Shown here: positions 1-38,721 of the stretch, piece after piece
Numbering within the stretch: the stretch's first letter is position 1
Layout of the letters: each line of letters begins with the position of its first letter
NCBI GenBank assembly: GCA_030692565.1
Contig: JAUYAO010000013.1
Coordinates: 1-38,721 of the forward strand
Length of the DNA: 38,721 bases
Direction: 5' to 3'
Origin: Nitrospira sp.
GTDB taxonomy: Bacteria > Nitrospirota > Nitrospiria > Nitrospirales > Nitrospiraceae
The notes under the pieces: generated by a model
What the model saw: the letters and a program-made list of their open reading frames with translations, nothing else
Told to the model about the DNA's origin: nothing
Database searches by the model: none
Program-made: the position numbers and the translations under genes

Positions 1-81
1 GGTCAACTCCTGCTCTCGCGCCAGCCGCACGGCTTGCTCCCGGAACTCCTTCGTATACTTCGGTCGCGGTAACCGTTCCAT
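1..81 (-). CDS. Transposase OrfA, N-terminal fragment (IS3/IS911 type)
   Basis: The first 27 codons of a transposase are visible; the rest lies outside the window. The start MERLPRPKYTKEFREQAV is the typical opening of IS3-family OrfA proteins (HTH_Tnp_1 type), in which the KYTKEFRE segment begins the helix-turn-helix that binds the IS end. The ATG is preceded by a GGAGGTGTGGG ribosome-binding site. Whether the element is complete or still active cannot be told from this fragment. Confidence 0.7.
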   Translation of the reverse strand, partial: MERLPRPKYTKEFREQAVRLAREQELT

Positions 82-141
82 CCCACACCTCCAGACCTCA
101 GATCATAGGTTGAAGGCGTCCACTTTTTCGAGCCTAGCTCA
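1..141 (-). mobile_element. IS3-family insertion sequence, left end (cut by window edge)
   Basis: The minus strand carries the start of a transposase OrfA reading toward the window edge. Upstream of it the sequence runs to a terminal TGAGCTAGGCTCGAAAAAG, which begins with the TG dinucleotide typical of IS3-family tips, so the element boundary is placed at about 141. Only one end is visible, so the second inverted repeat and the target duplication cannot be checked. Family assignment rests on the OrfA start and the tip sequence. Confidence 0.6.
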
Positions 142-500
142 GTTGTCCGTGTGAAATGTGCAAGGTGAACCCTGTAGCATATTAGGACGCTGAATCTCAT
201 GGTAAAGGCGGAGAGCAGAGGGCGACATTGAAGTAGGCTTTCCCGTATGCGTGAGGATAAGCTGTTGGATGTGACAAACGGATTGAGATGGTAGGGCGTT
301 GAGCAACTCTAGCAGTGCTGGCAGAGGTGTCGTCAATGTCCAAATCTTCGAGATCGGTTGTTGGGAGGCGAGATTGCCGGCGCGCGAGTGCGTGCAGCTT
401 AGAGGGAGTTGGGGTGAGTACAGGAAGGTGAGTGCCCTCCATATCGGTTTCCGATCCAGGTGCACGTAAATGATGCGTTCGCCACGGAGTTAAAAAAGCC
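142..500. other. Intergenic stretch with no supported gene
   Basis: Between the IS tip and the exported protein at 501 I see no reading frame with a good ribosome-binding site or recognisable protein. A minus-strand frame of about 108 codons exists at 139-465, but its composition (many Ser, Leu, Thr, His, no motif) does not look coding. It could be a remnant of a gene interrupted by the neighbouring IS; I cannot identify it. Confidence 0.4.
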
Positions 501-1952
501 ATGATAATCAGAGTTGGAGTATTGGTTTGTCTGCTGCTCTCGGCCATGCCTGCACAGGCAAGTCTCTCGGTCTCCACGACCAATCCACGGTGGATTGTGA
601 ACAGTACCACGGGGAAGGCCGTCTACTTTTCCAGTATTGGGGGAGGGCCTGAAGGGAGCCTTCAATTCAATGCGACATTTCGAGGGCTGCAAGACATTCA
701 GCGTGCGGCGCCGGTCACAACCGACTTCACGGCAGCGCTGGCCTCTGTGAGGGCGGCTCGGCTGAACCACATGCGCCTGTGGCAATTGGAGCAGCGGGCC
801 TGGTCGTCGGCGGCTCACTTCAAAGACGGGACCTACCTTCGCGTCCCGATCGATCAGTTGCCGTATCTTCTGATTGGCTCGCGGATCGACAGAACCACGG
901 GCGGTTCCGTCGCAGTCGGTGTCTATGACTTGAGTCGATTCAGTCAGGACTACTTCGACCGCATGCGGAGCCGAGTTCAAGAGGCGTTGGCCGCAGGGGT
1001 CTATCCCTCGGTCATGCTGTTTTCGAGCGGTCACCTGGAATACGACAACTATTCCATTGGCCATCCGTATCAAGCGGCCAATAATGGCAATGGAATCGAT
1101 GCGGATAGGAATGGGGATGGCAAAGTGGAGGAGACCATGACATTGGTCAATCTGAGGATCACGGCTTTTCAAGACGAGTACATTTGCAAATTCGTGGACA
1201 CCTTCAAGGACATCGGGGGTGTGATGTTTGAGGTGACGAATGAGGTGCAGGGGCGCGGCTCCGAGGACTGGCAGAGTCATGTGATGGACCAGATCCGTGA
1301 ATGTGAGCGGCAAAAGGGCAGTGTGCGGCATCTGGTGATGCAGAGTGCGTACGATTTCGGACGCCGAACCAATAATGATTATCTGTTCAACAATCCACGG
1401 CCTGATATTGTGATGCCGACTTGCACCAGTGATGGCACTAACTACGATGCCAATCCGCCTGCGAATGATGGCCGCAAGGCGATTGCCTGGTACGACACGG
1501 ATCACGCCGTACTGACGTGCGGCACGATCGGGGCCGATGTGCCCTGGCGCAACTTTATGCGCGCGGTCTATTTCAGTTATCTCAATGAGCGTGAATCAGC
1601 TCCCGTGATGGCCGCCGTGCGCGCTGCACAAGCGCAAACGCTGGACTGGGCCAACACGCGCATTGCCAATCTTCTGGGCATGGTTGCGGAAACCGGCACG
1701 TCGATCTGCGAGTCCGGCTATTGCCTCTACAATCCCGACGGCTCCGAGTTCTTGATGTATGTACCGAGTGCGGGGAGAACATATATTGATCTCTCTTCAT
1801 GGACAGGCCAATACAGCGTGCAGTTTTTCAATCCGGCTGATGGCACGACGACAAATGCCGCTGCGGTTTCGGGCGAAACGCAGTGCTTTTTCAAGCCTCC
1901 CTGGGACGGAGCAGCGGTCGTCTATTTGAAGCGCACGCAGAGTAGTCAGTAG
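501..1952 (+). CDS. Exported putative glycoside hydrolase (TIM-barrel-like)
   Basis: A 483-residue protein with a signal peptide (about residues 1-20, ending AMPAQA before SLSV). The body has the look of a glycosidase TIM barrel: a run of Arg/Trp-rich strands (HMRLWQLEQRAW near 95) and a strand ending in FEVTNEVQGRGSEDW, whose Asn-Glu pair resembles the acid/base pair of clan GH-A enzymes. A DADRNGDGKVEE stretch near residue 200 resembles an EF-hand calcium loop. The C-terminal roughly 90 residues (SGRTYIDLSSWTGQYSVQFF onward) look like a beta-sandwich of the kind often appended to such enzymes. The substrate is unknown and the family is not assigned with certainty. The first ATG is used; upstream CGGAG is a weak ribosome-binding site. 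It stands alone between an IS end and the left att site. Confidence 0.6.
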   Translation: MIIRVGVLVCLLLSAMPAQASLSVSTTNPRWIVNSTTGKAVYFSSIGGGPEGSLQFNATFRGLQDIQRAAPVTTDFTAALASVRAARLNHMRLWQLEQRAWSSAAHFKDGTYLRVPIDQLPYLLIGSRIDRTTGGSVAVGVYDLSRFSQDYFDRMRSRVQEALAAGVYPSVMLFSSGHLEYDNYSIGHPYQAANNGNGIDADRNGDGKVEETMTLVNLRITAFQDEYICKFVDTFKDIGGVMFEVTNEVQGRGSEDWQSHVMDQIRECERQKGSVRHLVMQSAYDFGRRTNNDYLFNNPRPDIVMPTCTSDGTNYDANPPANDGRKAIAWYDTDHAVLTCGTIGADVPWRNFMRAVYFSYLNERESAPVMAAVRAAQAQTLDWANTRIANLLGMVAETGTSICESGYCLYNPDGSEFLMYVPSAGRTYIDLSSWTGQYSVQFFNPADGTTTNAAAVSGETQCFFKPPWDGAAVVYLKRTQSSQ

Positions 1953-2111
1953 TTTTCCAATCGATCCCGGGGTGCCGGGTACGGCGGCGGAACGGTCGAG
2001 CCCGGTCGTATTCGCTCGGTTTCGGTCGGAAGGCAAGCCAATAGGGCGATCTCGCGCAAAGTCAGAGTCTACAGAATTATCGGGGATTCTTGATGAGTCG
2101 AAGGGAAGGAT

Positions 2112-2129
2112 TGGTGGCGGTGTCCCGGA
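2112..2129 (+). repeat. attL: 18-bp copy of the tRNA 3' end
   Basis: Exact copy of 12637-12654. In tRNA sense it is the encoded CCA, the discriminator base, the 3' acceptor strand and part of the T-stem. Mismatches begin immediately on both sides (T versus A on the left, A versus T on the right), which defines the core. The rest of the tRNA is absent here, so this is the element-generated duplicate and the functional tRNA lies at the right end. Confidence 0.85.
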
Positions 2130-2212
2130 AGAAATATTATTTTAGCCCGACAATCCGTGTCCCTCTGAGAGTTACAAGGGCTGATTCCAAGCGCGTGAAC
2201 GCCAAGAAATAG
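2130..2212 (+). other. Latent recombinase C-terminal tail, in frame only in the circular element
   Basis: If the two 18-bp repeats are recombined, the recombinase frame crosses the att core and continues here for 27 codons (2129-2211 region), ending at TAG 2210-2212. The predicted tail starts KKYYFSPTIRVP and holds nine Lys/Arg. In the integrated state this stretch has no start codon of its own in that frame and lies far from the recombinase. An open frame of 27 codons could occur by chance, so coding use is inference. Confidence 0.5.
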
Positions 2213-2315
2213 GTCTGTTCAATAAGGCCATTCTAGGTGGATGCCGAAGGAGGCGCACGGGCCGATTAGGAGGGGCGTCAGACTAAAGCCACAGAGTTAA
2301 GTAGCCCTTTCCTGA

Positions 2316-2401
2316 GTTCAGGAGCCTTGCCTGGCCAGTGTTTTACACGTTCAGAGCGACCGTTCTATAATTACTTTGGGCCGCTAGGGTAGCTCCTGAA
2401 C
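2316..2401 (+). promoter_or_regulatory. Promoter flanked by 10-bp inverted repeats
   Basis: TTTACA (2342-2347) and a perfect TATAAT (2366-2371) with an 18-base spacer form a strong sigma70-type promoter upstream of the first gene of the element. It is bracketed by GTTCAGGAGC (2316-2325) and its exact inverse GCTCCTGAAC (2392-2401). A related GTTCAGAGC (2349-2357) lies in the spacer. The layout suggests operators for a repressor that could bridge or loop the promoter. A small hairpin GCCGGT/ACCGGC follows at about 2402-2420. Confidence 0.6.
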
Positions 2402-2463
2402 GCCGGTATCTCTCACCGGCTGCGGCCCGTTTCTTCGGGAGGCGTCATTGGGAGGTGACGGAC

Positions 2464-3231
2464 ATGGCCATCCTTTCTACTGCATCTTGGGCCTTTGAAG
2501 CTCGCGACTCTGGGGAGGCCGAACGCTATCGTCTTCAGCGCGGGATGGTGGTCGGTCTTGTGTGGGGGTGTTCCAAAACTCAGGAAGTGTTTACCGCGTT
2601 ACAGAAATCCCGTAAGTTGGATGCCCCGGTACGGCACCTTCGCCGCGCGGTCAATCGAAAGGCCTCCCTCTCCGTTTTGAAAGCTGCCGAACAACAACTC
2701 TTTGTTCTCATTTTTGCCCATGCAAAAAACAAACAGGTGATTGGCTCGACCTTGGACACATACGTGCGCGGGCTCTTCGGTCAGTCTGTCCCTTGGATGA
2801 CTCAAGAGCTGATTCAGCTTTTCGTCAGCCAGTTATTCGCAATGGCTCGCGGGCAGGCGCTGGGGCGGCACTCCCGCGCGAGTTGGGCAGAACGTCTTCC
2901 GACAATCCCAGAATTCCCTGCCGGCGCGACACTCCGAGAGCAAAAGGCCATTATCCGTCGGCACCACAAAGCCTTGCTACACGCGGCTTTGCGCACAGGA
3001 GGGCGCGCTCCAAAGGAAAAGGTCCCTAGCGTGCTTCGCAATGCCGCCTGGATGTATTGTCATGTCGTCGAGGGGCAATCCATTCATGGCTTGGCGCGAG
3101 AGTACAAAGCCCTCACGAGTCCCGCTGCCACCGAAGGGCACTACACGGGCCGCGCGTTGGTCCAACGGGCCATTCGCAACACCGCGCAGCGTCTGCATCT
3201 TCCTGCCGCACGCCCCAAATCTCATCGCTAG
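2464..3231 (+). CDS. Hypothetical protein with possible C-terminal HTH, first gene of the element
   Basis: A 255-residue protein that I do not recognise. It is rich in Arg and Ala and has no signal peptide or membrane segment. Near the C-terminus the stretch HVVEGQSIHGLAREYKAL, followed by GRALVQRAIRN, resembles a helix-turn-helix, so a DNA-binding role is possible. The ATG at 2464 is chosen because GGGAGG ends eight bases upstream; a GTG at 2455 in the same frame is less well placed. It lies directly downstream of the promoter with inverted repeats, the position expected of an early regulator or replication gene. It is separated from the next gene by about 90 bases with two palindromes. Confidence 0.7.
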   Translation: MAILSTASWAFEARDSGEAERYRLQRGMVVGLVWGCSKTQEVFTALQKSRKLDAPVRHLRRAVNRKASLSVLKAAEQQLFVLIFAHAKNKQVIGSTLDTYVRGLFGQSVPWMTQELIQLFVSQLFAMARGQALGRHSRASWAERLPTIPEFPAGATLREQKAIIRRHHKALLHAALRTGGRAPKEKVPSVLRNAAWMYCHVVEGQSIHGLAREYKALTSPAATEGHYTGRALVQRAIRNTAQRLHLPAARPKSHR

Positions 3232-3236
3232 GTAGT

Positions 3237-3315
3237 TAGACCAGGTCTACTTTAAGCGGCCACTTCCAGCCTCGTAGGTTGTCCCTAGTCGCGATTAAGG
3301 TTTTAAGCTTTAATC
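3237..3315. promoter_or_regulatory. Two palindromes upstream of the small Xre-like gene
   Basis: TAGACC-A-GGTCTA at 3237-3249 is a perfect 6-1-6 palindrome. At 3293-3315 GATTAAGG and CTTTAATC form an imperfect inverted repeat around TTTTAAG, ending seven bases before the ATG at 3322. Neither is followed by a T-run, so operators are more likely than terminators. The second would be suited to autoregulation by the gene that follows. Confidence 0.45.
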
Positions 3316-3321
3316 AAGCGC

Positions 3322-3528
3322 ATGAAACCTGCGCGAAACATCACACCTGAAGATCTTCGAGCCCTCGTCGCACGGAGCGGAGTCCCGGCCTACGTACTTG
3401 GAGGGCGAGCCCGCGTCAACCCGATCCAGCTGTCTCGTCTGATGCGTGGTCACGATCCGCTCACGCCCGAGATTGTGCGGCGAATTCTTGACGCGATTCG
3501 GCAGGAGGCCCTTGCCAATGGCCGCTGA
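3322..3528 (+). CDS. Small Xre-like helix-turn-helix protein
   Basis: A 68-residue protein. Residues about 9-45 (ITPEDLRALVARSGVPAYVLGG, then NPIQLSRLMRGHDPLTPEIVRRI) match the pattern of a short Xre/Cro-type helix-turn-helix: a first helix, a turn with Gly, a recognition helix with SRLMRG, and a following LTPEIVRRIL helix. Such proteins serve as phage or satellite repressors. The ribosome-binding site is weak (AAGCG), and a palindrome sits just upstream, consistent with low, autoregulated expression. The next gene starts inside its 3' end. Confidence 0.65.
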   Translation: MKPARNITPEDLRALVARSGVPAYVLGGRARVNPIQLSRLMRGHDPLTPEIVRRILDAIRQEALANGR

Positions 3529-3697
3529 ACAAATCAGGTCGGGCTTTGGGCTGACGCGCGCCTCGACCGGCCTCACGAATGCGCATGTTGGCCTCATCAA
3601 GATGTTGGCGGCGCGAGCGGTAGCGGACTATCTGTGCGAGGCCGAAGCGGAGGAGCAGCGCACCGAGAACGATCACGATCAGGAGGCTACCGCATGA
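3518..3697 (+). CDS. Small acidic-tailed phage-type protein
   Basis: A 59-residue protein of unknown function. It begins at ATG 3518, overlapping the end of the Xre-like gene, with GCAGGAGG about ten bases upstream. It ends by ATGA overlap with the primase start at 3694. The central part (IKMLAARAVADYLCEAEAEE) is a predicted amphipathic helix and the tail is charged. Small proteins of this style often sit just upstream of primases in phages and islands, but I cannot assign a role. The tight overlaps argue that it is translated together with its neighbours. Confidence 0.6.
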   Translation: MAAEQIRSGFGLTRASTGLTNAHVGLIKMLAARAVADYLCEAEAEEQRTENDHDQEATA

Positions 3698-5724
3698 CGC
3701 GCATTTTAGATTCTCAGGACGCGTTTCTCCGGACTATCGAGCAAGCAGGCCTCACGCCGCCAGAACGCATCATAGCGGATGGCCGACTCCATCGCTTTTC
3801 AAGCAACGGAGATCCTGACGACGACGCGGGATGGTACATCCTGCACACCGATGGAATTCCGGCAGGCGCATTTGGCTGTTGGCGTTCTGATGTCAATGAA
3901 ACATGGTCGGCAGGGCCTGGCCCCGAGGCAACGGCAGCTGACCAGGCCAACCATGCTCGGCAGCTTTTGGACCTTCGACGGACCCGTGAAGAGGAAGAGT
4001 GGCGACGGCATGCGGAAGCGGCGCTGCGTGCCCAGGCTCTTTGGAACCAGGCGGCTCCGGCACCGGTAAGCCATCCCTATTTGCAGCGGAAGCGGATTCA
4101 GTCGCACGGCCTACGGGTCGATGGTGAGAATCGGCTGATCGTGCCGGTGATGATCGGCGGTACGCTCTCCAGCTTGCAATTTATCGCGCCGGATGGGGGA
4201 AAACGATTTCTTCCTGGTGGCCAGGTCCACGGCGGGTCCCATGTGCTCGGCTCCATTGAGGGCGCAATGGTCATCGGTGAAGGGGCTGCCACATGCGCCT
4301 CGATTCATGAGGCATCGGACCTGCCCACGGTGATGGCGTTCTCGGCTGGAAATCTTCTCTCGGTCGCACGGGCTCTGCGAGCCCAGTATCCACGCGCTGC
4401 GGTGATTGTGGCGGGTGACAATGACGTGTCTGGAATCGGCCAGGCGAAGGCACAAGAAGCGGCGGAGGCAATCGGCGGCAGGGTAGTGCTGCCGGACGAA
4501 GCGGGAACCGATTTCAATGACGTGGCGCAGGCCAGCGGTCTCGATGTGGTGCGTCTCCGTATTCATGCGGCCATGCCCTCTGGCCGGCACATTTTTGACG
4601 AGGTCTACGCGTACCTCGGGAAATTTGTCTCGTACCCTTCGGAGGCTGCTCACGTGGCGCACGCCCTGTGGATCGTGCACACGCATTTGATGGACGCGTC
4701 GGAGAGTACGCCGCGCCTGGCGTTCCTTTCGCCGGAGCCAGGGTCGGGGAAAACGCGGGCGCTAGAAATTACCGAGACGCTCGTCCCTCGTCCTGTCGAA
4801 GCCATCAACGCCACGCCCGCCTATCTCTTTCGGAAGATTTCTGATCCGGCAGGAAGACCGACCATCTTGTTTGATGAAATCGATACGGTGTTCGGCCCGC
4901 GTGCACGCGAGCATGAAGAAATTCGAGGTGTTATCAACGCCGGTCATCGACGTGGGGCGATGGCGGGCCGGTGCGTGATTAAGGGAAAGGAGATTCTGAC
5001 GGAGGAGCTTCCCGCCTTCAGCGCCGTGGCGATGGCAGGACTCGGCAATCTGCCCGATACGATCTTAACGCGCTCCATCATCATCAGGATGCGTCGGCGG
5101 GCACCAGGGGAACACGTTGAACCGTACCGCCGACGAATACATTCACCAGAGGGCTACCGCTTGCGAGACCGCTTGGCGAGTTGGGCTGCCGAGCATGAAG
5201 CTGCCTTGAATTTGTGCCCCGCGATGCCGGAGGGGATCACCGACCGAAATGCCGACGTGTGGGAAAGCCTGTTGTCCATCGCCGATGAGGTAGGAGGAAT
5301 CTGGCCGGATCGGGCTCGTGTATCCGCTGTAACTCTTGTAACCGATGCCATGGGAGCCCCACCTAGCCTAGGTGTCCGCCTATTGAAGGACCTGCGGACG
5401 GTGTTTGGGGATCGAGAATGTGCCTCGACTAATGACTTGTTGGCGGGCCTGATCGATGTTGAGGATTCTCCTTGGGGGGATCTCAAGGGAAAACCCTTAG
5501 ACGGGCGACGGCTCGCTAAACTACTTCGCCCCTACGACATCACGCCTAAACCCATCCGAATCGAGACCTCCGTTTTCAAGGGGTACACCCGCGCCGATCT
5601 TCACGATGCGTGGACACGGTACCTCCAACCGGAATCTTCTTCTCCACCTATAGGTCTCCCTGACATAGCATCGGTTACATCAGTTACAAAAATTACGGGG
5701 GAGGAGGTTATTTATGTGGATTGA
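3694..5724 (+). CDS. Primase-helicase (Toprim plus DUF3631-type ATPase)
   Basis: A 676-residue replication protein. The N-terminal part (residues 1-130) resembles the leader of phage/plasmid DNA primases. Residues about 190-290 form a Toprim domain: IGEGAAT with Glu196, then VAGDNDVSG with Asp242 and Asp244, the metal-binding acids. The C-terminal half is an ATPase with Walker A PEPGSGKT (347-354) and Walker B ILFDEID (391-397), followed by a region matching DUF3631, found in mobile-element primases. It likely primes and unwinds DNA to replicate the excised element. The start at 3694 has an AGGAGG seven bases upstream; a longer frame back to 3634 has no such site. It overlaps both neighbours, indicating translational coupling. 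No separate zinc-binding primase domain is visible. Confidence 0.85.
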   Translation: MTRILDSQDAFLRTIEQAGLTPPERIIADGRLHRFSSNGDPDDDAGWYILHTDGIPAGAFGCWRSDVNETWSAGPGPEATAADQANHARQLLDLRRTREEEEWRRHAEAALRAQALWNQAAPAPVSHPYLQRKRIQSHGLRVDGENRLIVPVMIGGTLSSLQFIAPDGGKRFLPGGQVHGGSHVLGSIEGAMVIGEGAATCASIHEASDLPTVMAFSAGNLLSVARALRAQYPRAAVIVAGDNDVSGIGQAKAQEAAEAIGGRVVLPDEAGTDFNDVAQASGLDVVRLRIHAAMPSGRHIFDEVYAYLGKFVSYPSEAAHVAHALWIVHTHLMDASESTPRLAFLSPEPGSGKTRALEITETLVPRPVEAINATPAYLFRKISDPAGRPTILFDEIDTVFGPRAREHEEIRGVINAGHRRGAMAGRCVIKGKEILTEELPAFSAVAMAGLGNLPDTILTRSIIIRMRRRAPGEHVEPYRRRIHSPEGYRLRDRLASWAAEHEAALNLCPAMPEGITDRNADVWESLLSIADEVGGIWPDRARVSAVTLVTDAMGAPPSLGVRLLKDLRTVFGDRECASTNDLLAGLIDVEDSPWGDLKGKPLDGRRLAKLLRPYDITPKPIRIETSVFKGYTRADLHDAWTRYLQPESSSPPIGLPDIASVTSVTKITGEEVIYVD

Positions 5725-6151
5725 ATCCACGAAGCCTCTTCGGGTGCAGTTCAGGGGTGGCATGGAGATTCGCCTTCAGCCTGGAGCGCCGAAAGAATTT
5801 CCCGACGAGGACGGAAAAAAGTTGCTCAAGCAGGCTGTGGGCAAAGTGATGGCCGTAGATCGCCCTCTTAGAGATGAGGAGGGCGCTTCTCCCATTGCCC
5901 CCCTCCAACCTGGCTGGCTCGTGGCCTATCGCGACGAGACATACCGGTTACGGGGCGGCTGCGACGAGCGAGACCATGGGACCGTTCAAGAATGCCAATG
6001 GAATGGGACGGCCTGGACAATTCACTTGACCGACGGGCAACTCCTGCCGCTGTCACGAGTCTTGAGCGTGGGAAAGACGAACGCCGCTGGGGAGGTGATC
6101 GCAGCCTGGACCACGCGGGACTGCGGCTATGACGGGGAAAGCCATCGGTAA
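5714..6151 (+). CDS. Hypothetical mobile-element protein, coupled to the primase
   Basis: A 145-residue protein of unknown function. It starts at ATG 5714 inside the last codons of the primase, after a GGGGGAGGAGG ribosome-binding site. The first 45 residues (ESTKPLRVQF, RLQPGAPKEFP, KKLLKQAVGKV) resemble a short segment seen at the start of several phage and island proteins. The second half (LQPGWLVAYRDETYRL and onward) looks like a small beta-rich domain. No catalytic motif is visible. It closes the replication block: a 124-base gap with a palindrome separates it from the packaging genes. Confidence 0.65.
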   Translation: MWIESTKPLRVQFRGGMEIRLQPGAPKEFPDEDGKKLLKQAVGKVMAVDRPLRDEEGASPIAPLQPGWLVAYRDETYRLRGGCDERDHGTVQECQWNGTAWTIHLTDGQLLPLSRVLSVGKTNAAGEVIAAWTTRDCGYDGESHR

Positions 6152-6275
6152 TGTAATACTTTAAGTATTGCAGGGCTGGTTAAACTAAAATTTAGAAAGT
6201 CTAAGGCAATCAATTGGTTAGGCAATACAGTCAGAACCGGTTTACCGGATTTTATACAAAGGATGGGCTAGCGGT
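6152..6275 (+). promoter_or_regulatory. Gap between replication and packaging genes with palindromes
   Basis: AATACTT-T-AAGTATT at 6155-6169 is a perfect 7-1-7 palindrome, flanked by TGT and GCA. CCGGT-TT-ACCGG lies at about 6238-6249, and TATACA (6253-6258) could be a -10 element, though no clear -35 is seen. The gap is AT-richer than its surroundings. It most likely controls late (packaging) expression; there is no T-run to support a terminator. Confidence 0.4.
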
Positions 6276-6761
6276 ATGAGCGGACTACCAGGGCAACGGT
6301 CTACTAAGCAGGTAAATCTCGCACGCGGCTATCGGCGAAACGTGCTGGATGACATGGACGGACGCTTCAAGCCTGTCCGTGAGGCTAAGGCGCGTTGGCG
6401 TCAGCTGGCCTCGGACCTTGGAGGTGTCAGCGAACTGTCCTACCAGAAGCAGTCGCTCTTGTGGCGCTTCGTCTTTCTGGAAGGTTGGATTGAAGACCAA
6501 GAACGCCGGATGCTGCTAGGCCAGGCGGTCGATGAATCTAAGTGGCTATCGTCGCTGGGTTCCTACACGTCGCTCCTCAGTCGGATCGGACTGGAACGGA
6601 AGGCGCGTCAGATTACGCCCCTAGATCGCTTACGGCAGCAATCATCAGGTGCCCCTAGCCTTCCCCCATCCACGCAGGAGATCGCTCAGCCTGGCCTGAA
6701 TGGCGCTGAGGGATCGCTACCGACGGAGACCATCATTGAGGTGACCCGTGCAGCAAGTTGA
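6276..6761 (+). CDS. Terminase small subunit (by position)
   Basis: A 161-residue protein placed directly before, and overlapping by 14 bases, the terminase large subunit, where phages encode TerS. TerS binds the packaging site of phage DNA and delivers it to TerL. The sequence is helical and basic in the first half (RGYRRNVLDDMDGRFKPV, EGWIEDQERRML), with a low-complexity tail from residue 125. No classical HTH is obvious, so the call relies mainly on context and size. In phage satellites, a private TerS redirects packaging to the satellite's own DNA. Confidence 0.55.
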   Translation: MSGLPGQRSTKQVNLARGYRRNVLDDMDGRFKPVREAKARWRQLASDLGGVSELSYQKQSLLWRFVFLEGWIEDQERRMLLGQAVDESKWLSSLGSYTSLLSRIGLERKARQITPLDRLRQQSSGAPSLPPSTQEIAQPGLNGAEGSLPTETIIEVTRAAS

Positions 6762-8208
6762 CCCGTTGGAATTCTACAGCTTGTTGCAGTGGATCGACGG
6801 GCGCCCATTGCTCGACGTGATGGAACCGTACCGGCAGGAGATCCATCGCACGGCCCTCTATTCATTCCGGCCCGATGGGTCGCCTCGATACCGGCGCACC
6901 CTCACAGGGCGGGCGAAAAAGAATTCCAAGACGACCGACGCCGTGTTGGCTGCGCTCTATCGGTGCCTGATCTGGAAGTCTCTAGGTGGCCGAGGCAACC
7001 AAGTATATTTCGTGGCCAGCGACTTGGGCCAGGCCAACGACGACTTGGACCTCTGCAAGCTCATCATTCGGCGCAATCCGCTGCTCGATGCTGAATTGAC
7101 GATCAGGTCGAATGTCATTGAGCGAAAAGATGGTGAAGGCTTCCTGGAAATCCTCGCGGCTGGTGATGCCGATGGACTGCACGGAAAGACGTACGCCTTC
7201 CTGGTCGTCGATGAGCTGCATACGCAACGCGACTACAAGGTTTTGGAAGCCTTGGAAATCGACCGGACACGACCGGATGCGCAGCAATGGTTTGCCAGCT
7301 ACGCCAGCCTGTCCCGTGCTGCTGGTGTGCCGATCAATGACATGTTGCGGCAGCATGAGAAGAGTACTGACCCTCGCCTCTACGTCTCCTGGTACAGCGG
7401 CACGATTGAAGAAGCCAACCCCTCCTTGAACGGTCCACTCGGCCCGACGCTAGAGGATATTCTCGATGCGCAGCGGTCGCTCCCGTCCTGGATCTTCCGG
7501 CGGCTGTGCCTGAACCTCCCTGGCCAACCGGACGGCGCAGCCTTCGACGCAGGGAAAGTGGAGGAGGCGGTTGTTGTAGGCCGGACAATCATTCCACCTC
7601 AAGCCGGTGTGACGTATCGCGCGTTTTGCGACTTGTCTGGCGGCGGGGCCGACGATGCGACCATGGCGATTGCGCATGGCTATGAAGGCGTGGCGATTCT
7701 GGATCTCCTGATTGACCAGGGCCAACGCGTCAATGGCACGTTCTCGCCAGAGGAAACGGTCAAGAAGTTTGCCGACGTGCTGAAGGAATATGGCTGTGCA
7801 ACGATCACAGGGGATCGGTATGCGGCGCAGTGGCCGGTGCAAGCCTTCTTGAAGCACGGCATCACGTACCGGCCTGCCGAGCACAATCGTAGCCAGCTCT
7901 ATGCGGCGTTGGAACCGCTCGCGAATAGCGGCCAGGTCGAACTGCTTGACCATCCCAAACTGTTTCCCCAACTCATCGGTCTGATTCGCAAAGGTGAAAA
8001 GATCGACCACGTCAACGGCGAGCACGACGACCATGCGAATAGCGCCGCCGGTGGACTGGTCTCAGCTCATCGGCAAGCCGGGCGGCCTGTCGGTGTCTTC
8101 ATGGATCCGACCGACGATCCTGATGCAATGGAGCTGCGGAGTGCGCGGGATACGCAAAACATTCTTCAAGCAGTCGGGACACGCAAATTTTGGTTCCCAG
8201 GCGAGTGA
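6748..8208 (+). CDS. Terminase large subunit
   Basis: A 486-residue packaging motor. The N-terminal ATPase has a degenerate Walker A (LTGRAKKNSKTTD, residues 52-64) typical of phage terminases and a Walker B FLVVDELH (151-158). The C-terminal RNase H-like nuclease shows acidic residues in FCDLSGGGADD (Asp295, Asp302/303), ITGDRYA (Asp356) and GEHDDHANS (Asp427/428). The protein pumps DNA into proheads and cuts concatemers. All expected catalytic positions seem present and the length is normal, so it is probably functional. It starts with GTG at 6748 behind GAGGTGACC and overlaps the small subunit. The expected next gene, portal, is missing. Confidence 0.9.
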   Translation: MQQVDPLEFYSLLQWIDGRPLLDVMEPYRQEIHRTALYSFRPDGSPRYRRTLTGRAKKNSKTTDAVLAALYRCLIWKSLGGRGNQVYFVASDLGQANDDLDLCKLIIRRNPLLDAELTIRSNVIERKDGEGFLEILAAGDADGLHGKTYAFLVVDELHTQRDYKVLEALEIDRTRPDAQQWFASYASLSRAAGVPINDMLRQHEKSTDPRLYVSWYSGTIEEANPSLNGPLGPTLEDILDAQRSLPSWIFRRLCLNLPGQPDGAAFDAGKVEEAVVVGRTIIPPQAGVTYRAFCDLSGGGADDATMAIAHGYEGVAILDLLIDQGQRVNGTFSPEETVKKFADVLKEYGCATITGDRYAAQWPVQAFLKHGITYRPAEHNRSQLYAALEPLANSGQVELLDHPKLFPQLIGLIRKGEKIDHVNGEHDDHANSAAGGLVSAHRQAGRPVGVFMDPTDDPDAMELRSARDTQNILQAVGTRKFWFPGE

Positions 8209-8224
8209 CCGAAGGAGGGTCGCG

Positions 8225-8401
8225 ATGGACAATCCGCTTGAAGGCGCAGTGAAGCAAACGAAGGCCGGGCAATGGACGTGGAGCATTCATCAAGGCGGTG
8301 TGCCGATGGCGAGCGGCGGCGGGTATTTGAGTGAGGGTGAAGCCATCGATGATTTGCACGACGTGTTGCGCGACTACGCGGAGTATGAGGCGGCGACATG
8401 A
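8225..8401 (+). CDS. Small hypothetical protein (58 aa)
   Basis: It starts at ATG 8225 behind GAAGGAGGG and ends by ATGA overlap with the next small gene. The sequence GQWTWSIHQGGVPMASGGGY, followed by LSEGEAIDDL, resembles the one-repeat layout of DUF1508/YegP-type small proteins (strand, Gly-rich turn, strand, helix), but the match is loose. It sits where HK97-type phages carry the portal gene. Function unknown. Confidence 0.6.
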   Translation: MDNPLEGAVKQTKAGQWTWSIHQGGVPMASGGGYLSEGEAIDDLHDVLRDYAEYEAAT

Positions 8402-8490
8402 CCAAGTTACCGGCAAAGAAAAAACCGAGGAAGCCGAAGCCACCTGAACCGAGTTTCTGGCAGAAAATTATTGGCAAATTGAAAGGATGA
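8398..8490 (+). CDS. 30-residue highly basic peptide
   Basis: ATG 8398 overlaps the preceding stop (ATGA), and the frame ends three bases before the protease gene's ATG. The peptide is Lys/Pro-rich at the start (MTKLPAKKKPRKPKPPEP) and ends in an amphipathic FWQKIIGKLKG. It may be a real small protein, a coupling ORF, or the remnant of a deleted portal gene. Support is positional only. Confidence 0.45.
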   Translation: MTKLPAKKKPRKPKPPEPSFWQKIIGKLKG

Positions 8491-8493
8491 ATC

Positions 8494-9138
8494 ATGAGCA
8501 CAACGAAGTGGGCAACGGCGCAGGTGAAGAGTCTCGATAATCGACGGATTGAGTTTGTCGCCTCGCATGAACGGGTGGATCGTGATTCCGAAGTGGTAAT
8601 CGTGGCAGGGATCGACCTAATTGAGTTTCTGATAAATCCTATCTTGTGTTTGCAACACGATACGAGAAAGACGGCGGTCGCGCGGGTGGAGAACTTACGG
8701 CGGGCCCGCATCGACGGCGCTATGGCGCTCATCGGTAACGCGGTGTTCCCTGATCGACCGGCAAGCAATGACGCCTTGGCCGATGTGAAGGCGGGCTTGC
8801 TTAATTCTGTGAGCATTGGCTTTCGGGTCCTGGAGCGAGGCGGACCGATCTTGCCCGATCAACACGGACAGACGTTTCTAAAAACGTCATTGCTGGAAAT
8901 CAGTCTGGTGACGCTACCGGCCTGTGCAACGTGCGTGGTGACGTCCAAGTCTGCGGGCGGGTGCCGATGCAGCGAACAGAACGCGCTGGACGGACTGCTG
9001 ATCGTCGGGGACGAAATTGTGTTCGACGAAGATCTCACACGCATGGTCCGCACGGCGGCGCGGCAGAGCATGCGGCAAGTGATCCACGATGAGACGCGGC
9101 GAGCAGTGAATTATTACAGAGGGCGGATCGACGATTAA
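8494..9138 (+). CDS. HK97-family prohead protease
   Basis: A 214-residue protein of the U35/S78 prohead protease family, which trims scaffold and capsid proteins during phage head assembly. The catalytic His lies in CLQHDT (His55) and the nucleophile Ser in LLNSVSIGF (Ser107). The conserved closing strand LLEISLVTLPA follows at about 142-152. The C-terminal extension (CRCSEQNALDGL onward) is helical and unassigned. It follows the 30-aa ORF by three bases. Its presence without a major capsid gene is odd: in satellites that remodel helper capsids it could act on the helper's proteins; otherwise it is a leftover of a lost head operon. Confidence 0.85.
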   Translation: MSTTKWATAQVKSLDNRRIEFVASHERVDRDSEVVIVAGIDLIEFLINPILCLQHDTRKTAVARVENLRRARIDGAMALIGNAVFPDRPASNDALADVKAGLLNSVSIGFRVLERGGPILPDQHGQTFLKTSLLEISLVTLPACATCVVTSKSAGGCRCSEQNALDGLLIVGDEIVFDEDLTRMVRTAARQSMRQVIHDETRRAVNYYRGRIDD

Positions 9139-9163
9139 ATCATTTTCATAAGGGAGGTTTGTC

Positions 9164-9697
9164 ATGTTGGGATTTGCAAAAGTAGAAACGGACTTGATTG
9201 CAGTTGAAGACAGTCCAGAGGTGCAGGCGGCAGATAGGCCACTTAGGGAGGCGCAGGCCACGCAGGAGCAGACCGAGGCCGAGGAGCAGCGCTTGATTCA
9301 AGTCGTCACGAGTGACGTACACCGCGCAAGCGATGACCGGATTGAGGAGGCCCACCAGCGGCTCGCGATTCGCAAGGGTTCGCAAAGTTCATGGCATTTG
9401 CCGGAAGCGCAAACGGCGCGAGAAGAAACCAAAGCGCATCGAGCGATCTATCAAGCGGCGGTTTCGGCAGCGCGGATTCGCCTGGAAGATGCTGGCAAGG
9501 AACAGCTCAAGAGGCTGTTAGGGCAACTCAGTCCACTCATCATGGACGTACAGCGGCTTGCGGGAGAGATCGAAGCCTTGAGGCAGAGGGTGGGTGACTG
9601 CGGCGGAGACTTGGGTGAGCATCCTTGTCCGGTTCTGTTGCCTGGGCAATTGGTGAGCTTTCAAATGGAGCTGGCGAAGGCCAAAGGCCTGCTCTGA
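9164..9697 (+). CDS. Coiled-coil hypothetical protein
   Basis: A 177-residue protein behind a clear GGGAGG site. Most of it is predicted helix rich in Glu, Gln and Ala (residues about 20-110), with a second helical block (QLSPLIMDVQRLAGEIEALR) before a short Cys-containing tail. It occupies the position of the capsid gene but lacks any HK97-fold features. By composition it could be a scaffold-like or capsid-size-determining protein, but this is speculation; no family is recognised. Confidence 0.6.
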   Translation: MLGFAKVETDLIAVEDSPEVQAADRPLREAQATQEQTEAEEQRLIQVVTSDVHRASDDRIEEAHQRLAIRKGSQSSWHLPEAQTAREETKAHRAIYQAAVSAARIRLEDAGKEQLKRLLGQLSPLIMDVQRLAGEIEALRQRVGDCGGDLGEHPCPVLLPGQLVSFQMELAKAKGLL

Positions 9698-9814
9698 CGG
9701 CGTAGGGTGAAACCGAGCTCGGGGGGCGCTCGGGTTGACAACCGTTGCCGGGCCTACGTCGTCTCGACCTCCCACCCGGCAGCGGACCCCTTTCTTGTAC
9801 AGGAGCACGAGCAT

Positions 9815-10255
9815 ATGAACACCTTTGGCGATGGAATCACCGTACAGACCTCAACCGGCGAACGGCTAGGCGTACATATCTGGCAGCGTGAAAACTTGTC
9901 GCCGATCATTTTCTTGAACGGGAAAGTGATCTGCACGCCGGATGATGCGACGTTGACGCCGTGGACATGTTCCAGCTGTCATGCCTCCAAAGTGTTTTGG
10001 TCGCCACGCATTGCGCCAAGATGCTGGCAATGCACTCCCCCGACGATTGCGGAGAAAGAATTTGTGATTGACTACGCGGTGAAGTGTGCGGAGGGGATTG
10101 CGAAGCGCCTTGATGACCCGCTCGGCAAGCTTCAGGTATTCCGAATCCTGGATGAATTTGTGGCGAGTGGAGACCTCGTGAAATTGAACAAACTGGCCCT
10201 TGAAATGTTGTGGATTGCATTTTTGTCAAAGCACAACCTGGAGGACCTGCTATGA
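9815..10255 (+). CDS. Zinc-finger-like hypothetical protein
   Basis: A 146-residue protein starting at ATG 9815 (CAGGAG upstream); a longer upstream frame from 9707 lacks a good site. Cys52-x2-Cys55 and Cys70-x2-Cys73 (CSSC and CWQC) form a probable zinc ribbon. The rest is helical (AVKCAEGIAKRLDDPLGKLQ, then EFVASGDLVKLNKLALEMLW). Function unknown. It overlaps the next zinc-ribbon gene by ATGA, so the two are probably made together. Confidence 0.65.
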   Translation: MNTFGDGITVQTSTGERLGVHIWQRENLSPIIFLNGKVICTPDDATLTPWTCSSCHASKVFWSPRIAPRCWQCTPPTIAEKEFVIDYAVKCAEGIAKRLDDPLGKLQVFRILDEFVASGDLVKLNKLALEMLWIAFLSKHNLEDLL

Positions 10256-10407
10256 ACCGCTGGATGCAAACGAAAGAGTATCGCTGCCCTGACTGCAAGG
10301 CGGTCTATCTGCACGACAAAGGGCACGAGCACGCCTGCTATCGCTGTCCCAAACGCCACGAGCCGGTGAAAGTGAGCACGGTGCAGGATGTCGCCCGCGC
10401 AGCGTAG
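10252..10407 (+). CDS. Zinc-ribbon mini-protein (51 aa)
   Basis: Cys12-x2-Cys15 and Cys29-x2-Cys32 (CPDC, CYRC) form a compact rubredoxin-like zinc ribbon that makes up most of the protein. The start at 10252 overlaps the previous stop (ATGA) and follows GGAGG. Such ribbons in phages often bind nucleic acid or act as anti-repressor-like adaptors; no specific role can be given. Confidence 0.65.
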   Translation: MNRWMQTKEYRCPDCKAVYLHDKGHEHACYRCPKRHEPVKVSTVQDVARAA

Positions 10408-10515
10408 CCTGGCGGCACTCAAGCAGCTGGGCTATCGCGCCAAGGTTGTCGAGAAGTGGAACCCGTTTGCCAAGATCCGGCAAGACCTCTTCGGCGGGGA
10501 CATCCTAGCCCTTCC
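10388..10515 (+). pseudogene. N-terminal fragment of a phage/MGE nuclease-like protein
   Basis: The frame starting at ATG 10388, overlapping the zinc-ribbon gene, gives MSPAQRSLAALKQLGY and VVEKWNPFAKIRQDLFG. This is the hallmark opening of a small protein family common in phages and islands (endonuclease-fold-like, about 100-120 residues, from memory). After about 42 residues (GDILAL) the similarity stops, and the frame continues only as antisense of the RHH gene at 10505-10684. The downstream half has therefore been replaced by other sequence. Confidence 0.55.
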
Positions 10516-10684
10516 CCTTCGGCAGCGTGCCTTTGCGTTCCAGCTCGGCCACGTGTGCGCGGAGCAGGCGAACGAGGTAGCCTTGCAGGCTGTGCCCTTC
10601 CAGCGCCGCCGCCGCCTTCAGCCGCTGGGCGAGGGACGCGGGGACGCCGCGAATGTAGAGGACCTTGGAGGGTTCGGGAGGCAT
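10505..10684 (-). CDS. Ribbon-helix-helix regulator, antisense to the rest of the element
   Basis: A 59-residue protein. The strand KVLYIRGVP, the helix ASLAQRLKAAAALEG and the helix SLQGYLVRLLRAHVAELE fit the FitA/Arc ribbon-helix-helix fold used by small repressors and antitoxins. No toxin gene follows: downstream there is only a 23-codon frame. The gene is the only leftward one in the element. It faces away from the plus-strand RHH gene across a shared 119-base promoter region. It is missed by length-filtered ORF finding, and larger overlapping frames in this GC-rich stretch are shadows. Confidence 0.6.
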   Translation of the reverse strand: MPPEPSKVLYIRGVPASLAQRLKAAAALEGHSLQGYLVRLLRAHVAELERKGTLPKGKG

Positions 10685-10803
10685 GGGGACGCATGATACC
10701 GCTCCGAACGGGGCGACGCAAGCAGGCTAGTATTCTTCTATAAGTAACGCTATACTATGCTAGCAATGTCGCTCTGCTCGCACTTACCGACAGGAGGCCC
10801 GCG
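10685..10803. promoter_or_regulatory. Divergent promoter region between two RHH genes
   Basis: An AT-rich island in GC-rich surroundings. TATACT (10751-10756) is a -10 candidate for the rightward gene pair. On the other strand TTGCTA and TATAGA with an 18-base spacer could serve the leftward gene. GCTAGTAT near 10726 and ATACTATGC near 10752 form a near-inverted repeat, the type of site RHH dimers bind. GACAGGAGG supplies a strong ribosome-binding site for 10804. Confidence 0.45.
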
Positions 10804-10962
10804 ATGAAGTCTATTCTGATCACCATCCCCGACTCGATCAAGGCGAAGCTCGATCAGCTGCGCACCCAAGGCTACACGCTCAACGGCTATGTGCGGGCCG
10901 TGTTGGAACGCGAACTAGCGGATAAGCCAATGAGGAGGCGCAGTGGAAGGAGGGCCGCATGA
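10804..10962 (+). CDS. Ribbon-helix-helix protein coupled to the recombinase
   Basis: A 52-residue protein. SILITIPDSIKAKLDQL, then TLNGYVRAVLERELAD, form the strand-helix-helix of an RHH DNA-binding protein, followed by a basic tail (RRRSGRRAA). Its stop overlaps the recombinase start by ATGA, so the two are translationally coupled. This position makes it a candidate regulator of recombinase expression, or an accessory or recombination directionality factor. That role is inference from gene order and size. Confidence 0.65.
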   Translation: MKSILITIPDSIKAKLDQLRTQGYTLNGYVRAVLERELADKPMRRRSGRRAA

Positions 10963-12680
10963 CACAACGGGTGGCCCTCTATGCGCGGTATTCATCCGAG
11001 CACCAAAAAGAAAGTTCCATCACGGACCAGTTCCGCAATTGCGAAACGCGAGCGACACGTGAGGGGTGGGCGATCACGGCGCGGTATGCGGATCGAGCGA
11101 TCAGCGGCACGACGACCGAACGCCCGCAGTACCAACAAATGTTGAAAGACGCGAAGGCGAAGCAGTTCGACATTCTGCTGGTCGATGATTTCAGTCGGTT
11201 GAGCCGCGACAGCATGGAAGCGGAGCAGACGCGCCGCCGCTTTGTCCATTGGGGTGTGCGGCTGATCGGGATCAGCGATGGCATCGACACGGCGGACAAG
11301 GGCCACAAGATGCTGAGCGGGTTCAAGAGCATGATGAACGAGCAGTTCATCAGCGACATGAAAGACAAGATCGTGCGCGGGATGCAGGGGCAAGCGTTGA
11401 ACGGCTTTCATTGTGGGGGCCGGATCTATGGCTATAACTTAGTGCCGGAACTCCATCCCACGAAGATCGATCCCTACGGCCAGCCTGAACGCATCGGGAC
11501 GAAGCTCGCCATTAATCCTGAGCAGGCGCACTGGGTCCAGTGGATCTTTGAAAGGTACGCTGAAGGCCTGTCACCGATTAAGATCGTCACCGAACTGAAT
11601 CGCCTGGAGGTGCCCGCGCCTGGAGCGGCCTATAAGAAGCGGCAGTATCGGCGCATGCCGACGTGGAGTGCTGCTGCCTTGCACGGTGAGTTGAGCCGAG
11701 GCACCGGCCTGTTGAACAATCCCTTGTATGTCGGGCGCTACGTGTGGAACCGCTCACGGCGTGAGAAAGATCCAGACACCGGTGTCCGGTCCCACATCGT
11801 GCGGGACCGGAGCGAGTGGATTGAGACACAGGTTCCGCATCTCCGTATCATCGACGAAGACCTGTGGACGCGTGTGAAGGCACGTCGCGCCGCCGTGAGC
11901 CAAGGCGTGGCTGCCCTTCGGGCCTCGCTCCACTGTCGGGCGCGGAGTACGGGGGCTGGTCCCAAGTATTTGTTCTCCGGTGTGTTGGTCTGCGGACAAT
12001 GCGGGGGGAAGTTCGTCATTTGCGAAACAACGAAATACGCCTGTAGCACCTGGCGCACGCACGGGGCGACTGAACGAACCTGTACGAACAGTCTCAAGGT
12101 CAAGCGGTCAGTGGTGGAGGCGGTACTCCTGGACGCCATCCAGAACGAGCTGTTCACGGAGGACGGGCTAGCGGTGTTCAAGGAAGAAGTAGCCCGACTA
12201 CAGGCCGAACACCGACGGACGCGGCGGCCTGACCAGGCGCAGGCAAAAAAGCGCTTACAGGAGGTTGACCAGGAAATCGCGAACATCATGCAGGCGATCA
12301 AGGCGGGGATTCTCACGCCCAGCACCAAGGCGGCGTTGGAACAGGCCGAGGCTGAACGGGTACGCCTCCTTCAATCCGTAGAAGGGCACGACAAGCGGCT
12401 TGAGAAGGTGGCCACATTCCTGCCAAACCTGAGCGAGCGCTTCAAGGCACTGGTGGACGATCTCGCGGCGGTGACTCAGGAACACGTGGACAAGGGGCGG
12501 GGGATGTTGCGGCAGCTGGTCGGGGGGCAGATTCCGCTGCATGCGACCTCGGATGGGGCGGAGCGCTTCCTGACCGCAGAACTCTCGGGGGACTATTCAG
12601 GGCTGGTGGAGCTGGCGGTAGGGCCTAAAATAAATATGGTGGCGGTGTCCCGGATTGAACGGGAGACCCGCGGCTTATGA
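10959..12680 (+). CDS. Large serine recombinase (integrase of the element)
   Basis: A 573-residue site-specific recombinase. The resolvase domain begins YARYSSEHQ with nucleophile Ser12 and contains FSRLSRDSMEAE. The Recombinase domain follows (GGRIYGYNL; LNNPLYVGRYVWN), then a zinc ribbon (CGQCGGKF with later CSTW and CTNS cysteines) and a coiled coil (residues about 410-475). It cuts and joins attP and attB to integrate or excise the element. The last codons lie inside the att core and the antisense strand of the tRNA; stop TGA 12678-12680 overlaps the anticodon triplet. In the excised circle the frame would instead continue through attL sequence and end with a different, longer basic tail. 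It is coupled to the upstream RHH gene. Confidence 0.92.
   Translation: MTQRVALYARYSSEHQKESSITDQFRNCETRATREGWAITARYADRAISGTTTERPQYQQMLKDAKAKQFDILLVDDFSRLSRDSMEAEQTRRRFVHWGVRLIGISDGIDTADKGHKMLSGFKSMMNEQFISDMKDKIVRGMQGQALNGFHCGGRIYGYNLVPELHPTKIDPYGQPERIGTKLAINPEQAHWVQWIFERYAEGLSPIKIVTELNRLEVPAPGAAYKKRQYRRMPTWSAAALHGELSRGTGLLNNPLYVGRYVWNRSRREKDPDTGVRSHIVRDRSEWIETQVPHLRIIDEDLWTRVKARRAAVSQGVAALRASLHCRARSTGAGPKYLFSGVLVCGQCGGKFVICETTKYACSTWRTHGATERTCTNSLKVKRSVVEAVLLDAIQNELFTEDGLAVFKEEVARLQAEHRRTRRPDQAQAKKRLQEVDQEIANIMQAIKAGILTPSTKAALEQAEAERVRLLQSVEGHDKRLEKVATFLPNLSERFKALVDDLAAVTQEHVDKGRGMLRQLVGGQIPLHATSDGAERFLTAELSGDYSGLVELAVGPKINMVAVSRIERETRGL
12637..12654 (+). repeat. attR: 18-bp tRNA 3'-end core
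   Basis: Exact match to 2112-2129. It starts precisely at the tRNA's terminal CCA and ends in the T-arm, and it also encodes recombinase residues (VAVSR). This is the crossover region for integration and excision. Confidence 0.85.
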
Positions 12681-12712
12681 GTCCGCTGCTCTACCAACTG
12701 AGCTACACCGCC
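12637..12712 (-). tRNA. tRNA with anticodon CAU (tRNA-Met most likely)
   Basis: A complete 76-base cloverleaf on the minus strand: acceptor GGCGGTG/CACCGCC, D-arm GCTC-AGTTGGTA-GAGC, anticodon loop CTCATAA with CAU at 12677-12679, T-arm TCCCG-TTCAATC-CGGGA, and an encoded CCA. The anticodon stem has an A-G mismatch at its loop-closing pair (31-39). CAU could mean elongator Met or Ile2 (lysidine-modified); the G1-C72 pair argues against the usual initiator, and elongator Met is favoured. Its 3' end is the attachment site of the element, which restores the gene intact on insertion. The recombinase transcript runs antisense into it. Confidence 0.9.
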
Positions 12713-12948
12713 ACTGGGTTGTATTTGCTGAAGAAATGCGGAGGGATGATAGCCGAAGCATGGTGGAAATGTCTACCTATGGAAGGGGCTGACAGCACAG
12801 GGAGATTGAGCCGTTAGGCGCTAGGTTTACGTGTTGATCCCCCCTCTTTCGAGGTAACCATACTGGGGAATGCGCAAATCCAATGGGTTCGGTATTCTTT
12901 CATTGTTGGCGGTTATTGATGGATCACGCGCATTGTAAAGGAGTGAGC

Positions 12949-13200
12949 ATGGAAGCACAGGTCGGCGGGAGTAAGCATCTTTCACAGATTCAGTTGAGTC
13001 AATTGGGCCAGGAGTTTCTCCGTCAGCTCACCTCGCGAGAATTGATGGATGCATTGATGGCAGTAGATATGCCAATGGGGGGAACTCACGAACAGCGGAT
13101 CGAGCGGCTGTTATCCGTCATGCAGCCGCAGGATCTGACGTCATTTCTTCCTCAGCATGTATGTGAGCGGGTGTCGACCGCGGTCGGCGTCTCTATCTAA
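12949..13200 (+). CDS. Small SAP-like hypothetical protein
   Basis: An 83-residue protein from ATG 12949, with AAAGGAGTG upstream; an in-frame ATG at 12883 lacks a good site. Residues about 28-60 (TSRELMDALMAVDMPMGG followed by EQRIERLLSVM) fit the helix-turn-helix spacing of a SAP-type motif (LxxLxxxGLPxxGxKxxLxxRL), which binds DNA in other proteins. The remainder is helical. It is convergent with the SUI1-like gene, from which a hairpin separates it. Function unknown. Confidence 0.6.
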   Translation: MEAQVGGSKHLSQIQLSQLGQEFLRQLTSRELMDALMAVDMPMGGTHEQRIERLLSVMQPQDLTSFLPQHVCERVSTAVGVSI

Positions 13201-13219
13201 CTACGAGCGTGGCGTGCTT

Positions 13220-13240
13220 CCCTTCTGGCGATGCGAAGGG
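13220..13240. terminator. Hairpin between convergent genes
   Basis: CCCTTC-TGGCGATGC-GAAGGG forms a 6-bp stem with a 9-base loop midway between the convergent stops at 13200 and 13251. No T-run follows on either strand, so it would be a weak or Rho-assisted terminator at most. Confidence 0.3.
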
Positions 13241-13250
13241 AGGATGCTGT

Positions 13251-13637
13251 TCAGCCGCCGGCAAACACCGGGCGAAATCCGGCGTCTGTTAAGATGCGTG
13301 CGATCAGCTTTCGCTGGTCACCCTGAATCTCGATCCGCCCCTCTTTGACTGTTCCTCCGGCTCCGCAGGCTGTCTGGATGCTCTTTGCGAGCCGTTCCTT
13401 TTCAGCCTGGCTGATTCCGACAAAACCTGTCACCACGGTGACGGTCTTTCCCCCTCGATGAGCGGTCTGTCTGATGATATCCACTCGGCCACGGTGTTTC
13501 TTTTGGGCCGGTTCTGCTTGCGTCGGCGGAGATTGCTCAGCCGTGGTCGGTGGAAGCGTGATCTTCCCCAACGCTGCAAATGGACTCTTCCATTGGATTG
13601 GTTCTCCGTCTGTGGGGATCCGCTTCTTGGCTTTCAT
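13251..13637 (-). CDS. yciH: SUI1/YciH-family translation initiation factor-like protein
   Basis: A 128-residue protein. After a Pro/Gln-rich leader (residues 1-48) comes the SUI1 domain: GRVDIIRQTAHRGGKTVTVV, then GFVGISQAEKERLAKSIQ, the Gly-rich turn CGAGGTVKEGRIEIQGD and the closing helix KLIARILTDAGF. Bacterial YciH resembles eIF1 and can influence start-codon selection, mainly under stress; it is not essential. The leader is longer than in E. coli YciH. It follows the exported duplicated-domain gene on the same strand with a gap of about 120 bases, so shared transcription is possible but not shown. Confidence 0.85.
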   Translation of the reverse strand: MKAKKRIPTDGEPIQWKSPFAALGKITLPPTTAEQSPPTQAEPAQKKHRGRVDIIRQTAHRGGKTVTVVTGFVGISQAEKERLAKSIQTACGAGGTVKEGRIEIQGDQRKLIARILTDAGFRPVFAGG

Positions 13638-13754
13638 CGTGTCATCTCAACATGGTGTTTCCTCAGCGCACCAATTGCTGGCTGGAGGGATTGCGGTGAG
13701 ATTGTAAGTCCATGTTGCGGGGGAAGCAATGGAAGGGCGACAGCCCGGCCGGGG

Positions 13755-14732
13755 TCATTGAAGGGCGTGGATAAACTGTTGGAGTAAAGCTGCTTGATCG
13801 GATTCGAGTTGTTCACGGGAACGCGGCGAGACAAGTTGCGTCGCCTCACGCAGCCAGGTATCGCTCCAGATCGATACTCGCGGGTTGCGTGTGAGCCGAA
13901 TGTGTTCGACGAGGTAGAGGCCGGACTCATAGAGGACGTTCCCCGGGCACCGGTCCTCCAGAGGCTGCTGAATCAGTTCCACGCCGAGCGTGAGCTGGCC
14001 CTGGTGATGCTGGCCGGGCGAGAGGACGAATCCGGCATCGTGGAATTGTTGCAGGGCTCGGGCTGTGAGTGCGTGGCTGAATCGCCCAGCCGATACGGAG
14101 ATCTGAAGCTGATCGATACGCAGCCCTTTTAATGTGGGGCTGCTGTGATGAGGTTCCGGAGCAGTTGAGGGAGAGCCTTGAGGCAGGGCATCTGGATGCG
14201 GCGCTGCGGGGGTTGTTCCGGGTATTGAGGAACGTGCTCCGGCGTTTGCTGCCCGGTAGTCTGCGATGAATTGGCTGATAAATTCTTCAAGGTCGCGGTC
14301 CAAGTCCTCGATTGTGACAGATGTTCGTACTTGAGCGCCTGTGTGGGCGAGCCAGGTGACATCGTTTAGAATGACCGAGTTTCTCGGGATGAGCACCGGT
14401 TCGGTGAGTCTGAGCGAGGGGGCGTAGAGGATATGTCCCGGGCAGGTATCAGACAGAGATTGAGGGTTCAGCGTCAGTATGAGCATGGCAATGAACGGCC
14501 TGTCCTGGGCGTCCGAATCGGGCAGAGGAAGACCGGCCTTGGCAAAGAGGAATCTGGCGTGTTGGGACAATCGTAAAGTGAATTCCGGCGGTGCGGAGAC
14601 GACGAACTGTACCCGATTGAGATCAAGGCCTTCTGTGGTTTGAACGTAGGCTGATGTGGCGGCCATACCTTTATCGGGGAGAGAGAATCCTATGAGAAGG
14701 GAGAGCGCAACCCAGAAGAGCATAGCAGCCAT
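13755..14732 (-). CDS. Exported protein with two copies of one domain
   Basis: A 325-residue protein with a signal peptide (hydrophobic residues 3-17, cleavage near GMAA). It contains two related domains of about 130 residues. The first has DTCPGHILYAPSLRLTEPV with TWLAHTGAQ; the second has DRCPGNVLYESGLYLVEHI with TWLREATQL. A Pro/Ser-rich linker (about 175-205) joins them. Each begins with a beta-strand segment (VQFVVSAPPEFTLRLSQHAR; LQISVSAGRFSHALTARALQ). The single Cys per domain, in a CPG motif, could form an inter-domain disulfide. I do not recognise the family; it looks like a periplasmic protein. Confidence 0.7.
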   Translation of the reverse strand: MAAMLFWVALSLLIGFSLPDKGMAATSAYVQTTEGLDLNRVQFVVSAPPEFTLRLSQHARFLFAKAGLPLPDSDAQDRPFIAMLILTLNPQSLSDTCPGHILYAPSLRLTEPVLIPRNSVILNDVTWLAHTGAQVRTSVTIEDLDRDLEEFISQFIADYRAANAGARSSIPGTTPAAPHPDALPQGSPSTAPEPHHSSPTLKGLRIDQLQISVSAGRFSHALTARALQQFHDAGFVLSPGQHHQGQLTLGVELIQQPLEDRCPGNVLYESGLYLVEHIRLTRNPRVSIWSDTWLREATQLVSPRSREQLESDQAALLQQFIHALQ

Positions 14733-14816
14733 CGTAGGAGAGAGCCTATCACGCGGGAGATGAGGGCACTAGTAAGTTTCTGGAACGAACCGTGAGTTGT
14801 CGCGGACTTTAGCCTG

Positions 14817-14990
14817 TCAGGTGATCGGCGGAGCATCGGGGAGTACGGCTCCACATTCCATACAGATCAGGCGACCGGATTTCTTCCCGTCGCGCGTCTG
14901 TTCATCCTCGACCATGCGGCTGTGTGTGCAAGGGGGATTGGCTGGCGGTTCGTGCTTGCTGGACGAAGGACCGGCCTCCTTAGCCCTCAT
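14817..14990 (-). CDS. Zinc-ribbon-like mini-protein (57 aa)
   Basis: A short gene with an excellent ribosome-binding site (GGAGGTCTGTT before ATG). The protein has CTHS in the middle and CMECGAVL near the end, which could hold a zinc ion, flanked by charged linkers. A basic patch (RDGKKSGR) precedes the second pair. It is too short for routine ORF calling. It lies between YaeQ and the duplicated-domain gene on the same strand. Function unknown. Confidence 0.6.
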   Translation of the reverse strand: MRAKEAGPSSSKHEPPANPPCTHSRMVEDEQTRDGKKSGRLICMECGAVLPDAPPIT

Positions 14991-15160
14991 AACAGACCTC
15001 CAGTAGATGAGGAAGACAGTCTAGCCGATTTAGGCAAAGGGAGCCTAGGGCCGGGTGGCCGTAGCGCCGTTCTTTGCGATATGGACGAAGATCATCGTGG
15101 CGGACCGGAGGAATGAGATGTGCGTTCCGCGAAGCCTGAGCTTGCTTCAGGTCAGGCCGA

Positions 15161-15709
15161 TCAGATTGCGGTTGAATGAATGGTGGCAAGCTCGATCTGT
15201 ACGGCAGTGGTGCCATCGCCCATCAAGATCTGTCCGTCCTGGATAGAGCAATGGAGATCCATGCTGCGTTGCGCAAGGTGCGCCATTGCGCGGCTTTCAT
15301 CTTGCGGGATAGTGACCACGGTCAAATTCGTGCAACGAGAGAGGGTAGTGCCGGTCTTCTCCCACCACCGATCGGCTCCTCTGCCGCCGTAGGAATAGAC
15401 GACGACCCGGGTTGCGCGACCGCAGGCCTGTCGTATGATCTTTTCATCGGGCTCACCCACCTCAATCCAGAGGTCGATCGCGCCCGTGAGATCTTTTTGC
15501 CATAGTGCCGGCTCGCCTTCACTGCCGATGCCGCGACCGAACAGAAGGGCGTCGTGTGCGTGTCGTGAGAAAGCCAGCAATCTCACCATCATGCGTTCAT
15601 CGGTCTCAGACGGATGGCGAGCCAACGTGACGGTGTGATCCTCATAGTAGTGGCGATCCATGTCGGCGATATGCAGGGTGGCTTTGAAGATGGTGGCGTT
15701 GGGGGCCAT
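15161..15709 (-). CDS. yaeQ: YaeQ family protein
   Basis: A 182-residue protein matching YaeQ along its length: TIFKATLHIADMDRHYYEDH at the start, the signature LARHPSETDERMMVRLLAF, then PALWQKDLTGAIDLWIEVG and VVVYSYGGRGADRWW. YaeQ has a PD-(D/E)XK nuclease-like fold; its exact cellular role is unsettled, and a link to transcription elongation has been suggested for relatives. Size is normal. The ribosome-binding site is weak. It lies downstream of VF530 and YchF on the same strand, with 68 bases between, and is probably cotranscribed. Confidence 0.92.
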   Translation of the reverse strand: MAPNATIFKATLHIADMDRHYYEDHTVTLARHPSETDERMMVRLLAFSRHAHDALLFGRGIGSEGEPALWQKDLTGAIDLWIEVGEPDEKIIRQACGRATRVVVYSYGGRGADRWWEKTGTTLSRCTNLTVVTIPQDESRAMAHLAQRSMDLHCSIQDGQILMGDGTTAVQIELATIHSTAI

Positions 15710-15777
15710 GCTGTGGTCGTGCTTTCTCGTGAGGCGGTGTCAGCCGTTCGGCAGGGCCGACTGATTCGATCGACGGG

Positions 15778-16008
15778 TCATGTCCGTTCCACGATGTACA
15801 TCAATTCCAGCCGCTCGCGCGCCCAGGGCGTTTTGCGCAGAAACGTGAGGCTGGATTTGATGCTGGGGTTGTTGAGGAAACAGCGCACGGGGAGCCGCCG
15901 GCCCAATTCTTCCCACCCGTGGCGCTCGACCAGTTGGGTGACGATCATTTCCAGTGTGATCCCGTGCAAAGGATCGCGCGGATGAGACGTGGGCGGCGGC
16001 TGTTCCAT
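15778..16008 (-). CDS. VF530 / DUF2132 family DNA-binding protein
   Basis: A 76-residue protein with the full family signature: [20 protein letters not shown], the strongly conserved [20 protein letters not shown], and [17 protein letters not shown]. Structures of family members show a compact helical fold proposed to bind DNA. The start lies eight bases beyond the YchF stop, so it is almost certainly expressed with YchF. Confidence 0.9.
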
Positions 16009-16016
16009 GGTCGGGG

Positions 16017-17108
16017 CTAGACATTGAACCGGAAGTGCATGACGTCGCCGTCTTGGACGACGTACTCCTTGCCTTCCAGCCGCATCTTGCCTTTTTCTTT
16101 CGCCCCCGCTTCTCCTTTGCAGGCGATATAGTCGTCGTAACCGATCACCTCAGCGCGAATAAAGCCCTTTTCAAAGTCGCCGTGGATGACACCGGCGGCC
16201 TGTGGGGCGGTGTCGCCGACATGAATCGTCCAGGCACGTACTTCCTTCACACCTGCCGTAAAGTAGGTCTGTAAGCCCAAGAGTTGATACGCGGCGCGGA
16301 TCAGACGGTTGAGCCCCGGTTCCGTCATGCCGGTGTCGGCAAGAAATTCTTTCTTTTCTTCATCTGAGAGCACGGCGATCTCTGATTCCAGCGCGGCGCA
16401 AATCGCCACGACCGGCGCCCCTTCTTTCGCGGCATATTCCTCCACGCGGGTCAGGAGGGGATTGTTCGTGAAGCCCTTTTCCGAGACATTGGCCACGTAC
16501 ATCACCGGCTTCATCGTCATCAGGCAGAGCGGTCTCAGCAAGGCGCGTTGCGCCGGGTCCAGTTTCATCATGCGGGCCGGTTTGCCCTCGTTCAGGCAGG
16601 CGGCGACCAGCGGGAGCAATTCGCCCAGCTTCGCAGCGTCTTTGTCGCCGGCGCGGACGGCTTTCAGGTTTTTCTCCTGAGCTTTTTCTACGGTGGTGAG
16701 GTCGGCGAGAGCCAGCTCGGTTACAATCGTTCCGATGTCGGACAGCGGATCGACTTTGCCGGACACGTGAATGACATTGTCGTCTTCGAAGCAGCGCACG
16801 ACATTGACAATGCCGTCGGTTTCACGAATCGTTGCGAGGAATTGGTTGCCCAACCCTTCACCTTTCGAGGCGCCGGCCACCAATCCGGCGATGTCCACAA
16901 ATTCGGTGGTGGCATATTGCATGCGTTGCGGCTTGACGATATCCGCCAGCGCCTGCATGCGCGCATCCGGCACTTCTACAATGCCGATATTCGGCTCGAT
17001 CGTGCAGAACGGATAATTTTCCGCGGCGATCCCCGACTTGGTCAGCGCATTGAACAAGGTAGACTTGCCCACATTGGGCAGCCCGACGATTCCACATTTC
17101 ACACTCAT
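16017..17108 (-). CDS. ychF: Redox-responsive P-loop ATPase YchF (Obg-like)
   Basis: A 363-residue protein, the standard YchF length. The N-terminal P-loop GLPNVGKST (residues 9-17) and switch region [19 protein letters not shown] are typical, as is the C-terminal TGS domain with [20 protein letters not shown] and [10 protein letters not shown]. YchF binds ATP rather than GTP, associates with ribosomes and affects stress responses and translation fidelity. The ATG at 17108 follows AAGGGG and gives the conserved start MSVKCGIVG. An upstream in-frame extension to 17204 is not conserved. It heads the YchF-VF530-YaeQ group. Confidence 0.95.
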
Positions 17109-17268
17109 GACAACCCCTTTATGGTCATTGCAATAGTAGATGAGCCCATGCCGGTGTCTCTGCAACGTCGGAGACAGAGCCGTCAATGAAAACCGGTCGC
17201 GCATTCTACGTGGTCAGAGTCGGTTTGGTCCACCCCTCCGTATGGCAGGCCGGGGTGATCGAGCGGGG

Positions 17269-18501
17269 TTAGTGAGCGGCTAGGATCAGCTTGATAATGC
17301 CGGAGATGTCTTGGACATCGGCTGACGGGGACGCATTGTTCGTAAGGCGGTTATAGCCGGCTTCGAAAGACAGCAGCGTGGCCCATGCCTGCGAGCGCTG
17401 CAGGTCCCAGGCAAGGATGCCCTTTCCGCCGACTTGTTGGGTGTCGATCAGTCCGTCGCTTGAATGGGCACTGGTATAGTTGCCCGCAGCGCTCAGCCAG
17501 ATGCGTTGATTGTGCCGATACTGAACCGCCACGGATGCGGAGGGTGATTCGATTCTGGTGCCCGACCAGTCTTGAAGTTCCTCTCGGTAAGCCAGCGTTG
17601 GCGTGATGGTGAGGGTGTTCAAGGGGCGAATCGCGGCGGTGAACGTTTGCATGCGAACGGTATTCTCTGCCCCGTTACGCTGTAGATCGCTGCCGAGAAC
17701 ATAGGCGGAGGCGAGACGAGCATTCCAGGCGGCACCGGTGTAGGCCAGGGCCCCTTCGAGGGTGTGGGTATGGTTTCGTTGTGGCGCCACTCCGAGCGGC
17801 TCCACGGAACTTCTGATACCCGTGTTTGAGTAGGTCAGCATGAACTCAGGCAAGCCGGGACTCTTCCAGGCGAGTCCTAATCGGCCGTAGGTTTGTCCCA
17901 GCCTGCTCCTTGTGGTGTCCCCGGTTACGTTATTCCATTGCTGGCCTACGGCGCTTCGTAGTGTTGTCCGTCCGGACTTCCATTCCCCCCAGACTTCACG
18001 CGTCGCCTGATCCGGCCCATTGATGAAGGCTTGTCCGGCGGAACGGTAGAGCACGCCGTATCGGACCGAACCTGCCGTGCCGGTGACGCCCAGACGCAGC
18101 ATCTGGCCGGATGCGTCGTCTCGAGTATCCCCGGGGATTTTGTTCTGCAGCCAGGTCGCCCCACCCTCACTTTTTGCCATTTCCGCTTCTGTCACGATCA
18201 GGCCATTGAGTAGGTTGATCGACGAGAGGAGTCCATGGGTGCGAGCTTGTTCCGTTTCCGGCGTCAGGGTCTGCAGCCGCGAGGCGGTTACCGGGGGTGG
18301 AGGAGCAAAGTATGTCGATGTCAGGCTGGTCTGATAGAGGGCAGGGGAGGCAGGTTTGAGATCGGTCTGAGGTGTTGGATCAGAAAACAGCGCGCTCCAT
18401 TTCGCGAGGGTTTGGTCGGGCATCGATCCCTCTCCACCCCACACGAGCGAGGCGGGGACTATCAATATAAGCGTGAGGATGAGTCGCCAGGGTAGCTGCA
18501 T
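17269..18501 (-). CDS. Exported outer-membrane beta-barrel-like protein
   Basis: A 410-residue protein with a signal peptide (about residues 1-22, ending VWGGEG). After a low-complexity linker (about 35-90) the sequence alternates short amphipathic strands with Gly/Asn/Ser turns (MLRLGVTGTAGSVRYGVLYR, FMLTYSNTGIR, SVAVQYRHNQRIWLSAAGNY), the pattern of an outer-membrane barrel. It does not end in an aromatic residue, as most barrels do, but in LILAAH. No family is recognised. It stands alone, about 160 bases upstream of ychF on the same strand. Confidence 0.65.
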   Translation of the reverse strand: MQLPWRLILTLILIVPASLVWGGEGSMPDQTLAKWSALFSDPTPQTDLKPASPALYQTSLTSTYFAPPPPVTASRLQTLTPETEQARTHGLLSSINLLNGLIVTEAEMAKSEGGATWLQNKIPGDTRDDASGQMLRLGVTGTAGSVRYGVLYRSAGQAFINGPDQATREVWGEWKSGRTTLRSAVGQQWNNVTGDTTRSRLGQTYGRLGLAWKSPGLPEFMLTYSNTGIRSSVEPLGVAPQRNHTHTLEGALAYTGAAWNARLASAYVLGSDLQRNGAENTVRMQTFTAAIRPLNTLTITPTLAYREELQDWSGTRIESPSASVAVQYRHNQRIWLSAAGNYTSAHSSDGLIDTQQVGGKGILAWDLQRSQAWATLLSFEAGYNRLTNNASPSADVQDISGIIKLILAAH

Positions 18502-18977
18502 TTTTCTTAGGCATAAGCTCAGGGTTCACTATTAAATGTAGCACTTGAAAAATTGCCGTAAACCGCTGGAAAGGAAGGCCTGTTGGGCTGTTCTCTCTAT
18601 GGGGATCAGCCTGATGCTGATGTGATGGAGATTGATCGAAATGTTTGAATTGTCATGGTGTTGCACATTTCGACAGGCACGTGGACTGGCCAGTGCAGAC
18701 TTGGGTAAGGGCAGCCAGAAGGGTGAGGGGGGGCGAGCTCTAATGATTAGACACGAACAGGAAGGTAGGGAAAGTAAAGACGAGGTGCTCCACTGAGTCC
18801 TCCCTCGTCGGACTCTGAGTCAGCCCTGGATGTGGCCGATGCTCTTGATGGGGACAGCTTAGTTTTCTGTCTTGAGAGAGGTATTCGGCTGGAGGACGAT
18901 GGGTTGGCTCCGTATTGTTATTCGAGCTACAGCCAGTTCTCATGCTGGTGTGTTACCAAGCGTCGCTTTTCTCCCTT
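18502..18977. other. Intergenic stretch with no supported gene
   Basis: This is the 5' side of the beta-barrel-like gene and contains its promoter region. Frames of 60-76 codons occur on both strands, but none has a ribosome-binding site or protein-like composition. No terminator or repeat was recognised. Confidence 0.4.
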
Positions 18978-19163
18978 CTATCCTATTGCAGCCCAGATCT
19001 TCTGTGCATTCTCGCCGGTGAATGTCATGTCATCCTGCGCGGACGAGCTCCGCTCGAAATAGAGATGCAATAATCCTCCACCAAAGTGGGCCTCACGGAC
19101 GAGATCCAGATTGATTGCGACCTCACCGGTACGTTCTTCATCATTCACTTTGACAAACCGCAT
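18978..19163 (-). CDS. Small conserved-looking hypothetical protein (61 aa)
   Basis: It starts MRFVKVNDEERTGEVAINLD after GGAGGGAACAGTC and ends MTFTGENAQKIWAAIG. The layout (strand, INLDLVREAHF, strand LLHLYF, then a closing helix) resembles small FlbD-like or other beta-rich proteins that present a value near a membrane, but homology is not certain. The good ribosome-binding site and even composition support translation. Confidence 0.6.
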   Translation of the reverse strand: MRFVKVNDEERTGEVAINLDLVREAHFGGGLLHLYFERSSSAQDDMTFTGENAQKIWAAIG

Positions 19164-19221
19164 GACTGTTCCCTCCTGGTTGTAGTCTCATGATAGGGGT
19201 AGTGACGTGACCGATTCCCAT

Positions 19222-19503
19222 TTAGAGCAGGCCGTGCTCGATTTCACGCAGGTAGAGAAAGTCCGGGGCTTTGACTCCTGCCTTCCTTCTGATCTCGACC
19301 AACTCCGGTGATTCGAAGAAGCGACGAGCGTTGTCCAAGGACGACCATTCTGAAAAGTGCACGATACGGTTGGCGTCGGTGTCGTATCGCAGCAGCTGAT
19401 AGCGGATTTCTCCGGCAGTCTTCCTGATGCCGGCTGCCTGGTCGAACATCGTTTTCCAAGCCGGGTAGGCCTCGACTTCATGAATGATTAACACGTGCGG
19501 CAT
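19222..19503 (-). CDS. ABM-fold (dimeric alpha/beta barrel) protein
   Basis: A 93-residue protein with the layout of antibiotic-biosynthesis-monooxygenase-like proteins: VLIIHEVEAYPAWKTMFDQA, YQLLRYDTDANRIVHFSEWS, NARRFFESPELVEIRRKAG, then a final strand PDFLYLREI. The WSSLDNARRFFESPEL block is a common feature of this fold, which forms dimers and may bind small hydrophobic ligands or carry out cofactor-free oxidation. The substrate cannot be inferred. The neighbouring small gene at 18978 is on the same strand, 58 bases downstream. Confidence 0.75.
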   Translation of the reverse strand: MPHVLIIHEVEAYPAWKTMFDQAAGIRKTAGEIRYQLLRYDTDANRIVHFSEWSSLDNARRFFESPELVEIRRKAGVKAPDFLYLREIEHGLL

Positions 19504-19699
19504 GTGGATTCCAATGAGAGAATGTTGGTTCAGGAGACAGATAGGCTTGGTGCAATCAGTCTACTGCATCTATGGCAGGGCATTCATCCCTTGGAGTCTG
19601 CAGGAGGGGAAGATTTTCGTGTGGCGCTGTCCGGATTTGGAAGAGCGTCGCGTGTCAGAGTTGCGAAGGCGCTGTGCGCGGGCGCTTGTTTCCATTGGA

Positions 19700-20029
19700 C
19701 TAGGTGGGGCGCTTCAGTAGAGCTGCGAGGCGTGCGAAAGGCGTGAAGGGTGACGGGGGATTTTGCTGCGGGTCTGGAATGGCCTCTCCGGGCGCATCAA
19801 CGGCCTGATACCGCTGATGCTCATTGTCGTGACAATAGAGGCAGAGTAATTCCCAATTGCTTCCGTCGGGCGGATTGTTCTGATGGTTGTGGTCCTTATG
19901 ATGGACGGTGAGCTGGCTCAGTTTCTTGCCGTCGAATTCGCGCCCGCAGTGGGCGCAGATCCAGGGAAAGAGTTTGAGTGCCCGCTCTCGATGGCTCTGG
20001 TCCTGATGAGACTGGTTGCCCCGTGTCAT
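19700..20029 (-). CDS. YajD-like HNH nuclease
   Basis: A 109-residue protein. CAHCGREF (Cys25, Cys28) and CLYCHDNEH (Cys63, Cys66) provide a zinc site. TVHHKDHNHQNNPPDGSNWE contains the HNH catalytic His pair and the conserved Asn. The layout matches YajD, a small HNH protein of unclear physiological role; nuclease activity is expected from the fold. The Pro-rich C-terminal tail (about 85-109) is longer than usual. It stands alone, upstream of the IS5-like element. Confidence 0.85.
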   Translation of the reverse strand: MTRGNQSHQDQSHRERALKLFPWICAHCGREFDGKKLSQLTVHHKDHNHQNNPPDGSNWELLCLYCHDNEHQRYQAVDAPGEAIPDPQQNPPSPFTPFARLAALLKRPT

Positions 20030-20182
20030 GCAAGCTCCGGAAGGATGGATACTTATTACGGAGAGATTCTACAGGAAGTGTTGGACGAATGCTTATTACG
20101 ATTCAGGATGGGCTGGATCGGATGGCCACGAATTCGTGCGTTTCCGTTTCCGATAGCCTCAAGAATTACAGAAAAGGACTAG

Positions 20183-21551
20183 CAGGGTGTTGACAAACTA
20201 ACGGTTGAGACGCGTTTTTGCGTTGAATGTACCGGGTGAGTGCGCTGATCCTGGTGCAGTCCGTAGATCATGGGGCACATTCTTCCCTCGTTTCCCACTC
20301 CCTGCCCCCGCCGTCACCACCGACGCCCTACGCCGGTGCCGGGAGTACGTTCGCCAGCCGTTTCAGGTTGAGCAGCCAGCCCATCAGATAGGCTTCGTCT
20401 CGGACCTGCAGGAGCCCTCGCCGCTGGAAGCGCCGAAAGCCGTGCCAGCATTTGGCTTCGCCCCAGAGTTCTTCGATCTTCTTCCGAGCCCGTTGTGAGA
20501 GTTGATAGCCCACCGTCCGGCTCAGCCGTCGCACGCGCTGATGCACCGCCTCCCGTCCGGTGGTTTTGGCCGCAATGTGCGGCCGGATCCGCCGCCGCAC
20601 GAGCGCCGTCAGAAACGGCTTCGCAAAATAGCCCTTATTTGCGCCCACGGTCTGAATCCGGAGGGTGTGATGCTCATGGAAGGTATCAATCAAGGTGCGT
20701 CCTCCGTCCATCTCGGACGCTGGCCCCCGAAACGTCTCCACATTGATTCCGAGCAAGAGCCGATGCCGATTTTCCATCAAGCCATTGACGGTATAGCCCA
20801 CCATGGCCGCGGTCTCATTGCCTTTGTTGGCCAGCTTGGCCTCGGGATCAGTCGTCGAGACATGCGTTTGATTGGAACGCCGCTCCCCGCGAAACGTGAC
20901 CGTCGGATTCCCCGGATCCTGGTCCGACTCCGGCGCGGCCCCCACATCCAGAGACCGAATCCGCTGTTTGTACTCCTCCGGCTTCAGAAACACTTCCATG
21001 GGCACGAAGCTCTTGTGCGAGGCATTGGCCTGCACCAGCGTGCCATCGAGGGTCGTATGCTGGGAGACGAGCTTCCGTTTAATGGCGAGGGCCACCGTCT
21101 CATCAAACAACCGTTCAAGGAGTCCACTCTCGGTAAAGCGCCGCTTCCGGTTCTGGGAGAACGTGGAGTGATCCCACGGCATCTGATCCAGATCCAGGCC
21201 GACAAACCAGCGGAGGACCAAGTTGCCCGTCAGCTCTCGGACCAAGGCCCGCTCCGAGGTGACGCCCAGCAGATAGCCGCCCAGGAGGGCCAGGAACAGT
21301 TGTTCCGGCGGAATCGACGGTCGGCCGGTTTCGGCATAGAGCGGCTCGCAGAGCTGGCGAATCCGGGCCGTATCGATCAACGGCCGGATCTTCCGCATCG
21401 GATGATCGGCGGTCACCTACTGCTCCAGATTGATGTGGGAGAACATCGACGGTTGCGGATCGGCTGTGCCCATCATAGCGGTGGCCCTCCTGATGGACGC
21501 TTCTCTTATCATAACTGCAGCGGGAGGAGGAGAGGGTTTGTCAACAGCCTG
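20183..21551 (-). mobile_element. IS5-like insertion sequence with CTAG target duplication
   Basis: Terminal inverted repeats CAGGGTGTTGACAAAC (from 20183) and CAGGCTGTTGACAAAC (ending 21551, read inward) differ at one base. CTAG lies directly outside each end (20179-20182 and 21552-21555), consistent with a four-base YTAR-type duplication of IS5 elements. Total length 1369 bp with one transposase frame on the minus strand. Mutations in the transposase suggest it is no longer mobile by itself. Confidence 0.85.
20328..21476 (-). pseudogene. IS5-like transposase with in-frame stop and altered DDE residue
   Basis: The frame begins at ATG 21476 (MMGTADPQPSMFSHINLEQ) and is interrupted by TAG at 21417-21419. 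It continues as VTADHPMRKIRPLIDT to the end at 20328. A GTG directly after the stop could start a shorter 362-residue product. The protein has the DUF772-type N-terminus (DHSTFSQNRKRRF) and DDE core: TLDGTLVQ supplies the first Asp and IEELWGEAK the Glu. Where relatives have a DKGY motif this copy reads GANKGYF, with Asn in place of the second catalytic Asp. Both changes fit single G-to-A transitions. It is likely inactive; the frame on the opposite strand is a shadow. Confidence 0.8.
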
Positions 21552-21836
21552 CTAGGTGTCTTTTCGTCACTTTGTCCGAGTCTAGAGCTGTAGCCTGAAG
21601 TCGTCCTGAGGTAACCTGCTGTATTTATGAGTCAACGAGATGATTGGCCATGTGTTGGTAGACATGATCGTGGTTCAGGCTTGAATAGTGCACTCGGGCA
21701 GGGAGTCCTATATAGGATTCAAGAGTATCATTCCGACAATACGGAGAACAGGAACATGGACGTCAATTGTCATGAGGTATGCGTAGCCGGCGCATCTGCT
21801 CGGAGTGCCACTGTCGTACAGCGACAAGCATCGGGA

Positions 21837-23138
21837 ATGAAAAGTTTCACTGCGCGTGGTTTCGGTTTGATCCTTCTCGCAGGATCAGTTCTGAGTTGCA
21901 GCGGGGGCGGCGGCGCCGATTCCGGTACGTCCACCTCAGCCCCTCCGGCTCAAGCTGCAGCGATTGATAAGTGGCCTCCAGGGATTTACGTCAAGGTCGA
22001 AGACGGGCAGTGGTACAAACAAGGGCAGGTCAATCAAATCAACGACGCCGAAATGGCGAAAGTCTATAACGAACTCGCGACGACGCCGGGCCTGCGCGGC
22101 ATGAAGATCGTTCTCAAGTGGGGGCGATATGAAACGAGCCCAGGCGTCTATGATTTTTCGCGTATTGATGAAATCCTAGCTAAGCTGGCGGATGATCCTG
22201 CGCTCAAGGGAAAAGATAAACACCTCATTTTATCGTTCCCCTGGCGTGAATTTCAGAGCGCGAAGGGGGCGTCGGAAATACTCCCGAACGACTTGCAGGG
22301 CGGGACGCCTTGGAGTGATCCAGATCCGGCCGTTCCGGACTGGTCGCATATCGATTATGATCGCCTGTGGGCCTATAAGCTGAGCAATGCGGCAGGAAGT
22401 TACGGGTACAACATCAAGTTGTGGGATCCGGAGATCATCGCCCGTCTCGATGCTTTCTTTGCTGCACTCGCGCAACGGTATGATAGACACCCGAACGTGA
22501 CGATGGTCTCCACCTCCGAGTCAAGCAGCGGAGAGCCAGTCATCCCCTTTGTGGCGGGTGAAAGTACCGATCTTCAATTTGCCGGCCAGATTGCCGTGTT
22601 GCGACTCATCAAGAAGTATTTCGTGCGGAGTCTGACCATGGCGGAATTGAACTTTAGTAGGCCGCACGTGGCCAATGTCGTCAATACTATTTTGCAGAGT
22701 GAAGAAATTGGGCTTGGCGGTCCGAATATCAATACAGCGTACGCACTCACGTGTAGCACGACCTCAAGCCCACCGTGTCGTAATCCCGGAGTCCTCACGT
22801 ACTACCCCGGTCTCAGCGGCAGGGTTGTGTTGGCTCCAGAAATTCAGGGAGACGATTTTGAGAGTTTCATTGGAGCGGAATGCGATCCTGTTCAACCGGG
22901 TTATGCCTATCTCTACGACCGTGTACGGGTCGATTTGAGCGCCAATTATACAGTGGTGCAACGCAATACACCCTATTGGCTGGGTGGTACAGCCAGTACT
23001 CCCAGTTGTCCGTCAAGACCAACCGTCACTGCTCCGGCCGGAGGAATGCTGCAATTTCTCAAAGATCACGATCCCATCAAGAACGATCCCACGGGCGCTG
23101 GTGGCTTGGATCACAATAAGCCGCTAAGCGTTCCATAG
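21837..23138 (+). CDS. Exported lipoprotein with glycoside-hydrolase-like barrel
   Basis: A 433-residue protein. The start at 21837 gives a compact lipoprotein signal ending LLAGSVLSC with lipidated Cys21, followed by a flexible SGGGG/Ser-Pro linker (to about 45). The body reads like a TIM-barrel glycosidase: WPPGIYVKVEDGQWY, LRGMKIVLKWGRYETSPGVY, KHLILSFPWREF, and VTMVSTSESSSGEP, where the Glu could be the acid/base; VVLAPEIQGDDF is a candidate for the nucleophile strand. No carbohydrate family is assigned. It would face the periplasm or outer-membrane surface. A longer frame back to 21627 is unlikely because the signal sequence would then be internal. A Rho-independent terminator follows. 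Confidence 0.65.
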   Translation: MKSFTARGFGLILLAGSVLSCSGGGGADSGTSTSAPPAQAAAIDKWPPGIYVKVEDGQWYKQGQVNQINDAEMAKVYNELATTPGLRGMKIVLKWGRYETSPGVYDFSRIDEILAKLADDPALKGKDKHLILSFPWREFQSAKGASEILPNDLQGGTPWSDPDPAVPDWSHIDYDRLWAYKLSNAAGSYGYNIKLWDPEIIARLDAFFAALAQRYDRHPNVTMVSTSESSSGEPVIPFVAGESTDLQFAGQIAVLRLIKKYFVRSLTMAELNFSRPHVANVVNTILQSEEIGLGGPNINTAYALTCSTTSSPPCRNPGVLTYYPGLSGRVVLAPEIQGDDFESFIGAECDPVQPGYAYLYDRVRVDLSANYTVVQRNTPYWLGGTASTPSCPSRPTVTAPAGGMLQFLKDHDPIKNDPTGAGGLDHNKPLSVP

Positions 23139-23154
23139 TACTGGGAGACTGGAA

Positions 23155-23180
23155 TGAGGCACAGCCTCAGAACGTTTTTT
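23155..23180 (+). terminator. Rho-independent terminator
   Basis: TGAGGC-ACA-GCCTCA forms a tight 6-bp hairpin followed by GAACGTTTTTT, 16 bases after the lipoprotein stop. This is a classical intrinsic terminator for the rightward gene. Confidence 0.8.
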
Positions 23181-23283
23181 GAGATGTCAGAGCGGAGGCC
23201 TCGGTGAAGGCGTGGAGGCATAGATGCGAACCTCCTGAGGCAGGGACAGGCATTCTGTGGTTTTTGGGCGGATTATACGCGGC

Positions 23284-23487
23284 TTACGCCGCCGTCTGTT
23301 TGATGGTAAAAACTCCCACCCCTCTCGTAATGATGATCTGCCCCGCTCGGCTTAAGCGACCGACTTCTTGAAAGAACTCGTTCCAGGTGAATTCAGGGTA
23401 GCGGGCGACTAAGGCTTCGAATTCGTATTCTGCTGAACCTTCAAGGAATTCGAGTATCCGGCCGGTAATGGGTCTTTGCTGTGCCAT
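23284..23487 (-). CDS. Small winged-helix-like protein (67 aa)
   Basis: Starts MAQQRPITGRILEFLEGSAE after a GGAGATATCGCG site. The sequence has the order helix (TGRILEFLEG), helix (EFEALVARYP), helix (TWNEFFQEVGRLSRAGQI) and wing strands (IIITRGVGVFTIKQ), which suits a minimal winged-helix fold. It is therefore a candidate DNA-binding protein, without a known family. It stands alone and convergent to the lipoprotein gene. Confidence 0.65.
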   Translation of the reverse strand: MAQQRPITGRILEFLEGSAEYEFEALVARYPEFTWNEFFQEVGRLSRAGQIIITRGVGVFTIKQTAA

Positions 23488-24117
23488 CGCGATATCTCCT
23501 CATGAGTCTGTCATCTTCGGAAAATGTGTGTCTGGAATAGCCTGCCTTCTATGGTCTGCATGGTGAGGCCTTTCACTCTTCGGAGGGCGTTCCCGTGCGT
23601 CGAAGGCATGTAGAGAAAGCAGGGCGCATCAGGGATACGGAAAAGCACTACAAGTGCTGCTGCTGCTGGCGTTCGGGCGGCGGAGACTGGAGCATCAATC
23701 GCATAAAAACGGCGCGGGCCGCGCGATGGATCAAACAGTCGGCGAGGCAGAAACGTCTCCTTTATATACTGTGCTTGGAGACAGACGAGGTCAAGCGATA
23801 TATCAGGATCCTTTCCGATGATCGGGGTGCGGCGCGCCTCTCGGTTCAATTTTGCCGCCTGACCAGGCTGGGAACGTTTGCTGTTTGTGCGATTCTGGAG
23901 GTGGAACGCAACGGAGAGAGAAGGCGCGGTGCAGTGGTTGTCGAGGCGTGAACCTGGAATAATGTGCTCAAACTTTTTTTCTTGTGGGCGGATTGCCTCC
24001 TTCTCAGGCCCTGTGCAATAGAGTACAATAATAGAATTATCCATAGCGGATGTTTTGGACCTGCTGCCTAGACCTGCACCTAATTGTGAAGAGGGCGGTG
24101 AACGATGAGAGCGACTT
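23488..24117. other. Long intergenic stretch with no convincing gene
   Basis: Open frames exist on both strands: a 211-codon minus-strand frame at 23511-24146 and a 118-codon plus-strand frame at 23595-23951 starting with GTG. The plus frame has a run of four Cys and many Arg; the minus frame is Pro/Arg-rich. Neither has a good ribosome-binding site or a recognisable motif. The AT-rich end (about 23965-24060) probably holds the promoter of the desaturase gene. Confidence 0.4.
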
Positions 24118-24978
24118 ATGAATAGCCTGTCCAGCGAGTCCATCACTCAGCAATCGGGATCGGCGACCATTCAATGGGCTACTGCGATTCCGTTCATACT
24201 CGTTCACCTGATGGGCCTGTGGGCGATCCAGACCGGAGTCAGCGTTGAGCTCATTGTGCTGGCCATTGCCAGCTATTACCTGAGGATGTTGGCCATCACG
24301 GCAGGGTACCACCGCTACTTTTCCCATCGTTCCTATAAAACGGGCCGGGTCTTTCAGTTTCTCTTGGCTGTGCTTGCCATGACGTCGGCGCAGAAGGGGG
24401 TGTTGTGGTGGGCTGCCCACCATCGGCATCACCATAAACACTCCGACCAGGAACAAGATCGCCACTCCCCGGTGCAGCGAGGGTTCTGGTATTCCCATGT
24501 CGGATGGCTCTTGACCAACGAATACGATCGCACTGAGTTCGCCATTGTGAAAGACTTGGTGAAGTATCCGGAGTTGCGCCTCCTCAACCGGTTTCACTAT
24601 GTGCCGCCGTTCTTGTATGCGCTGCTGATCTATATGGTGTGGGGATTTCCCGGTCTCGTCTGGGGATTCTTTATTTCCACGACGGTGCTCTATCATTGCA
24701 CCTTCTTCATCAACTCCCTGACCCACATCATTGGACGTGTGCGATATGACTCCCGCGATGGAAGCCGGAATAGCTTCATCCTGGCGATCCTCTGTTGCGG
24801 AGAAGGCTGGCACAACAACCATCACTACTATCAGTCGTCGGTCAATCAGGGGTGGCGCTGGTGGGAGGTGGATTTTTCTTACTATCTCTTGATCCTGCTC
24901 TCCTGGTTCCGGATTGTGTGGGATCTTCGAACCCCTCCCGATCACATCAAGGCCAATATCTACGCTCCCGGCAGCTAA
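24118..24978 (+). CDS. Membrane fatty-acid desaturase (acyl-CoA desaturase type)
   Basis: A 286-residue integral membrane di-iron enzyme. The three His boxes are intact: HRYFSH (65-70), HHRHHH (101-106) and HNNHH (232-236). Hydrophobic segments at about 20-60, 76-98, 163-200 and 245-262 supply the membrane helices. Such enzymes insert a cis double bond in a saturated acyl chain using oxygen and an electron donor, which is not encoded here. It is followed on the same strand by a CFA-type methyltransferase and an FAD oxidoreductase. The double bond it creates would be the substrate for methylation. Regiospecificity (for example delta-9 or delta-11) cannot be read from the sequence. Confidence 0.93.
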   Translation: MNSLSSESITQQSGSATIQWATAIPFILVHLMGLWAIQTGVSVELIVLAIASYYLRMLAITAGYHRYFSHRSYKTGRVFQFLLAVLAMTSAQKGVLWWAAHHRHHHKHSDQEQDRHSPVQRGFWYSHVGWLLTNEYDRTEFAIVKDLVKYPELRLLNRFHYVPPFLYALLIYMVWGFPGLVWGFFISTTVLYHCTFFINSLTHIIGRVRYDSRDGSRNSFILAILCCGEGWHNNHHYYQSSVNQGWRWWEVDFSYYLLILLSWFRIVWDLRTPPDHIKANIYAPGS

Positions 24979-25115
24979 GTACTTCGGGGCGGTTCAGTCG
25001 CGCGGTCAATCTTCTCGTGCGGTCATCTATGCGCGCTCGTGCTTCAAGCGAGTCAGCACTGGTGCGACGTATACCCGCGCACCATCTTCGAGGCGGGATG
25101 AGTGAGGACCTCGAT

Positions 25116-26225
25116 ATGAACCCACAGCATACGATTCAGGAATTACTCGAACGAGCCCGCGTGCACATTGGCGGCCCTGAGTCCGGGGATATCCTGATTC
25201 ATGATGAGCGCTTCTATAAGCGTGTCCTTGCCGAGGGTTCGCTCGGACTCGGGGAGTCTTACATGGACGGCTGGTGGGATGCCCAGCAACTGGACGAGTT
25301 CTTTTTCCTGGTTGACTCTGCCGAACTCGACAAAGCCGTACACGATAAGCACCTCCTTCTGAATACGTTCAAGGCTCGCCTCTTCAATATGCAGGATAAG
25401 GCGCGCTCGAAACGGGTTGCGCAATGTCACTATGACCTGAGCAACGAGTTTTACGAACAGATGCTCGGCCCGCATATGCAATATACCTGTGCCTATTGGA
25501 AGCGGGCGCAAACACTGGCGGAGGCACAGGAGCACAAGCTGGATTTGATCTGTCGCAAACTACAGCTCAAAAAGGGCGAACGACTGCTGGAGCTGGGCTG
25601 CGGGTGGGGAGGATTCGCCCGTTTTGCCGCAACTAACTATGGCTGTTCGGTGGTGGCCTACAATATTTCCGAGCAGCAAGCGGCCTATGCGCGTCGTTGG
25701 TGTGCCGGGCTTCCTGTTGAAATCCGGCTCAGCGACTATCGTGAGGCGACCGGGGAATTCGACAAAGTTGCCGCGATCGGCCTTTGCGAGCACGTGGGAT
25801 TTAAGAATTACCGTACACTCATGGAGGTGGCTCACCGGACTGTGAAGCCGCATGGCTTGGTGTTGATCCATAGCATCGGGAACAATGCCTCGACCATGAT
25901 CGGCGATCCCTGGTTCGATAAGTACATTTTCCCTGGCGGAATGCTGCCCTCGGTCGCGCAGCTCGGCGCCGCCATGGACGGACTCTTCGTCATGGAAGAT
26001 TGGCACAATTTCGGGTCCGACTATGATCGCACCCTGCTGGCGTGGCAGGAGAATGTCGATCGGCATCGAGGGCAGTGGGACTCTACCTTCGATGAGCGGT
26101 TCTTCCGGATGTGGCGCTACTATTTGCTGTCGCTCGCGGGGGCGTTCCGCGCCCGCACCATCCACCTTTGGCAGATTGTCATGTCGAAGCATGGCCTGTT
26201 GGGTGGCTATGAATCGGTCCGGTAA
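25116..26225 (+). CDS. Cyclopropane-fatty-acid-synthase family methyltransferase
   Basis: A 369-residue protein close in length and sequence to E. coli Cfa (382). Landmarks: EGSLGLGESYMDGWW (40-54), HYDLSNEFY, MQYTCAYWKRA with the conserved Cys125, the SAM-binding LELGCGWGG (158-166) and FVMEDWHNFGSDYD. It transfers a methyl carbon from SAM to the double bond of a phospholipid acyl chain. The product is a cyclopropane ring in Cfa, or a methylene branch in TmsB/BfaB-like enzymes. The adjacent FAD oxidoreductase, only five bases downstream, favours the latter, but the sequence itself looks Cfa-like. ATG 25116 has GAGG eight bases upstream; ATG 25098 is an alternative start. Confidence 0.9.
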   Translation: MNPQHTIQELLERARVHIGGPESGDILIHDERFYKRVLAEGSLGLGESYMDGWWDAQQLDEFFFLVDSAELDKAVHDKHLLLNTFKARLFNMQDKARSKRVAQCHYDLSNEFYEQMLGPHMQYTCAYWKRAQTLAEAQEHKLDLICRKLQLKKGERLLELGCGWGGFARFAATNYGCSVVAYNISEQQAAYARRWCAGLPVEIRLSDYREATGEFDKVAAIGLCEHVGFKNYRTLMEVAHRTVKPHGLVLIHSIGNNASTMIGDPWFDKYIFPGGMLPSVAQLGAAMDGLFVMEDWHNFGSDYDRTLLAWQENVDRHRGQWDSTFDERFFRMWRYYLLSLAGAFRARTIHLWQIVMSKHGLLGGYESVR

Positions 26226-26230
26226 CGGCC

Positions 26231-27574
26231 ATGATCTCGCCTGACGAGTACGTTCGAAAGCGGGAAGCAGTCGCGGAATTCCTTCGTGTTTCCAATCAAA
26301 CCGGCCCCCTGGCCCTCGAAAAGACAACCTCCAATCTGTTCCGGCAACGAATTCCAGAGCCGCGGCACAAGCTGGATGTGCGCCACTTCAACCAGGTGAT
26401 TCGCGTCGACGTGCACGCGCGGGTTGCCGAAGTCGAAGGGATGACGACCTACGAGGATTTGGTTCGTGACACGCTGCCGTTCCAGTTGATGCCGGCCGTC
26501 GTTCCGCAGCTCAAGTCGATTACCATCGGCGGAGCCTTGGCTGGAGTGGGGATCGAGTCCTCCTCGTTCATGTATGGCTTTGTGCACGAAACGATCTTGG
26601 AAATAGACATCCTTCTGGCAGACGGCACGGTCGTCGCCGCCACCAAAGACAATGCATCGAAAGATCTGTTCCGCGGCTTTGCGAATTCCTATGGCACGTT
26701 GGGCTATGCGCTCAAAGTGAAAGTGCAGCTTGTGCCGGTCAAGAAATTCGTCAAGCTCAGGCACGACCGGTACTCAGATCTGGATAGCTACTTTCGCGCA
26801 CTGGGACGTGTGTGCCGGGACAGGCGGGTGGATTTCGTCGACGGCACGATGTTCGATGAGCACGAGCTCTATATCACGACGGGCGAGTGTGTCGACCAAG
26901 CCGAATGGCTCAGCGACTACACCTATCGCCAAATCTATTATCGATCGATCCAGCAGAAACCCGTCGATTATCTGACGATCCACGACTACCTGTGGCGATG
27001 GGACACCGACTGGTTCTGGTGCTCAAAGCATTTTTTCGTCCAGCACCCTGTGGTGAGGTGGCTCTGGGGCAGGAAGCGTCTCTGTTCCACGGTGTATTGG
27101 AAGCTTCGAAGCAGGTTTAACCGCTCGCCCCTCGCGCAACGGGTGGCCAAAGCGCTGACCGGTCGGCAGGAGGCCGTGATTCAAGACGTCGAAATCCCGC
27201 GTGAGCATGCGGCGGAGTTTGCCGGGTTTTTAAACCGGGAGATCGGCATCAAGCCTGTCTGGATCTGTCCGGTCATGGCCTATGATCCGTCGGCCTCGTA
27301 TCCGCTGTACCCGATGACTCCCGGGAAGCTCTACGTCAACTTCGGATTCTGGGATGCGGTCAGCACCGATTATGAGGACGGGTACTATGACAAGAAAGTT
27401 GAAGCCAAGGTTCGGGAGTTGCACGGCAAAAAATCGCTGTACTCGAATGCCTACTATTCACGCGAAGAGTTCTGGCAGTTGTTCAATGAACCAGCGTATC
27501 GGAGGCTCAAAGCACGATACGATCCCGCAGCCAGGATGAAAGACTTGTACGAAAAATGCGTGCTAAAGCAGTGA
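26231..27574 (+). CDS. FAD-linked oxidoreductase (TmsA/DHCR24-like)
   Basis: A 447-residue protein of the FAD_binding_4 family. The FAD domain spans residues about 25-190: KTTSNLFR, HFNQVIRVDVHARVAEVEG, VVPQLKSITIGGALAGVGIE and ANSYGTLGYALKVKVQLVPV, the pattern of DHCR24-like and TmsA-like reductases. The C-terminal half (WRWDTDWFWCSKHFF, VYWKLRS) is Trp-rich, as in those enzymes. In actinobacteria TmsA/BfaA reduces the methylene intermediate made by the partner methyltransferase to a methyl branch. Five bases from the methyltransferase stop, it is almost certainly cotranscribed. An unrelated oxidase role cannot be excluded. Confidence 0.8.
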   Translation: MISPDEYVRKREAVAEFLRVSNQTGPLALEKTTSNLFRQRIPEPRHKLDVRHFNQVIRVDVHARVAEVEGMTTYEDLVRDTLPFQLMPAVVPQLKSITIGGALAGVGIESSSFMYGFVHETILEIDILLADGTVVAATKDNASKDLFRGFANSYGTLGYALKVKVQLVPVKKFVKLRHDRYSDLDSYFRALGRVCRDRRVDFVDGTMFDEHELYITTGECVDQAEWLSDYTYRQIYYRSIQQKPVDYLTIHDYLWRWDTDWFWCSKHFFVQHPVVRWLWGRKRLCSTVYWKLRSRFNRSPLAQRVAKALTGRQEAVIQDVEIPREHAAEFAGFLNREIGIKPVWICPVMAYDPSASYPLYPMTPGKLYVNFGFWDAVSTDYEDGYYDKKVEAKVRELHGKKSLYSNAYYSREEFWQLFNEPAYRRLKARYDPAARMKDLYEKCVLKQ

Positions 27575-27659
27575 TTTCTCGAACCTTCCGTTCGTGTCCG
27601 TTCCACTCTTGGCATCAGGCATTTCTGCCAGGAGCCCGCAGAACGGTTTGAGCGCGCGC

Positions 27660-29123
27660 TCACATTCCGACTCTGGAAAAATCGATATACCCGCGCTCGA
27701 CGTTCGTGCTCACGAGTTGGACGTGCAGGGTGTCTCCCACATCAAGTCCGTTCGTGCCCGTCGTCAGTTTTCCTTCCACCGGCGGATCCAGGAGCCGCAC
27801 CCAGGTGCCCTTGTCCGAGGCGCCCGTCACAATGGCATCGAACCGTTGCCCGATCAGTGGCTCCAGCAAGAGGGCTGCGGCGGATTTGCGAAGTTGCCGC
27901 TCGACCCGTTCGGCATCGTCTTCCTTCTCCGTGCAGTGGCGTGCCAGATACTCCAATTCATCGAGACGATAGGGGGCAGGCGAGCCGGCCAGGGCCGCTT
28001 TCACCAGCCGCTGAGTGATGAGATCGGGAAAGCGTCGGTTAGGCGCCGTCGAATGGGTATACCCTTTTACGGCAAGACCGAAATGCTCTGGTGCGCCGTC
28101 CGTCGAGCGGTCGAGGACATATTCGCCCCGCCCGATCAGCTTCACAATGGCCAGGGACAGATCCGGAAATCTGAGGGGATCAGCCTGTCGCCGTTTCACG
28201 AGGAACGCTTCGAGTGCCTGTGAGTTCGGTTCCCCTGGCAGGGACTCGCCCCAGCGTGTCGCGATCTCGATGATCCGCTGCCAGCGCTCAGGCGAGCGGA
28301 GTATGCGACGGAATGACGGCACGCCCTTGCTCTTCAGGTAGGAGGCGGTGGTCTGGTTGGCCGCAATCATGAAATCTTCGATCAATTCCTTCGCGCGGTT
28401 TTTCTGTTCGACTCTGAGCGCAGTCAGTACCTCGCCTTCAAAGACAGCGCGCGGCTCAATCGTTTCGAGGCTGAGTGCACCCTGCTGGTGTCGTCGGGCT
28501 TTGAGGCGCTGTGCGACCTGATCTTGCAGGCGAAGCTGGGCTTCAAGTCCAGGCACGGTCGTAACCCGTTCGGGCGTCGGTCCGGTTCCTGCCAACCATG
28601 CTGCCACCGCGTTATACGCCAGCTTGGCATGGTTATGCACCCGAGCCCGGTAGAGCGTAGAGCTGGGCACCGCCCCATCCTCCGCAACCGTGAACTCCAC
28701 GACGAGTGCGAGGCGGTCCTGCCCTTCGCCCAGTGACGTCAGATCCGTCGAGAGCTTTTCCGGTAGCAGGGGGAAGAGATCGCCGGACGTATAGACCGAT
28801 GTCGTATTGTGCCTGGCGTGTGCATCGAGGGCGGAATCTTTCGTGACAAGCGCGTCAACATCGGCAATCGCGACCAGGATGTTCACCGACCGGTCCGGTT
28901 GCAGCTTGGCGACTGTGAGCTGGTCCAGGTCCCGGGAGTCGTCATTGTCGATCGACGCCCACAGCAGTGCCCTCAGGTCGCGCAGGGAAGAGGACTGGTC
29001 GGTGGCGGGTGTTTGGATACGGCTTAATTCGGCCATCGCGGCAGATGAAAAGTCCGGGAAGAGGCCGCGCTCGATCATGGCACGATGGGCGATGCTTTTG
29101 AGATCTGAGCGATGACTGGTCAT
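27660..29123 (-). CDS. RNB-domain ribonuclease (short RNase II-like)
   Basis: A 487-residue exoribonuclease-like protein. The RNB domain begins almost at once: WASIDNDDSRDLDQLTVA (about 55-72) carries the metal-binding Asp59, Asp65 and Asp67, but the last acidic position of E. coli RNase II (Asp210) is Gln68 here. Later landmarks are TGDLFPLLPEKLSTDL-like, EDFMIAANQTTA and YTHSTAPNRRFPDLITQR. A short S1-like segment ends the protein (GTWVRLLDPPVEGKLTTG). The N-terminal cold-shock domains of RNase II/R are missing, as in some shorter RNB proteins. It probably degrades RNA 3' to 5', though the Gln substitution leaves activity uncertain. It is convergent with the FAD oxidoreductase. Confidence 0.88.
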   Translation of the reverse strand: MTSHRSDLKSIAHRAMIERGLFPDFSSAAMAELSRIQTPATDQSSSLRDLRALLWASIDNDDSRDLDQLTVAKLQPDRSVNILVAIADVDALVTKDSALDAHARHNTTSVYTSGDLFPLLPEKLSTDLTSLGEGQDRLALVVEFTVAEDGAVPSSTLYRARVHNHAKLAYNAVAAWLAGTGPTPERVTTVPGLEAQLRLQDQVAQRLKARRHQQGALSLETIEPRAVFEGEVLTALRVEQKNRAKELIEDFMIAANQTTASYLKSKGVPSFRRILRSPERWQRIIEIATRWGESLPGEPNSQALEAFLVKRRQADPLRFPDLSLAIVKLIGRGEYVLDRSTDGAPEHFGLAVKGYTHSTAPNRRFPDLITQRLVKAALAGSPAPYRLDELEYLARHCTEKEDDAERVERQLRKSAAALLLEPLIGQRFDAIVTGASDKGTWVRLLDPPVEGKLTTGTNGLDVGDTLHVQLVSTNVERGYIDFSRVGM

Positions 29124-29661
29124 AGGTTCCTCAGGGTAACGTGAGCGTGCAACGGATCGCGGGAGTGAAAGATACTCGTCAGTCTAGCTATACCACGAGC
29201 GCGGCATACATGGCGGGGTTCTTCATGCCTCGCTTCGGCTCGGCTCGGCTCGGCTCGGATGCCGTGCGCATGCCATATCGATCAGAGCGTCAGGCGGTAT
29301 CTCGGACTAATCGGTTTGCATAGATCGCGCTGATGGACTGTGCTATCCGACGCTGCTCGTCGCGCAGGGTTTCGCAGGGATGGTTTCTTCCCTGGTTACG
29401 TATCTGCAGCAAAACGAACAGTCTGTCGGGGAAGACTGGCGGCGGTACCCGGTGATTGCGGTGGCTGTCACGCTACTGGAGGCGTATAGATGTGAAACTG
29501 CCGTGCTCGGTTCCACTGTGTCGGAAAGGCCTGAGGAGAAGAGCTGGTAGGTGGAGAATCTGCCAAGTAACCGGATGACGCGTCATGTATGACAGTGTCT
29601 GACGGTCAGCTTGCCGCAGACCGCGCGGCCTGGGCCACCCCCATATGGTCTTTGAGGACCT
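29124..29661. other. Intergenic stretch with a short tandem repeat and a possible ORF remnant
   Basis: A pentamer CGGCT is repeated four times in a row at 29236-29255, continuing partially. A plus-strand frame ending at TAG 29548-29550 reads LLVAQGFAGMVSSLVTYLQQ and onward with protein-like composition, but it has no proper start: the first ATG, at 29380, lacks a ribosome-binding site. It may be the tail of a broken gene. No RNA gene or terminator is evident. Confidence 0.35.
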
Positions 29662-29808
29662 TTACACGCGTCGACCTTGAATAATCCGAATCAGAATGAC
29701 CACGATTGCGATCACCAAGAGGGCATGAATGAATCCGCCCATGGTGTAAGAGCTGACCAGCCCCAACGCCCAGAGGACAACCAGAACAATCGCAATGGTT
29801 TCAAGCAT
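29662..29808 (-). CDS. lmo0937-family small membrane protein
   Basis: A 48-residue protein with two hydrophobic segments: METIAIVLVVLWALGLV-like at the start and FIHALLVIAIVVILIRI, followed by a basic IQGRRV end. The pattern and size match the lmo0937 (DUF5670) family of tiny membrane proteins of unknown function, common in environmental bacteria. ATG 29808 follows AGGAGATCTGCC; the longer upstream frame is not conserved in style. Confidence 0.85.
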   Translation of the reverse strand: MLETIAIVLVVLWALGLVSSYTMGGFIHALLVIAIVVILIRIIQGRRV

Positions 29809-30137
29809 GGCAGATCTCCTTTCATGGTAGCGTTGCTCGCCGCTGCCTCCTGCTTCCTCCCCTTCGTCGAACCGACGCCTAAGCCCGAGACGGAACCATA
29901 ACTCCGCCGACGACATTCGACAAGGTGTGAGAAGAGCATAGCCTGGAGCCGACCAACTATGTGCCACGCCTGTCTCGTAGCCTTCTGAGGAAGGAAGCCC
30001 TATTGATCAGATGAAGCACGTCTCAGTACACCAGTACGTGTAAAGTTTATGAGAAGAGCGGCGGTTGTCGAGCGCTCAAACGAGTTGAAACAGCGTTCCA
30101 TCATGCGCTGCGAGCTGTCGGATGACAGGCCGAACTC
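29809..30137. other. Intergenic stretch with no gene seen
   Basis: Lies upstream of the lmo0937-like gene and downstream of the MFS gene. No frame with a start and ribosome-binding site, no hairpin with a T-run, and no repeat was found. Confidence 0.4.
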
Positions 30138-31319
30138 TCATGTCTCATATTTCAACTGGTACAGGACGAGTCCTGTGAGCGAGCCCATGCACAATACGGC
30201 TCCCGCATAGAAGGTGAAGGCGGGACCGAGTTGATCCCATAGGAATCCGGCGAGGACGCTCGCGAGCAGCATTGCCACGCCGCCGGCCAGGTTAAAGACG
30301 CCATAGGCAGTCCCCCGGAGATCGGCCGGCACAGCATCCGCGACCATTGTGGCGAGCAATCCCTGCGTCATGCCCATGTGCAGGCCCCACAGCCCGACAC
30401 CTGTTACGATCACCGCCCAGTCATCGGCACTCGCTAAGACGAGATCAGCCGCAATCAAGACCAGCAGGCCGAGCGAGAGCAACGTGGTGCGACGCATCTG
30501 ATCGGAGAGTTTGCCGAACGGATAGGCCGAGGAGGCGTAGATCACGTTCATCGCCACCATCACCAGGGGAACGAAGGCGACAGGCACTCCTCCGTGCTGA
30601 GCACGAAGCACCAAAAAGGCTTCGCTGAATCGAGCCAGTGTAAAGACGGCCCCGAAACTCACAACCCACCAATAGCGTGATCCTAAGCGCGTGAGCGTTT
30701 CCCATTGAATCGGGTTTTTGGCCTTGGATATAGGCCGACGCTCAGGCTCTTGGATACAGAAGAGTAACAGCCCGACGGCCATCAATCCCGGCACAACGGC
30801 CACCCAGAAGACGGCCCTGAAGTCGTCGGCCCATAGGAGCATCAATCCGACCGCGAGCAGTGGTCCGAGCACCGCGCCGACCGTATCGAGTGACTGCCGC
30901 AAACCGAAGGCGGCGCCACGAAGGTGCGGCGGGGCGATGTCCGCAACCAGCGCATCCCGTGGCGCGCCACGCACGCCTTTGCCGACCCGGTCCAGCAGGC
31001 GAGCGGTCAGGACGAGGCCGATGCTGGAGGAGATTGCAAAGAGCGGCTTGGTGAAGGCCCCCAAAGCGTAGCCAAATACAGCCAGTCCCTTTCGCTTGCC
31101 CCAATAGTCGCTCAGTATTCCTGAAAAGACTTTGACGATCAGCGCCAGAGATTCCGCAAGCCCTTCGACGATGCCGACCGCAAAGGTGCTGGCTCCCAGG
31201 GTCGTCACCATAAACAGGGGGAGCAGGCTGTGGATCATTTCCGACGAAACGTCCATCAGCAAGCTGACAAAACCCAATATCCAGATCCCGGCGGGAATCT
31301 GACGCAGAGAGCGCTCCAT
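30138..31319 (-). CDS. MFS transporter
   Basis: A 393-residue protein with about twelve hydrophobic segments, the usual layout of major facilitator transporters. The loop between helices 2 and 3 reads GILSDYWGKRKG, the MFS signature, and LLDRVGKGVRGAPRDALVAD near residue 110 is typical of a bacterial subfamily of unknown substrate. The second half mirrors the first (FGKLSDQMRRTTLL). It would export or import a small solute using the proton gradient. ATG 31319 has TGAGG upstream; ATG 31334 in frame is an alternative. No regulator is adjacent. Confidence 0.9.
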   Translation of the reverse strand: MERSLRQIPAGIWILGFVSLLMDVSSEMIHSLLPLFMVTTLGASTFAVGIVEGLAESLALIVKVFSGILSDYWGKRKGLAVFGYALGAFTKPLFAISSSIGLVLTARLLDRVGKGVRGAPRDALVADIAPPHLRGAAFGLRQSLDTVGAVLGPLLAVGLMLLWADDFRAVFWVAVVPGLMAVGLLLFCIQEPERRPISKAKNPIQWETLTRLGSRYWWVVSFGAVFTLARFSEAFLVLRAQHGGVPVAFVPLVMVAMNVIYASSAYPFGKLSDQMRRTTLLSLGLLVLIAADLVLASADDWAVIVTGVGLWGLHMGMTQGLLATMVADAVPADLRGTAYGVFNLAGGVAMLLASVLAGFLWDQLGPAFTFYAGAVLCMGSLTGLVLYQLKYET

Positions 31320-31679
31320 CTGTGCCTCAACCATTACCGTTCAGAGCCTTCAGCGGTCCCTGTGTCCGTTCGCGATTCCACATCAGGAGCAAAATCTGGA
31401 CATTATACTGAGGCCTGTCGGTCCCGACCATGTATTTGTCGCGCATCGTGCGACGGTCGCTCTCTCCTTGAAGGGAGGGAGGGATGGAGCCGGTTGCCAC
31501 GTGCCGGGGAATGAGTGAGTGCAAGACCCGACCGCACTCTTTCCGACAAGGTGAGCGGCACGACCGGCCTGATTTCTCCGGTCATCAAATGGGTCGGCGC
31601 GTCAGTTGACCGAAAGTTGGTGGGGGCGTACGATCAAACTTTATTCATGCCGACTACATCCGGGCTGGAGGAGGTTCTC
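31320..31679. other. Divergent intergenic region with no gene seen
   Basis: Between the leftward MFS gene and the rightward DUF2630 gene. It should hold both promoters. A frame in phase with DUF2630 extends upstream to 31515 but has no ribosome-binding site, and the family's conserved region begins only after the GTG at 31680. Confidence 0.4.
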
Positions 31680-31925
31680 GTGGAGAATCACATCGAAGAT
31701 CAGCCGGTCCTCACTCACATTCAGCGCCTGGTCGAAGAAGAGCATCGATTGCACGAGCTTAGAGCGCATCCCAAAGCTGATCGGAAGCGGCTGGCGCAAG
31801 TCCGGGTCGAACTGGATCAGTGCTGGGATCTCTTGCGCCAGCGACGAGCGCTTCGCGACGTCGGGCTTGATCCGAACGAGGCGGAAATACGCCCGCCGGA
31901 GATCGTCGAGAATTATGAGCAGTAG
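31680..31925 (+). CDS. DUF2630 family protein
   Basis: An 81-residue protein. VLTHIQRLVEEEHRLHELRA, LAQVRVELDQCWDLLRQRRA and NEAEIRPPEIVENYEQ match DUF2630 closely: two helices forming a hairpin and a short C-terminal tail. Function is unknown. The GTG start at 31680 is preceded by GGAGGAGG and gives the family's expected beginning. Confidence 0.9.
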   Translation: MENHIEDQPVLTHIQRLVEEEHRLHELRAHPKADRKRLAQVRVELDQCWDLLRQRRALRDVGLDPNEAEIRPPEIVENYEQ

Positions 31926-32047
31926 GGCTCAAGTCCCGCTCGGCGCCGCGCTTCGCTGGAGCGGCTTGTATCGATAGGCTTCCTGTTTCTGGTCTGCCGG
32001 CATGATCTCCTCCGTACGTCATCATATCTTTAACCAAGGAGGGTGCG

Positions 32048-32650
32048 ATGAGTAAACCAATGTTGTTTGCCGGTATGGTTGCCTGTTGTCTCGCCATACC
32101 GGCCATCGTCCTCGCGGCGGATAAGGCGCCGAAGCAGGGGGCGTCCGTGAAGGAAGTCAAAGCCATGTCTGTGCAGGAACAGACCGCCCTCGCGTTGAGT
32201 GCGGCGGCGCCGCACATTTCGAAAGACGCCGGCGTGATGGTGTTCGGTGCGGATGGAAAGCTGACCGAAGCGCGAAAGAGCGCCAACGGTTTCACGTGCA
32301 TCCCCACGGTGATGAATCTGCCGGCCCCGGATCCGATCTGCATGGATGCGGCTGCGCAGCAATGGATGACTGATTTGATGAATAACGCCCAGAAGCCGAC
32401 GAACACAGTTCCGGGGATCGCCTATATGGCCCGCGGCGGTTCGCACTTTGAAAAGAGCGGCCAAGTGGTGATGTCGGCAGATGGAGCGAAAAATGTCTCC
32501 GAACCTCCACACTGGATGCTCATGTGGCCGTTTGATGCCTCAGGCACGAAGCTGCCGGTCGCGCCGAACCCGTCAGGAGTCTACATCATGTTTGAGGGCA
32601 CCCCGTATGCGCATCTCATGGTGTATCAAGACCCCCGAAAAATGAAGTAA
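32048..32650 (+). CDS. Exported protein of unknown function
   Basis: A 200-residue protein with a signal peptide (residues 1-23, AIVLA before ADK) behind a strong AAGGAGGGTGCG site. The mature part has a helix (VQEQTALALSAAAPHI), a Cys-containing centre (NGFTCIPTVMNLPAPDPICM, two Cys that could pair) and a final region PHWMLMWPFDASGT, YIMFEGTPYAHLMVYQDP. It resembles a family of periplasmic proteins of unknown function seen in several Proteobacteria; I cannot name it. It is a single transcription unit by spacing. Confidence 0.75.
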   Translation: MSKPMLFAGMVACCLAIPAIVLAADKAPKQGASVKEVKAMSVQEQTALALSAAAPHISKDAGVMVFGADGKLTEARKSANGFTCIPTVMNLPAPDPICMDAAAQQWMTDLMNNAQKPTNTVPGIAYMARGGSHFEKSGQVVMSADGAKNVSEPPHWMLMWPFDASGTKLPVAPNPSGVYIMFEGTPYAHLMVYQDPRKMK

Positions 32651-33011
32651 CCGCCGTGAGCCGTGCGGAGAGTCTCGTCTTTCTGCACGGCGCCCGTTCG
32701 GCAGCTGACTGCTCCTGCAAGACAACCCTGATCGGCCGTTCGCTTTCCACCTGTGAAGATGGTCATATCCGCACTGTGCGGGTTGAGCGAAAACACTCAT
32801 GGAATGAGAAGTCGCGTGGACGTCGGCTCCGCGATGAATGAGAAATAAGCGATTGGCCTGCATCCGGCTGCATTTCTTCGATCTCTCCAATCCTTTGTGA
32901 AATGAGGTTTGCTGTTTGCAAAGAGGCGGTCATGGCCGGTTGCTGAAACTATGTGACAGGTGAGGGCATCACGATCTGGTGCGGGTTATGGATTGTGTGG
33001 AGGGGGAACGC
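32651..33011. other. Intergenic stretch with no gene seen
   Basis: Short frames exist, but none is supported by a ribosome-binding site. No terminator with a T-run was found after the exported-protein gene. Confidence 0.4.
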
Positions 33012-33368
33012 ATGAAGGTGTATGGGATACTGCTGATGGTCGCGATGCTTCTGTCGCCTTCGCTGAGCGACGCCCGCTGCCGGTCTCTGGCTGAGAGTGC
33101 CAGCCTCGGGAGTGAATATGGCACGTTCCCTTTGTACCCGGCCGAACGCGTCGTTGAAGCAGGTCAGGATCGTGGGAGTATGGCGCTGCAATGGGTCGGG
33201 TACGGCATCGGGGTTCCGCTGTTTATTGTGTCGATTCCGGTGGCCATGGCCGGAGCCGGTGTCGGCGCCGCGCTGCATCCCTGGGCGACGTGTATAGAGA
33301 CGGAAGGCCGATTGCCGATGAAAGAGGTGCAGCACACCGCGGTTCAGCGGCCGCTGCTTCAGGAATGA
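33012..33368 (+). CDS. Small exported or membrane protein
   Basis: A 118-residue protein starting MKVYGILLMVAMLLSPSLSD behind GGAGGGGG. The signal peptide probably ends before ARC (residue 22-23). A second hydrophobic segment (IGVPLFIVSIPVAMAGAGVG, about 65-85) would anchor it in the membrane. One Cys follows the signal and another lies near residue 95. No family is recognised. It is convergent with the rhodanese gene. Confidence 0.7.
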   Translation: MKVYGILLMVAMLLSPSLSDARCRSLAESASLGSEYGTFPLYPAERVVEAGQDRGSMALQWVGYGIGVPLFIVSIPVAMAGAGVGAALHPWATCIETEGRLPMKEVQHTAVQRPLLQE

Positions 33369-33455
33369 CTCCACCGAGTCGTGAACCGATGTCGAATAGA
33401 CTTTTGTTCCCTCTCGTTCCCTGCTGAAGGTTCTCTCCAACGCATCGGCGAAGGC

Positions 33456-33914
33456 CTACTTCACAAACGGATAGCCGGCCTGTTGCCAGTCTTCGAGGGG
33501 CATGACCACGGCGGTCGTGTGAGTGAACCCGAGTTCTTCGAGCGACTGGGCGGCAAGTGAGGCGCGGTTGCCGCTTTGGCATTGAAGAATCACATTTCGG
33601 CCAAGATCGAGATTGGCCGGAAATCCCACCTGCTTCCAGATTTGAAATTCGAGGACCCCGCGGGGAATGTTGATTGCGCCCGGCACATGTCCGGCGGCAA
33701 ATTCATTCGGTTCACGCACGTCCACGATCAGCGCCGTACCCGGATTCTCAACGATTTTGCGGTACGCCTCCATGTCGATCGTCTTGACCTGTTTCTTCGC
33801 CGCGTGAACTTTCTCCATCACCACCGGCGGAAAACTCTGCGCGAGCGCCAGTGGAGGAACAGCCAGAAGCGCACCGGCCACAATTGCCATGGAAGACGTG
33901 AATAACTGGTTCAT
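33456..33914 (-). CDS. Periplasmic rhodanese-domain protein
   Basis: A 152-residue protein with a signal peptide (to about residue 26, PLALAQ) and one rhodanese domain. VDVREPNEFAAGHVPGAINI is the entry motif, and CQSGNRA provides the catalytic Cys112 in a canonical six-residue loop ending with Arg and Ala. It probably transfers sulfane sulfur, for example between thiosulfate or persulfides and thiols, in the periplasm. Loop length fits sulfur rather than phosphate substrates. The C-terminus (MPLEDWQQAGYPFVK) is typical (GGxxxWxxAGxP), though the Gly pair is replaced. Confidence 0.9.
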   Translation of the reverse strand: MNQLFTSSMAIVAGALLAVPPLALAQSFPPVVMEKVHAAKKQVKTIDMEAYRKIVENPGTALIVDVREPNEFAAGHVPGAINIPRGVLEFQIWKQVGFPANLDLGRNVILQCQSGNRASLAAQSLEELGFTHTTAVVMPLEDWQQAGYPFVK

Positions 33915-34108
33915 ATAGACGCTCCTCTAGTGAGATGGAGGCAGAGGGCCCGCACACCTGACTTCTTAGGATAAGGACAGGAGGATACTCTATCCCGTTT
34001 CTGTGAACGCCTCAAGGTGTGGGGCCACAGCCCAAGACTGTCCTTCTGAGAGCGGCCGGAATCATGATTGTCCTTGCGTGATGTGGCCCCGGATGGCACA
34101 TCTAGAAT

Positions 34109-34420
34109 ATGAATGGCTTGCGCAGAAAGGTCTTGCTCAACCTGGGAAGCAGTCTCTTGCTGGCTAGTGGACTGAGTGCCTGTGGCACCGCGCCTGCCGC
34201 TTCGACCGCCATCCCGGTGGTGCACAGAAGCAGTCAGGTTGCCGAGGAGTCCAGCGTCGTGCAGTCTCTCCAAAAACAGCTGCGCGAGCGAGAGAAGCGG
34301 ATTGACGAATTAGAGTCCCAGCTGAATATCCTGAAGATGATTGATCAGGATGTGGAGTTGCGGAGAAAGCCTTCACGCCCTCCAGCGACACTCACGCCGA
34401 GTGAAATACCATCGCATTGA
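34109..34420 (+). CDS. Small lipoprotein with coiled coil
   Basis: A 103-residue protein. The signal sequence ends LLLASGLSAC, a lipobox with Cys25. The mature part has a flexible Ala/Ser stretch, then a coiled coil (VVQSLQKQLREREKRIDELE onward to about residue 80), and a Pro-rich tail. The layout resembles small outer-membrane lipoproteins of the Lpp or YbgF-leader type that tether or trimerise, but no family is assigned. It starts with ATG 34109 and a weak ribosome-binding site. Confidence 0.75.
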   Translation: MNGLRRKVLLNLGSSLLLASGLSACGTAPAASTAIPVVHRSSQVAEESSVVQSLQKQLREREKRIDELESQLNILKMIDQDVELRRKPSRPPATLTPSEIPSH

Positions 34421-34686
34421 TTCTCCCGGGCGCCGGGGCTTTCGCAACATTCGCAGGTCGTCCCTCATGTACCGCCTGAACCGTGCGTGACGCCAACGCT
34501 GTCCTTCGAATCCCCAATCTGTATCGTTTTCGTGGCAGCGTATCGATCTCGATACGTCAGCGTTCCTTGCTCTCTTCCGTTTAACGACCCGGGGCTGAAT
34601 ATTCAGGGCATAATGCCCTGCCGGCATTCGGCATGTAGCTTGCTGAGGTTTCCCTCGTATCGAACCTCACACAAGGAGTGCCTGTC

Positions 34687-35100
34687 ATGACGAATGCCCC
34701 ACTACCGCTATCCAATGAGCTGTTGGTCCCAGGTATTTATGTGGATGAGAGTGCTGCCGGTGTTCTAGATATGCCTGCCCTGACGCGGGAGCTGGCTCGG
34801 GCGTCACTGAATCAAATCTGCCAACGTGAGCTGGTTTGGCTGATCTACGAGACGAATACGCCTGAGATCAGGGTGCAACTGAAGGAGACCCTGAGGGGGC
34901 ATTTGGTCATGCTATGGGCGAAGGATGCGTTGCAAGGAAGGAGTGCAACGGAAGCCTTTTTCATCCGTTGCGAGGAGGCGTTGATCGCGCAGGCCGACAT
35001 CGATAATGGAGTTCTGACCTGTGAGGTAGGCATGGCGCCGGTCAACCCGTCGGAGTTTATCGTCTTCCGCATTCGGATCAGGTTTGTGCGTCGGGGGTGA
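34687..35100 (+). CDS. Stand-alone phage tail-sheath C-terminal domain protein
   Basis: A 137-residue protein. The N-terminus has LLVPGIYVDES, like the PGVYVEE start of contractile tail sheaths. Residues 37-134 resemble the sheath C-terminal domain: LVWLIYETNTPE, LRGHLVMLWAKDALQGRSATEAFFIRCEE in two parts, ADIDNGVLTCEVGMAPVNPS, and EFIVFRIRIRF. The whole middle of a normal sheath protein (usually 350-500 residues) is absent. No other tail gene lies nearby. AAGGAGTGCCTGTC precedes ATG 34687. It could be a remnant, or a mini-sheath that polymerises by handshaking its N- and C-terminal arms. Confidence 0.75.
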   Translation: MTNAPLPLSNELLVPGIYVDESAAGVLDMPALTRELARASLNQICQRELVWLIYETNTPEIRVQLKETLRGHLVMLWAKDALQGRSATEAFFIRCEEALIAQADIDNGVLTCEVGMAPVNPSEFIVFRIRIRFVRRG

Positions 35101-35223
35101 GGGTTTGGCGGAGAGGATAACCCGGATTCGATGACGGGCCTGCTTCAATAAGGTGTCGTGATGGATCTCCGGCTCCGTTGTGAACAGTCCCGGCGCTTGT
35201 GACTGTGTTTCCCGGCTCTTCCC

Positions 35224-35814
35224 TCACAGCAAGTGAATGAAGGCGGCTAGGTCGCGATCCATCGACAGGCTTTTGACCGACTCGGCGATGGCCTGACCCA
35301 AGACGTCTTTCCAGACCTTAGGCGGGAGATCCGGCCCATTAGCGAAGTGGTATCCCCGATAGCGTTTCGTGAATGCCTTCTTGCCCCCGGCTGCAGGACG
35401 GACCGTGATGGTGATCTCGATGTTGCCGGTGATGGTGGTCAGCGAGTTGCCGATGTCGCGGCGGAGTGAATGCTGAGTCACGGCGCCTTCAATCAAAAAG
35501 TCTCCTTTTGATTGCTGGCCGTCTTGGATCGGGCGATGGCCGGTGCGCTCCAACTCTCGATGCACGGCGGAAGTTATCATCGCTGCCGGAGACTCCTCGA
35601 GCGTCAATTTGTTGAAGGCGACTTGAAGAATCACCGGCGAGGCCAGGTTCTGCTGATCAGTGAACGGGTGCAAGATGAAGGACTGGGATCGCGGGCTGGT
35701 GGCCTGCACCGACGGGATATCCTTTGCGCTCATGGTGACCGAGCACCCGGCCAGGACGGCAAAGGCAGCAACGAGACCGATGGTCCGGCGGAGGCACACG
35801 AGCGTCGGTAGCAT
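35224..35814 (-). CDS. YajG-like lipoprotein
   Basis: A 196-residue protein from ATG 35814 (GGGAGGAATGGT upstream). The signal ends AAFAVLAGCS, a lipobox with Cys24. The mature region (QSFILHPFTDQQNLASPVIL, MITSAVHRELERTGHRPI, DFLIEGAVTQHSLRRD, ITGNIEITITVRPAAGGK) fits small outer-membrane lipoproteins of the YajG or LPS-assembly-accessory style: alternating strands with one helix. Assignment is by pattern only. The longer upstream frame to 36054 places the signal internally and is rejected. Confidence 0.7.
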   Translation of the reverse strand: MLPTLVCLRRTIGLVAAFAVLAGCSVTMSAKDIPSVQATSPRSQSFILHPFTDQQNLASPVILQVAFNKLTLEESPAAMITSAVHRELERTGHRPIQDGQQSKGDFLIEGAVTQHSLRRDIGNSLTTITGNIEITITVRPAAGGKKAFTKRYRGYHFANGPDLPPKVWKDVLGQAIAESVKSLSMDRDLAAFIHLL

Positions 35815-36001
35815 ACCATTCCTCCCTTGTGAGAGCGTCTGAATGAGATAGTCGTAAGGTACCCGATGAATAACCACTTGCATAACAAAATGTAAAAAGA
35901 GGAGGGGGATGGGTGAGGGGGCGCGACAAGCGATATTTAAAAAAGAAGGACGGTGCAGCCGCGGGAAATCGAACGGACCCCGGCAGGGTGCGCGCGGCGG
36001 C

Positions 36002-36825
36002 TTAGGGTGTTGGGGGTAGCACGGCGATAATGCGGAGCGGACCGCCGGTACCACCAGTAATCTTCATCGGCAGGGCAATCACCTCAAATCCCATATTCGG
36101 AAGAGCGCGGAGGTCGGCGAGATTTTCAAACATCGGCACGTTCCGGGAGAGAAGCGCGACATGCGCCTCAAAATCGGTGGATTGACCGTAATCGATCGAC
36201 GCGGTGTCGATTCCGACGGCCTTGATACGTCGCTCGCGCACCAGCCATATGTAGCCGCATCAGGATGCACACCAGGGAAATGGAGTGCACGCACACCCTC
36301 AGGTCCTCTGAGTGCTGTCCCCAGATAGTCCTGCCGTGACGGCCACAACCGGGCAAACCCGGTATCGAGCAACACGATCGTTCGGGCTGGAATGCGTCCG
36401 TGCGTCGCTTCCCATCGCTCGAAATCCTGGATTGTAATGCGGTAATTCCGATCCCTGGCGCATTGTTCCGATACATCGATTTGGACACCGGCTCCCACCA
36501 GATTATCAAGCGGAATCTGATCCAGCGTCTGTCCGCCTTTGGCGAAATGAATGGGCGCATCAATGTGCGTCCCGCCATGTTCGGCCATCTCCAGGCGGTT
36601 CGACGCGTAGTAGTAGCCGCCGGGCGTCTCTCCCTCCTGCTGGACGACGAGCTGGAAGTCCTGTTCCGTCGGCCACACAATCGTGTCTGTGCCGAACGCA
36701 TGTGTCAGGTCGATCAGCCGTGAGTGCTCCAATGTCGGGTGGTCGAGCCGAGGCTGGCCGACATTACATCCCGCACTCACCAGGAGCAGTGACAGCACGA
36801 GTCCATGCATACACTCCTTCATCAT
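36002..36825 (-). pseudogene. Cyclase-family (kynurenine-formamidase-like) lipoprotein with frameshift
   Basis: The first frame (36825 down to about 36245) encodes a lipoprotein signal (LLLVSAGC, Cys20) and a cyclase-family domain with the metal motif EHGGTHIDAPIHF (82-94), then ARTIVLLDTGFARLW. After DAATYGW the family continuation is in another frame: RERRIKAVGIDTASIDYGQ to RIIAVLPPTP, ending at 36002. The break lies near 36241-36247 and is best explained by loss of four bases from a CTGG-type repeat. Intact, it would be a periplasmic Mn/Zn-dependent hydrolase of about 270 residues. A sequencing error or an unusual frameshift is possible. Confidence 0.75.
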
Positions 36826-36915
36826 GGCATTGTCCCTCGTTGGTCATTTCGCTTGTGCAGTTGCATGAATCGAGTATTGGCAAGTGTACTGCAAAGGCGG
36901 AGGCAGATTCATCGT

Positions 36916-37989
36916 TCAGGAGGCGATGGGAGAAGCGGTAAGCGAGGCCTCATTGCACACGAGCACGATCTTGCCGGTGATGCCGCCCGTTCCGAGCAAC
37001 TCGTGCGCCTGTTTTGCCTCGGAAAGAGGAAATCGCTGTGCGATCAGCGGCTTGATCGTTCGTTGTTCAAGGAGTTCAAACAGAGCGATTAAATCCTGTC
37101 GAAACAATGCCGGTCTCAGCCGTTTGAGCCATTGAATGCTATAGGGGACCACCCGTTTCCGGCCCGGGAGAAGCCAGCCGCCGGCAATATACAATCCGAA
37201 GATGGCGATCGCGCGAAAGCGGTGACGTCCGCCTGAACGACCTGAAGCCAATCGTCCCCCGCGTAGCGAGCCGGTAAGGCCATAGGCCACGACCCTCCCG
37301 CCCGTACGGAGAGCCTTGCGGGAACGCCAGATATGGGTGCCACCAATGCTGTCAAAGACCACGTCTACTCCCTCACCCGTGAGGCGGTGAATGTCTTTCA
37401 CGAAATCCTGATGCTGGTAATCAATCGGGATAGCGCCCAGTGCGGAAACGGCCGACGCCCCTTGCGATGAACAGGTCCCGTACATCTCCAGCCCGGCGAG
37501 GCGCCCAAGCTGCAAGAGTGCCGAGCCGACCCCGCCTGCCGCACCGTGGATCAACACGCGCTGGCCCGGTCTGACCCCGGCGGAACGATGCAGCATCTGA
37601 TAGGCCGTGACATAGTTCAGCACGAGGCTGACAGCTTCGGCGGCGTCCAACCCGGACGGCACCGGAACCAGGTCACGTTGCGGCGGGCAGACGAACTCCG
37701 CATACGCGCCGCTGATCGGCAGCGCGGCAACCACCCGGCCTGGTTCGAGTCCTGAAACACCGTCGCCGAGCCGATCTACCACGCCTAGCAGATCCCACCC
37801 CGGCGTGAAGGGCAGCCTGGGCGTCTCGGGATGAACCCCCTCACGCATCATCAGGTCGGGCAAGGAGACACCCGCGGCCAGCACTCTTACCCGCACTTCA
37901 CCGTCCTTCGGCTCAGGGCACTCTTCTTCAACCACCCTGAGTGCATCGGGCCCGCCGTAGTGGGTGACGATGATGCGCGTGTGTTTCAT
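36916..37989 (-). CDS. Zinc-independent quinone oxidoreductase-like MDR enzyme
   Basis: A 357-residue medium-chain dehydrogenase/reductase. The N-terminal catalytic domain has VLAAGVSLPDLMMREG and PFTPGWDLLGVVDRLG; the Rossmann fold carries VLIHGAAGGVGSALLQLGRL (about 140-160) for NADPH. The structural-zinc Cys cluster and catalytic Cys of alcohol dehydrogenases are missing, which places it with quinone reductases. It probably reduces quinones or enones with NADPH. ATG 37989 follows AAGGAGGGG. Length is slightly above the family's usual 320-340, with an insertion at about 245-290 (RLASGRSGGRHRFR). Confidence 0.9.
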   Translation of the reverse strand: MKHTRIIVTHYGGPDALRVVEEECPEPKDGEVRVRVLAAGVSLPDLMMREGVHPETPRLPFTPGWDLLGVVDRLGDGVSGLEPGRVVAALPISGAYAEFVCPPQRDLVPVPSGLDAAEAVSLVLNYVTAYQMLHRSAGVRPGQRVLIHGAAGGVGSALLQLGRLAGLEMYGTCSSQGASAVSALGAIPIDYQHQDFVKDIHRLTGEGVDVVFDSIGGTHIWRSRKALRTGGRVVAYGLTGSLRGGRLASGRSGGRHRFRAIAIFGLYIAGGWLLPGRKRVVPYSIQWLKRLRPALFRQDLIALFELLEQRTIKPLIAQRFPLSEAKQAHELLGTGGITGKIVLVCNEASLTASPIAS

Positions 37990-38116
37990 TGGTCCCCTCC
38001 TTGGTTGCCGTATGCCCAACCCGGTGCCGCGTAACTCGTGAGTCTACCGGCCGGCTGGTTCCCTGCTATCTGAGACTCCCGCGCGCCGGGAAAAAGTTTC
38101 GGGCCGTTTGCGCTAC

Positions 38117-38485
38117 TTACGAGTCCTCTTCTCGGCAGTAGGCTTTGAGGGTCAGAGTAATCCCAACCACAAGCAGTACGGATGTCAGTGCCAGCACGAT
38201 AGTGGGGGAGTAAGCCGCCTGTTGAGATGAGACGGGAGCCGCCATGCGGACCAGCCCGCCGAACAGAAACAGCCAGCCCATCAGAGTGACCAATACAGGC
38301 CATCCGGGAGTCCACTGGTTGTGGGCACGGACAATTGAGAGGCCGGCCACAAAGAGTAACACGCCATTGAGATAGACGAGGTGCGCAGATGTATTCGCAA
38401 AGATGTCGAGGTTCAACGATTCAGTGATGGAGACGGCGATCAGGCTGGGGCCCACCAGTCCCGCAATCTGTTTCGAGTTCGCCAT
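38117..38485 (-). CDS. Small integral membrane protein
   Basis: A 122-residue protein with four hydrophobic segments (about 8-22, 37-52, 62-80, 92-112). It has a polar HNQWTPGWP loop and a charged C-terminus (KAYCREEDS). The short loops and absence of a signal cleavage site suggest an inner-membrane protein of unknown function. It is the last complete gene before the right-hand IS. Confidence 0.7.
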   Translation of the reverse strand: MANSKQIAGLVGPSLIAVSITESLNLDIFANTSAHLVYLNGVLLFVAGLSIVRAHNQWTPGWPVLVTLMGWLFLFGGLVRMAAPVSSQQAAYSPTIVLALTSVLLVVGITLTLKAYCREEDS

Positions 38486-38593
38486 CGCAACCTCTATTCT
38501 CCGGCCTCGGCGCGCAAGTGATATGAAAAGGGCGAGGTGCCTAAAATATTCTACGTGGTCGCACCAGATTGGTCTATCGCGATGTCAAGCCAC

Positions 38594-38631
38594 AGTAGAA
38601 ATGTCCTCTTTCTCCCATAGTAGAAATGTCC
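38594..38631 (+). repeat. Tandem transposase-binding repeats at IS end
   Basis: Two exact copies of the 13-mer AGTAGAAATGTCC with a start-to-start distance of 25 bases, just outside the transposase stop. They are presumably transposase binding sites. Confidence 0.7.
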
Positions 38632-38634
38632 GGT

Positions 38635-38721
38635 TTAGGCGATGCCCGCCGCCGCGCGTGTTGTCCCTTCCGGCAGCAGGCGTTTGCGCCACGGATGAGC
38701 CGAGGTCGGCTTGACCGGACG
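38635..38721 (-). CDS. Transposase, C-terminal 28 residues
   Basis: The visible end includes KPTSAHPWRKRLLPEG, matching the KPxxxHPWRR-type C-termini of DDE integrase-core transposases that use AGTAGAAATGTCC-type ends. The stop at 38635 lies four bases from the inner repeat. The remainder is outside the window. Confidence 0.6.
   Translation of the reverse strand, partial: RPVKPTSAHPWRKRLLPEGTTRAAAGIA

Follow-up and report, generated by a model that had tools for sequence, protein, structure and literature searches.

Our analysis shows, as far as sequence comparison can, that the conserved full-length form of a Nitrospira large serine recombinase (LSR) would be encoded by the excised circle of its element and not by the chromosome, and that integration would swap the C-terminal tail of the enzyme for codons borrowed from a tRNA gene. 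The element lies in the window, by which we mean the whole stretch of 38,721 nucleotides that was analysed.

The element and its insertion site

The integrated element occupies about 10.5 kb (2112-12636), as judged from an 18-bp repeat, a matching empty site in genome G030 and the domains of its proteins. A domain search found genes for a primase-like protein, a prohead protease, a terminase large subunit and the large serine recombinase aboard, a content that resembles that of a phage satellite or a reduced prophage. Its core, TGGTGGCGGTGTCCCGGA, is an exact 18-nt repeat that extends no further on either side, with one copy at attL (2112-2129) and the other at attR (12637-12654). The right copy forms the 3' end of a minus-strand tRNA-Met(CAT) called by ARAGORN and Rfam (12637-12712), the integration target, which is reconstituted at attR. 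In G030, a genome from the window's genus, the left-flank gene is present (90% amino-acid identity), and the order is left flank (79% over 638 nt), core, intact tRNA-Met and right flank (95% over 1336 nt relative to the window, tRNA included), with no element between. This element-free site, which we read as an empty attB, confirms that the predicted boundaries in the window are real.

Upstream of the recombinase, a 52-aa ORF (10804-10962, plus strand) has a stop that overlaps the recombinase start codon (ATGA); it gave no Pfam match and had no counterpart in eight other elements checked, and it might be a regulator or a directionality factor. An int-alpA RNA (RF02996) was called by Rfam at 2377-2442 on the plus strand (38.4 bits against a cut-off of 35.8) and in the circle would lie some 165 nt past the stop of the full-length integrase; none scored above cut-off in the stretches from six relatives. 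PADLOC, run on 8 proteins, returned no match.

Two predicted C-termini for one recombinase

The integrated form of the integrase is a plus-strand ORF of 573 codons followed by TGA (10959-12680), with Pfam matches to Resolvase (PF00239), Recombinase (PF07508) and Zn_ribbon_recom (PF13408), each above cut-off, in the order typical of LSRs and all retained in the integrated ORF. R10, S12 and S13 are invariant in alignment A1 (four distinct sequences), and we take S12/S13, with R10 nearby, to supply the catalytic serine near the N-terminus. A PDB sequence search with the integrase gave matches confined to residues 1-166 and none over the C-terminus.

In the integrated state the frame reads through the core and continues from VAVSR into IERETRGL and TGA, an end drawn from antisense tRNA sequence (12654-12680, plus strand). 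It stops eight residues past the core, with its TGA (12678-12680) overlapping the anticodon triplet (12677-12679). When the inner ends of the element are joined computationally, as in a circle, the predicted frame across attP reads ..VAVSRKKYYFSPTIRVPLR.. and VAVSR is followed by KKYYFSPTIRVPLRVTRADSKRVNAKK, a tail of 27 residues with nine Lys/Arg, giving a protein of 592 aa. The circle-only codons lie at 2130-2212 on the plus strand, at the other end of the element, and finish in TAG (2210-2212). The original prediction had described a recombinase frame spanning the 18-bp att core, an integrated form ending eight residues beyond it with its TGA over the anticodon, and a circle form gaining 27 residues, nine of them basic; the repeat, the ORF coordinates and the joined frame agree with all of this. 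A different crossover point that left the frame unaffected would have counted against it; every crossover point inside the shared 18 bp gives the same frame. A free attP contig was sought as a second copy of the tail codon pattern, and none was present in the window's own assembly.

The circle tail is conserved as protein

Twenty-seven open codons are weak evidence taken alone, as the original prediction had cautioned, and the strength of the case comes instead from comparison with relatives, which exceeds what a chance open frame would give. We read the circle frame wherever the other end of an element could be located, which yielded 11 tails: the window, eight other elements (47-68% integrase identity) and two near-duplicates. 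After the core start, the tail reads VAVSRKKYYFSPTIRVPLRVTRADSKRVNAKK in the window, VAVYRKKYYLSPTIRVPLRAIRPNSKDVNAKR in G026, VAVTQRRFYFGPKIHVPLRPARGLGARRARSVR in G396, VAVDRSKNYFGPEKQVILQREVNAA in G115, VAVDRFKHYFIASRLRVPLRIDGIKAATHLHR in the second element of G057 (G057E2), GGGEPGYDLFSPTIRVPLRPIKSRPALQ in G016, GGGHPQPALFYPTIRVPLRATKVGCGGPLPHFLHLLAGSS in G417, GGGHPLPDLFRPTILVKLLQHRRESTG in G247, VAGEGLGHYLTPKTLRISLRPNL in G235 and GCGEAIRSRFNPSVTIALTA in G054; the eleventh, from G057E1, is a near-copy of that in G115. All 11 joined frames are open, and the check proposed with the original prediction, alignment of the C-termini of relatives with the tail, found [FL]xP at an equal distance from the core in 10 of the 11, with VPLR in six. 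The exception, G057E2, has no P and needs one extra codon. Some lineages cross the core in codon phase 2 and others in phase 1, with the right arm shifted to match such that the tail stays in frame, which is hard to explain without selection on the predicted joined frame.

Several of these readings depend on how the ends were assigned. In G115, where the ends lie 96.5 kb from each other, and in G057, whose contig was treated as circular, the assignments were inferred from core and arm, with no attL within 60 kb and candidates farther off; for loci L061, L064 and L065 a convincing attL was not found. G026, at 85.5% nucleotide identity to the window over 76 nt, has no integrase left, and its tail was read in the window's frame; G057E1 was read in that of G115; both were omitted from the statistics on nine tails. 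The G026 locus (L145/L146) carries the window's left flank, attL and the conserved right arm, with an intact tRNA-Met only about 5 kb away and no integrase match; our reading is that this element probably decayed or was replaced.

Across the nine tails, the integrase frame had a mean BLOSUM62 score of 0.74 per column, compared with -0.84 and -0.12 for the two alternative frames, in which stops occur in nine of nine and six of nine tails, respectively. Shuffling residues within tails reached the observed score in 0 of 20000 trials, a test that ignores common descent. The window and G016, whose integrases are 55-56% identical, both encode FSPTIRVPLR with eight nucleotide differences, all eight synonymous, and none of 100000 random placements did as well; the same test gave 10 of 100000 for window/G417 and 1 of 100000 for G016/G417. 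The codon pattern for FSPTIRVP was found in 2 of 79 genomes of the genus, once in each and both times beside attL, with 0 matches for a reversed control.

These comparisons bear on whether the likeness of the tails might reflect a constraint on DNA, such as attP or another signal, and not protein coding. The first tail codons do lie within the attP arm, under dyad constraint (see below), and for them conservation of DNA alone is not rejected. Beyond the 50-bp attP it is rejected: TIRVPLR stays unchanged while synonymous positions vary. When TIRVPLR alone was tested, outside the attP arm, random placements did as well in 276 of 200000 trials for window/G016, 276 of 200000 for window/G417 and 4 of 200000 for G016/G417. 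Pairs with G396 were weak (25619 of 200000 with the window and 11512 of 200000 with G417), showing little synonymous excess, and window/G057E2 showed none because the G057E2 tail is one codon longer. Considering also the low scores and the stops in the other two frames, we regard a purely DNA-level explanation of the tail as very improbable. The putative circle tail as a protein segment conserved among elements inserted at several RNA genes is thus strongly supported, and with it the claim of the original prediction that a different enzyme would be made before and after integration, which is strong at this level of evidence.

Joined frames outside this tail set look different. Those of G052 and G019 (27% and 25% identity) lack the motif and share IPF-G-V-AA-like ends, that of the 22-bp repeat in G045, where the integrase is frame-broken, also lacks it, and the G103 arm runs into a run of Ns.

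The Ala-Ala ends, which resemble ssrA-like tags, raise the question of whether the tail could be a degradation signal, so that the circle form would be short-lived and integration would remove the tag and stabilise the enzyme, by analogy with the mycobacteriophage repressor. Seven of 17 attP-form tails end in Ala-Ala (G115, G052, G019, L063, L150, L151 and L152), against 10 of 337 and 4 of 84 background ORFs, though these tails are not independent and the G019 attL is weak. The window's tail, however, ends in NAKK, only one of ten tails in its clade (G115) ends in Ala-Ala, and the conserved part is internal and does not comprise the last residues. For this enzyme we consider a degron improbable.

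A predicted dyad attP within the integrase codons

Reconstruction of attP gives a dyad, GGGCCTAAAATAAATA ... AGAAATATTATTTTAGCCC, whose axis falls on GT 12647-12648. Its predicted left half-site (12621-12647, plus strand) lies within integrase codons, and its right half-site, the P-right arm, lies at 2123-2149 (plus strand); from the dyad axis, the predicted crossover dinucleotide is that GT (2122-2123 in the left copy). The window's arms match at 12 of 17 outer positions, a level equalled at 1 of 5000 random places, and attP dyads were seen in all six elements tested, those of the five others, at the best of three registers, being equalled at 0-13 of 5000 random places. LSR structure, in the excerpted text of PMC3783163, predicts a dyad attP with about 50 bp contacted by a dimer, and the dyad predicted for the window fits that class.

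Naturally joined forms

The window's circle form is a computational join, and relatives provide forms that are joined in nature. The G057 chromosome holds an integrase remnant, a frame of 203 codons, that is fused to the right arm of a second, tandem element and reads ..VAVDRFKHYFIASRLRVPLR.. with no computational joining involved. In G417, three contigs, which carry the integrase, a flank and a left end, have a 23-nt end in common. This would fit either a tandem array or a circle that coexists with an integrated copy, and another LSR of the same genome sits at its tRNA-Ala.

Both states also occur among alphaproteobacterial relatives (about 34% identity), some of which end in tRNA-Met as ..VAGAGFEPAAFRL, while on four Paracoccus plasmids and one Komagataeibacter plasmid the frame passes a tRNA-Met-like core into other tails, from which the window's motif is absent. 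An attP dyad was supported for L060, L063 and the second core of L152 (12, 9 and 5 of 1000 random centres, respectively) and unsupported for L150 and L151 (680 and 411 of 1000). Plasmids gave at least 364 matching records, and of the 12 integrase ends read from them five lie in tRNA-Met antisense (one, L062, in a partial tRNA with no ARAGORN call), five are attP-like, one is degenerate (L153) and one is coreless (L059). The L152 plasmid (NZ_CP035287.1, Paracoccus) carries successive tRNA-Met-like cores at its integrase end (1080-1220; VAGS..VAGT..VAGG), as if attachment sites had accumulated. In L127 (G134, reverse complement of 1604-1680), the 3' end of tRNA-Met is tandem-duplicated 39 nt apart at the integrase end, and the frame through it reads GFEPLTFNLVAGRGFEPLTFGL; the arrangement looks like a scar of repeated integration.

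Integrated ends are set by the RNA gene

From searches of relatives, the genus and the phylum, we read integrase ends at 28 loci from 25 other genomes in addition to the window. Counting the window, this makes 29 loci in 26 genomes. At 20 of them the frame terminates within a tRNA-Met, tRNA-Ala, tRNA-Glu or tmRNA gene, overlapping it by 22, 41 or 44 bases. Relatives whose C-terminus ended before the core would have counted against the original prediction; the intact frames that adjoin an RNA gene all pass it. Four loci are broken before the RNA gene (G001, G022, G045 and G086). Of the remaining five, G417 is in attP form and reaches the edge of its contig, the G417b frame stops in tRNA-like sequence with no ARAGORN call, and no RNA gene was found near G341, G308 and G308b. 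In the wider family this arrangement would be common and not universal, because 4 of 20 loci scanned for RNA genes (L015, L016, L019 and L021) had none nearby. A scan of genome contigs added one distant relative; a first scan of viral contigs yielded no relatives and a second yielded six loci, among which L065 ends in tRNA-Met; phage records gave 487 matches. The window's own genome carries a second LSR (36-40% identity; G000:C47:49885-51130), which lies near another tRNA-Met and appears as two pieces in our reading (L002 and L003).

The integrated ends are dictated by the RNA gene (IERxTRGL, GS, RI, GFEPLTFGL and others) and reach 2-9 residues beyond the shared part in eight circle/integrated pairs. 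The integrated form therefore looks like a truncated, altered enzyme, as read from its codons, and the circle form like the conserved full-length one. Ends that are whatever the RNA gene encodes would also be expected if the tail were needed for integration only, the swap being a tolerated side effect of a 3' attP and the integrated enzyme excising equally well; conservation of the tail tells us that the circle form is in use, and does not tell us that the integrated form has a different activity. On the other hand, the segment lost is conserved in sequence, which makes an effect-free loss less likely, and we hold a merely tolerated swap to be possible but rather unlikely.

A model for the tail swap

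The explanation that we consider probable is that attP lies within the integrase gene, that integration swaps the conserved tail and thereby attenuates or re-regulates the resident enzyme, and that excision resets it. As a class, LSRs need no partner to integrate but do need a directionality factor to excise. The element's attP would sit in the 3' part of its own integrase gene, with the circle frame running through it into the conserved tail, and the full-length form would be the enzyme for integration. Because integration separates the attP halves at the 3' end of a tRNA or tmRNA gene, the integrated gene would lose the tail and take its last codons and stop from the antisense strand of the RNA gene. 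Without its tail, the resident enzyme may be attenuated or differently regulated and would recombine less, requiring a directionality factor, or full-length enzyme from another circle, for excision. Rejoining of the element ends would restore the full-length gene, so excision would reset it at once. The tail swap could in this way bias integration over excision, as the original prediction suggested. The tail follows the presumed last beta-hairpin of the zinc-ribbon domain, as placed from the excerpts of PMC3783163, and its IRVPLR stretch, which resembles a strand, may contribute a further strand, and its basic residues a basic end; given these features and this position, the simplest guess is that the tail takes part in attP binding or synapsis.

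Comparison with known systems

The archaeal SSV-type "suicidal" integrases likewise have attP within the integrase gene, often a tRNA target, and a gene altered by integration, and the complete archaeal gene has been likened to a directionality factor; the review, in the text available, describes self-disrupting recombinases as found only in archaea (PMC8371274). Those are tyrosine enzymes cut into two pieces called inactive pseudogenes (same excerpts), whereas the window's is a bacterial serine enzyme that would lose only its last 12-29 or so residues and keep its known domains. Mycobacteriophage integration-dependent immunity, in the text seen of PMC9262239, also places attP in coding sequence at a tRNA target and changes a C-terminus, but there it is the repressor that changes, losing an ssrA-like tag, and the integrase belongs to the tyrosine family; in the window attP lies in the integrase gene, not in a repressor, and the tail ends in NAKK.

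Among serine enzymes, the LI/A118 integrases have their domains in the same order and likewise use a dyad attP about 50 bp long, and a coding tail across attP is not described in the excerpts of PMC3783163. PLE 1 Int is similarly the LSR of a phage-satellite-like island, whose excision needs a directionality factor from the helper phage; its target, unlike the window's, is a V. cholerae repeat, and the portion of PMC6002521 at hand does not mention a change of the Int C-terminus. In the open-access literature we found no published case of a serine integrase with a conserved end encoded across attP.

Implications

More tentatively, and somewhat short of what we would call likely, bacterial serine integrases that target RNA genes may commonly hold attP in their own gene, such that the reading frame registers integration: the circle would encode a full-length enzyme able to integrate, the chromosome a truncated one with an RNA-gene-encoded end that is attenuated or re-stabilised, and excision would reset the gene. 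They would then be a counterpart of the archaeal suicidal integrases, with a tail that is structural in one clade and a degron in others. As tools for genome engineering, LSRs are gathered from integrated elements. If only the circle encodes the native C-terminus, LSRs obtained from integrated genomes would have an RNA-gene-derived end in place of the conserved tail and may not be the form that ought to be assayed. What keeps integrated elements quiet becomes a question that can be tested directly with the two protein forms, and, if the model is true, the swap would be a simple, reversible memory of integration within one gene, in bacteria and in the serine family.
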